DNA of 35,575 nucleotides from Prochlorococcus marinus CUG1416 (GTDB lineage Bacteria; Cyanobacteriota; Cyanobacteriia; PCC-6307; Cyanobiaceae): assembly GCF_017695965.1 (NCBI RefSeq), contig NZ_JAAORM010000003.1, forward strand, positions 1 through 35,575. The letters run 5' to 3'. The first letter of the stretch is position 1. The number at the start of each line of letters is the position of its first letter. Shown here piece after piece: positions 1-35,575 of this stretch. Below the pieces are notes generated by a model. The model was not told the origin of the DNA. It searched no databases and saw nothing but the letters and a program-made list of their open reading frames with translations. The translations under genes were made by a program, and so were the position numbers.

Positions 1-2
1 CT

Positions 3-86
3 CACCAACCGACTAAAAAAGATGTACGGTTTGATATACAAACATATACGGATAGAGGACCAACAATTAAATATGAAAATGGATAA
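3..86 (+). CDS. C-terminal fragment of a hypothetical protein, cut by the window edge
   Basis: One frame is open from the left edge to a TAA at 84-86 and encodes 27 residues ending in ...TIKYENG. Its composition (charged and aromatic residues, no low-complexity run) looks more protein-like than the other frames. I do not recognise it. Its start lies outside the window, so neither length nor family can be judged. Confidence 0.35.
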   Translation, partial: HQPTKKDVRFDIQTYTDRGPTIKYENG

Positions 87-378
87 AATGCAAAAGACTA
101 ATTTGAAAAAAAAATAATAATATTTGTATTATTTATCTACCTCTTAAAACCTTTTTATTATTCAAGATTTGAGCTTATTAACTAATGCGACTTTAAGATT
201 AATAACCAATATTATTTTTATGATCGGTTATGTAAATAATTTAATTCAAAACAAGGTTTGCAGTTTAATTTAATGGCTTTAAAAGTAATAAAGCAATATT
301 CTAAGTTACTTTAAAGCTTCTTTTTCAAAATCTTCAAATGCTATGTGACATATTTTTATCTCACACTCTTGCGATTAG
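87..378. other. Non-coding stretch
   Basis: This is AT-rich sequence with stops in all frames and no convincing gene, hairpin terminator or repeat. It separates the fragment at the left edge from the convergent Lys-rich gene. Confidence 0.5.
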
Positions 379-693
379 TTAATCTCTTTTCATATCTTTC
401 TTTTTTTTCTTTTTCTTATCTTTCTTTTTTTTCTTTACTTTTTCAAAAACCTCATCTGCTTTTTCTTCAATATTATCAAGCTTATTGGATAGTTTCTTTA
501 TCGCTTTTGCTTTGTCTTCTTTAACTAAAGTTTCTTTTGCCTCAATTACTTTAACTGAATCTTCTTTAACTAAAGTTTCTTTTAAGGTTTCCTTTTTAAC
601 TTCAAACTTTCCTTTAATGAAATTAGCTATAAAAATAAGAACAGGAATATGTGCTATACCACCTATTACAATTTTTGTTTCTGAATAAGCCAT
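379..693 (-). CDS. Lysine-rich protein with N-terminal membrane segment, hypothetical
   Basis: The 104-residue product has a hydrophobic stretch at about residues 8-26, then a charged, probably helical region, and ends in an almost pure lysine tail. The block KETLVKED occurs twice 15 residues apart, and the DNA behind it (515-538 and 560-583) is a perfect 24-bp direct repeat, so this part grew by a short tandem duplication. This suggests a membrane-anchored protein with a strongly basic cytoplasmic tail that could bind nucleic acid or another acidic partner, which is inference from composition only. I do not recognise a family. The start ATG is the only one that keeps the membrane segment. 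Confidence 0.6.
   Translation of the reverse strand: MAYSETKIVIGGIAHIPVLIFIANFIKGKFEVKKETLKETLVKEDSVKVIEAKETLVKEDKAKAIKKLSNKLDNIEEKADEVFEKVKKKKKDKKKKKKKDMKRD
515..583. repeat. Two 24-bp direct repeats, 45-bp period
   Basis: The 24 bases at 515-538 recur exactly at 560-583, inside the Lys-rich gene. The 45-bp period keeps the reading frame, so the repeat adds 15 residues. Confidence 0.8.
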
Positions 694-867
694 TTATTTA
701 TAAGTTAATAAGATTTGGAGTATTTAAGCATGCTTAGGCCTATTTTTTTATTTAGATTTGTTACTAGAACTCAGTCATATCAATAGCTTCAGTATATTTG
801 CTTATTGATAATAATAAATTTAGAGAGTTATATTCATTATCGGAATTTGTATTTGGTTTATTCTTAG

Positions 868-1132
868 ATGATTAGTTTTCTGAAAATGCTTAAAAGAAAA
901 ATAGATATTTATAAAGCAGAGACTCAATTAATATTTATCTTGGAGAATTATGAATGGGATGTTGATATCAAGGATTATGAAAAAGAAAGGTCAAAATGTA
1001 GAGACTTTAATCCTTGAAATGCTTAATACTTGCAGCATTTTTCCTATGAAAAAAAATTCTAGAAAATTACAATTAATTAGAGAAAACTCCTATGGTTGCT
1101 ATGCTTATTGGCAGATGGAAATTAAGTACTAA
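868..1132 (+). pseudogene. Small conserved-looking gene broken by a +1 frameshift near 1015
   Basis: Reading from ATG 868 (or 886) gives a good protein-like sequence (...ENYEWDVDIKDYEK... to ...CRDFNP) that stops at TGA 1015-1017. The next frame continues smoothly (EMLNTCSIFPMKKNS...) to TAA 1130-1132. Skipping one T at about 1014-1015 joins them as DFNP-EMLN and gives one 81- or 87-residue protein. An alternative is a separate 60-residue gene from ATG 950, which does have a GGAG ribosome site at 942-945, but its first 20 residues look like a shadow of the other frame. The stop overlaps the start of the next gene (TAATG), so all three genes were probably one operon. Function unknown. Confidence 0.5.
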
Positions 1133-1281
1133 TGAAGGAATTACACGAAAATACTATTGATCAAATAAGAACTCTTCTTAGGTATTTGAGTGAAACAGAT
1201 CTATTGAAAAATAAAGATATTCTTATGTGTTTAGATGTTATAGCGAGGGAGTATGGAGGAGAAGTTATAGATAAGAATTAA
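1132..1281 (+). CDS. Hypothetical 49-residue protein
   Basis: The ATG overlaps the stop of the gene before it, and its own stop TAA is followed immediately by the ATG of the next gene. This tight packing supports a real translated gene. The product is soluble and charged with a helical look (HENTIDQIRTLLRYLSE) and has no membrane segment or cysteine motif. I do not recognise it. It is probably co-transcribed and translationally coupled with its neighbours. Confidence 0.55.
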   Translation: MKELHENTIDQIRTLLRYLSETDLLKNKDILMCLDVIAREYGGEVIDKN

Positions 1282-1467
1282 ATGGCGAATCCAGATCAAA
1301 AAACAATATTGCTAGAACAAGTTTATGACGAAATTAAAGTCATATGCACCAAGTTCCAACACGAATCTGGAGCTACAGATATGGAAATAAAAACTCTACT
1401 AAGAGAACTTGCTAGGGTTTGGGAAAATAATATTGATGACGATTACGACATAGATTGGGAAGTCTAA
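1282..1467 (+). CDS. Hypothetical acidic 61-residue protein
   Basis: Third gene of a compact three-gene run; its ATG directly follows the stop of the previous gene. The product is acidic with a helical centre (QVYDEIKVICTKFQHE) and an Asp-rich C-terminus (NNIDDDYDIDWEV). No signal peptide or membrane segment is visible. It belongs to no family I recognise. Its coupling to the two upstream genes suggests a shared role in the island. Confidence 0.6.
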   Translation: MANPDQKTILLEQVYDEIKVICTKFQHESGATDMEIKTLLRELARVWENNIDDDYDIDWEV

Positions 1468-1740
1468 ATAACTATTTTCTACATTGTTTTAGTTAGAGAT
1501 TCTGATTTAAGTAATAATAGCTATAGAGATTCTTATGCAGAAAACACTTGCTAATTTCTTCTACTGGTTATTGATGAAGATAGCTGAAAGTTACTATGGT
1601 GAATAGAGAAAAAAATAAGAAGAAGTTCACTATACTTGTAATTCTTTAAATTAACTATTCCATAAATAATTAAGAAGATTTACTCTTTTTGAAAACTAAG
1701 AGTACTTCTAACTTTGTAGTAGAAATATAATAAGGAGATA

Positions 1741-1860
1741 ATTATCGAAGTTCTTCAATTAACACTTAGCGTCTCAGGTTTAATTAGTATCATATTATTT
1801 TTATTTCTTTCTTCAGATAAAGCAAATACCAAGAATTTAAATTTAAAAGAAAATTATTAA
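1741..1860 (+). CDS. Possible 39-residue membrane peptide with a non-AUG start
   Basis: A clear ribosome site AAGGAG (1732-1737) precedes an open frame with no ATG, GTG or TTG start. The candidates are ATA 1738, ATT 1741 or ATC 1744. The frame encodes a hydrophobic helix (LQLTLSVSGLISIILFLFL) and a polar tail ending at TAA 1858-1860, a typical layout for a single-span membrane peptide. Either it starts at ATT or ATA, or its start codon has mutated and the gene is dead. Spacing favours ATT or ATC. Family unknown. Confidence 0.4.
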   Translation: MIEVLQLTLSVSGLISIILFLFLSSDKANTKNLNLKENY

Positions 1861-1881
1861 TCTATTATACAAGGAAAAAAC

Positions 1882-2016
1882 TTGGCACAAAGTAGATCAA
1901 ATTTTTTAGATTTATCAATACTTTTAGCGCTCCTTTTCCAATATGGGGCTAGTTCAAATATTTATAAAGGCTTGCAAATATTGATCGTAGCGACAGAATT
2001 AGAAACTGCGACCTAG
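1882..2016 (+). CDS. Possible 44-residue peptide whose end is encoded by a tRNA remnant
   Basis: A TTG start with AAGGA six bases upstream (1871-1875) opens a frame with a hydrophobic centre (LDLSILLALLFQYGASS) that ends at TAG 2014-2016. The last 10 codons lie in the reverse-strand tRNA-Pro fragment at 1985-2016, so the original C-terminus was probably replaced when an element integrated. It may be a truncated gene rather than a functional one. No family recognised. Confidence 0.4.
   Translation: MAQSRSNFLDLSILLALLFQYGASSNIYKGLQILIVATELETAT
1985..2016 (-). tRNA. Partial tRNA-Pro 3' end (remnant A)
   Basis: Read on the minus strand this carries a variable-loop part, a T-arm (GCAG-TTTCTAAT-TCTGT) and the 3' acceptor strand CGCTACG followed by the discriminator A. 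It matches the remnant at 7014-7045 at 28 of 32 positions. There is no anticodon arm or 5' half, so it cannot be a working tRNA. It is best read as a scar of integration at a tRNA-Pro gene. Confidence 0.7.
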
Positions 2017-2039
2017 AACTTTTGGAGGTGTGAGAATTA

Positions 2040-2321
2040 TTGATTGACAGTAGATCTAAAATTGGAGCAATAAAACCATATTTTTTATTATTTATGTTGA
2101 GAAAAAAAGAAAAACAAACTTTATCAAGACTCTTTCTTTTGGGTGTTGGTGCCCCAATTGGGCTTGATCGCTTCTACGAAGGAGATGTAACAGGTGGATT
2201 CTTAGCAATTTTGGGCTTTCTTTTCGCTTTGATAACAGTGGTGGGTTTGTTGGTATGGATCTTTCCGTTTATTTCTAAAACTTTTCGTTTGCTAAGAGAA
2301 TTTGAAGATGCAGAAGACTAA
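2040..2321 (+). CDS. TM2-domain membrane protein
   Basis: The 93-residue product has the TM2 pattern: a first membrane segment LSRLFLLGVGAPIGL, the loop motif GLDRFYEG (residues 41-48), then a second long hydrophobic segment (about 52-78) and a charged tail. TM2 proteins are small two-span membrane proteins of unknown biochemical role. The start is a TTG 12 bases after GGAGG (2023-2027); the ATG at 2094 (residue 19) is a reasonable alternative giving 75 residues, since the domain begins after it. The tRNA-Pro remnant A lies directly upstream, so this gene was probably brought in or re-promoted by an integration event. Confidence 0.75.
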   Translation: MIDSRSKIGAIKPYFLLFMLRKKEKQTLSRLFLLGVGAPIGLDRFYEGDVTGGFLAILGFLFALITVVGLLVWIFPFISKTFRLLREFEDAED

Positions 2322-2333
2322 ATTAAACGCTTA

Positions 2334-2420
2334 ATGATCTCCCTGCTGGCTTCTTTCGCTTTACCTACTGCTATCAATACTGATTTTGCTCCTGCAGATT
2401 TAAATCCAGAACAGAGGTGA
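2334..2420 (+). pseudogene. Truncated secreted-protein N-terminus
   Basis: The 28-residue frame starts MISLLASFALPTAINT, a typical picocyanobacterial signal peptide, and stops after a dozen more residues. In frame upstream, Ile-Lys-Arg-Leu precedes it, which suggests the original start (ATG) is now ATT at 2322. It begins 12 bases after the TM2 gene. The mature part of the protein is missing, so it is probably a broken gene, though a tiny exported peptide cannot be excluded. Confidence 0.4.
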
Positions 2421-2523
2421 AAAGCAAATCGATAGCGAGATTGGACATTAAATTAACCTCATTTAATTTTTTATAAATCCATAACGGCAAATTATATATT
2501 TAATAGAGTTTAAATTCTTATTT

Positions 2524-2688
2524 TTATCGATCGAAATCCTTTGGTAATGGTCTCAGCTCACAACTGTCAACGCATTCTTCTAAAGAGTTTTCAGAATTAA
2601 TCTTTAGTTCGCAACTACGAAGACAATCATAAAAGGCATACTTAGGGTCTAATTCATTTTTGAAGTGTTTATTTCTAAATGTATTCAT
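2524..2688 (-). CDS. Small protein with paired Cys motifs, hypothetical
   Basis: From the ATG at 2688, which has an AAAGGGG ribosome site seven bases upstream, the product is 54 residues. It carries two similar blocks, CLRSCELK and CVDSCELR, so four cysteines in two CxxxC pairs could form disulfides or bind a metal. The longer frame from 2718 overlaps the upstream gene more and lacks a better ribosome site. Its first residues (MNTFRNKHFK) resemble those of the gene just upstream (MSTYKTKYFK), so the two may derive from a duplication. Function unknown. Confidence 0.6.
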   Translation of the reverse strand: MNTFRNKHFKNELDPKYAFYDCLRSCELKINSENSLEECVDSCELRPLPKDFDR

Positions 2689-2800
2689 GGTTAAACCCCT
2701 TTCGCTTTTTGTTTTCAAGTTGATTAATTAATTCGTCTAACCAAATGGTGTTATTAATGTTTTTTGCTTTTTTGAAGTATTTCGTTTTATATGTACTCAT
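2675..2800 (-). CDS. Small basic 41-residue protein, hypothetical
   Basis: ATG at 2800 preceded by GAGG. The product begins MSTYKTKYFKKAKN and is lysine-rich with no membrane segment. It overlaps the start of the downstream Cys-motif gene by 14 bases in another frame, so the pair is translationally coupled. The N-terminus resembles that of its neighbour, and the rest differs. No family recognised. Confidence 0.5.
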   Translation of the reverse strand: MSTYKTKYFKKAKNINNTIWLDELINQLENKKRKGFNHEYI

Positions 2801-3033
2801 TAAGTTAAACCTCAATCAGTTGATCTAACATAAATGTGATGGTCTAAATTTCCTAGAGCAAAAATACTGATTATGAAAATAATGAAATATTTAAAATTCG
2901 ATAGTAGAAAAAAAACTGTGAAAAATAAATTTTTTTTAAATGAATTCTAAATCCGTTATTTATATATAAGGTTAAATTTTTCACTGGTTTAATTTTTCTC
3001 ATTGTATATATAGAGAAATAAGGAGTAATTTTT

Positions 3034-3153
3034 ATGAAATTTTTACAGGAGCTTTGGCAGAATCATCATGACCCATACCATGCAATTCTTGGTATTGGAG
3101 GAGTAATAGTATTGTTGGTAATTTATAATCGATTACTCAATAAATATCAGTAG
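3034..3153 (+). CDS. Single-span membrane peptide, 39 residues
   Basis: A perfect AAGGAG site stands nine bases before the ATG. The product has a polar His-rich start (LWQNHHDPYH), one hydrophobic helix (AILGIGGVIVLLVIYN) and a short basic end. It is followed 10 bases later by the DUF1651 gene and probably shares its transcript. The layout resembles small photosynthetic-membrane subunits, but I cannot assign it to one. Confidence 0.65.
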   Translation: MKFLQELWQNHHDPYHAILGIGGVIVLLVIYNRLLNKYQ

Positions 3154-3163
3154 TATTTTTTAA

Positions 3164-3427
3164 ATGAATAGAGACTCTAGAAAGGTAACTGAAGAAGCAT
3201 GGTTAATATGTCCTAACTGGACTGAGGTAAGACGTTTTACAAAGAATAAGAATAATAAGGATAAGTTTTTTGAGTATATGTTTATTGATAGTGGGATAGT
3301 TGTTGGATCAAGTGGAGAAGCTCCACCGCTTATGAAAACAAGAAAAGAAATAAAAATAGATGAAGCTAGGAAGGAGTATCAACAATTAATTACTGCAGGT
3401 TGGCAAGTTACTGAGCCAAGATGGTAA
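3164..3427 (+). CDS. DUF1651-family protein
   Basis: The 87-residue product shows the picocyanobacterial DUF1651 layout: an N-terminal Trp-containing strand, then a GEAPPLMKTRKEI block (about 56-68), an alpha-helical Ala/Leu segment and the ending GWQVTEPRW. DUF1651 proteins are small, often multi-copy in Prochlorococcus and Synechococcus islands, and have no known function. Start ATG 3164 is the first in frame. It follows the small membrane peptide closely and is the last clear forward gene before a tRNA-Pro remnant. Confidence 0.75.
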   Translation: MNRDSRKVTEEAWLICPNWTEVRRFTKNKNNKDKFFEYMFIDSGIVVGSSGEAPPLMKTRKEIKIDEARKEYQQLITAGWQVTEPRW

Positions 3428-3549
3428 GCCCCTGAGGGGTATCTTAGAGGATTATAGCTACCCTTACATCTACCCCTTGGGTCATGAGACTAGTAGACAA
3501 TAAAAAAGCGCGTATGGGTAACTCGCTAGTATGAATTGGTTTTTAAGAG

Positions 3550-3606
3550 TCGGGGAGACAGGATTTGAACCTGCGACCTAGTGCTCCCAATGCATTTGCG
3601 CCGATA
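3550..3606 (-). tRNA. Partial tRNA-Pro(TGG), longest remnant (B)
   Basis: On the minus strand it holds part of the D-arm (GGCGCAAA), an anticodon arm with loop ATTGGGA (anticodon TGG; one stem mismatch), the variable loop, a standard T-arm (GCAGG-TTCAAAT-CCTGT) and the acceptor strand CTCCCCG plus discriminator A. The 5' acceptor strand and most of the D-arm are absent, so it is a 3' fragment. It shares 31 of 35 positions with the remnant at 7014. A GCTATAAAT motif follows at 3609-3617. Confidence 0.75.
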
Positions 3607-3684
3607 AGGCTATAAATGAGACTTATAGTCATATCAGGGCTTTTAAGAAATAAAGTATGGTCTAATTCGGAATAATTAGCCTTA

Positions 3685-3705
3685 TTTTGGGTGCATTTTG
3701 GGTGC
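3685..3705. repeat. Pair of TTTTGGGTGC direct repeats, 11-bp period
   Basis: TTTTGGGTGC occurs at 3685-3694 and again at 3696-3705, one helical turn apart, about 90 bp beyond the anticodon side of tRNA remnant B. Adjacent short direct repeats beside an attachment site are what tyrosine-recombinase arm sites look like. This reading is inference, and no integrase gene lies in the window. Confidence 0.5.
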
Positions 3706-3728
3706 CTAAATATTTAAGTTTAGAAATA

Positions 3729-4598
3729 TTAGAAAGTATTGAAAACTGGTTTAAATGGAGCTGAACCAAAATCCTCTGGGACTCCTGAATTTGTAAAAGC
3801 TATTCCATATCCACCATCTGAAACTTGAAGTTCAACTTCCACCCCATTTACTCCATCATTAATAACAACAGGAGAACCCGAATTAGTCTCAAATACACCT
3901 ACTAATCTTGTTACTGAAGAAGCATTAGCGGCCCTTGTTAGACTGCTATCAGTAAGTAGTGCTGAAACTTTCCCACCTGTCGGCATATTCTCAGGACCAA
4001 AGTCGGGCTCAAAACTTTCATCAAAAGAATCCAACTCTTCTGTATGATCAACTGCTGTACAACCTACTGATGAATTTACTCCTCCATCATTTGTTGAACA
4101 ATAAACAGAGCCGTCAAGTGATATTGATCCTCTCAATCCAAATTCATTCAAAATAGTAATATAAGCATGCGTATAAGTTGCATTGGCTGGTCTAGTTGAA
4201 GCTGATGGCAATGGGACTGTTTTGCCTGCCAGATCAGCTGTAGATCCACTAGTAGAGACCATTGTTACTTCACAATTATCTTTACTAAATGTCTTAGGGG
4301 TTCCAGAGATAGGATTTTGAGTGCATAATCCCATCTCATAAATGACAATCTCAAATTTGTCAGGTGAACCTAGACAATAATAATTAAAACTACTTAAAGC
4401 TGATGCAGTTTGGGTATTATTTTCGGAAAAAATATTTTTCTGTAAAGTAGTCTGAGTTAATTTATCTTTGCAAAGAGCTGGGGATGAAGCTTTAGCAGAA
4501 TTTGTATTGGTTGTTAATCCCAATAATGCTGCTCCAATAGCAACTGAACTAGAGGCACTTATGAATCTTTGTTGAAATGATTTTCTGAATTTTTTCAT
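3729..4598 (-). CDS. Secreted cysteine-containing protein, hypothetical
   Basis: The 289-residue product has a long basic signal peptide (about 1-38, ending NSAKA) and a mature part rich in Ser, Thr, Gly and Asn with few lysines, typical of an exported all-beta protein. Six cysteines in the mature chain (ALCKD, YYCLG, GLCTQ, DNCEV, VYCST, VGCTA) could form disulfides. It lies 73 bp downstream of an inverse-autotransporter barrel on the same strand, so the two are likely co-transcribed, and it could be the surface partner of that barrel. It ends in Phe (VFNTF), as many outer-membrane-targeted proteins do. I know no function for it; similar secreted proteins occur in marine picocyanobacteria as far as I recall. 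Confidence 0.75.
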   Translation of the reverse strand: MKKFRKSFQQRFISASSSVAIGAALLGLTTNTNSAKASSPALCKDKLTQTTLQKNIFSENNTQTASALSSFNYYCLGSPDKFEIVIYEMGLCTQNPISGTPKTFSKDNCEVTMVSTSGSTADLAGKTVPLPSASTRPANATYTHAYITILNEFGLRGSISLDGSVYCSTNDGGVNSSVGCTAVDHTEELDSFDESFEPDFGPENMPTGGKVSALLTDSSLTRAANASSVTRLVGVFETNSGSPVVINDGVNGVEVELQVSDGGYGIAFTNSGVPEDFGSAPFKPVFNTF

Positions 4599-4671
4599 TA
4601 TGGGTTCTAGATTTTTTAGTTTTAAAGGGTTGAAAAATTAAAAATTGAAAGAAATTGTAAACTCAAAATAA

Positions 4672-5787
4672 TCAATTTCCTTTGGCTCTATTTTGGAATG
4701 TTCCAGATGATCTTTCTAAAAGAACATCAAATTTACGTTTTACTGGTTGAGTCATTTGAGTAATCATATTTTTCTTATAATTTGATTTCTCAAACTTCAC
4801 AGGACTTCCAGTGATATTCATTCTTAATCCAAAGAAAGTCTCATCTGTTCCAGGTAGAGAAGTATTCACAGTTGTTGATGCTGCAGAAATTTCATTAGAG
4901 ACGTAAGCTTCTAAACCGATGTGAGGAGTTGCCTGCCAACTTACTGATCCTTCTAGTCCAGAATTATCTTGGGTATTTTTGTAATCCCAGTTAAATCCTC
5001 TTACAAAAAAAGCAAGTTCAGGATTATTTGGAAGTCTGTAGCCTAGTTCCACATCCCATCCTGGTACTACTCTCTCTTTGTAAGAAACACCTTTTATAGT
5101 TACGTCCTTTTCATCAGTTATTGACATATACCAGTTATTCCTAAATTCAAAATCTTTCCAGAAGTATTCTCCACCTAATCCAAGTCTGCTATGGGCATCA
5201 CTATAATCTGTCATTCTGTAATCCCAGAACGCATTAGCTCCAACCATAGAAATATCATTGGGACGATTTCTAATCCCTAACCCAAGGTTAATGGTGGAAC
5301 CATCTGCATTTGTAGCAGTAGCAAATCTTGCTTGAGAGAAGGCAAGAGTCTTTAAATCACCCTCATCATCTTTTGCAAGTTCACTAAGTTTCATCAAACT
5401 ATTTATTGAGAAGCTTGTATCTGATTCCGTTCCGCCTGAAATATTTACAGAAGTTTGAGCAAAAAATGGAATTTTCTGTATCTCACCATTTGCTTTTGCA
5501 TTTGCAAAATTAAATCCAGCGTCAACTAATAATCTATTGAGATCATTCGCCATGATGCTCGTATATTCACTGCCTTCTGCACCATCATTCATTAATGGAA
5601 CAAATTTGGTTGAATAAGTTGCTCCATTAATTATGTATTCATCTAGTTTGTCTTTTGGTTGATATTTATTTTGTTCACTTGCAACTTCATTAAGTTTGAT
5701 ATTCTTAAATTCATATTCATTAGCTTCAACTGAAGTTAATGGGATAAAAGCAAATGAGGTAAGGGAAAGTAACTTTAATAATTTCAA
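4672..5787 (-). CDS. Inverse autotransporter (intimin/invasin-type) beta-barrel without passenger
   Basis: The 371-residue protein has a signal peptide (about 1-22), a periplasmic-type region (about 25-145) and a barrel from about residue 148 to 327. The barrel carries the family hallmarks in order: FSQARF, INLGLGIR, MVGANAFWDY, HSRLGLGGEYFW, the ERVVPGWDVELGYRLP block (238-253) and alternating aromatic strands. After the barrel comes a short tail with the conserved-looking end PVKRKFDVLLE (348-358), then the protein stops. Intimins and invasins normally continue into Ig-like passenger domains, which are absent here. The next gene encodes a separate secreted protein, which suggests a split system. 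It should insert in the outer membrane. The family assignment is firm; the lack of a passenger is seen directly. Confidence 0.85.
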   Translation of the reverse strand: MKLLKLLSLTSFAFIPLTSVEANEYEFKNIKLNEVASEQNKYQPKDKLDEYIINGATYSTKFVPLMNDGAEGSEYTSIMANDLNRLLVDAGFNFANAKANGEIQKIPFFAQTSVNISGGTESDTSFSINSLMKLSELAKDDEGDLKTLAFSQARFATATNADGSTINLGLGIRNRPNDISMVGANAFWDYRMTDYSDAHSRLGLGGEYFWKDFEFRNNWYMSITDEKDVTIKGVSYKERVVPGWDVELGYRLPNNPELAFFVRGFNWDYKNTQDNSGLEGSVSWQATPHIGLEAYVSNEISAASTTVNTSLPGTDETFFGLRMNITGSPVKFEKSNYKKNMITQMTQPVKRKFDVLLERSSGTFQNRAKGN

Positions 5788-5866
5788 TGATAAAAATTAA
5801 ATCATACTTAAAATAACAAATCTTTTTTAAAAAAATATTAATTAATTCTTTAAAAAAAGAATATAT

Positions 5867-5893
5867 GGTTGCATTTTGGGTGCAACCTTTTTT
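5867..5893 (+). terminator. Rho-independent terminator
   Basis: A perfect 7-bp stem GGTTGCA / TGCAACC with loop TTTTGGG is followed by six T. It reads on the plus strand, yet no plus-strand gene lies just upstream. It may protect the barrel gene promoter from, or mark the end of, lost transcription. The loop repeats part of the TTTTGGGTGC motif seen at 3685. Confidence 0.6.
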
Positions 5894-5935
5894 GGTTGTA
5901 ATTTATTATTAGCTGAGACTTACTGCTATAACTGA

Positions 5936-5970
5936 TTTGAGCGATACGATTTGAACGTACGACCTAGTGC
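5936..5970 (-). tRNA. Partial tRNA-Pro-like 3' end (remnant C)
   Basis: It aligns with the remnant at 7014-7048 at 27 of 35 positions. The T-stem differs at two base pairs, but both partners changed together (GTACG / CGTAT), so pairing is kept. The acceptor strand is degraded (CGCTCAA) and no anticodon arm is readable. The motif GCTATAACT lies just beside it at 5925-5933, as for remnant D. Confidence 0.6.
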
Positions 5971-6089
5971 TTTTGCAAAACTTATCACAAACAGAAGATT
6001 TGGTTACCGTTGAGGATTTTGATTATTGGTATGCTGAACCTGCTATTATTCTTCAACATTTAAAAAGTTCAATATTGAAAAATAACTAA
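5967..6089 (+). pseudogene. Protein C-terminus fused to a tRNA remnant
   Basis: The frame is open from just after a TGA inside the tRNA remnant and could start at GTG 5967. It encodes 40 residues with a convincing protein character (EDLVTVEDFDYWYAEPAI...). Most likely it is the surviving C-terminus of a gene whose front was lost at the integration scar; a short new gene from GTG is the alternative. It overlaps the end of the convergent 77-residue gene by four bases. No family recognised. Confidence 0.4.
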
Positions 6090-6319
6090 TTTTCTATACC
6101 ACCCGCTACTTTTCGTTCCGCAAGTCGTTTTTTTAGTATTGCATAAGCTTCTGAAGCCCATTCTCGAGGTACTCGTAAATCATCTAAATAAACATCTAAC
6201 TTCTCTCTAAGTGATTTGCCTATTTTAAATACTTCTTCAAATCCCAAATAAATTACTAAAAGCACCTTCGTTATGTTTACTGCAACAGCTGCTATCTTTT
6301 CAATTCTTTGATCTTGCAT
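6086..6319 (-). CDS. 77-residue paralog family protein, copy 1
   Basis: The product has a hydrophobic N-terminal helix (about 9-27), the motif FKIGK, and an amphipathic, charged C-terminal half (EWASEAYAILKKRL). It is 51 of 77 residues identical to the gene at 8395-8628, on the other strand. The start overlaps the end of the upstream HTH gene by 28 bases in another frame, so the two are translationally coupled. A membrane-attached or membrane-remodelling role is possible from the helix layout, but nothing proves it. I know no named family. Confidence 0.7.
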   Translation of the reverse strand: MQDQRIEKIAAVAVNITKVLLVIYLGFEEVFKIGKSLREKLDVYLDDLRVPREWASEAYAILKKRLAERKVAGGIEN

Positions 6320-6489
6320 TTGAACTTATTCAAGTCAACTAAAATTACCAGTTCTAAGAGATTATGCAAATGTTTTTGAGATAATATATTTGAAATTGGA
6401 TTTAAAGATAATATATTCCGTAATAGATAAAAAGAATTTCTACTTTTAAATCCTAGAGCTTTTGTGGCCTCGCTAATTGTGCATTGCAT
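6292..6489 (-). CDS. Small putative HTH DNA-binding protein
   Basis: The 65-residue product begins MQCTISEATKALGFKSRNSF, the pattern of a short winged-helix or excisionase-like DNA-binding start (a helix, a turn at Gly, then a recognition-helix-like segment). The rest is hydrophobic and basic. It is coupled to copy 1 of the 77-residue family downstream, and a decayed version of its 3' half lies in front of copy 2. With tRNA integration scars on both sides it could be a directionality factor or regulator of a mobile element; that is inference. Confidence 0.5.
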   Translation of the reverse strand: MQCTISEATKALGFKSRNSFYLLRNILSLNPISNILSQKHLHNLLELVILVDLNKFKCKIKELKR

Positions 6490-6565
6490 AGTAAATAAAC
6501 GTGAAATTTTAAATAAAATACCTATTTCAACGGTATTATATTTAGCAAATTACACTTTTAAAAAA

Positions 6566-6688
6566 ATGATGAGACTTGCTATCGTATTCTTACCAGTAGT
6601 TTTTGCACTTATATGGGTTCTTTTCATTGGGTTAAGAATAAATAAAGTAGAAACTAGAGATGGAAATAGAAAATTAATTAATTACTAA
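6566..6688 (+). CDS. Single-span membrane peptide, 40 residues
   Basis: I start at ATG 6566 (ATG 6569 follows at once) because earlier in-frame codons encode a poor sequence antisense to the HTH gene. The product is a hydrophobic helix (RLAIVFLPVVFALIWVLF) followed by a polar, basic tail. The spacing of Pro, Ala, Trp and Phe in the helix weakly recalls PsbY, but this is not enough to name it. It faces the small gene at 6745-6873. Confidence 0.45.
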   Translation: MMRLAIVFLPVVFALIWVLFIGLRINKVETRDGNRKLINY

Positions 6689-6744
6689 AAACTTAATTAT
6701 TAATTGTTTGATAAAGAAGAAGCACTTACGGAATTAAATGCTTA

Positions 6745-6873
6745 CTAGCTCTTTCTGCCGAACTTAATCATTGCGGCAGGGAACCCAACAGTCAAAACAA
6801 CTCCAATAAAAATAATCAAAATCCCTATTGGAGAAAAAATATCAACACCTTGTCCAGTTTGTGCGAAGAGCAT
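6745..6873 (-). CDS. Single-span membrane peptide, 42 residues
   Basis: From the ATG at 6873 the product is MLFAQTGQGVDIFSPIG followed by a hydrophobic helix and the ending MIKFGRKS. A longer frame to 6930 adds an unlikely Cys/Phe-rich stretch, so I prefer the shorter form. The layout (short polar start, one helix, basic end) fits a small thylakoid or inner-membrane protein. I do not recognise the family. Confidence 0.55.
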   Translation of the reverse strand: MLFAQTGQGVDIFSPIGILIIFIGVVLTVGFPAAMIKFGRKS

Positions 6874-7013
6874 TTTTCTTACTTGGAAAGTTTCAAAAAA
6901 CATTATATATAAGCAGAAAACTAGGCACAACTATATATACAAACTACATAACTCTTGCTACCTTTCGCAATATGAGACTAAGTGATATATTTATAAACCA
7001 TTGCTATAACTGA

Positions 7014-7060
7014 TCGGAGCGACAGGATTAGAACCTGCGATCTAGTGCACCCAAAGCACT
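7014..7060 (-). tRNA. Partial tRNA-Pro(TGG) 3' half (remnant D)
   Basis: On the minus strand a perfect 5-bp anticodon stem AGTGC / GCACT closes the loop TTTGGGT, giving anticodon TGG. The variable loop, the T-arm (GCAGG-TTCTAAT-CCTGT) and the acceptor strand CGCTCCG with discriminator A follow. The D-arm and 5' acceptor strand are missing, and the T-loop has C-to-T-type drift, so it is a non-functional 3' half. It is the clearest of the four copies. Confidence 0.8.
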
Positions 7061-7067
7061 TAATGGC

Positions 7068-7088
7068 CCTAGTGCAACACTAGGTTTT
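7068..7088 (+). other. Small perfect hairpin
   Basis: CCTAGTG and CACTAGG pair over 7 bp around the loop CAA and are followed by four T. The left arm repeats part of the neighbouring tRNA fragment (CTAGTGCA). It could be a weak terminator or a recombination relic. Confidence 0.4.
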
Positions 7089-7147
7089 CAAGCTATAACT
7101 ATTTTTTGCTTATTTCTGCGTAGTTTGCCTGGTTAAAACAAGAAACA

Positions 7148-7156
7148 TTTGTCCAC
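7148..7156. repeat. TTTGTCCAC motif upstream of the methyltransferase
   Basis: A single TTTGTCCAC about 90 bp beyond the anticodon side of remnant D. The same motif, doubled, stands right after the methyltransferase gene (8058-8077). The distance matches that between remnant B and its own repeat pair. Confidence 0.4.
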
Positions 7157-7199
7157 TTTTAATGGTGATGTTAGAGTAATTAATGTTTGAAATTTTAAA

Positions 7200-8054
7200 T
7201 TGAAAATTTATCAAGAAAATTTATATCCTTTTTTAAAATCATCAAAAAATTTTTTAATGCGTTCAAAAACCTTTAAAAAATTCTACAATTATCAAAGCAG
7301 AAAAAAAATAACTAATTCATATTATTCAAATAAAATTAATTTAATTAAAAATTGGCTCTGGAAAGATACTGAAAAAGAAAATTTCTATTATGACTTGGAG
7401 AAATCAAATATCGAACATATGATTCATATGATTTCTGTTGTTCTAAAAAAAGATTTTGAAAATTTATATTCTTATGTACAAGAATTAAGAGATGATTCGA
7501 ATTTACAAAGACATTTAATCAAGGCTCATAAAGAAAGTAATTATCCAAAAGATACAAAAATTGAATATGGGAGAAGAATTGGTTGGTATGTTTTCGCAAG
7601 GGCTATAAAACCTAGATTAATTATTGAAACAGGAGTTCATAATGGTGTTGGTGCTTGCATTTTATCTGCTGCATTAATGCGAAATAATAGTGAAGGATTT
7701 ACTGGAAGGTATATTGGCACAGAAATAGATAAGAACATGGGACAATTTCTAAAAGGTTCTTATAAAGAATTTGGAAGTATTTCTTATGGTGATTCGATAG
7801 AAACTCTCAAAGGAATTGATGAGGAAATCGATCTTTTTATAAATGATAGTGACCATAGTAGTAATTATGAATTTCTTGAATATCAGGCAATTTCTAACAA
7901 GCTTTCCGATAGCGCAGTAATACTTGGAGATAATTCTCATGTTACTAATTCACTAATGCAATTTTCAAAAGAAACCAAAAGAGAATTTTTATTCTTTCAA
8001 GAAAAGCCTTTAGAACATTGGTACCCAGGAGCTGGAATTGGGATATCTTTTTAG
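7200..8054 (+). CDS. Class I SAM-dependent methyltransferase-like protein
   Basis: The 284-residue product has an N-terminal basic region (1-60), a helical linker, and from about residue 138 a Rossmann-type methyltransferase core: motif I IIETGVHNGVG (141-151), the motif II acidic residue in GTEID (about 173-177), and the motif IV-like DLFINDSDHS (about 211-220). The end is LEHWYPGAGIGISF. Family relatives methylate sugars or small molecules, often in island-borne surface polysaccharide or natural-product clusters; the substrate here is unknown. The only upstream start is TTG 7200, without a good ribosome site; ATG 7257 is the alternative. No related pathway genes flank it, so it looks like a single cargo gene between tRNA remnant D and the TTTGTCCAC repeats. 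Confidence 0.7.
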   Translation: MKIYQENLYPFLKSSKNFLMRSKTFKKFYNYQSRKKITNSYYSNKINLIKNWLWKDTEKENFYYDLEKSNIEHMIHMISVVLKKDFENLYSYVQELRDDSNLQRHLIKAHKESNYPKDTKIEYGRRIGWYVFARAIKPRLIIETGVHNGVGACILSAALMRNNSEGFTGRYIGTEIDKNMGQFLKGSYKEFGSISYGDSIETLKGIDEEIDLFINDSDHSSNYEFLEYQAISNKLSDSAVILGDNSHVTNSLMQFSKETKREFLFFQEKPLEHWYPGAGIGISF

Positions 8055-8057
8055 TCA

Positions 8058-8092
8058 TTTGTCCACAATCTGTCCACTTTTTTTTGGACAAA
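8058..8092. repeat. Doubled TTTGTCCAC repeat plus inverted copy
   Basis: TTTGTCCAC (8058-8066) and TCTGTCCAC (8069-8077) lie 11 bp apart, and GGACAAA follows in reverse at 8086-8092. TGTCCA and TGGACA can also pair as a hairpin around a T-run. It begins three bases after the stop of the methyltransferase gene. It may be a recombinase arm site or a terminator on the minus strand. Confidence 0.5.
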
Positions 8093-8216
8093 TATAGATG
8101 AAGATGAAGATTATTTTTACGCTTCGATGGGATATTAAATTTTCATGAAAATTAAATAGGTTTTTTATTTTCAACTAATAATTATTAGCAGTTGAAAGAT
8201 AGGTAGACCTTAAACC

Positions 8217-8246
8217 TACAGAATTTTGGAACGGATTCTGTATAAT
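8217..8246 (+). promoter_or_regulatory. 8-bp inverted repeat overlapping a TATAAT box
   Basis: TACAGAAT (8217-8224) and ATTCTGTA (8235-8242) form a perfect inverted repeat with a 10-base spacer. The right arm runs into TATAAT (8241-8246), a good -10 box. The geometry suits a dimeric repressor site over a promoter that would serve the 77-residue gene at 8395, 150 bp away, but an RNA hairpin is equally possible. Confidence 0.4.
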
Positions 8247-8310
8247 TAATATACATTTATGCACTATTACTTCTGCTCAATGTATCGTAATGAACATATT
8301 CTTCTCTATA

Positions 8311-8394
8311 AATTACAAATAATATGATCCCAAAAATATTGGGCTAGATATATTTTTTACGTCTGGTAATTTTAATGAAATTAGATAAGTCCAA
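8311..8394 (+). pseudogene. Decayed 3' part of the HTH gene in front of copy 2
   Basis: In the frame of CTG 8363 the translation LVILMKLDKSKC matches the end of the HTH protein (LVILVDLNKFKC) coupled to copy 1. The DNA match continues unbroken into the 77-residue gene. Upstream an in-frame stop (TAG in GGGCTAG) and loss of similarity show the HTH reading frame is dead here. Confidence 0.55.
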
Positions 8395-8628
8395 ATGCCA
8401 GAAAAAACAGTTGAAAAGACAGCAGCTTTTGCAGTAACCATAAGTAAGTTGGCTGTAATAATTTATCTAGGCTTCGTAGAAGTATTTAAAATTGGCAAAT
8501 TAATTAGAGAGAAGTTAGAAGCTTATTTTGATGAATTACGATTATCTAGAGAATGGGCTATGGAAGCTTATGCAATACTAAAAAAAAGACTAAAGGAACA
8601 AAAAGTAGCTGGCGTTATAGAAAATTAG
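8395..8628 (+). CDS. 77-residue paralog family protein, copy 2
   Basis: Same length as the minus-strand copy at 6086-6319 and 51 of 77 residues identical, with the same layout: hydrophobic helix (about 9-27), FKIGK, then an amphipathic basic C-terminus ending in IEN. The most conserved part is EAYAILKKRL near the end, so this half is probably the working part. Both copies are intact, so selection seems to keep them. The HTH gene that accompanies copy 1 is only a remnant here. Function unknown. Confidence 0.7.
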   Translation: MPEKTVEKTAAFAVTISKLAVIIYLGFVEVFKIGKLIREKLEAYFDELRLSREWAMEAYAILKKRLKEQKVAGVIEN

Positions 8629-8808
8629 TTACCAATAAAATTCTTACTAGTTTCTTCCAAGAAGTTTGCTTGTGTTTCATTCATGCTCATGATGTTTATA
8701 TACCCTCGGCCTATACTTAATTATTGATTGACAGTCGGTTTACTTTAGCTGATTAAAACTAGAGAACTCTGGAATAATAGATATTTAGATTATTTCTTTT
8801 TTTATATA

Positions 8809-8865
8809 TATAGGTATATTTCCTCTAAAATTCTGTATGATTGCAAGAAATTTGTTTTTTAATCA
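8809..8865 (+). promoter_or_regulatory. Promoter and leader of the 45-residue gene, duplicated at 27157-27218
   Basis: TATAGGTATATTT (8809-8821), then TTCTGTATGAT with a TATGAT -10 box (8836-8841), then TTTGTTTTTTAA just before the ATG. The same blocks in the same order and nearly the same spacing precede the homologous gene on the minus strand at 27156. Confidence 0.55.
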
Positions 8866-9003
8866 ATGGATTTATTAACTACAATCACTATAGGTGGTTT
8901 CAATCCCTCTGCAGCTGCCGTTGGAGGTGCTTTTATGGGTCTTTTTGCCCTTATATGGATTATACTTGGACCAAACTTTAGTAAACTTGATACAGATCAA
9001 TAA
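8866..9003 (+). CDS. 45-residue single-span membrane protein, copy in the island
   Basis: The product has a polar start, the conserved block GGFNPSAAAVGG, a hydrophobic helix and the end LGPNFSKLDTDQ. The gene at 27019-27156 has the same length and the same blocks (GGFNPYAAAVG, AGPNLSKFDKDA). Promoter, leader and terminator are also shared, so a whole transcription unit was duplicated. The layout is that of a small thylakoid membrane protein; I cannot name it. The island copy has more changes in the helix. Confidence 0.7.
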   Translation: MDLLTTITIGGFNPSAAAVGGAFMGLFALIWIILGPNFSKLDTDQ

Positions 9004-9024
9004 ATTTTTTTATAGATTTGAATT

Positions 9025-9050
9025 AAAAGACTCATTAGAGTCTTTTTTTT
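9025..9050 (+). terminator. Rho-independent terminator
   Basis: A 9-bp stem AAAAGACTC / GAGTCTTTT with loop ATTA, followed by more T to 9050. It ends the 45-residue gene 22 bases after its stop. The identical hairpin ends the second copy of the gene on the minus strand (26971-26992). Confidence 0.85.
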
Positions 9051-9322
9051 GTATGAAATTCTATTAATTTTTTATTATTTGAATCACTAGTTTATTTATA
9101 GAAAATGAATATTAAATTACATGACCTTCCTTAAAAGTAAAAAGAAAAATTTAAAGAGAACTTAAACTTCACTTAAATTAAATAATAAAATGTATATATA
9201 TTTCGAGATTTTTTTGTATAAAAAAGTTAAAAATTAACTTATGTTTATTCTTGAGAAGTCAAGAGATGCGGTAAAAAGAATCGGTAAATAAAAAGTAAAA
9301 CAACATTTGTCCATGATTTGTC
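9051..9322. other. Intergenic stretch with a TTTGTC repeat pair
   Basis: No convincing gene; one 16-codon frame starts at ATG 9241. Near its right end TTTGTCCAT (9306-9314) and TTTGTCAAA (9317-9325) lie 11 bp apart like the repeats at 8058, though the second half merges with the A-run of a terminator. Confidence 0.4.
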
Positions 9323-9349
9323 AAAAAAAAGAGGGATTTATTTGCCCTC
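9323..9349 (-). terminator. Rho-independent terminator of the outer-membrane protein gene
   Basis: On the minus strand GAGGG and CCCTC pair around CAAATAAAT and are followed by eight T. It lies about 50 bases after the stop of the gene at 9402. Confidence 0.7.
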
Positions 9350-9401
9350 AATTTTTGAATTTAATAAATTGTTTTTTAGAAATAAATGCTTATTTAAATT
9401 A

Positions 9402-10010
9402 TTAAAGCTTATATCTTAATCCTAAAGATACCCCTGTCATTCCACAATCTTCAAACTCTAAAGTTCCAATTGTAAAGTCATCAAAAGCTTGGCCCCAAAC
9501 CTCTCCATAAATATCTAGGTCTTCAGTAGCTTCATAATTAACACCAGCTTTAATCTTGAATGTGGTGATATTGTCATCATCAACTACGACTGAAACGCTT
9601 CCAATTGTTTGAGCAAGCTCAACTTCGATAGTAGATTGGCCAAATCCTGCACTTACGTAAGGTTGCCATTTTTTGTCAGCTCTCCAGTCATATGCTCCTG
9701 AAACCATCCATGTACTAACATCTACACCAATATCTGTAGAAACTCCTTGAACGGTAGTTAAATCTGTATTTGTTGCATTGTAGGTAAATTCTGTACGAAA
9801 TTTTCCAAAATCGTATCCAATTCCAAACTCTCCAGAAAAACCTGAATCAAATTCAAAATCTCCACCGCCTAGACTTGCAGCAATATCAATGTCTGCCATT
9901 TGTCCAGCACCAATTGAACCTACAAAATAAGTTCCTTTTTCTTCTGCACCTACAGGTGTGAATGAGGCTAATGATGCTAATGCAAGTGATGTAATACTTT
10001 TTTTCAACAT
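9402..10010 (-). CDS. Outer-membrane beta-barrel protein (OmpA/OmpX-like fold)
   Basis: The 202-residue product has a signal peptide (1-22, ending VGA) and a mature chain of alternating hydrophobic strands with polar turns: GTYFVGSIGAG, SGEFGIGYDFGKFRTEFTYN, WMVSGAYDWR, WQPYVSAGFG, TFKIKAGVNYEATEDLDIYGEVW and the final strand GVSLGLRYKL. Length and strand count fit an eight-stranded barrel of the OMP_b-brl type. The last residue is Leu rather than the usual Phe. It probably sits in the outer membrane as a structural or small-pore protein. It is a single-gene unit with its own terminator. Confidence 0.8.
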   Translation of the reverse strand: MLKKSITSLALASLASFTPVGAEEKGTYFVGSIGAGQMADIDIAASLGGGDFEFDSGFSGEFGIGYDFGKFRTEFTYNATNTDLTTVQGVSTDIGVDVSTWMVSGAYDWRADKKWQPYVSAGFGQSTIEVELAQTIGSVSVVVDDDNITTFKIKAGVNYEATEDLDIYGEVWGQAFDDFTIGTLEFEDCGMTGVSLGLRYKL

Positions 10011-10258
10011 AAGTAGATTTAAATCTTATTAAGATTACACCCAAATAATTTTTCAAAGGATTGATTTAGACAGAATTTGTATTGTCATTATTTCCTGAAT
10101 GCTCCTTAATTTGCCCCTTTTGCTTATGAACAGTTTTATTCAATAAAAACTTCCACATAATGGATTTTATTAGATAAGCAATGAAAAACAGAAAGTTTGC
10201 AACTGAAAGATTGCATTAAGATTATAGAAAAATGTACAAAACTCACATATTTACTTAA

Positions 10259-10396
10259 CTAACCTTGCAGTTTCTTGGTAGGTCGATTATAGACTTTTTT
10301 ATTTTTCTTTCTTTTTGATCTCTTATAAACCGCTAAACACAATAATAATACTAAAGGAATAAGTAAACCTTCTATAAATAAAGGCAAATTAATCAT
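10259..10396 (-). CDS. Small membrane protein with basic tail, 45 residues
   Basis: ATG at 10396 overlaps the end of the preceding minus-strand gene by eight bases. The product has one hydrophobic helix (LFIEGLLIPLVLLLCLAVY) and a very basic tail (KRSKRKKNKK). The positive tail predicts a cytoplasmic C-terminus. It is translationally coupled to its neighbour. No family recognised. Confidence 0.6.
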   Translation of the reverse strand: MINLPLFIEGLLIPLVLLLCLAVYKRSKRKKNKKVYNRPTKKLQG

Positions 10397-10532
10397 AGAC
10401 TGGAACTAATGGTAAAGCTCTTCTCTTTTCAGCCTCTTTATAAAGAAAATACAAAAAATAACCTCTAGTAACTGTTATGCAAGCGGTTAGGAATGCTACA
10501 GCGACACATATAGGGCAATGTGGAAATCCCAT
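10389..10532 (-). CDS. Small CxxC membrane protein, 47 residues
   Basis: ATG at 10532. The product starts MGFPHCPICVAV and so carries a CPxC thioredoxin-like motif at the mouth of a hydrophobic helix, followed by LYKEAEKRRALP and the end VPVYD. The motif could bind a metal or form a disulfide, as in small membrane redox or assembly proteins. It forms a two-gene unit with the gene that overlaps its end. Function unknown. Confidence 0.6.
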   Translation of the reverse strand: MGFPHCPICVAVAFLTACITVTRGYFLYFLYKEAEKRRALPLVPVYD

Positions 10533-10726
10533 AATTAAAGTTTATTTTTAATTATATTGTTGAGAATCTAGTAATATCAATAGGCAGAAATACTAAAAAG
10601 TCTGATATGACTAGCATCTAGTCACAAATATATACATTCAATATAGTTCGATATAAAGGCATAAAAAGCTACTTTTGCGAATTACCTTAGTATTTTTCAT
10701 CGTACTAAAAGAGCTTGATAAAGCTA

Positions 10727-10825
10727 TTAGATATCCTTTTGCATGGAAAATTTAAAATCTACTCTCACTATTAGACCAATAACGATAAAGAATATTCCAA
10801 TGTAAGAGTTCAAAGATAGTTCCAA
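10727..10825 (-). CDS. Possible 32-residue membrane peptide
   Basis: From TTG 10825 the frame encodes LNSYIGIFFIVIGLIVRVDF and a short tail ending at TAA 10727-10729. The open frame extends further back with protein-like sequence but no usable start, so the real start may be unusual or lost. There is no visible ribosome site. Confidence 0.35.
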   Translation of the reverse strand: MELSLNSYIGIFFIVIGLIVRVDFKFSMQKDI

Positions 10826-10980
10826 AATATTTATATAAGTTTCTATGAAAATATTAGCTTATAAATCATTTCTGATAAATAGTCTAATAAAAAAAGTTTT
10901 TTAAAAACAACAGAATCTTCACCCTTTTCCATATTAAATAAGTTATTAAAGTAAAGTAAAATCTATTAATTTATAAATTC

Positions 10981-11124
10981 ATGCAGAATATATTACAGCG
11001 TGATCTTGGTTCAAATATGCTATCAATAGCAATTATTTTAGGATCGTTAGGGTTGTTTTTTGTCTTCTTGAGAATAGTAACAGTTTCACTAAAGAAAATC
11101 CTTGAAGCGATATTCAAAAAATAA
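10981..11124 (+). CDS. Single-span membrane protein, 47 residues
   Basis: ATG 10981. The product has a polar start (MQNILQRDLGSN), a hydrophobic helix (MLSIAIILGSLGLFFVFLR) and an amphipathic basic end (TVSLKKILEAIFKK). It lies 71 bp before the DUF2862 gene on the same strand. It looks like a small thylakoid or plasma-membrane protein. Family unknown. Confidence 0.6.
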   Translation: MQNILQRDLGSNMLSIAIILGSLGLFFVFLRIVTVSLKKILEAIFKK

Positions 11125-11180
11125 ATTTATAAAATAAATAAATAATTTAGGACAAGTCACATAATACACATATCACTAGG

Positions 11181-11186
11181 TATAAT
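11181..11186 (+). promoter_or_regulatory. Consensus -10 box just before the DUF2862 gene
   Basis: TATAAT at 11181-11186 lies only nine bases before the ATG, so transcription from it would give a nearly leaderless mRNA. No good -35 is visible. Confidence 0.35.
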
Positions 11187-11195
11187 AACCTAAAA

Positions 11196-11585
11196 ATGTT
11201 AATTTTAGATAAGACTAAAATAGGAAATTCAGTTCAAGTAAATCTTGAACAATCAAAGGATAGACTTACTAAGGATATTATTGATGCTATAAATATTTCC
11301 TCGGTGGCTAAAATTAGTGACTTCAAAATAACTGATGGTAAAAGTATTGGAGTAGTCCTGCAATTATCTAATGGAAAAGAGCAATGGTTTTTTGAAGATG
11401 AAATTGATCTCCTCGATGAAAATGGTAATGTAATAAATAAAACTACCGACACAAAAAAGAATAATATTTTGATGTTTGATGTTTTAAGAGGATTAAAGTA
11501 TGAAAATACAATTAAGATTTCCAAGTTGATAAATCCAATTAATTTTTTTCTCTGGTTAGTTGTATCCTTTAAAGATATTATTTAA
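11196..11585 (+). CDS. DUF2862-family cyanobacterial protein with a C-terminal hydrophobic extension
   Basis: The 129-residue product shows the DUF2862 pattern: VQVNLEQSKDRL (13-24), a strand pair, TDGKSIGVVLQL (46-57) and WFFEDEI (64-70). These small beta-rich proteins are common in cyanobacteria and plastids and have no known function. The C-terminal 35 residues add a hydrophobic segment (INPINFFLWLVVSF) that could touch a membrane. Start ATG is the first in frame. It precedes an ABC transporter operon by 80 bp but need not be part of it. Confidence 0.7.
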   Translation: MLILDKTKIGNSVQVNLEQSKDRLTKDIIDAINISSVAKISDFKITDGKSIGVVLQLSNGKEQWFFEDEIDLLDENGNVINKTTDTKKNNILMFDVLRGLKYENTIKISKLINPINFFLWLVVSFKDII

Positions 11586-11665
11586 ATCATTAAAAAGTTT
11601 TTCTAAAATAGAGATAATTTAATAAATAAATCAAATAAAAACTTTATAAAATTTAAAATTAAAAA

Positions 11666-12661
11666 ATGTCAGAAAATATTATTGATGTAAGAAATTTATC
11701 TAAGTCATTTGATATTTCTTCCAAAGAACCAGGCTTACAAGGAACAATTAAACATTTTTTTAAAAGGCAAACAAAAAGTCTAAAGGTTATAAAAGATATA
11801 AGTTTTGAAATCAAGGAAGGTGAAATAGTAGGTTTTCTAGGTGCTAATGGAGCCGGGAAAACAACAATTTTAAAAATGCTTTGTGGATTAATTTATCCAA
11901 GTGAAGGTTCAATTTTAGTTTCAGGCTACTTACCGTATAGAAGAAAAGATAATTTTCTAAAGAATATAACCTTAATAATGGGTCAAAAACAACAACTTAT
12001 TTGGGATCTTCCACCAATTGAATCATTTTATTTAAATGCATCTATATATGACTTAGATAAGTACGAAGCAAAAAGAAGGATAAAAAAATTATCCTATATG
12101 CTTGAAATTGATGATGAACTATTCATACCTGTTAGAAAATTATCTCTAGGTCAGCGAATGAAAGCAGAACTACTAGCATCTTTAATCCATGAACCAAATA
12201 TTTTATTTTTAGACGAGCCAACACTCGGTTTAGATATTAATGCACAGAGTAATTTAAGAAAGTTTCTTCAAAAATATAATAAGGAAACTAATGCAACGAT
12301 ATGCCTAACAAGTCATTATATGAAAGATATTACATCGCTATGTAAGAGGGTTATATGTATTCACAAAGGATCCATCTCATATGATGGAAAACTCGACCAA
12401 TTATTAAAAAAACTATCTCCTGTTAAGGAAATAATAATAGTTTGCCGTTCAGAAGAAGATTCAAATAAATTAGCGCGCTTAGGATTCACTGTTAAAAGTC
12501 AAACACAGAATGAACTCACTATAAAAGTTGAAAATAAATCTATTACTTCTGCACTTAAAACCATCCTAAATAAGTTTAATATTGAAGATCTTTATATAAA
12601 TGAACCTCCTATAGATGAAATTATTGGAAAAATATTAATTAAAAAAGATTATGATATCTAA
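11666..12661 (+). CDS. ABC-2 type exporter, ATP-binding subunit
   Basis: The 331-residue ATPase has Walker A GANGAGKT (59-66), a Q-loop at about MGQKQQ, a signature LSLGQRMKAE (159-168), Walker B ILFLDEP (179-185) and the switch His in TSHYM (217). About 80 residues follow the ATPase core, as in this subfamily (COG4586-like). The next two genes encode its two permeases; it overlaps the first by 11 bases, which indicates translational coupling. Relatives export drugs, lipids or other hydrophobic compounds; the substrate here is unknown. Confidence 0.9.
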   Translation: MSENIIDVRNLSKSFDISSKEPGLQGTIKHFFKRQTKSLKVIKDISFEIKEGEIVGFLGANGAGKTTILKMLCGLIYPSEGSILVSGYLPYRRKDNFLKNITLIMGQKQQLIWDLPPIESFYLNASIYDLDKYEAKRRIKKLSYMLEIDDELFIPVRKLSLGQRMKAELLASLIHEPNILFLDEPTLGLDINAQSNLRKFLQKYNKETNATICLTSHYMKDITSLCKRVICIHKGSISYDGKLDQLLKKLSPVKEIIIVCRSEEDSNKLARLGFTVKSQTQNELTIKVENKSITSALKTILNKFNIEDLYINEPPIDEIIGKILIKKDYDI

Positions 12662-13445
12662 TTTGTTTAACAAAAAAATGTTCACCTTATTAAAGGTCCA
12701 ATATTCAAACATGTTGGAATATAGGGTAGAGATTGCATTATGGGCAATCTCAGGGATTATTCCTTTATTCATGTTAAACATATGGACAAACAATAACCTT
12801 AACGAGTCCATAAACATAAGTGATGTTATGCTTTCTAGGTATTTCTTATGTGCTTTTTTTGTAAGACAGTTTTCAGTAGTTTGGGTTGTATTTAGTTTTG
12901 AAGAAGATTCTCTTTTAGGGAAATTATCTCCTTATCTAATCCAACCTTTAAATCCATTTTTCAGATATTTTGCCCAACATCTTGCGGAACAAATAACAAG
13001 ATTTCCTTTTGCAATAATAATCGCTATCTTCTTTTTTATATTCAAACCGGAAAGTATATGGGTTCCAAATTTGAGTATTATATTATTATCTACAATATCG
13101 ACTTTCTTATCTTTCTTAATTCAATTTTTAATTCAGTCAATTGTTGCATGTTTATGTTTCTGGACAGAAAAGGCTTCTTCAATTGAAAGATTATTATTTA
13201 TCCCAACTTTATTTCTGTCAGGTCTTTTAGCGCCAGTAGTTTCATTTCCCGAATATATTAAATCTTGGATTTATATAACTCCTTTTCCATATCTAATCGA
13301 CTTTCCTGCAAACTTACTCTCAGGTAACTCAACAAATATTTTTGGAGGATTTAGTATGCAAATCCTATGGATTCTTTTACTTTTCCCAATATTTAAGAAA
13401 ATATGGTTCGAAGGAACTAAAAAATATACTGCTATGGGATCATGA
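12651..13445 (+). CDS. ABC-2 type exporter, permease subunit 1
   Basis: A 264-residue polytopic membrane protein with about six hydrophobic segments and the family pattern of COG4587: an amphipathic start (LLKVQYSNMLEYRVEIALW), a long loop after the second segment, and the conserved loop SPYLIQPLNPFFRYF (about 92-106). It overlaps both neighbours in the operon (ATPase before, second permease after), so the three are translated together and form one transporter, probably as a heterodimer of permeases. Confidence 0.85.
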   Translation: MISNLFNKKMFTLLKVQYSNMLEYRVEIALWAISGIIPLFMLNIWTNNNLNESINISDVMLSRYFLCAFFVRQFSVVWVVFSFEEDSLLGKLSPYLIQPLNPFFRYFAQHLAEQITRFPFAIIIAIFFFIFKPESIWVPNLSIILLSTISTFLSFLIQFLIQSIVACLCFWTEKASSIERLLFIPTLFLSGLLAPVVSFPEYIKSWIYITPFPYLIDFPANLLSGNSTNIFGGFSMQILWILLLFPIFKKIWFEGTKKYTAMGS

Positions 13446-14236
13446 ACCTAAGAAAATATTTACAAGTTTATACAAAATTTTTACAAACTTCTTTGGCTTC
13501 TGAATTGGAGTACAAGACAAATATATTAATTGATTTATTAACAGCAATTTTAAGTCTAATAGGGAGTATTTTTTTATTATCTATTTTCTTTCAAAACAAT
13601 GGCATTATTGGAGGCTGGGAATTTCGACAAGTACTAATAATTCAAGGTATCTATACAATTTTGAATGGAATAACTAATACATGGTTCAATCCAAATCTTA
13701 CAGAAATAGTTAAACACATAAGAGAAGGAACATTAGATTTCGTACTTTTAAAACCTATCGATAGTCAATTTTTCATCTCATTAAAAAAAATAAATCCATC
13801 TGGCTTTTTAGAAATAATGCTAGGTTTTTGTTTATTATTATTTTGCATCAGAATAAATCAAATAAATTTAAATTTAAGTTTCCTGACTTTATCTTTGATT
13901 ACAATAATCTGCTCAATTTTAATTTTATATAGTTTATGGTTTTTAATTTCTACAACTACTATTTGGTTTGTGAAGACATGGAATGCCACCGAAGTACTAA
14001 GATCCTTCCTTTATATTGGAAGATTTCCATTGAATTCATTTTCATTTTCTCTAAGAATATTTTTTAGTGTTTTCATTCCTATTGCATTTATAACGTCAAT
14101 CCCTTCTGAAGTTTTCCTAGGTCATACTCAATTATGGAAAATATTGCTGGAAGTTGTTGTTGCAATTGTATTTCTTATTACTTCTAGGAAGTTCTGGTTA
14201 TTTGGATTGAGATTCTATTCATCAGCTTCTAGCTAA
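13442..14236 (+). CDS. ABC-2 type exporter, permease subunit 2
   Basis: A second 264-residue membrane protein, similar in layout to the first permease (COG3694-like): amphipathic N-terminus with SELEYKTNILIDLL, the HIREGTLDFVLLKPIDSQFF loop (about 90-109) that is the hallmark of this subfamily, and six predicted spans. The start ATG overlaps the stop of permease 1 by four bases. Two different permease genes with one ATPase gene is the normal composition of this exporter class. Confidence 0.85.
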   Translation: MNLRKYLQVYTKFLQTSLASELEYKTNILIDLLTAILSLIGSIFLLSIFFQNNGIIGGWEFRQVLIIQGIYTILNGITNTWFNPNLTEIVKHIREGTLDFVLLKPIDSQFFISLKKINPSGFLEIMLGFCLLLFCIRINQINLNLSFLTLSLITIICSILILYSLWFLISTTTIWFVKTWNATEVLRSFLYIGRFPLNSFSFSLRIFFSVFIPIAFITSIPSEVFLGHTQLWKILLEVVVAIVFLITSRKFWLFGLRFYSSASS

Positions 14237-14239
14237 TTA

Positions 14240-14506
14240 TTATTTAAGAACCTCCCTACAAAACTCCCAAATTCTTTGTTTACTTTTTAGTTTAGAAATC
14301 CTAGATAGTTTATGAAAGTTAGTTTTAGATTTTTCAACAGATAAAAGCCTACAGTTATAGTAAACTTGATAATTTCTAGAAATAATTCCTAATTTGAGTG
14401 CTATATCACAAATGGGGATTATTAGAGCCAGAATAAAAAGGATACCTAAAACTTGCGAAAATGACTTTGAATAATTTTCATTTTCAGTTTTTAATTCAAA
14501 CTTCAT
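14240..14506 (-). CDS. Small membrane protein, hypothetical, 88 residues
   Basis: The product has a hydrophilic N-terminus, one long hydrophobic segment (about 18-41) and a basic cytoplasmic-type C-terminal half (KLSRISKLKSKQRIWEF). Its ATG overlaps the stop of the preceding minus-strand gene by one base (TAATG), so they are coupled. It ends three bases from the exporter operon on the other strand. No family recognised. Confidence 0.6.
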   Translation of the reverse strand: MKFELKTENENYSKSFSQVLGILFILALIIPICDIALKLGIISRNYQVYYNCRLLSVEKSKTNFHKLSRISKLKSKQRIWEFCREVLK

Positions 14507-14733
14507 TATTTAACTATATGCTGAGGGCACTTAATTGCAGCAATAGCAACAGCTGCAACTTTAAAATTTTCTGACTTCTCAATAACCTTTTTAACCTCTA
14601 ATGGTCCAAATTTGTTACTGGCATCACTGTAAGAAAGAAGTAAAGATTTATAATTATCGTGACCTATATTTCTATATTCACAGAAATTATCTCCAACATA
14701 GTTCAAAAGAGTAAGTAATGTTAATTCAATCAT
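14506..14733 (-). CDS. Hypothetical 75-residue protein
   Basis: The product is mostly helical: MIELTLLTLLNYVGDNF, a central SDASNKFGPLEVKKVIEKS, and an Ala-rich end AAVAIAAIKCPQHIV. No clear membrane span. It is coupled to the next small membrane gene by an overlapping stop and start. Unknown function. Confidence 0.6.
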   Translation of the reverse strand: MIELTLLTLLNYVGDNFCEYRNIGHDNYKSLLLSYSDASNKFGPLEVKKVIEKSENFKVAAVAIAAIKCPQHIVK

Positions 14734-14905
14734 TAAATCTTTTTAACTAAGCTAGTTCATAAGAATAATACAATGAATGACATTTTTAACAAGTTTCATT
14801 AGTAATAAAAATTGAAATCATGAAATAACAAGTTCGATCATGAGGTAAAAATTAAAAAATTATTTCAGAATTAAAATACTCACACATATAAGAACTTGCA
14901 TGGCA

Positions 14906-15027
14906 CTATCTGTAGTGTTCAACAACAACTAAAGATGCACTACAGATAGGGGGTTGCAATTTTCAGGAAATTGGTTTAAAAATAAGGTTCCCCATCACCC
15001 GGCCCCACACATGTGAGGCCTTTTTTT
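14906..15027 (+). ncRNA. Putative structured non-coding RNA
   Basis: A perfect 12-bp inverted repeat CTATCTGTAGTG (14906-14917) / CACTACAGATAG (14938-14949) with a 20-base loop is followed by a GGGG...CCCC pairing region that holds a small hairpin (CAATTT / AAATTG around TCAGG). A GC-rich terminator hairpin (15001-15020) with seven T ends the unit. There is no open frame of note in it, and the GC content is higher than the surroundings. Picocyanobacteria carry many small RNAs of this size. I cannot match it to Yfr1, 6S, SRP or tmRNA from memory. It could instead be a leader for the gene at 15115, but the terminator argues for a separate RNA. Confidence 0.55.
15001..15027 (+). terminator. Strong rho-independent terminator of the putative ncRNA
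   Basis: GGCC...GGCC stem with an inner CACA / TGTG pairing and one mismatch, followed directly by seven T. Confidence 0.8.
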
Positions 15028-15114
15028 ATATTCTATTAAGAAGGTATCAGATAAAGGTATTGTTTAATACAACGAGTTATTTATTAAAATATAGGATAGT
15101 AAATAAAGGTAAAA

Positions 15115-15195
15115 ATGACTCTATCTTTATTAACTTTTACAGCTGTTTTTGGTCTTTTTTTGACCACAACAATATTAGTATTCACATTTAATTAA
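15115..15195 (+). CDS. 26-residue membrane peptide
   Basis: ATG 15115, preceded by AAAGG. The product is almost one hydrophobic helix (LSLLTFTAVFGLFLTTTILVF). Its size matches the smallest photosystem and cytochrome b6f subunits, but the sequence does not let me name one. It overlaps the end of the convergent TauE/SafE gene by 21 bases. Confidence 0.5.
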   Translation: MTLSLLTFTAVFGLFLTTTILVFTFN

Positions 15196-16008
15196 CATAC
15201 AAAAACTCAGTATAGATTTAATAAACAAACTGATACCAACTGAAAGACAAACTATTGTAAAAGTTTTTTTTATTAATTTATTTCCTTTTAATTTTGATAA
15301 ATGAGCTCCGAAATATCCTCCTGTAAAAGAACCAACTACTAATAATAGTAATATATTTGAAGGAACTGACCCTATTTTACTCAAAATTATTGCTCCAGTA
15401 AAATTCCAAAAAATTCCAACAGTAAAGAATGTCAAACTTATAGCACGTAGAAAATCCATTCCAAAAGTTTTTATTAAAAGTATTGTTACTAGCAATCCAG
15501 TTCCTGAAGAAATAGAACCATTCAAAATACCTATTAGGAAAATTAAAATTAAAAATCTAATTTCATGAATTAAATTAAGTTCATTATTCCCAGATGACAA
15601 ACCTAAATCTGATTTAAAAAATGAGTAAAAAGCTAATAAAATTGAAATTATTCCTAAAATTAAGTATAAATATTGTTCTGAGATAAATTCAACTATAGAG
15701 GCGCCAAAAATAACTCCAGGCAATCCAAAAATTAAGATTTTCCAAGCAACATAAATATCATTTTTTAGAGATTTGTAATTTCTTAATGAACCGCCTAGTC
15801 CTAATGCTACTGTGGCAAATTTATGACTAGCAAGAGCCTGATAATAAGGAACTCCAGATAAAATTAATGCTGGCAATTGTAGTAAGCCTGCTCCACCTCC
15901 AGAAATTGCTGAAAACGCATTAGAAATGAAGGATATAAAAAATATAGTGACACTTTTATAGAAAGGATAGTCAAGGCTATTTACTAAAGTTGTTAATAAA
16001 TAAAGCAT
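15175..16008 (-). CDS. TauE/SafE-family permease (putative sulfite/sulfonate or other anion exporter)
   Basis: The 277-residue protein has about eight hydrophobic segments in two halves, each with the family motif: SAISGGGAGLLQLPALI near residues 36-52 and NGSISSGTGLLVTILL near 163-178. Members of TauE/SafE move sulfite, sulfoacetate or other organic anions across the inner membrane, but most cyanobacterial members are unassigned. The start ATG gives a normal-length protein. It is a single-gene unit facing a tiny plus-strand peptide gene. Confidence 0.85.
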   Translation of the reverse strand: MLYLLTTLVNSLDYPFYKSVTIFFISFISNAFSAISGGGAGLLQLPALILSGVPYYQALASHKFATVALGLGGSLRNYKSLKNDIYVAWKILIFGLPGVIFGASIVEFISEQYLYLILGIISILLAFYSFFKSDLGLSSGNNELNLIHEIRFLILIFLIGILNGSISSGTGLLVTILLIKTFGMDFLRAISLTFFTVGIFWNFTGAIILSKIGSVPSNILLLLVVGSFTGGYFGAHLSKLKGNKLIKKTFTIVCLSVGISLFIKSILSFCMLIKCEY

Positions 16009-16147
16009 TAAATCTAATTTCTAATTTTTTAGTAATTAAGTCCTATTATTTTAAGAATAAAAATACTACTTACATAATCTTATCTTCTCTTATTCAATCA
16101 AAGTTTAATAAAAACTGTTAATATCAAAAATATTTATCAAGAATATT

Positions 16148-16489
16148 ATGCATAAACAAGATGCAATTTACCTTGATCAGCTATGTCCCAAGATAAGTAA
16201 TAAAAGTTGGAGAGAATCACTTTATAAGTTTACTAACTATAAATGCATTTATTGCGGTAAACCATCAGAATCACTTGATCACCTTCATCCAATATCAAAA
16301 GGGGGTACAAGCATTAAAAGTAATTGCGTCCCATGTTGTTTGTCATGTAATGGTAAGAAATCAGATTCGGAAGTTCTTAGTTGGTACAGAAAACAAATTT
16401 TTTATGATCCTAGAAGGGCTATGGCAATACGAGCATGGTTTAATGATGATTTAAGAATAGCGTCAGTTCTTTTGAACTACTTAAATTAA
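16148..16489 (+). CDS. HNH endonuclease-domain protein
   Basis: The 113-residue protein has an HNH module: zinc cysteines CIYC (33-36) and CLSC (64-67), the catalytic-type DHLHPISKGG (44-53) with His45, and the central Asn59. After the motif comes a helical C-terminus (SWYRKQIFYDPRRAMAIRAWF). Small stand-alone HNH proteins of this type are common in cyanobacteria and act on DNA, in repair or mobile-element settings. There is no methylase or phage gene next to it, so a house-keeping DNA role is as likely as a selfish one. Confidence 0.85.
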   Translation: MHKQDAIYLDQLCPKISNKSWRESLYKFTNYKCIYCGKPSESLDHLHPISKGGTSIKSNCVPCCLSCNGKKSDSEVLSWYRKQIFYDPRRAMAIRAWFNDDLRIASVLLNYLN

Positions 16490-16584
16490 AAAAATAAATC
16501 ATGAATTGATTAAGATTGCTAAAAAATAGTTTATATCATGTGTAAATTTAAATTCATATTTTGGCAAATAATATTGAATTATAT

Positions 16585-16779
16585 TTAAATTATTCTATTG
16601 CCTCCAGAATTTATTCTATAGCTTCTGAAATTAGCAATTTTGGAATAATCATCTTTCCATATTATTGGCGAATCTATAATCTTTCTCTCGGGAGATTTAA
16701 CTGAAAAAATTAAGCCAAAAACTAAAATAATAGTAATCAAAATTATAGTCATTACTAATTTGTCTGAAATATTTCTCAT
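16585..16779 (-). CDS. Small membrane-anchored protein, 64 residues
   Basis: The product has a short basic start, one hydrophobic helix (about 8-27, MTIILITIILVFGLIF) and a periplasmic-type polar part (SYRINSGGNRII). It lies 9 bp downstream of a secreted-protein gene on the same strand, so the two probably form a unit. No family recognised. Confidence 0.55.
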   Translation of the reverse strand: MRNISDKLVMTIILITIILVFGLIFSVKSPERKIIDSPIIWKDDYSKIANFRSYRINSGGNRII

Positions 16780-16788
16780 TAGTTTAAT

Positions 16789-17190
16789 CTATCTAGAAAA
16801 TTTTTTGTCAGGAGTACTTTTTTCGTAAATTTCCAGAAAGTATGCTTTAAAATAATCAACTCCCTCCTTTCCAATTAATCCGAATGACCATCCACAATCA
16901 TTTACTACCTTTAATGAAATTTGATTTGCCAAGTCATCTTTCTCAATCCATTTTTTTTGTGGATTGTATGAAAAAGATATAATATTTTCCGTTTTTAATA
17001 TAGAAGACTTCATAGCTTCGTCTTTAGAAAAACCATTTTTAATAGCTTTACAATATTTGCTCGAGAAATTATTAGAGATTCTATTTTGAAGAAAACTGAC
17101 ACTAGGGTCTGATGTATTATATGCAAACCCAATTGAAGGACTGAATAAAGAAACTATTAAAAGAAATAAACCAAAAAATAACTTTAACAA
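16789..17190 (-). CDS. Secreted hypothetical protein, 133 residues
   Basis: The product has a signal peptide (1-23, ending SIGFA) and a mature domain with two cysteines (KYCKAI and NDCGW), which could bond in the periplasm. The pattern NGFSKDEAMKSS and NDCGWSFGL is, as far as I recall, seen in other small secreted picocyanobacterial proteins. Its role is unknown. A small membrane protein gene follows immediately. Confidence 0.65.
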   Translation of the reverse strand: MLKLFFGLFLLIVSLFSPSIGFAYNTSDPSVSFLQNRISNNFSSKYCKAIKNGFSKDEAMKSSILKTENIISFSYNPQKKWIEKDDLANQISLKVVNDCGWSFGLIGKEGVDYFKAYFLEIYEKSTPDKKFSR

Positions 17191-17341
17191 TCGCTAAATA
17201 AAATAATATCTAATTAAAATTTTAGTTTTTTTTTGTTTCCATTTCAATCAAATCTCATAAATCTTGAAAACTAAATAAATTTCAATTTATTAAAAATTAA
17301 TAGTATTGCAGTAAGTTCAGTAATAAGATTCAGAGGTTTAA

Positions 17342-17575
17342 TTGACTATGTATATGAACGAATCATTGATGACATTGCTATTTTTCCCTGATTGGGTAAA
17401 CGGGCTACCTTCAGACTTTTTAATACTTCATTTTTTCGTTGGAGCTGTTATTTTCCCATTTAACATGATTCATGCGAAAGCAAGAAAAATTGACAGTCAG
17501 AATCCACAGGAAGTAGCTAATGGATATAAAAATTCAGATACTACTTCATTCTTTGGTTACGAAGAAATCAATTAG
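17342..17575 (+). CDS. Small membrane protein, hypothetical
   Basis: Two starts are possible: TTG 17342, five bases after AGAGG, or ATG 17348, which lies 11 bases after it. The product has two hydrophobic stretches (LMTLLFFPDWV and FLILHFFVGAVIFPFNMIH) and a polar C-terminus. I know no family. It precedes another small membrane gene by 34 bases on the same strand. Confidence 0.6.
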   Translation: MTMYMNESLMTLLFFPDWVNGLPSDFLILHFFVGAVIFPFNMIHAKARKIDSQNPQEVANGYKNSDTTSFFGYEEIN

Positions 17576-17609
17576 ACTAAAAATAAAAATTATTTAAGGA
17601 ATTACTTAA

Positions 17610-17837
17610 TTGATGTTAATTTCCCTAAATAAAGCTATAGATGTAAAAATTTTTAGTCCTAATGAACCTATAGGGATATCAATTCTTTTTTTAGGGTTAT
17701 TATTTACTAGTATGATTTTATATATTATTTATGCTGTAAGCATTAATAAAGAATCACTAGAAGATAAAAAGATAAGAACAAAAAAAGAGTATATGCAACA
17801 AGAGAAAATAAGAAAATTATTCCCTAAGAAAAAATAA
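17610..17837 (+). CDS. Small membrane protein with basic tail, hypothetical
   Basis: TTG 17610 or ATG 17613 follow an AAGGA site (17596-17600). The product has a hydrophobic helix (about 23-43, ISILFLGLLFTSMILYIIY) and a charged helix ending in KLFPKKK, a cytoplasmic tail by the positive-inside rule. It is the second gene of a likely pair. No named family. Confidence 0.6.
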   Translation: MMLISLNKAIDVKIFSPNEPIGISILFLGLLFTSMILYIIYAVSINKESLEDKKIRTKKEYMQQEKIRKLFPKKK

Positions 17838-18062
17838 ATTTAATTGTTTTATTTCTACTAAGGAATATGTTTATATTGTTTATTATCAAATCAGTAGGAT
17901 CCAAAAACATTAGTTTCAGCTCTCTCAAGTCAAACATTATTCTCTAAAACCTTATTTTAACAAATAATTTTTTTTACGAGAAATTAAAATTGTGATTGGT
18001 AAATCAATAAATATTTTCATAACTGGTAAAAAATGTTAAAAATAAAGAAATGATTTTAAATT

Positions 18063-18566
18063 TTGAAGAATTCACCTCAATATCTATTTCTTGCTAGTGG
18101 AGTAAAGAAAGGAGAAGGGTTTTGGGTTGTGGGAGTCAAAAATTGTGATGAAAATATTCTTGAAGATAAACTCCTTTTAGATTGCCATAGAAAAGAATTA
18201 ATAGGAAATGAATCAGCAAAAGATATTCTTTTTGCTATTAATTTAAACATAAATAATTTATTCAATGAATTAAGAAATAAAAATTATTTAATTGAAAGAC
18301 CTTCGATGGGAATCCCTTTTGATATCCCACTAGATCTCTTAGTAAGTATTTTTGATTTTTGGTTAGATATTTATAAAAATCAAGAAGCCTGGGAAACATG
18401 CATAGGTCTTCTTAAGGTTAGAAAAAGAATTTCCCTTACAAACCTAATTAAAAGCGAAAGTTTAAAGGGTAACTCTAAAAAGTGGGCTATAAAAGTTGAA
18501 AATTTACATACATATGTACCAAATTCTCAGAGGATTGAAAAGATAAATGAGCCTATGTGGAAATAA
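18063..18566 (+). CDS. Hypothetical 167-residue protein
   Basis: The frame starts at TTG 18063 with no nearby ATG. The first part is a hydrophobic beta-type strand region (YLFLASGVKKGEGFWVVGV), then a helical Asn-rich part, a helix with aromatic residues (LLVSIFDFWLDIYKNQEAWETCIGLLK) and a basic end. No motif is recognised. The protein looks soluble and globular. It is followed by a cluster of a small gene and two nucleotide-salvage enzymes on the same strand. Confidence 0.55.
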   Translation: MKNSPQYLFLASGVKKGEGFWVVGVKNCDENILEDKLLLDCHRKELIGNESAKDILFAINLNINNLFNELRNKNYLIERPSMGIPFDIPLDLLVSIFDFWLDIYKNQEAWETCIGLLKVRKRISLTNLIKSESLKGNSKKWAIKVENLHTYVPNSQRIEKINEPMWK

Positions 18567-18640
18567 TTTTATCATTATTAAATTAATATATTTACTTCGC
18601 ATGATATTTAAGTAAAAATAAAATTATTTATTAATTAAAA

Positions 18641-18826
18641 ATGAATAATCCATATTCTTTTAGTAATGATCAAATGAACGGAATTGTAGAAGATACTTTC
18701 GCCAACATAATAAAAGAATGTGAAAATTTAAAAAAAAACACTAATTGCCCAAATGAGCAAGTAGTAGCACTTTTAAGTGTAATTGCATCAAATTTCGCTA
18801 CTACAACTAAGAAAAGCGAAAATTAA
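18641..18826 (+). CDS. Small hypothetical protein ahead of the purine salvage pair
   Basis: A 61-residue helical product (MNNPYSFSNDQMNGIVED..., ending TTTKKSEN) with one Cys pair (KECEN, NTNCP). Its stop is two bases before the ATG of the phosphoribosyltransferase gene, so it is the first gene of that operon. Unknown function. Confidence 0.6.
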   Translation: MNNPYSFSNDQMNGIVEDTFANIIKECENLKKNTNCPNEQVVALLSVIASNFATTTKKSEN

Positions 18827-18827
18827 G

Positions 18828-19223
18828 ATGATTAGTTATTTTACCTGGAACGATTTTGACAATAGCGTAAAACACATAGCTAATAAATGTAATCTTTTAG
18901 AATTTTCTGGAGTGTATGGAATTCCTCGTGGTGGTTTATGTCTTGCTGTAGCACTAAGTCATAAATTAAAAATAAATTTAATTTCAGAACCAATAAAAAA
19001 TTCTCTAATAGTTGATGATGTATATGAAACTGGTATTACTTTAAACAACTTCAAAGATATTGAGGGGGCAATGTTTTTTGTATTATTTAGTAAAATCAAA
19101 CCTACATGGTGGAATACTGTACATATATCAAATGAAAAGGAATGGATAATATTCCCATGGGAAAATGCCTCAAATTTTCACAGTGACCGAAACAACTACA
19201 TCAAAAAAAGAGGTTTAAGTTGA
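18828..19223 (+). CDS. Purine phosphoribosyltransferase-like protein
   Basis: I start at ATG 18828, which directly follows the upstream gene; a longer frame exists but is antecedent shadow sequence. The 131-residue product has the type I PRT fold marks: the loop IPRGGLCLA (32-40) and the PRPP-binding motif LIVDDVYETGITL (60-72). It would join a free base to PRPP, most likely a purine or xanthine/guanine-type base. It is short for the family but its core is complete. Its stop overlaps the start of a nucleoside deoxyribosyltransferase, so the two likely act in one base-salvage route. Confidence 0.75.
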   Translation: MISYFTWNDFDNSVKHIANKCNLLEFSGVYGIPRGGLCLAVALSHKLKINLISEPIKNSLIVDDVYETGITLNNFKDIEGAMFFVLFSKIKPTWWNTVHISNEKEWIIFPWENASNFHSDRNNYIKKRGLS

Positions 19224-19678
19224 AAAAGAAATTATATCTAGCAAATCCATATGGATTTTCAAAACAAACTAATAAACTCTTATATGAATTTATTAATATT
19301 TTCAATGATTTAAATATAGAAGTTTATGAACCTTTTGAGAGGACGAAAAACATAATGCAAAAAGAGGGTGACTGGGCGTATGACCTAGCAATAAATAATT
19401 TCAATGATTTAAAAAAATGTGATTGCATTTTTGCGATTGTTAATGGAACACCTCCAGATGAAGGTGTAATGATTGAATTAGGTATTGCAATTGCTATGAG
19501 AAAGAAAATCTTTTTATTTAGGGATGATTTTAGAAATTGTTCTGATAGCAATAAATACCCATTAAATCTCATGCTATTTCTTGGACTTCCTAGAAATAAT
19601 TGGAAAAAGTTTTATTTTGAATCCTTAGAAGAGATAAAGAGTAATAAAAAAGGATTTGTGGAGTGGGCAAAAAAATAA
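19220..19678 (+). CDS. Nucleoside 2-deoxyribosyltransferase
   Basis: The 152-residue product matches the family: start KKLYLANPYGFS, then the core with CDCIFAIVNGTPPDEGVMIELGIA (67-90). Asp80 and Glu86 keep the spacing of the catalytic Asp92 and nucleophile Glu98 of the Lactobacillus enzyme. It swaps bases between deoxyribonucleosides or hydrolyses them. TTG start overlaps the PRT gene by four bases (TTGA), so translation is coupled. Together with the PRT this makes a two-step salvage pair that can free and re-use bases from deoxynucleosides, for example from degraded DNA. Confidence 0.8.
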   Translation: MKKKLYLANPYGFSKQTNKLLYEFINIFNDLNIEVYEPFERTKNIMQKEGDWAYDLAINNFNDLKKCDCIFAIVNGTPPDEGVMIELGIAIAMRKKIFLFRDDFRNCSDSNKYPLNLMLFLGLPRNNWKKFYFESLEEIKSNKKGFVEWAKK

Positions 19679-19765
19679 CCTAAATAACCTCAAAACCCTT
19701 TAGTTATGGTTTTAAATAAGTAACAACTCTGATAGAATGTTAGAATATAATTTATTTAGAAAATT

Positions 19766-19942
19766 TTGACACAAGTTACAGTAGGAGAGAATGAGGGAAT
19801 TGAATCTGCCCTTAGAAGATTTAAAAGACAAGTATCTAAATCGGGAATCTTTGCAGATTTAAAAAGACTTAGGCATCATGAAACTCCTATTGAAAAATAT
19901 AAAAGAAAGCTCCAACAAAGAAGAAAAGCAAGAAGAAGATAA
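19766..19942 (+). CDS. rpsU: 30S ribosomal protein S21
   Basis: The 58-residue product reads [19 protein letters not shown] and ends in a strongly basic tail [13 protein letters not shown], the standard S21 sequence. It is part of the small-subunit platform and helps bind mRNA at initiation. The start is TTG 19766. It is a clear core gene, and its short, highly basic character is normal. Confidence 0.9.
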
Positions 19943-20014
19943 TTTTTCCCAATTAAAAAATAAATTTATAACAATTTTTTATTTTTAAGATTACTTATAG
20001 ATTCAAAAATATTA

Positions 20015-20320
20015 TTATTTTAGCTTTTTAAGCTTTTTAATTAGATTTATTCCAACACCTGATACAGCAAGAAGATCTTTTTCATCTGCGGCAATTACAT
20101 CCTTTGTTGTTTTAAATCCAGCTGCATACAAAGCCTTAGCACTTTTAGCTCCAACCCCTGGAAGAGTAGTTAAGTTTTCAATATTTTTCTTTGCATTAGA
20201 TGTTTTTGCTTTTGTTTTTGTAGACTTGGTTAATTTTTTTTCTTTCTTTAAGGCAGTTTCAGTTGATACTTTACTTTTAAATAAGATAGATTTTAGTTTA
20301 CTTAGAAATTCAGAAATCAT
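20015..20320 (-). CDS. Helix-hairpin-helix DNA-binding protein
   Basis: The first 45 residues are basic and lysine-rich (KSTKTKAKTSNAKK) and come after a short helix. The C-terminal half has two helix-hairpin-helix motifs: LTTLPGVGAKSAKALYAAG (about 50-68) and LLAVSGVGINLIKKLKK (about 84-100). Such domains bind DNA non-specifically through the Gly-Val-Gly hairpins. The layout resembles stand-alone DUF4332-like or histone-like HhH proteins. It stands alone between rpsU and a uridine-kinase-like gene on the other strand. Confidence 0.75.
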   Translation of the reverse strand: MISEFLSKLKSILFKSKVSTETALKKEKKLTKSTKTKAKTSNAKKNIENLTTLPGVGAKSAKALYAAGFKTTKDVIAADEKDLLAVSGVGINLIKKLKKLK

Positions 20321-20590
20321 TGCAATATATAGGTATTAAAATTAAGACTTCATTTAATATTATCAAATTCCGAAGGAAATTAATAACAAAACTATAGTTA
20401 ATTGAATGAAATTAATTTATTTACATTTATATAAAGACACATATTTTATATTTATGCAAGCTCATAAACAACTGCAACCTTTTAAAATTACTATTAGATT
20501 TTTGATAAAAGAAGAAAAATGTACTTTCTTAAATTAAAAATATTTACTATTAGTAAAATTAGAGTCTTAATAAAAAGCAAAGCATAGAAA

Positions 20591-21187
20591 ATGAAGCTTA
20601 TATTTGTAAGTGGTCCTTCCGGAAGCGGGAAAACAACCTTATCAAATCAAATAATTGTAAAAATTAAAAATGGTACTGTATTACGTACTGACAATTACTA
20701 TAAAACAGGTCTACAAAGTAAATTACTATCAAAATTCATAGAAGGTTATTTCGACAGAAGCATTAGTTTTAACTACAAACTATTTAAAAAAGATTTTAAT
20801 TATATTCTTAAGAATGGCATTTCAATTAATGAGCGTTTTTATGATTTCGAAAAAAAAAAAGTAAATAATTACTTAAACGAAACAAATAATATAAATTTTT
20901 TAATAGTTGAAGGTATTTTTGCTAAAGAATTCTCAAGTACATTATGTAATCAAAATTATTATTTTTTAGAATTAAAAATCAATAAAAATGAGTGTATGAA
21001 AAGAGTTGTTAAAAGAGATATAAAAGAAAGGGGGAAGGCAAAAGAACAAGCTGAGAAAGATTTCTTAAAATCATGGGATATTTATCATGAGAAATTGAAA
21101 AATAAAAATTTTAAAAATAAAGCAAATGAATTAAATATCTCAAAAAACACTAATATAGATCAATTACTTAAAAAGTTATTTCAATGA
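20591..21187 (+). CDS. Uridine kinase-like P-loop protein
   Basis: The 198-residue protein begins with a Walker A GPSGSGKTT (8-16), then the typical RTDNYYKTG (32-40, nucleoside-binding Asp-Tyr-Tyr) and NFLIVEGIFAKEF (about 98-112, the Walker B-like stretch after a substrate loop), and KRVVKRDIKERG (about 137-148, a lid-like basic patch). This is the uridine/phosphoribulokinase family. It probably phosphorylates a nucleoside. It ends seven bases past the stop of the convergent flavoprotein gene, so the genes overlap. Confidence 0.7.
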   Translation: MKLIFVSGPSGSGKTTLSNQIIVKIKNGTVLRTDNYYKTGLQSKLLSKFIEGYFDRSISFNYKLFKKDFNYILKNGISINERFYDFEKKKVNNYLNETNNINFLIVEGIFAKEFSSTLCNQNYYFLELKINKNECMKRVVKRDIKERGKAKEQAEKDFLKSWDIYHEKLKNKNFKNKANELNISKNTNIDQLLKKLFQ

Positions 21188-22341
21188 GTTTTAAATTTTC
21201 CCTCTAATAATAAAGCACTTAAAATTGAGCCTTCCATCCTGCCAAAACCTTCTCCTTCAAACCAATCCCCGCAAAATCCAATTCTATATTTTTTAATAAA
21301 TTGTAAAGATAATGGTACGGTGCATCCAGAAGGTTGTGAAGCTCTCCACTTCATAATAGAGATTTCCTCATTAAAAGTTAATTGATTTACTGATGTATTA
21401 TTACTAAACAATTTATTGAAATTTGAAAATATTATTTGTTTAAAAAAATCTTCATCTTTTGCATTTATATAAGAATTAATAAAATCTATATTTTTTGTAT
21501 GTACTACAATTCCTAATTTGTCATTATCTTGTAACTGAAAAATAACACGTTCAAATTTATATTTATTCTCCAGACTTTTATTTAAATAAAAATACCTATA
21601 TTTTTTAGAATAAAAATCTTTATAACCATAATTTGCATTTGTATAAATTAAAAAAGTTAACCTACTAATAAATGATTGCTTATCTAAAAAAGTCAAAAGC
21701 AAATCAATCTTTTTATCTTTATTTTTAGGAATAGCTTTTCTTAATGGAATTTGATTTATGTTCAATAGTTCCAGAGACCTTTTATGAAGTAATAAATTAG
21801 TTGAACAAATAAGATATTTAGATTTTAATTTATCTCCATTCTTAGAGGTTAAAGTCCATTCATTATTATTAAACGTCAAATCAACTATTAAAGTTTCAAA
21901 AAAATAATCAATCTTACCACTTAAATCATGCAATTCAATTATCTTTTGCGATAATTTACTCATAGAAAATGAAGAAAGATAACTCTCCCCGCTATAAAAT
22001 TGAGATTGATTAATAATTTCTGATTTAGTTTCATCCCCTAAAATAATTAATTCTGAATCGTCAATTTTAATAAATTTATTTTCTAATAATTCATCAATGT
22101 AATTTTTTAATAGAAGATTATCTTTACTGTTCCTTATATTAAAATTTGGAGCACCATGGTTTAGTTTCCATCCTTTAAATCTTTTACTTATTCTTGTACT
22201 TGCTCTTCCTCCAAGTTTTCGACCTACCTCAATTAATGCAATTGTTTTTGTAATGTTATTTTGAAGATACTTTGAAGCGAAAACACATGCAGATATCCCC
22301 CCCCCTATTATTAATAAGTCGTATGAAAAATTATTTTTCAT
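21181..22341 (-). CDS. FAD-dependent oxidoreductase, renalase-like
   Basis: The 386-residue flavoprotein has an N-terminal FAD-binding start YDLLIIGGGISACVFA (7-22), the second-glycine motif GRKLGGRASTR (about 40-50), and the end FCGDWFEGEGFGRMEGSILSALLL (about 356-379), the family's C-terminal FAD contact. The middle is a Lys/Asn-rich substrate domain. Renalase-type enzymes oxidise mis-formed NAD(P)H isomers in some bacteria, but the role here is only inferred. Its first gene neighbour on the same strand upstream is a possible TIM-barrel reductase. The gene ends against the uridine-kinase-like gene. Confidence 0.75.
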   Translation of the reverse strand: MKNNFSYDLLIIGGGISACVFASKYLQNNITKTIALIEVGRKLGGRASTRISKRFKGWKLNHGAPNFNIRNSKDNLLLKNYIDELLENKFIKIDDSELIILGDETKSEIINQSQFYSGESYLSSFSMSKLSQKIIELHDLSGKIDYFFETLIVDLTFNNNEWTLTSKNGDKLKSKYLICSTNLLLHKRSLELLNINQIPLRKAIPKNKDKKIDLLLTFLDKQSFISRLTFLIYTNANYGYKDFYSKKYRYFYLNKSLENKYKFERVIFQLQDNDKLGIVVHTKNIDFINSYINAKDEDFFKQIIFSNFNKLFSNNTSVNQLTFNEEISIMKWRASQPSGCTVPLSLQFIKKYRIGFCGDWFEGEGFGRMEGSILSALLLEGKFKTH

Positions 22342-22367
22342 GATTCTTAAATTGGTTGATATTATCT

Positions 22368-23165
22368 TTAATTTGCAAGGAAGTTATAAACAGAATTAAG
22401 TTTTTCAGATGATGCAAAATCAGTTTCAATTACAGGCGTAATATTATTATTTTTATAAAAACCAACTAGATCTATTGTAAAATCGTAAAAACAATTTAAA
22501 GAATTCAAACACTTTTCTGATATATAAACACCTTTCCAAGGACGAAATCTAAACCTCGCTATAAATTGTTTTGAAGGAATTAATAAACTTCCAAATAGAT
22601 TTATTTTTTCATATTTTGCCAATTTTTTAAGATAAATCAGTTCATTCTGAAGTACTTTAATATCTGTACCATATTGAAACCAAATTGAATTTATTAATCC
22701 CGAAGAAATTTTCCTCTCGAATCTTTCTCTTTCTGAAGACACATTATAATATTTCTTCAAGTATGGATTATAAGCTATACCTAATTTAACTTTTAAATTC
22801 TTTTCTTTTTTTATATTACTTAAAACATTAATTGAATCAAAGTTTTTTTTCTTACTAGAGCCTGAAACAAGAAGAATTTCATAATTTCTATTTGAATTAG
22901 AATTTTTTAAAAAATCTAAAAAATCATCATATGATTTTTCTTTGTTTTTAGAATATTGATGATAAAGACTATAGTGATAAGTTACATTAAATTCTTTAAA
23001 GTTCTTAGATATATATTTGATAGTTGAATTAAATAATGCTTTCTTAATAGGTCCCTTACAAGGAATATTAATATTTTTTATTTTATTAAATTTGCAGAAA
23101 TTAAGTTTATTTTCTAGCTGAGAAATATTTTTAAATGACAATTCAAACCTTAAATTATCAATCAT
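22368..23165 (-). CDS. Possible methylenetetrahydrofolate reductase-like TIM-barrel protein
   Basis: The 265-residue protein is Asn/Lys-rich and has a possible TIM-barrel rhythm of strands: EILLVSGSS (about 96-104), LKVKLGIAYNPY (about 124-135), FERKISSGLINSIWFQYG (about 149-166) and INLFGSLLIPSKQF (about 188-201). The Lys-Ile-Ser-Ser-Gly step followed by IWFQY resembles the MTHFR segment around its KxxxGA(D/N) loop. I am not certain; it could be another FAD- or folate-binding barrel. It lies 26 bp upstream of the renalase-like gene on the same strand, so the two may be co-transcribed. Confidence 0.45.
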   Translation of the reverse strand: MIDNLRFELSFKNISQLENKLNFCKFNKIKNINIPCKGPIKKALFNSTIKYISKNFKEFNVTYHYSLYHQYSKNKEKSYDDFLDFLKNSNSNRNYEILLVSGSSKKKNFDSINVLSNIKKEKNLKVKLGIAYNPYLKKYYNVSSERERFERKISSGLINSIWFQYGTDIKVLQNELIYLKKLAKYEKINLFGSLLIPSKQFIARFRFRPWKGVYISEKCLNSLNCFYDFTIDLVGFYKNNNITPVIETDFASSEKLNSVYNFLAN

Positions 23166-23197
23166 AAATTAATACATAAAATTTATACTTAAATATT

Positions 23198-23431
23198 CTA
23201 ACGGAAACATGCATCTGCTATCATTCTTATTTTTGAGGGCATATTTTTATCTTTACTCTTAATTAAATAACTGGGAGAAACCTCTAATACTGCTTTTAGC
23301 GAGATTTTATCTTCTTTTGATTTTGCGATAATATCATTAAAACATTTCCAGTTCTTTGAAATTACTATCCCAGGCCAGGATAAATAAAGACCTGCAAATA
23401 TCCCAGAAAATAGAAAGATTAAAGATCGCAT
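23198..23431 (-). CDS. Secreted hypothetical protein, 77 residues
   Basis: The product has a membrane or signal segment (about 3-26, SLIFLFSGIFAGLYLSWPGIV) then a small polar domain with two Cys (WKCFND and ADACFR at the very end). The two cysteines could form a disulfide. It is on the strand of the MTHFR-like gene and 33 bp before it. No family recognised. Confidence 0.55.
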   Translation of the reverse strand: MRSLIFLFSGIFAGLYLSWPGIVISKNWKCFNDIIAKSKEDKISLKAVLEVSPSYLIKSKDKNMPSKIRMIADACFR

Positions 23432-23595
23432 ATTTAAAATATTTAATATGCTTAAATAATATTTATAAAAAACAAAGTTACAAGTTTAAAAGGAAAAAGT
23501 TAATTAATTTCTTCTTGTTTTAGCAAATCATCTAACTATAAAAGATTTTGATGAACTTGAGAGGTTAGAATATCAAAAATGTATTTTTTAAGAAT

Positions 23596-24000
23596 ATGGC
23601 AAGTCAAGATTATCTAATTGCAATAGCATTAATAGAGCAAAACCTTGTTAGAGCAATGCCTCTTGGAGGGAAAGAAATTAAAGAGAATTTAGATGAACCA
23701 GAAAATTTCAAGAAACTTGGAGAAGAGGTTATTTTAAATCTTCTACTTAGAGTTTTTCAAAGGAGTGATGAAGGTGCATTAAAAAGATCCTCTGAAGATA
23801 AAGGGTTAATATTGGTTCATATGCATCCTAAAAGGATGCAGAAAGAACTTCCATTTATTAAATCTGAATGGATAAGAGATGGGGATACACAACAATTCTT
23901 AAAATACCTTGGCAATCTTTCCAAAGAGATATGGACTGCATCATTTGTAAAGTACAAAGGGATTGAATTTACTTCCATCTCAAAAAATGAAGAAATCTAA
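23596..24000 (+). CDS. Conserved-looking hypothetical protein, 134 residues
   Basis: The product is soluble: MASQDYLIAIALIEQNLVRA, then helical acidic parts, a His/Met stretch LILVHMHPKRMQKELP, a WIRDGDTQQFLKYL helix and a C-terminal WTASFVKYKGIEFTS strand. It has no recognised motif. As far as I recall, proteins like this occur in cyanobacteria, but the role is unknown. It is a single-gene unit between oppositely oriented genes. Confidence 0.6.
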   Translation: MASQDYLIAIALIEQNLVRAMPLGGKEIKENLDEPENFKKLGEEVILNLLLRVFQRSDEGALKRSSEDKGLILVHMHPKRMQKELPFIKSEWIRDGDTQQFLKYLGNLSKEIWTASFVKYKGIEFTSISKNEEI

Positions 24001-24021
24001 AACATATTTATAAATATTTTT

Positions 24022-24702
24022 TTAAAGGATTTCTTTCTTTAAATTATTATTTTCCTTAGAGACTCTAAAACATTTCTTACCATTACCAAAATCTATTGAA
24101 GAATATTCAAAATTATTTTTGATATGCAACGCACAATTGCCTTCAATACAAATACAAGATTTAATAATTTCTCTTTTAATAACATCATTAACGTAAGGTT
24201 CCCTCTCTTTTTCTTCATCGAAATGAGGACAAGCAATATCATTAATTATTCCAAGACAATTTATTATGTTCAATTCATTAGCAAAAGAATCCGATATACC
24301 TTTATCAAACCAACAAATAGCTCCAGCACTTACACCACTCATTACAATTCCTTTTTCATAAGCAATTTGTAAAATATTATGTAAATTCCATTCTTTCCAT
24401 ACTGCCAACATACTTTTTGTATTACCACCGCCAACATAAATTATATCTTGACTTAAAACTATCTCCTCTAAGTTTTCTGTTCTTGAGAAAAAATCAATAT
24501 GGCTTGTTATGCAACCTAATTTAGAAAATGCTCTATAAAAATTTAATTTATACAAGCTACTGTCTCCAGATGCTGTGGGTATGAAGCAAATTTTTGGTCT
24601 TTTTTTACTAATTAATGAAATTATATATTTTTCAATTTCAAGAGAGCCTAAAGAACGTCCAAACCCTCCTCCCCCTATTGCGACTATATTTTTACTATGC
24701 AT
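24022..24702 (-). CDS. Peptidase S51 family protein (dipeptidase E / cyanophycinase-like)
   Basis: The 226-residue protein has the start VAIGGGGFG, PTASGDSS (42-49), the nucleophile-loop motif IIYVGGGNTKSML (87-99), and GVSAGAICWF (123-132), where Ser125 is the expected catalytic nucleophile. It also carries acidic and His residues (ACPHFDEE, about 160-167) expected near the active site. Members hydrolyse Asp-X dipeptides, and relatives degrade cyanophycin. Length fits dipeptidase E rather than the longer cyanophycinases. A single-gene unit facing a GNAT gene. Confidence 0.8.
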   Translation of the reverse strand: MHSKNIVAIGGGGFGRSLGSLEIEKYIISLISKKRPKICFIPTASGDSSLYKLNFYRAFSKLGCITSHIDFFSRTENLEEIVLSQDIIYVGGGNTKSMLAVWKEWNLHNILQIAYEKGIVMSGVSAGAICWFDKGISDSFANELNIINCLGIINDIACPHFDEEKEREPYVNDVIKREIIKSCICIEGNCALHIKNNFEYSSIDFGNGKKCFRVSKENNNLKKEIL

Positions 24703-24722
24703 ATTAAATAATAGATTTGTTT

Positions 24723-25193
24723 ATGAATTTAAGACAAATTACCATTAAAGATCAACTTGAATTAAAGAAGGTTTATTTTGATTCAATTCAATCATTAAAT
24801 GAAGAAATATATAGCAAAGAGCAAAAAAGAGCTTGGTCTAGCCAAGCTTGGGATAATCCAAATTTTGAAAAGTCAATAACTCAGGGCAAAGGATGGCTTT
24901 TAAGTGATAAAGGAATAATTCTTGCTTTTGCTACAAGGTATCCAAAAAATAGAATTGCTTTATTTTATTGTAAAGGTAAATCCCAGAGAAAAGGTTTTGG
25001 TTCTAAGTTACTTCATAAATTAGAAGATGAAGCCAAGAAAGAAGGTTTAGATTCTCTTTTAACTGAAGCAAGCTTGATAAGTTATGAATTATTTATAAAA
25101 AACGAATGGAAAATTATTCGTAAAGAAAAAGTTACCATAAATAATATTGTTTTTGAAAGATATAAAATGATTAAAATTATAAAAATTAATTAG
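24723..25193 (+). CDS. GNAT-family N-acetyltransferase
   Basis: I start at ATG 24723 rather than the TTG two codons earlier. The 156-residue protein has the acetyl-CoA-binding GNAT pattern: a central beta strand RIALFYCKGKSQRKGFGSKLL (about 80-100, with the Q/R-x-x-G-x-G/A loop KSQRKGFGSK), followed by LEDEAKKEGLDSLLTEASLIS and a C-terminal strand. It would transfer acetyl to an amine; the substrate is unknown. It stands on its own next to a small membrane gene. Confidence 0.75.
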   Translation: MNLRQITIKDQLELKKVYFDSIQSLNEEIYSKEQKRAWSSQAWDNPNFEKSITQGKGWLLSDKGIILAFATRYPKNRIALFYCKGKSQRKGFGSKLLHKLEDEAKKEGLDSLLTEASLISYELFIKNEWKIIRKEKVTINNIVFERYKMIKIIKIN

Positions 25194-25203
25194 TTAATTG
25201 ATA

Positions 25204-25527
25204 ATGAACAGAAAAAGTAATGGGATAATATTGATTCAAAGAATGCTAGTTTGGGCTATATACTTTTTTTCAGGATTTATTCTTTATTCAAACAAAGGTA
25301 TTTTACCTTCTTTTTTAATTACTTTTTCAAGAATTATTTATCCATTATCTATATTCTGGCTGCAAATAAGAATTAAAAAAAGAACTAAATTTCTGCCTAT
25401 TGATTCAAAAATGTCGACATCGCAGTTATGGTTCAATTTATTACCCGTTATTGCATCTCTTTTAACAGTAATTCTTTCTCTAACGAATGCATTCTTGTAT
25501 ATTCTAGGAAAGTCAATTAACTCTTAA
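25204..25527 (+). CDS. Membrane protein, hypothetical, 107 residues
   Basis: ATG 25204 is preferred over TTG 25198. The product has three hydrophobic segments (MLVWAIYFFSGFILYS, LPSFLITFSRIIYPLSIFWL, LPVIASLLTVILSLTNAFLYIL) separated by short polar loops with a basic turn RIKKRTKF. It probably sits in a thylakoid or inner membrane. It directly follows the GNAT gene on the same strand. No family recognised. Confidence 0.6.
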   Translation: MNRKSNGIILIQRMLVWAIYFFSGFILYSNKGILPSFLITFSRIIYPLSIFWLQIRIKKRTKFLPIDSKMSTSQLWFNLLPVIASLLTVILSLTNAFLYILGKSINS

Positions 25528-25647
25528 ATTGAATAAAATTACTTTTTTTCTCATTGCATTAGGTATTTAACTTTTAAAAACATAATGTAAAGAAATTTGC
25601 CTTTTACTTAAATTTGTCTAAATTTTAAATAGTGATCAATATTTATA

Positions 25648-25800
25648 ATGAAGGATATTTCATTACAGAGAAATATTAATTTTGATACTGAACGAAAAGA
25701 AAGAAACGATTATGAATCATTCTCTTTAAAAATTACAGATAGTTTATATAAAAAAGATATTGGAAAATTTTTAGAGACTCTATCTTCTCATTTTATTTAG
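25648..25800 (+). CDS. Hypothetical 50-residue protein
   Basis: ATG 25648 to TAG 25798-25800. The product is soluble and charged (QRNINFDTERKERNDYES and SLYKKDIGKFLETL). It lies among a series of small genes on the plus strand. There is no recognised motif, and it is supported only by length, reading frame and composition. Confidence 0.45.
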   Translation: MKDISLQRNINFDTERKERNDYESFSLKITDSLYKKDIGKFLETLSSHFI

Positions 25801-25903
25801 TTATTTAGGAAAAATAATATTTTTCTGATCTTCAAATAAAAACAGTCTAATAAATAAATAAGTTTTTGAAGGATAATAGATTAAATTTTTAAAAAATAAT
25901 CAG

Positions 25904-26221
25904 ATGCAATTATTTCTTGCTGACTGTCAATTTCCTGACATCGAAAATCAAGTAAAAGCTTATCAATTATTTGTGGAAGCCTGGGAAAACGGTGAAATGG
26001 CAAAATCAGATAAAACAGACAAATTTGAGATGTTATTTAGAGTGCATGCACCAGGAGAAGGGAGAGTAGTTTGTTTATGTAAGGCTCATAGTGATAAAGA
26101 AATTTTTGAACATTTTGCGCCATGGAGAGCTAAATTCGGCATTCATATGGAATTTACACCTGTAATAAGTTGTCAAAATGTTGTTGATTACCATAAGGAT
26201 TTGTTCAAAACATTAGGGTAA
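25904..26221 (+). CDS. DUF3303-family protein
   Basis: The 105-residue product shows the DUF3303 pattern: start MQLFLADCQFPD, then EAWENGEM, MLFRVHAPGEGRVVCLCKA (about 44-62) and HFAPWRAKFGIHMEFTPVI (about 71-89). These are small ferredoxin-like-fold proteins with no known function, widespread in cyanobacteria. The Cys pair VCLC and the C-terminal Cys are visible. It is probably in a short operon with the following small membrane proteins. Confidence 0.75.
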   Translation: MQLFLADCQFPDIENQVKAYQLFVEAWENGEMAKSDKTDKFEMLFRVHAPGEGRVVCLCKAHSDKEIFEHFAPWRAKFGIHMEFTPVISCQNVVDYHKDLFKTLG

Positions 26222-26243
26222 ACTCTTAAATCTAATCTTTATT

Positions 26244-26423
26244 GTGATTAAACCATTTCCCAATCTTATCTACAAAAACAAAGATAGAAATCTATCTTCT
26301 TCTAAAATCAGTCCCAAAGAAGAAGAAAAGGTTAAGTCTAAACCATTAATAATATTTGGTTTTATTATCTCATTGACTTCTATCTTTTTACTTTTGTTCA
26401 CCATAAATAACAAATTTGGATAA
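26244..26423 (+). CDS. Small membrane protein with GTG start
   Basis: GTG 26244. The product has a basic, Pro-rich N-terminal half (KPFPNLIYKNKDRN... KEEEKVKSK) and one hydrophobic helix near the end (LIIFGFIISLTSIFLLLF). A tail-anchored membrane topology is likely. It follows the DUF3303 gene by 22 bases. Family unknown. Confidence 0.5.
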   Translation: MIKPFPNLIYKNKDRNLSSSKISPKEEEKVKSKPLIIFGFIISLTSIFLLLFTINNKFG

Positions 26424-26491
26424 TTTGAGTAATTATCACTAATAGTTAAAAATAAAAATGATTTAGCATTAATTCAAAATTAATTAATCAA

Positions 26492-26608
26492 ATGGCATTT
26501 AACGAAGGGGGAATGGCATCTGGCCTTCTCATAATTGCAGTATCTATAGTTTTTGCTGCAGGTTTTGGATTTTTAGTGTTGCATTTTGTCCCGGGGACAC
26601 CTTTTTAA
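26492..26608 (+). CDS. 38-residue single-span membrane protein
   Basis: The product reads MAFNEGGMASG, a hydrophobic helix (LLIIAVSIVFAAGFGFLVL) and the end HFVPGTPF. The size and layout match the tiny photosystem or cytochrome subunits of cyanobacteria, but I do not recognise it as a named one. It is a likely one-gene unit or the last gene after the DUF3303 group. Confidence 0.6.
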   Translation: MAFNEGGMASGLLIIAVSIVFAAGFGFLVLHFVPGTPF

Positions 26609-26641
26609 TTAATCTAATTTTAATAAAATACCTTAAAAATC

Positions 26642-26911
26642 TTAAACATTAACAGTCTCTAAATCCTGTATTTGATTATCAACAGGACTAGATTTCCTCT
26701 TTAATTTATATGCATAAACTAAAGACCCTAAAGCTAAAGTACTAGAGGCCAATATACCTGATATGAGTATCAAAGCAAAAAGTCCTCCTATTATTCCCCC
26801 TTTCAATCGAAGTAAGTTTGATTTAATTAAAAGAATTAACAAAAAAACAATGGTTGCTTTTAGTGAAGTAATTTTCACAAAAGTCAATGGATAAAAAGGG
26901 TTTAACAGCAT
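26642..26911 (-). CDS. Membrane protein, hypothetical, 89 residues
   Basis: The product has two or three hydrophobic segments (about 12-30 and 37-68, with GGIIGGLFALILISGILASS) and a polar end (QDLETVNV). It is placed between two tiny membrane-protein genes. The first residues MLLNPFYPLTF make the start plausible but not certain. No family recognised. Confidence 0.55.
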   Translation of the reverse strand: MLLNPFYPLTFVKITSLKATIVFLLILLIKSNLLRLKGGIIGGLFALILISGILASSTLALGSLVYAYKLKRKSSPVDNQIQDLETVNV

Positions 26912-26962
26912 CTCTTCAGCAATTTAAATTAAATATTATTCTAGAAATAAATTATAAAAACC

Positions 26963-26992
26963 GCATAAAAAAAAGACTCTAATGAGTCTTTT
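26963..26992 (-). terminator. Rho-independent terminator, twin of the one at 9025
   Basis: Read on the minus strand: stem AAAAGACTC / GAGTCTTTT, loop ATTA and a long T-run. It ends the 45-residue gene at 27019 and is the same hairpin as in the island copy. Confidence 0.85.
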
Positions 26993-27018
26993 AGTTTAAA
27001 TCAAAAAGATTTATTGAT

Positions 27019-27156
27019 TTATGCGTCTTTATCGAACTTGCTTAGGTTAGGGCCTGCAACCAAACCAACTAGAGCAAAAAGTACTAAAGAGAGGACCCCA
27101 ACAGCAGCTGCATAAGGATTGAAACCACCTAAAGAAAAGGAAGCTAATAAATTCAT
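27019..27156 (-). CDS. 45-residue single-span membrane protein, second copy
   Basis: The product reads MNLLASFSLGGFNPYAAAVG, then a hydrophobic helix and AGPNLSKFDKDA. It has the same length as the gene at 8866-9003 and shares the GGFNP(S/Y)AAAVG and GPN(F/L)SK blocks. The matching upstream region (TATAGGTATATTT, TTCTGTATG, T-rich leader) and the identical terminator show that a full unit was copied. This copy has the cleaner helix and sits among core-like genes, so it may be the source. Function not known; the size fits a thylakoid membrane protein. Confidence 0.7.
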   Translation of the reverse strand: MNLLASFSLGGFNPYAAAVGVLSLVLFALVGLVAGPNLSKFDKDA

Positions 27157-27218
27157 GATTTAAAAAACAAATATCTTGGAGTTAAGCATACAGAATATTT
27201 GAGGAAAATATACCTATA
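27157..27218 (-). promoter_or_regulatory. Promoter and leader of the second 45-residue gene
   Basis: On the minus strand TATAGGTATATTTT (27205-27218 on plus coordinates), then TTCTGTATGCT with a TATGCT -10-like box (27185-27190), then TTTGTTTTTTAAA up to the ATG. The order and spacing match those at 8809-8865. Confidence 0.55.
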
Positions 27219-27364
27219 TTGAGACATTTCTTCGTAATTATGAAAATATTTAGCTAAATCCTTTATTACCAACACACAAATTCTTTATTTTTTATTTTAT
27301 TATCAAGGGATATATCATAACTTTTGTTTGCATATTTTAAGACAATTAACACTAATGTTCCCTA

Positions 27365-27745
27365 ATGACTTCTAACTATACCTTTATTTATGATGGAGAA
27401 TGTCCATTTTGCAATCATTTTGCAGAGCTCTTGGAAATCAAAAGCAAGATAAATAATATTAAAATTCTTGATGGTCGTAAGAATTCAACCCTAATCAAAT
27501 CTCTATTAGAAAAAGGTTTTGACATAGATAAAGGTGCTATTCTCCTGAAAGATGAAGATATCTTTCATGGAGCAGAAGCAATAAATACTATTTGCAAACA
27601 GATAAAAAACCCTTCCAGTAGTTTACTTTTCTTACTTTCCAGAGTATTCAAATCAACTAAACGAACAAACGTACTATTTCCGTTACTTGTTAGGGCGAGA
27701 AGATTTGCACTCATAGCAAAAGGTGTATCAACATCTCTAGTTTAA
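27365..27745 (+). CDS. DCC-family (DUF393) thiol-disulfide oxidoreductase-like protein
   Basis: The 126-residue product has the signature DGECPFCN (10-17) that names the family, a following helix (HFAELLEIKSK), the strand IKILDGRKN, and the GAEAINTICKQI helix (about 77-88). Family members resemble thioredoxins and are thought to bind or reduce thiols, but few are characterised. The C-terminal basic helix (LFPLLVRARRFALIAKG) is usual for the family. Start ATG 27365 is the first in frame. A single-gene unit. Confidence 0.8.
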   Translation: MTSNYTFIYDGECPFCNHFAELLEIKSKINNIKILDGRKNSTLIKSLLEKGFDIDKGAILLKDEDIFHGAEAINTICKQIKNPSSSLLFLLSRVFKSTKRTNVLFPLLVRARRFALIAKGVSTSLV

Positions 27746-27853
27746 AAAATAAATAATTTATAAAAAATAAATAACATATTTATAAGCTTCTGTATCAATA
27801 AATGATAATTCATAATTTATTAGCTAGAAATAAGTGGTAACACAAAATATTTG

Positions 27854-28039
27854 ATGATAGAAAACTTCAATCCATTTATTTCATTAGGTGGCGATAACCA
27901 GAAAGTTAATCATATGGCTGAGGCAGCACTCGAAATGAATTTAACCTGCAATGATTTAAAGAAGGATTTAGATTTAACTGATGGAGATGTAGTTGATATG
28001 TTGCAACTAGTTATGGATAGGTTTAAAAATAGTAATTAA
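27854..28039 (+). CDS. Small acidic helical protein, hypothetical
   Basis: ATG 27854 is preferred to TTG 27851. The 61-residue product is acidic and helical (HMAEAALEMNLTCNDLKKDLDLTDGDVVDMLQLVMDRF), with a single Cys. It resembles small regulatory or helical-bundle proteins, but no family is assigned. It precedes another small gene by 44 bp on the same strand. Confidence 0.55.
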   Translation: MIENFNPFISLGGDNQKVNHMAEAALEMNLTCNDLKKDLDLTDGDVVDMLQLVMDRFKNSN

Positions 28040-28083
28040 GTTTAAATCGTTACTAGTAAATCCTTAATATTTACATTTTTTTA

Positions 28084-28386
28084 ATGAAAACAATACAAAT
28101 TGAGTTTTCAAAATATGAATCAGTTAACTTTTTATGGTCTAAATTAATAGAAGATTACGGATTTGATAAGGCTAGAAAAATAGTTTCTCAAGCAATAGAT
28201 TTACAAAAAATGAATGGCACGAAAAATAACACCATGCCAATCATATTTTCAGGAACAGGAGGATCAGCCCTAATACCCATAAAAATGCTAGAAAAAGATG
28301 ATTTTAAAATTAGTTATAAAGAAAATCAAGTTTTAATATTTAATCTGAAAAGAAAGTCATTTCAAATTTTAAATGAAGCAAACTAA
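28084..28386 (+). CDS. Hypothetical 100-residue protein
   Basis: The product starts MKTIQIEFSKYESVNFLW and continues with a mixed alpha/beta pattern (ARKIVSQAIDLQKMNG, TMPIIFSGTGGSALIP, NQVLIFNLKRKSFQIL). The GTGGSALIP stretch looks like a nucleotide-binding loop but lacks a P-loop Lys. No family recognised. It is the second of two small plus-strand genes before an MBL-fold gene. Confidence 0.5.
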   Translation: MKTIQIEFSKYESVNFLWSKLIEDYGFDKARKIVSQAIDLQKMNGTKNNTMPIIFSGTGGSALIPIKMLEKDDFKISYKENQVLIFNLKRKSFQILNEAN

Positions 28387-28452
28387 TCTAAGTTAGTACC
28401 TTCTCGATAAAGTCAAAATTATTTTATAGTCTAATAAAATATCAATTAGTTA

Positions 28453-29169
28453 ATGACTTTTGAAGCTACCTACCTTGGATCAAATGGTTGGTTTATAAAA
28501 TTAAAAGAAAATAATATAATTATTGATCCGTGGCTCAAAGGTGATTTAGTATTTCCTCCAGGAGAATGGTTTTTCAAAGGATCATTAGAAAAAGAAATTT
28601 CAATAAAAGAGCAAGTAGATATCATTTTATTAACTCAAGGATTACCTGACCACTGTCATATACAAACTTTAGAAACGTTTAAAAAAGATATTCCCATAAT
28701 ATGCCCTAAAAGTGCTAATGAAATATTAGAAAAAATAGGTTTTACCTCAATTAATATTCTTAAGCCAGCTCAAAAAACTCATTTGTGTAATATAAGTTTT
28801 GAAGCTACTGCTGGAGCTCCAGTTCCACAGAGAGAAAACGGATATATCATAAGAGATGATTTCAATAATAGTTTTTATATAGAACCCCATGGATATCTTG
28901 ATGAAAATTTAGAAAAACAAAATCTTGATGCTGTAATAACTCCTACAAAAAATTTAGAATTGCCACTAGTAGGCTCTTTTGTAAAAGGTGCTGATGTAAT
29001 CCCTAAATTAATACACAAATTCAACCCAAAATTTATACTTTCAAGTACCGTTGGAGGAGATGCAAAATACTCAGGTTTCTTAAATAACTTTATTTCAGTT
29101 CAGGAATATAAAAAAGAATTAAATTGTAATCTTATAGATTTAAAGAGTATGCAATCCATTATGATTTAA
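28453..29169 (+). CDS. Metallo-beta-lactamase-fold protein with altered metal motif
   Basis: The 238-residue protein has the MBL layout: YLGSNGWFIK (7-16), IIIDPWLKGD (about 22-31), then LLTQGLPDHCH (59-69) where the canonical HxHxDH is replaced by TQGLPDHCH, keeping Asp66 and His67 but not the first two histidines. The later His (EPHGYL, about 143-148) and the Gly-rich GGD loop near the end are present. Cyanobacterial relatives with this motif exist as far as I recall, so a one-metal or non-hydrolytic role is possible. A single-gene unit. Confidence 0.7.
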   Translation: MTFEATYLGSNGWFIKLKENNIIIDPWLKGDLVFPPGEWFFKGSLEKEISIKEQVDIILLTQGLPDHCHIQTLETFKKDIPIICPKSANEILEKIGFTSINILKPAQKTHLCNISFEATAGAPVPQRENGYIIRDDFNNSFYIEPHGYLDENLEKQNLDAVITPTKNLELPLVGSFVKGADVIPKLIHKFNPKFILSSTVGGDAKYSGFLNNFISVQEYKKELNCNLIDLKSMQSIMI

Positions 29170-29234
29170 ATTTATCTGAAAATGTTCCAATTTTCTCATT
29201 TTGAATCGAAGTGTATTCATTATAAAAGGAGCCT

Positions 29235-29606
29235 ATAAAAATTCATTCTTTATTCTTTACCTCAATACTTTTATTAGTTCTAAATACTAGTTATTTTTGT
29301 GACAATGCAAAACTTGATCTAGTTATGAGAAATAATATTAATGGTGACTTTTCAATAATAAAAAAGATATCTGAGTTAAAGCCAGGCGCGTTTATTAATA
29401 TTAATTGGAATAAAAAAAATCTTATGCTTCCATACTCCCTAAGAAAAGATTACATTTCATTTACAGACAGAAAATGGGACTGGCGATACCAATTAAATAA
29501 AGATGGTCTTCCTAATATGAAAAATCCATCCTTAAATGAACTACTTCCTTCTGGAGAGATAAAAACACATTTTTGTAAATCAGAAGATAATAAGTCAAAC
29601 TTATAA
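29235..29606 (+). CDS. Secreted hypothetical protein, likely non-AUG start
   Basis: The first ATG in frame (29325) lies inside a reading frame that is open far upstream and encodes a classic signal peptide (KIHSLFFTSILLLVLNTSYF) just after an AAGGAG ribosome site (29226-29231). The only initiators there are ATA 29235 or ATT 29241, so the true start is probably non-AUG, or the ATG has mutated. From 29235 the product has 123 residues with a Cys near the cleavage zone (YFCDNA), then a globular part with WDWRYQL (about 80-86). No family recognised. It ends 50 bp before aminopeptidase N. Confidence 0.5.
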   Translation: MKIHSLFFTSILLLVLNTSYFCDNAKLDLVMRNNINGDFSIIKKISELKPGAFININWNKKNLMLPYSLRKDYISFTDRKWDWRYQLNKDGLPNMKNPSLNELLPSGEIKTHFCKSEDNKSNL

Positions 29607-29656
29607 TTTAAAGATAATTATCCAGGAGCATTCAATTTCTTAAATCTATATTAAAG

Positions 29657-32266
29657 ATGAACAATACTAAAAATGAAAAAAAAATTTCAAGCTATGTAAA
29701 ACTTGAAGATTATAAAGTATTTGATTATGAAATACCTGAAATTTTTTTGGACTTCGTAATCAAGAAAAATGAAGTTAATGTTAAAACGAAACTTAGATTG
29801 AAAAAAAAGAATAAGAATACCAAAAATCTTATTCTTGATGGTACAGATATATTAATTAAAAAAATATACCTAGATGACTCTCCTCTTTTAGAGGAGGAAT
29901 ATTATATACAGCAAAAAAATAACTTAGAAATTAAAAATATAAATAAAGATAATTTTTCATTAAGAATAGAAGGAATAATTAAACCAAAGGAAAATTCATC
30001 CCTTTTAGGAATGTATGAGAGCAATGGGATTATAACTACGCAATGCGAGGCAGAGGGATTTAGAAGGATAAGTTACCACTCTGATAGACCCGACATTTTA
30101 AGCAAATACACAGTTAGGATTGAGGCAGACAAGAATGATTATCCTGTCTTACTCTCAAATGGTAACGTCGTAAAAGAAAAAAACCTTACAAATAATCGAC
30201 ATGAAATAATTTGGGAAGACCCATATCCGAAACCCTCATATCTATTTGCATTGGTGGCAGGGAAACTTAATTGTGTAAAAGATTATTTCATAACAAAATC
30301 GAATAAGAAAGTTAAAATAAATATTTATGTTGAGGATGGCGATGAAAAATATGTTAAACATGCAATAAGTTCCTTAAAGAAATCAATGAAATGGGACGAG
30401 GAGAAATATAACCTTGAATACGATTTATCATTATTCAATATAGTTGCAGTAAGGCACTTTAATATGGGTGCCATGGAAAATAAAAGTCTCAATATTTTCA
30501 ATTCAAAACTAATACTGGCTGATTCTGAAACAACAACTGATGAAGAATTAGAAAGAATAGAAGGGGTTATAGCTCATGAATACTTCCATAATTGGACTGG
30601 GAATAGAGTTACATGTAGGGATTGGTTTCAATTATCTCTAAAAGAGGGTTTAACAGTATTTAGAGATCAACAATTCACTGCAGACTTTCATGATTATGAA
30701 ATAAAGAGACTTGAAGATTCAAAATTTCTTAGGAAGAATCAATTTAGGGAAGACTCTGGTCCAACATCACATCCTGTAATCCCAGAAAAATATAAAGAAA
30801 TAGACAATTTCTATACGACCACAATATATGAAAAAGGTTCAGAAATAATTAGAATGCTCAGCAACCTTGTAAAAGATAAAGATTTCTATAAAGGATTTAG
30901 TAATTACATATCAACTTATGATGGTAAAGCAGCAACAATAGACCAATTTATCGATAAAATACTAGAAAACAATAAGGAAATAGATCCTAAAGAATTTAAA
31001 GTCTGGTACAAGCAAAATGGAACCCCAAAAGTTAAATTCAAGAGAATCTGGGATAAAAAAAACAAAAAACTTACAATTCAAGCCTCTCAAAGTAATCCAA
31101 TAAAAAAGAACCCATATAATGATTTACCTTTAATAATTCCTATAAATTTAGCTATATTTCTTGGTGAAAAAAAGACAATTAAAAAAACAGTCATCCTAAA
31201 AGCAAAAATACAAGAATTTATTATTAATAATATAGAATCCCATTTCGAAATCCCCTTAGTCACTTATTTTCGTGAATTTTCATCACCAGTTGAGTGGGAA
31301 TCAGATATTACTCTTGATGAAAATTTTTTAATCCTAAAATATGAAACTGATTACTTTACTCTATCTAATACTGTAAAAGGATTTTATAAAACTATCATTT
31401 CATGCAGATTAGATAAAAAACCAGATTATCAAATTGAAAACAAATTAATAAGCGCCTTAATATCATTTATAAAAAATAGAGATATTAATTTATCTCTTTT
31501 ATCAGAATTACTAAGTATTCCTACCTTTGCCGAAATTGAATCAGAGATGGAAAATATAGACCCTTTAAAAATATACAAAACTATTGACGAATTAAATTAT
31601 TTATTCGGTACGAAATTAAAAAAAGAATTATTATTTAAGCTCCAAGAAATAGATAAAAATCTATATAAAGCATGGCCAGAAGGAAAACATGAAAGAAAAC
31701 TAATCGAAATTATTTGGAAACTATTATTACATAGTAATGACAAGGAAATTAAAAGCAAAATAATTAATTACGTCAATAGTAATTCGATGACACTAGCAAA
31801 AGCTGCATTGAATTCTTTTAGTAGGATTAATTGTCCTGAGCGACAAATTATCTCAAATATATTCTTAAATAAATGGAAAAATAATAGTGTAGTATTGGAT
31901 AGTTGGTTCTCATTTATTGCATCTATAGAAAATGATGAAAAAGCAAGTAGTCTTGAAAAATTATTTGAAAACAAGTTTTTTGATTCAAAATCACCAAATA
32001 CATTAAGAGCCATATTAAACACATTCGTAACAAGAAATAGTACTTTTCATGCAATAGATGGCTCTGGTTATAAATATATTGCGAAAAAGATAATTGAATT
32101 CGATAAATTAAATCCAATCGTTATTTCTCGTTTTGTGAAAGTATTTAGTAGATACAACTATTATTCAGAGCCTTATAAAAGTAACATGATTGAAACCATA
32201 AAAAAGATCAAAAAAAATAAACTATCAACAAATACTATGGAAGTATTAGATGCGATATTAAAGTGA
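29657..32266 (+). CDS. pepN: Aminopeptidase N (M1 family)
   Basis: The 869-residue enzyme has the substrate-binding GAMEN (271-275) and zinc motif HEYFHNWTGNRV (307-318) with the third ligand Glu330 in LKEGLTVF. The N-terminal beta domain, the catalytic domain and the long helical C-terminal half are all present, and the length is that of the bacterial PepN class. It removes N-terminal residues from peptides and works in the cytoplasm. Many stretches of Lys and Asn reflect the AT-rich genome. ATG 29657 is the only good start. Confidence 0.95.
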   Translation: MNNTKNEKKISSYVKLEDYKVFDYEIPEIFLDFVIKKNEVNVKTKLRLKKKNKNTKNLILDGTDILIKKIYLDDSPLLEEEYYIQQKNNLEIKNINKDNFSLRIEGIIKPKENSSLLGMYESNGIITTQCEAEGFRRISYHSDRPDILSKYTVRIEADKNDYPVLLSNGNVVKEKNLTNNRHEIIWEDPYPKPSYLFALVAGKLNCVKDYFITKSNKKVKINIYVEDGDEKYVKHAISSLKKSMKWDEEKYNLEYDLSLFNIVAVRHFNMGAMENKSLNIFNSKLILADSETTTDEELERIEGVIAHEYFHNWTGNRVTCRDWFQLSLKEGLTVFRDQQFTADFHDYEIKRLEDSKFLRKNQFREDSGPTSHPVIPEKYKEIDNFYTTTIYEKGSEIIRMLSNLVKDKDFYKGFSNYISTYDGKAATIDQFIDKILENNKEIDPKEFKVWYKQNGTPKVKFKRIWDKKNKKLTIQASQSNPIKKNPYNDLPLIIPINLAIFLGEKKTIKKTVILKAKIQEFIINNIESHFEIPLVTYFREFSSPVEWESDITLDENFLILKYETDYFTLSNTVKGFYKTIISCRLDKKPDYQIENKLISALISFIKNRDINLSLLSELLSIPTFAEIESEMENIDPLKIYKTIDELNYLFGTKLKKELLFKLQEIDKNLYKAWPEGKHERKLIEIIWKLLLHSNDKEIKSKIINYVNSNSMTLAKAALNSFSRINCPERQIISNIFLNKWKNNSVVLDSWFSFIASIENDEKASSLEKLFENKFFDSKSPNTLRAILNTFVTRNSTFHAIDGSGYKYIAKKIIEFDKLNPIVISRFVKVFSRYNYYSEPYKSNMIETIKKIKKNKLSTNTMEVLDAILK

Positions 32267-32280
32267 TTATTTGATTATAT

Positions 32281-32502
32281 TTAATTAAATATTATAATAG
32301 AGATTGTAATTATAAGTATTAAAATAAATACAAGATATTTATTAATAAAAATATCATTAAATATATTTTCGTTATAATCTTTATTCCACTTTTTATTGAC
32401 GTATTCCTTAGTTATAAATTTATTAGGCCTTCCACAATGTAAGCATGTTGGAGAAGTTATTAAAATTAAATTTTTACATTGGGGACACTTTTTTTTTTCC
32501 AT
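32281..32502 (-). CDS. Zinc-ribbon membrane protein, 73 residues
   Basis: The N-terminus carries a zinc ribbon, CPQC (6-9) and CLHCG (20-24), followed by a polar linker and a C-terminal hydrophobic helix (LVFILILIITISIIIF). A cytoplasmic zinc module anchored to the membrane is the natural reading. Proteins of this type are common but unassigned. It converges with pepN, ending 15 bases from it. Confidence 0.65.
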   Translation of the reverse strand: MEKKKCPQCKNLILITSPTCLHCGRPNKFITKEYVNKKWNKDYNENIFNDIFINKYLVFILILIITISIIIFN

Positions 32503-32657
32503 AATTTAATTTTAGTGAATAAATTTGAAATCAGAAACAAAAAAATAAGTAAATTAATTCTTGTTTTCCTGAATAATTAAATATCATTGCAAAAAAAAAT
32601 TTGATTTAAACTATTTTAAAAAATTCAATATAATAAAATATTAGTATTTAGTTTCAA

Positions 32658-32819
32658 ATGTTTGCTATTGCACTTGGATTGTCTCCAATTGAAAAAATCA
32701 CTATTGCAATAACTGCTTTGATTTTTATAGTTTCTTTTACCTGGATCTCAATTAAGGGAGATTTAAATAAAATTGCTAAGGAACTAATTGAATATAATGA
32801 TAATGATCAGGATAATTAA
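32658..32819 (+). CDS. Single-span membrane protein with acidic tail, 53 residues
   Basis: ATG 32658 to TAA 32817-32819. The product has a hydrophobic helix (about 12-34, KITIAITALIFIVSFTWISI) and an acidic C-terminus (EYNDNDQDN). It overlaps the end of the convergent gene by four bases. It fits a thylakoid or inner-membrane peptide of unknown function. Confidence 0.6.
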   Translation: MFAIALGLSPIEKITIAITALIFIVSFTWISIKGDLNKIAKELIEYNDNDQDN

Positions 32820-33034
32820 AAAAAACCTTTAACCTGCTTTTTATGCAAAACAGGATAATCAATAATATGCCTAATTTCTTTGAGTGAGGAACCATATATT
32901 TTTTCACCATTTAAGTGCACTCCCATCCATTTTTCTTTTTGATTAAAAAACAAACTTTTACTACTTCCCTCTAGGAGGTCATTTTTTTTATCCCAATTCA
33001 AAGTTATATCCCAACCTTTATAATTTTCTATCAT
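32816..33034 (-). CDS. Hypothetical 72-residue protein
   Basis: The ATG at 33034 gives MIENYKGWDITLNWDKK..., a soluble protein with Trp and Lys-Asn-rich strands; an ATG 21 bases further out adds a short hydrophobic start (MYVLLFK) with no better ribosome site. The pattern GWDITL...KWMGVHLNGEKIYGSSLKEIRHIID looks like a small beta-sheet plus helix fold. No family recognised. Confidence 0.5.
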   Translation of the reverse strand: MIENYKGWDITLNWDKKNDLLEGSSKSLFFNQKEKWMGVHLNGEKIYGSSLKEIRHIIDYPVLHKKQVKGFF

Positions 33035-33132
33035 TTTGAACAAGAGAACATACACAAATATTAATCACAGAAAGGCAGAACAAAAACAAAGGAAATAAGT
33101 ATTTTTTTCGTTATATTTATTTAATATTTTTT

Positions 33133-34308
33133 TTAATTTGATCTAACTTTTATTCTACGACGAGCTTTATCAGCATTTTCTCTGGCTAAATTAATGTCTT
33201 TATTTGATGCGAGAACAACTCCCATTCTTCTACCTTTTCTAGAAACTGGCTTACCAAATATAAGAACTTTAGTCTTTTCAACTTCTAATGCTTTATTAAG
33301 ACCTTCATAAATAGGATTAATATAATCTTTATCTGCGAGTATAACTCTTGTTGCAGAAGGTTCTATTAGGCTTATATAAGGGATTGGTAAATTTAAAAAA
33401 GCCCTTAAATGTAATTCAAATTCATTAATGTTTTGGCTAACTAATGTAACCATACCGGTATCATGAGGTCTGGGGGATAACTCTGAAAATATAACCTCAT
33501 TACCTTTTACAAAAAACTCTACACCGTATAATCCAGCTCCATTTAAGTTATTTAAAATTTTATTTGTCATTTTCTTGGCTTCACATATTAAGGACTCATT
33601 AATGTCCAAAGGTTGCCAACTGCATTGATAATCTCCATTAGATTGAAGATGTCCAATTGGTAAGCAAAAAATATTTTCACCGCTCTCTTTTCTTACAGTT
33701 AGAAGAGTAAACTCAAAATCAAAATTAATAAATTCTTCAATAATTACACCTTTAACTTTACCTCTAGAATTTGCTTGTGCCTGACTCCAAGCATGATTTA
33801 AATCATTTTTTGATTCAACCAAAGTTTGTCCCTTACCTGAAGAGCTCATTAAAGGTTTAAGTAAAAGTGGGAACCCAATTTTATCTGTTTTCCCCCCTAG
33901 ATCATCAAAATTATAAATATAGTCAAATTTTGCAGTTTTTATTTTTAAATCTCTAGAAGCCAAGTCTCTTATTTTATCTCTATTCATTGTTATTTCAACA
34001 GTTCTGGCATTTGGGACAATATTGAAACCTTCCTCCTCTAATTCTTTTAAGGCTTCAATCGAAAGTGCCTCTATTTCCGGGACAACAAAGTCAGGATTAA
34101 ATTCCTTTATAACATTTTTTAAAATATTTTTATCCCCCATATCAATTACACTTGAATAATCAGCAACTTGCATTGCAGGTGCATTTTCATATCGATCAAT
34201 TGCAATAACTTCTAATCCTAATCTTTTGGATTCTATTACTAGTTCCTTACCAAGCTCGCCACTACCAAGTATTAAAATTCTTTTTTTAGAAAACATCGAA
34301 TCTTTCAT
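33133..34308 (-). CDS. purT: Formate-dependent phosphoribosylglycinamide formyltransferase (GAR transformylase 2)
   Basis: The 391-residue enzyme uses formate and ATP to make formyl-GAR in purine synthesis. It has the N-terminal PreATP-grasp Rossmann start ILILGSGELGKEL (10-22), the ATP-grasp domain with LLLKPLMSSSGKGQT (about 147-161) and GVIIEEFINF (about 185-194), the metal-binding end FSELSPRPHDTGMVTL (about 270-285), and the C-terminal domain with KPVSRKGRRMGVVLA. It is full length and in place as a core gene, with the next gene on the same strand close behind. Confidence 0.95.
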   Translation of the reverse strand: MKDSMFSKKRILILGSGELGKELVIESKRLGLEVIAIDRYENAPAMQVADYSSVIDMGDKNILKNVIKEFNPDFVVPEIEALSIEALKELEEEGFNIVPNARTVEITMNRDKIRDLASRDLKIKTAKFDYIYNFDDLGGKTDKIGFPLLLKPLMSSSGKGQTLVESKNDLNHAWSQAQANSRGKVKGVIIEEFINFDFEFTLLTVRKESGENIFCLPIGHLQSNGDYQCSWQPLDINESLICEAKKMTNKILNNLNGAGLYGVEFFVKGNEVIFSELSPRPHDTGMVTLVSQNINEFELHLRAFLNLPIPYISLIEPSATRVILADKDYINPIYEGLNKALEVEKTKVLIFGKPVSRKGRRMGVVLASNKDINLARENADKARRRIKVRSN

Positions 34309-34317
34309 ATTTATAAA

Positions 34318-34560
34318 TTATTTATCATTATCAGAAAGCTTGCTAGATGAATCATCTCTAATTTTTTTATCTTTAGAATAACTAAATAAAGATTTTATCC
34401 CAAACCAATTTTGAATTCTAATGCTATTAGTTATTGATGTCGAAATTGCTGTTAAAAAAAAGACTCCAATCATTGCCCAAATAATTCTTTCTAAAGCAAT
34501 CGCAGGTAAAAAACCCTGACCGGAGTTGATGATTTCAGTAAGTGGGTCTAAAGGGTCCAA
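34318..34560 (-). CDS. Small membrane protein ahead of purT
   Basis: The 80-residue product has a short acidic/proline start (MDPLDPLTEI), one hydrophobic helix (about 22-45, RIIWAMIGVFFLTAISTSI) and a Ser/Asp/Lys-rich tail. It ends nine bases before the start of purT on the same strand, so they may be co-transcribed, but no functional link is evident. No named family. Confidence 0.6.
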   Translation of the reverse strand: MDPLDPLTEIINSGQGFLPAIALERIIWAMIGVFFLTAISTSITNSIRIQNWFGIKSLFSYSKDKKIRDDSSSKLSDNDK

Positions 34561-34704
34561 GTTAAAATGATAAATAATACTAATTATAAATGGTTAAATC
34601 AATGAAAAATTAAAACATACAAAAGAAATAATCCAAAGCCATTGAATTTTTAGGCACAAAAAACGGTTTAGATTGTTATCTTCAAAGGGTGAATTTCTTA
34701 AGAC

Positions 34705-35181
34705 ATGCAAGTTAACGTACAAAATACTATTGTTATTTCAGCAGATGGATCATCTATAAAACTTGGTGAATACTCAGGGGAAGTAATTTTAGTGGTTAAT
34801 GTAGCTAGTTATTGTGGTAATACTGCTCAGTATGAGGAACTTCAAAAGCTACATGATTTATATTCAAATAAAGGGCTAAGAATACTTGCCTTCCCCTGTA
34901 ATGATTTCGGGAAACAAGAACCCGACTCCCTTTCAGAAATAAAAGATTTTTGCACCATTAAATATGGAGTCAAGTTTGAAATATATGAAAAAGTTCATGC
35001 GAAAGGTAACACCACAGAACCATACACAACGCTTAACAAAGTAGAACCTGAGGGTGACGTTGAATGGAATTTCGAAAAGTTTCTAATAGGTAAAGATAGT
35101 AAAGTAATTGCAAGATTCAAACCAGGGGTTAAACCAATGGATGAAAACTTAGTAGCGGCGATAGAAGTAGCTTTAGATTAA
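34705..35181 (+). CDS. Glutathione peroxidase-family protein (thiol peroxidase)
   Basis: The 158-residue protein has the family marks: NVASYCGNT (32-40) with the catalytic Cys37, LAFPCNDFGKQEP (61-73) with Gln71 and a second Cys65, and WNFEKFL (121-127) with Trp121 and Asn122, so the full Cys-Gln-Trp-Asn set is there. It reduces hydrogen peroxide or lipid peroxides using glutathione or thioredoxin, protecting a photosynthetic cell. The active-site residue is Cys, not selenocysteine. The length is normal and the start ATG is the first. Confidence 0.9.
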   Translation: MQVNVQNTIVISADGSSIKLGEYSGEVILVVNVASYCGNTAQYEELQKLHDLYSNKGLRILAFPCNDFGKQEPDSLSEIKDFCTIKYGVKFEIYEKVHAKGNTTEPYTTLNKVEPEGDVEWNFEKFLIGKDSKVIARFKPGVKPMDENLVAAIEVALD

Positions 35182-35331
35182 TAAATATCTATTTGTAATT
35201 AACCTAAAATTTATAAAATAAAACACCTTAATATTTAAACTAAAAATTACTAATAATTTTTGTCCAAAATACCTAAATTTTGAATTGAAAAGTTAGCTAA
35301 TATTAATTAATTTAACTTCTTATTTATAATC

Positions 35332-35575
35332 CTAATTAACTTCTAAGTCTTTTATGTCATCTATAACTTCACTTTTTTTGGGTTTAATTGATTTTATCTC
35401 TGCATCTATTATTTCTTCTTTAACTTTACTTTTTTTGGGTTTAATTGATTTTATCTCTGCATCTATTATTTCTTCTTTAACTTTACTTTTTTTGGGTTTA
35501 ATTGATTTTATCTCTGCATCTATTATTTCTTCTTTAACTTTACTTTTTTTGGGTTCAATTGATTTTATCTCTGCA
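35332..35575 (-). CDS. Partial protein with perfect 19-residue tandem repeats
   Basis: The gene runs off the right edge; its last 80 residues are visible. They contain three full copies of a 19-residue unit (AEIKSI(E/K)PKKSKVKEEIID) and a fourth copy that diverges after 11 residues and ends in DIKDLEVN. The unit alternates Lys and Glu with Ile spacing, which suggests a long charged coiled or extended region, perhaps a linker. The DNA copies are nearly identical, so it duplicated recently and is likely to vary in copy number between strains. Its front is outside the window. Confidence 0.75.
   Translation of the reverse strand, partial: AEIKSIEPKKSKVKEEIIDAEIKSIKPKKSKVKEEIIDAEIKSIKPKKSKVKEEIIDAEIKSIKPKKSEVIDDIKDLEVN
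35371..35574. repeat. 57-bp tandem repeat, three and a half copies
   Basis: Units at 35404-35460, 35461-35517 and 35518-35574 plus a partial unit at 35371-35403. The copies are identical apart from one base in the outermost unit, and the 57-bp period keeps the reading frame of the minus-strand gene. Confidence 0.9.

Follow-up and report, generated by a model that had tools for sequence, protein, structure and literature searches.

The window, by which we mean the whole stretch of 35,575 nucleotides from Prochlorococcus marinus CUG1416 that was analysed, carries the following features around a putative small RNA gene.

14506-14733, minus strand: upstream neighbour o1, 75 aa, no Pfam match (context)
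14887-14892, plus strand: possible -10 element TATAAG, a guess by eye that is absent from the promoter scan, in upstream DNA of moderate conservation
14900-15027, plus strand: putative small RNA gene, from a model match at 14903-15027 (R1, 142.1 bits) and BLAST relatives; 5′ end estimated
14906-14949, plus strand: 5′ hairpin with arms 14906-14917 and 14938-14949, 12 pairs, 4 of them doubly changed
14918-14937, plus strand: hypervariable apical loop with a fixed length of 20 nt, from loop parsing and the divergence test
14950-14993, plus strand: middle domain closed by GGGG/CCCC, with a weak inner hairpin at 14957-14973
14975-15004, plus strand: nearly invariant core UUUAAAAAUAAGGUUCCCCAUCACCCGGCC
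15001-15027, plus strand: intrinsic terminator, stem 15001-15020 and then T7
15175-16008, minus strand: downstream neighbour, a TauE/SafE-type transporter (Pfam TauE, E 1.6e-36; context)

An earlier note on this DNA had described a perfect 12-bp stem, a GGGG/CCCC-closed domain with an inner hairpin and a strong terminator, and all three are found. The arms of the perfect inverted repeat (14906-14917 and 14938-14949) enclose 20 nt at 14918-14937; GGGG at 14950-14953 pairs with CCCC at 14990-14993 around a weaker hairpin (14957-14962/14968-14973); and the terminator stem (15001-15008/15013-15020), with one C.A mismatch in CUG1416, runs into T7 at 15021-15027. The plus strand is predicted to fold with -38.0 kcal/mol versus -25.88 (SD 3.25) in 200 shuffles, none of which was as good (z -3.73). 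The minus strand also folds beyond its shuffles (z -3.09), as expected of inverted repeats, which fold on both strands; the fold alone therefore does not assign the strand, and we place the RNA on the plus strand because the T-run and terminator point that way. A simple terminator and promoter scan listed neither the terminator at 15001-15027 nor a promoter. Across 146 distinct RNAs, no coding frame stays open over 14906-15007 in every one, and the best, a plus-strand frame, does so in 70. Two small ORFs lie nearby on the plus strand: one of 26 aa, hydrophobic, between TauE and the RNA (15115-15195; no Pfam or NCBIfam match), which has a similar ORF in only 8 of 188 loci, and a small stand-alone HNH endonuclease gene (16148-16489, 113 aa), whose HNH part is similar to those of IscB and Cas9d.

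By BLAST at E≤0.001, 201 of the genus's 266 genomes contain the element, among them 80 of the 87 with a completeness of at least 90% and a contamination of no more than 5%. For the synteny and loop work, 188 RNA copies were extracted from the loci collected. The o1 gene lies upstream in 183 of the 188 loci, 139-177 bp from the extracted RNA region, and a TauE-type gene lies downstream in 177, both opposite in strand to the RNA in nearly all loci. Among the 11 loci without TauE, 7 end within 216 bases, and L117, L123, L051 and L162 have at least 1.5 kb of downstream sequence, yet no TauE. In many single-cell assemblies (for example, G130:C12, G122:C5 and G136:C11), the distance from the RNA to a contig end is about 20.3 kb, and on the same side, which would fit assemblies that break at one common place near the locus. 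MED4 falls in the same genus group as the window's genome, which is presumably of the high-light type.

Pairing was assessed in 60 diverse aligned sequences, a set that omits four loci whose core end differs from a fixed expression. Standard pairs fill 91.9% of the pair cells, versus 39.6-55.0% in slid versions and 90.9% in column shuffles, and cells changed on both sides number 27 versus 12.2 in the shuffles. Stem 1 is paired in 92.2% of cells and the terminator stem in 94.4%, each with 4 pairs showing changes on both sides. The GGGG/CCCC helix is paired in 96.3% of cells and lacks covariation support because three of its four pairs never vary, so that it is compatible with the alignment but unproven; of all the helices, the inner hairpin is kept least (85.0% of cells). 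The earlier note had proposed a stand-alone structured RNA, to which stem-breaking changes in relatives would be fatal. The opposite, compensatory change, is what stem 1 and the terminator display, and the same interval in other strains holds a conserved element, usually between the same two genes. Conservation, synteny, covariation and family models thus all support that proposal at the level of sequence comparison.

The element also belongs to a wider family. Of 400 genomes from the bacterial family, 168 are matched by a model built from this locus (R1) and 188 by a model that includes the R1 relatives (R2), the latter in 39 of 59 genera at E≤0.01; as we read the R2 matches, 35 genera reach E<1e-4. 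Each of the 68 genomes sampled from the genus has at least one R2 match; in six of them the R1 scores are too weak for this locus, and these probably hold only the paralog. Paralogs of about 117-125 nt lie at G000:C5:2552-2668 (minus strand) in the window's genome and at 772356-772480 (minus) and 348852-348967 (plus) in MED4, where the third family member is at 936710-936836. In other genera many genomes carry several copies, in some cases identical and in tandem: G322 and G390 each carry two identical copies on the same strand, 1.6-2.3 kb apart (loci L253 and L255), and in G390 the neighbouring ORFs are duplicated too, pointing to a recent segment duplication or an assembly effect. By eye, the ORF lists of 22 loci revealed no shared neighbours of the copies in other genera. 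A second CCCCATCACC motif lies about 20-60 nt upstream of many copies (L270-L277, L257-L259, L343, L345 and L346); some other genera have it inside a small hairpin, after which comes ATGAGTACTAAGCAC, a tiny ORF extending into the 5′ arm of the RNA.

A covariance search against Rfam, for which the earlier note had singled out the 6S and Yfr families, gave zero gathering-level matches in the window. In 13 loci with family members, Rfam matched only tRNA and a separate Cyano-1, leaving the RNA itself unmatched; this is a multi-copy RNA family outside Rfam. A Chlorobi-1 RNA match (RF01696; minus strand, 21.8 bits against a gathering score of 50, E 0.0012) was rejected as chance arising from the terminator palindrome. 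Carriage by viruses was likewise rejected: viral contigs held no copy of the exact core pattern, and hits of 27 nt (query 55-81, E 0.4) in three phage records fall inside a late sigma-factor gene and were taken as chance.

The nearly invariant part of the RNA is its core, UUUAAAAAUAAGGUUCCCCAUCACC. Among 74 BLAST-picked loci, which are themselves biased toward good matches, TTCCCCATCAC is present in all 74 and CCCCATCACC in 73. We quote core conservation from these loci only, since the 119 named contigs holding the core pattern (all labelled Prochlorococcus except one Synechococcaceae) were fetched by that exact pattern. The complement of the core, GGTGATGGGGA, is found at the start of a sigma-70 gene in 10 of 10 genomes, seven from the genus and three from other genera. 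Apart from this gene start, all GGTGATGGGGA sites in six of the genus genomes are RNA copies or the motif just upstream of a copy, and the single additional site in the seventh (G026) is 20 nt away from a weak R2 match (14.7 bits, E 0.048). Further sites occur in the three other genera; some are unexplained, such as G295:1883668 and G322:1329522 inside coding genes. A reversed control pattern gave 0 or 1 match per genome. The shared sigma-70 site reads AGGAGGCCAGGGTGATGGGGATCC in most genomes and extends from the Shine-Dalgarno sequence to codon 3 of a gene whose product has sigma-70 regions 1.2, 2 and 3. This gene is rpoD4 (PMM1697 in MED4), as published rpoD4/PMM1697 primers fall inside it in MED4, a genome identified by Yfr10 lying at the coordinates published for that strain.

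The predicted pairing is centred on the start codon. Positions 14989-15004 are antisense to rpoD4 from +7 to -10 (duplexfold), and the modelled duplex over that interval has 16 pairs and one bulge, with weaker pairs outside it. For the 32-nt core the duplex with rpoD4 is -37.8 kcal/mol, versus -27.1 for the best of 4000 background windows, from which those with the seed or its complement were left out; pairing each genome's own 40-nt core with its own rpoD4 gave -39.3 to -42.6 kcal/mol in seven genomes. The gain on cofolding is -16.8, versus -12.8 for the best of 32 genes of the window and only slightly past the best of 200 shuffled targets (-15.4). Within the free RNA the seed is partly paired (mean unpaired probability 0.576), and the predicted target pairing overlaps the last bases of the terminator 5′ arm. 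On the side of the target, 67 of the 68 genus genomes have the 22-base rpoD4 start region with no more than one mismatch, and it is more conserved than the starts of the three flanking genes, for which the comparable figures are 88/183, 108/179 and 27/93 loci.

The distribution of RNA and site is less telling. Fifteen genomes were chosen in which the models detected no RNA, and 14 of these gave a closest sigma gene: eight keep the exact GGTGATGGGGA, five do not, and one was not resolved. The rpoD4 site is therefore not kept only where the RNA is. Among 59 genera, by our own reading, 31 have both the RNA (E<1e-4) and the 22-base rpoD4 pattern, 4 have only the RNA (in incomplete genomes), 4 only the pattern and 20 neither; one genome, G360, has the pattern twice. 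Because some genomes with no detected RNA keep the site and the genera share ancestry, we do not use this co-occurrence as proof of the target; nor is there covariation between seed and target, because both hardly vary.

The locus very likely encodes a conserved trans-acting small RNA, judging from its comparative record. It combines a terminator of its own and a conserved structured unit between genes with a conserved stretch complementary to a conserved mRNA start elsewhere in the genome, both among the features by which base-pairing small RNAs are recognized. We propose, with a probability of about 0.68, that this member of a multi-copy family of Prochlorococcus-type genera pairs in trans with the mRNA of the group 2 sigma factor gene rpoD4 and blocks its translation start. 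An RNA of about 125 nt would present the core UUCCCCAUCACCCGGCC, antisense to the ribosome-binding site and start codon AGGAGGCCAGGGUGAUGGGGAUCC, would pair with the mRNA from about -10 to +7 and would keep ribosomes from starting, so that RpoD4 output would be lowered after transcription. Such repression would depend on the RNA stretch CCCCAUCACC that matches rpoD4. We infer both that the RNA is expressed and that it pairs with rpoD4 in the cell. The occasion may be light, redox state or time of day. In MED4, PMC2663038 describes five sigma factors, PMM1697 (rpoD4) among them, all of which cycle over the day; because rpoD4 mRNA does so, our guess is that the RNA serves to time or limit RpoD4.

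A core that acts on some other protein or RNA, with the rpoD4 complementarity incidental or secondary, is an unlikely alternative that would fit a core whose conservation extends far past its antisense part (UUUAAAAAUAAG), as might be expected of a protein site, and the retention of the rpoD4 site in 8 of 13 resolved genomes with no detected RNA. It is harder to square with a complement that, inside the genus, is conserved nowhere else and there covers a start codon, or with a duplex far stronger than those of the 4000 background windows. Pairing with rpoD4 could also activate or stabilize the mRNA, for example by opening a hairpin at the start codon, and the rpoD4 start region on its own does fold into a hairpin around that codon; the hairpin is ordinary, however (z 0.29), and the predicted pairing covers the start codon itself, which makes activation improbable. 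We regard as very improbable indeed that the element acts as DNA (a cruciform or recombination site) or is the tail of another transcript rather than a free RNA. A perfect inverted repeat with a variable spacer, folding better than shuffles on both strands, would suit a DNA element, but the compensatory and G-U changes and the terminator on one strand speak for RNA, and in nearly all loci the two flanking genes are encoded on the other strand. Loop inversion was not seen: in the 1,525 pairs whose four-fold divergence is under 0.2, distances between loops go down to 1 of 20 in the same orientation and only to 8 for reverse complements. Repression of rpoD4 at its start codon thus remains the reading that we prefer. 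Prochlorococcus has few regulators and is a very abundant ocean phototroph. If true, repression by this RNA at the rpoD4 start codon would give the sigma-factor layer an additional, post-transcriptional switch, and it has the merit of making a concrete pairing prediction.

The most novel part of the RNA is its hypervariable, length-locked loop, for which the question is whether mutation or selection is at work. The loop could be parsed in all but 3 of the 188 extracted loci and is 20 nt long in 180 of the 185 parsed; two loops parsed as 23 nt are 20 nt in the alignment. It has 144 distinct 20-nt sequences, with letters near random and a clear bias only at positions 1, 3 and 18-20. In the divergence test, which retained 128 of 161 loci after identical ones were removed, the 71 closest pairs (drawn from only 39 loci) differ at 40% of loop positions and at 48% of the middle 16, versus 8.3% at four-fold sites of the flanking genes and 9.2% in upstream intergenic DNA. 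At higher four-fold divergence the loop saturates near 65-69%. The BLAST-picked loci alone provide one pair as close as these, and 80 of their pairs at a four-fold divergence of 0.164 have a loop divergence of 0.509. Changes between close relatives are scattered substitutions, and positions 1-20 and 2-19 pair within the loop about as often as composition predicts. In the same eight genomes (28 pairs each), the loop of the paralog, also 20 nt, differs by a mean of 8.6% (0.086) versus 59.8% (0.598) here. The conserved paralog loop and the slow flanks together imply that neither relaxed constraint nor the general mutation rate explains the loop; as far as sequence comparison goes, something specific to this locus is acting on it, either a mutation hot spot or selection to differ.

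Several sequence-based roles for the loop were considered. The earlier note had suggested that the 20 bases could bind mRNAs, an idea that the comparison does not support, as the letters are not conserved even between close relatives; a conserved mRNA seed was rejected for the same lack of conservation. The loop of this strain alone has a 19-nt exact match in its own genome (window 14916-14934 to G000:C5:598790-598808), whose counterpart in relatives lies antisense to the LVVVEH codons of uvrA. The loops from two other genomes lack such a match, with none above 15 nt among the own-genome matches listed, so that uvrA antisense is no general rule, and the match is probably a coincidence owing in part to a CAA repeat. 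A loop that works as a guide would be expected to match a target in its own genome or in phages; viral contigs contained no exact 20-mer copies of the two loops searched. A diversity-generating retroelement was also discarded, there being no second long hairpin match among the 12 own-genome matches listed. Together with the RNA, real loops fold slightly better than shuffled ones (-39.7 versus -39.0, p 2.7e-5) with the same seed openness (0.576 versus 0.575), a small advantage that probably comes from shuffling away the biased loop ends.

We would give an even chance to the loop being a neutral, length-fixed spacer that sits on a local hot spot of mutation and has no sequence function. Its GC content (0.285) is close to that of the window (0.278), its letters are near random and transitions about equal transversions (57:60 in 29 close pairs), all as a spacer would have it. 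Drift alone, however, cannot surpass the four-fold rate, there is no evident reason for a mutation process confined to one loop, and the paralogous loop of the same length is conserved in the same eight genomes. A more daring and rather doubtful idea is that the loop serves as a 20-nt address, locked in length but actively diversified, on a regulatory RNA that is frozen elsewhere. Between close relatives the address would be rewritten with stem, core and target site unchanged, by a locus-specific mutation process or by selection for difference, such as phage pressure or a strain-specific partner RNA.

Voigt 2014 reportedly lists RNAs as well, and the transcript may already be on record among the MED4 RNA lists. 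Further MED4 RNAs are described in PMC7368042 and PMC3898218, the latter with five new ncRNAs. In the parts available of the literature on rpoD4 or sigma factors with small RNAs, we found no report of pairing between the core and rpoD4, and the portions searched of the Prochlorococcus small-RNA literature hold no description of the hypervariable loop. The closest comparison is with Yfr8-Yfr21, listed in Table 1 of PMC2518516, which are intergenic RNAs of 29-450 nt, many of them Prochlorococcus-restricted and some multi-copy. None of them coincides with any of the three MED4 loci of this family, and identity with them was rejected, as R2 is not significant around 13 of the 14 (Yfr12 was not included; best 14.2 bits, E 0.24). 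Cyano-1 (the Yfr2 family, RF01701) and Yfr10 (RF02362) are likewise picocyanobacterial and multi-copy with a short conserved single-stranded motif, but the motif differs (for Yfr10, ACUCCUCACAC). Yfr1 shares the sigma factor, PMM1697 being given as one of its targets (IntaRNA rank 4, energy -9.03) in PMC3142192. Its motif and RNA are unrelated to those described here, and the value of -9.03 comes from IntaRNA, a different program from the one used for our duplex. Antisense small RNAs of the RyhB/MicA type block start codons. The pairing proposed here, in trans and by a conserved stretch over the ribosome-binding site and start codon, would be of that type. Unlike them, the RNA carries a separate hypervariable loop, and it would act in a genus in which most strains are without Hfq, according to PMC2518516.
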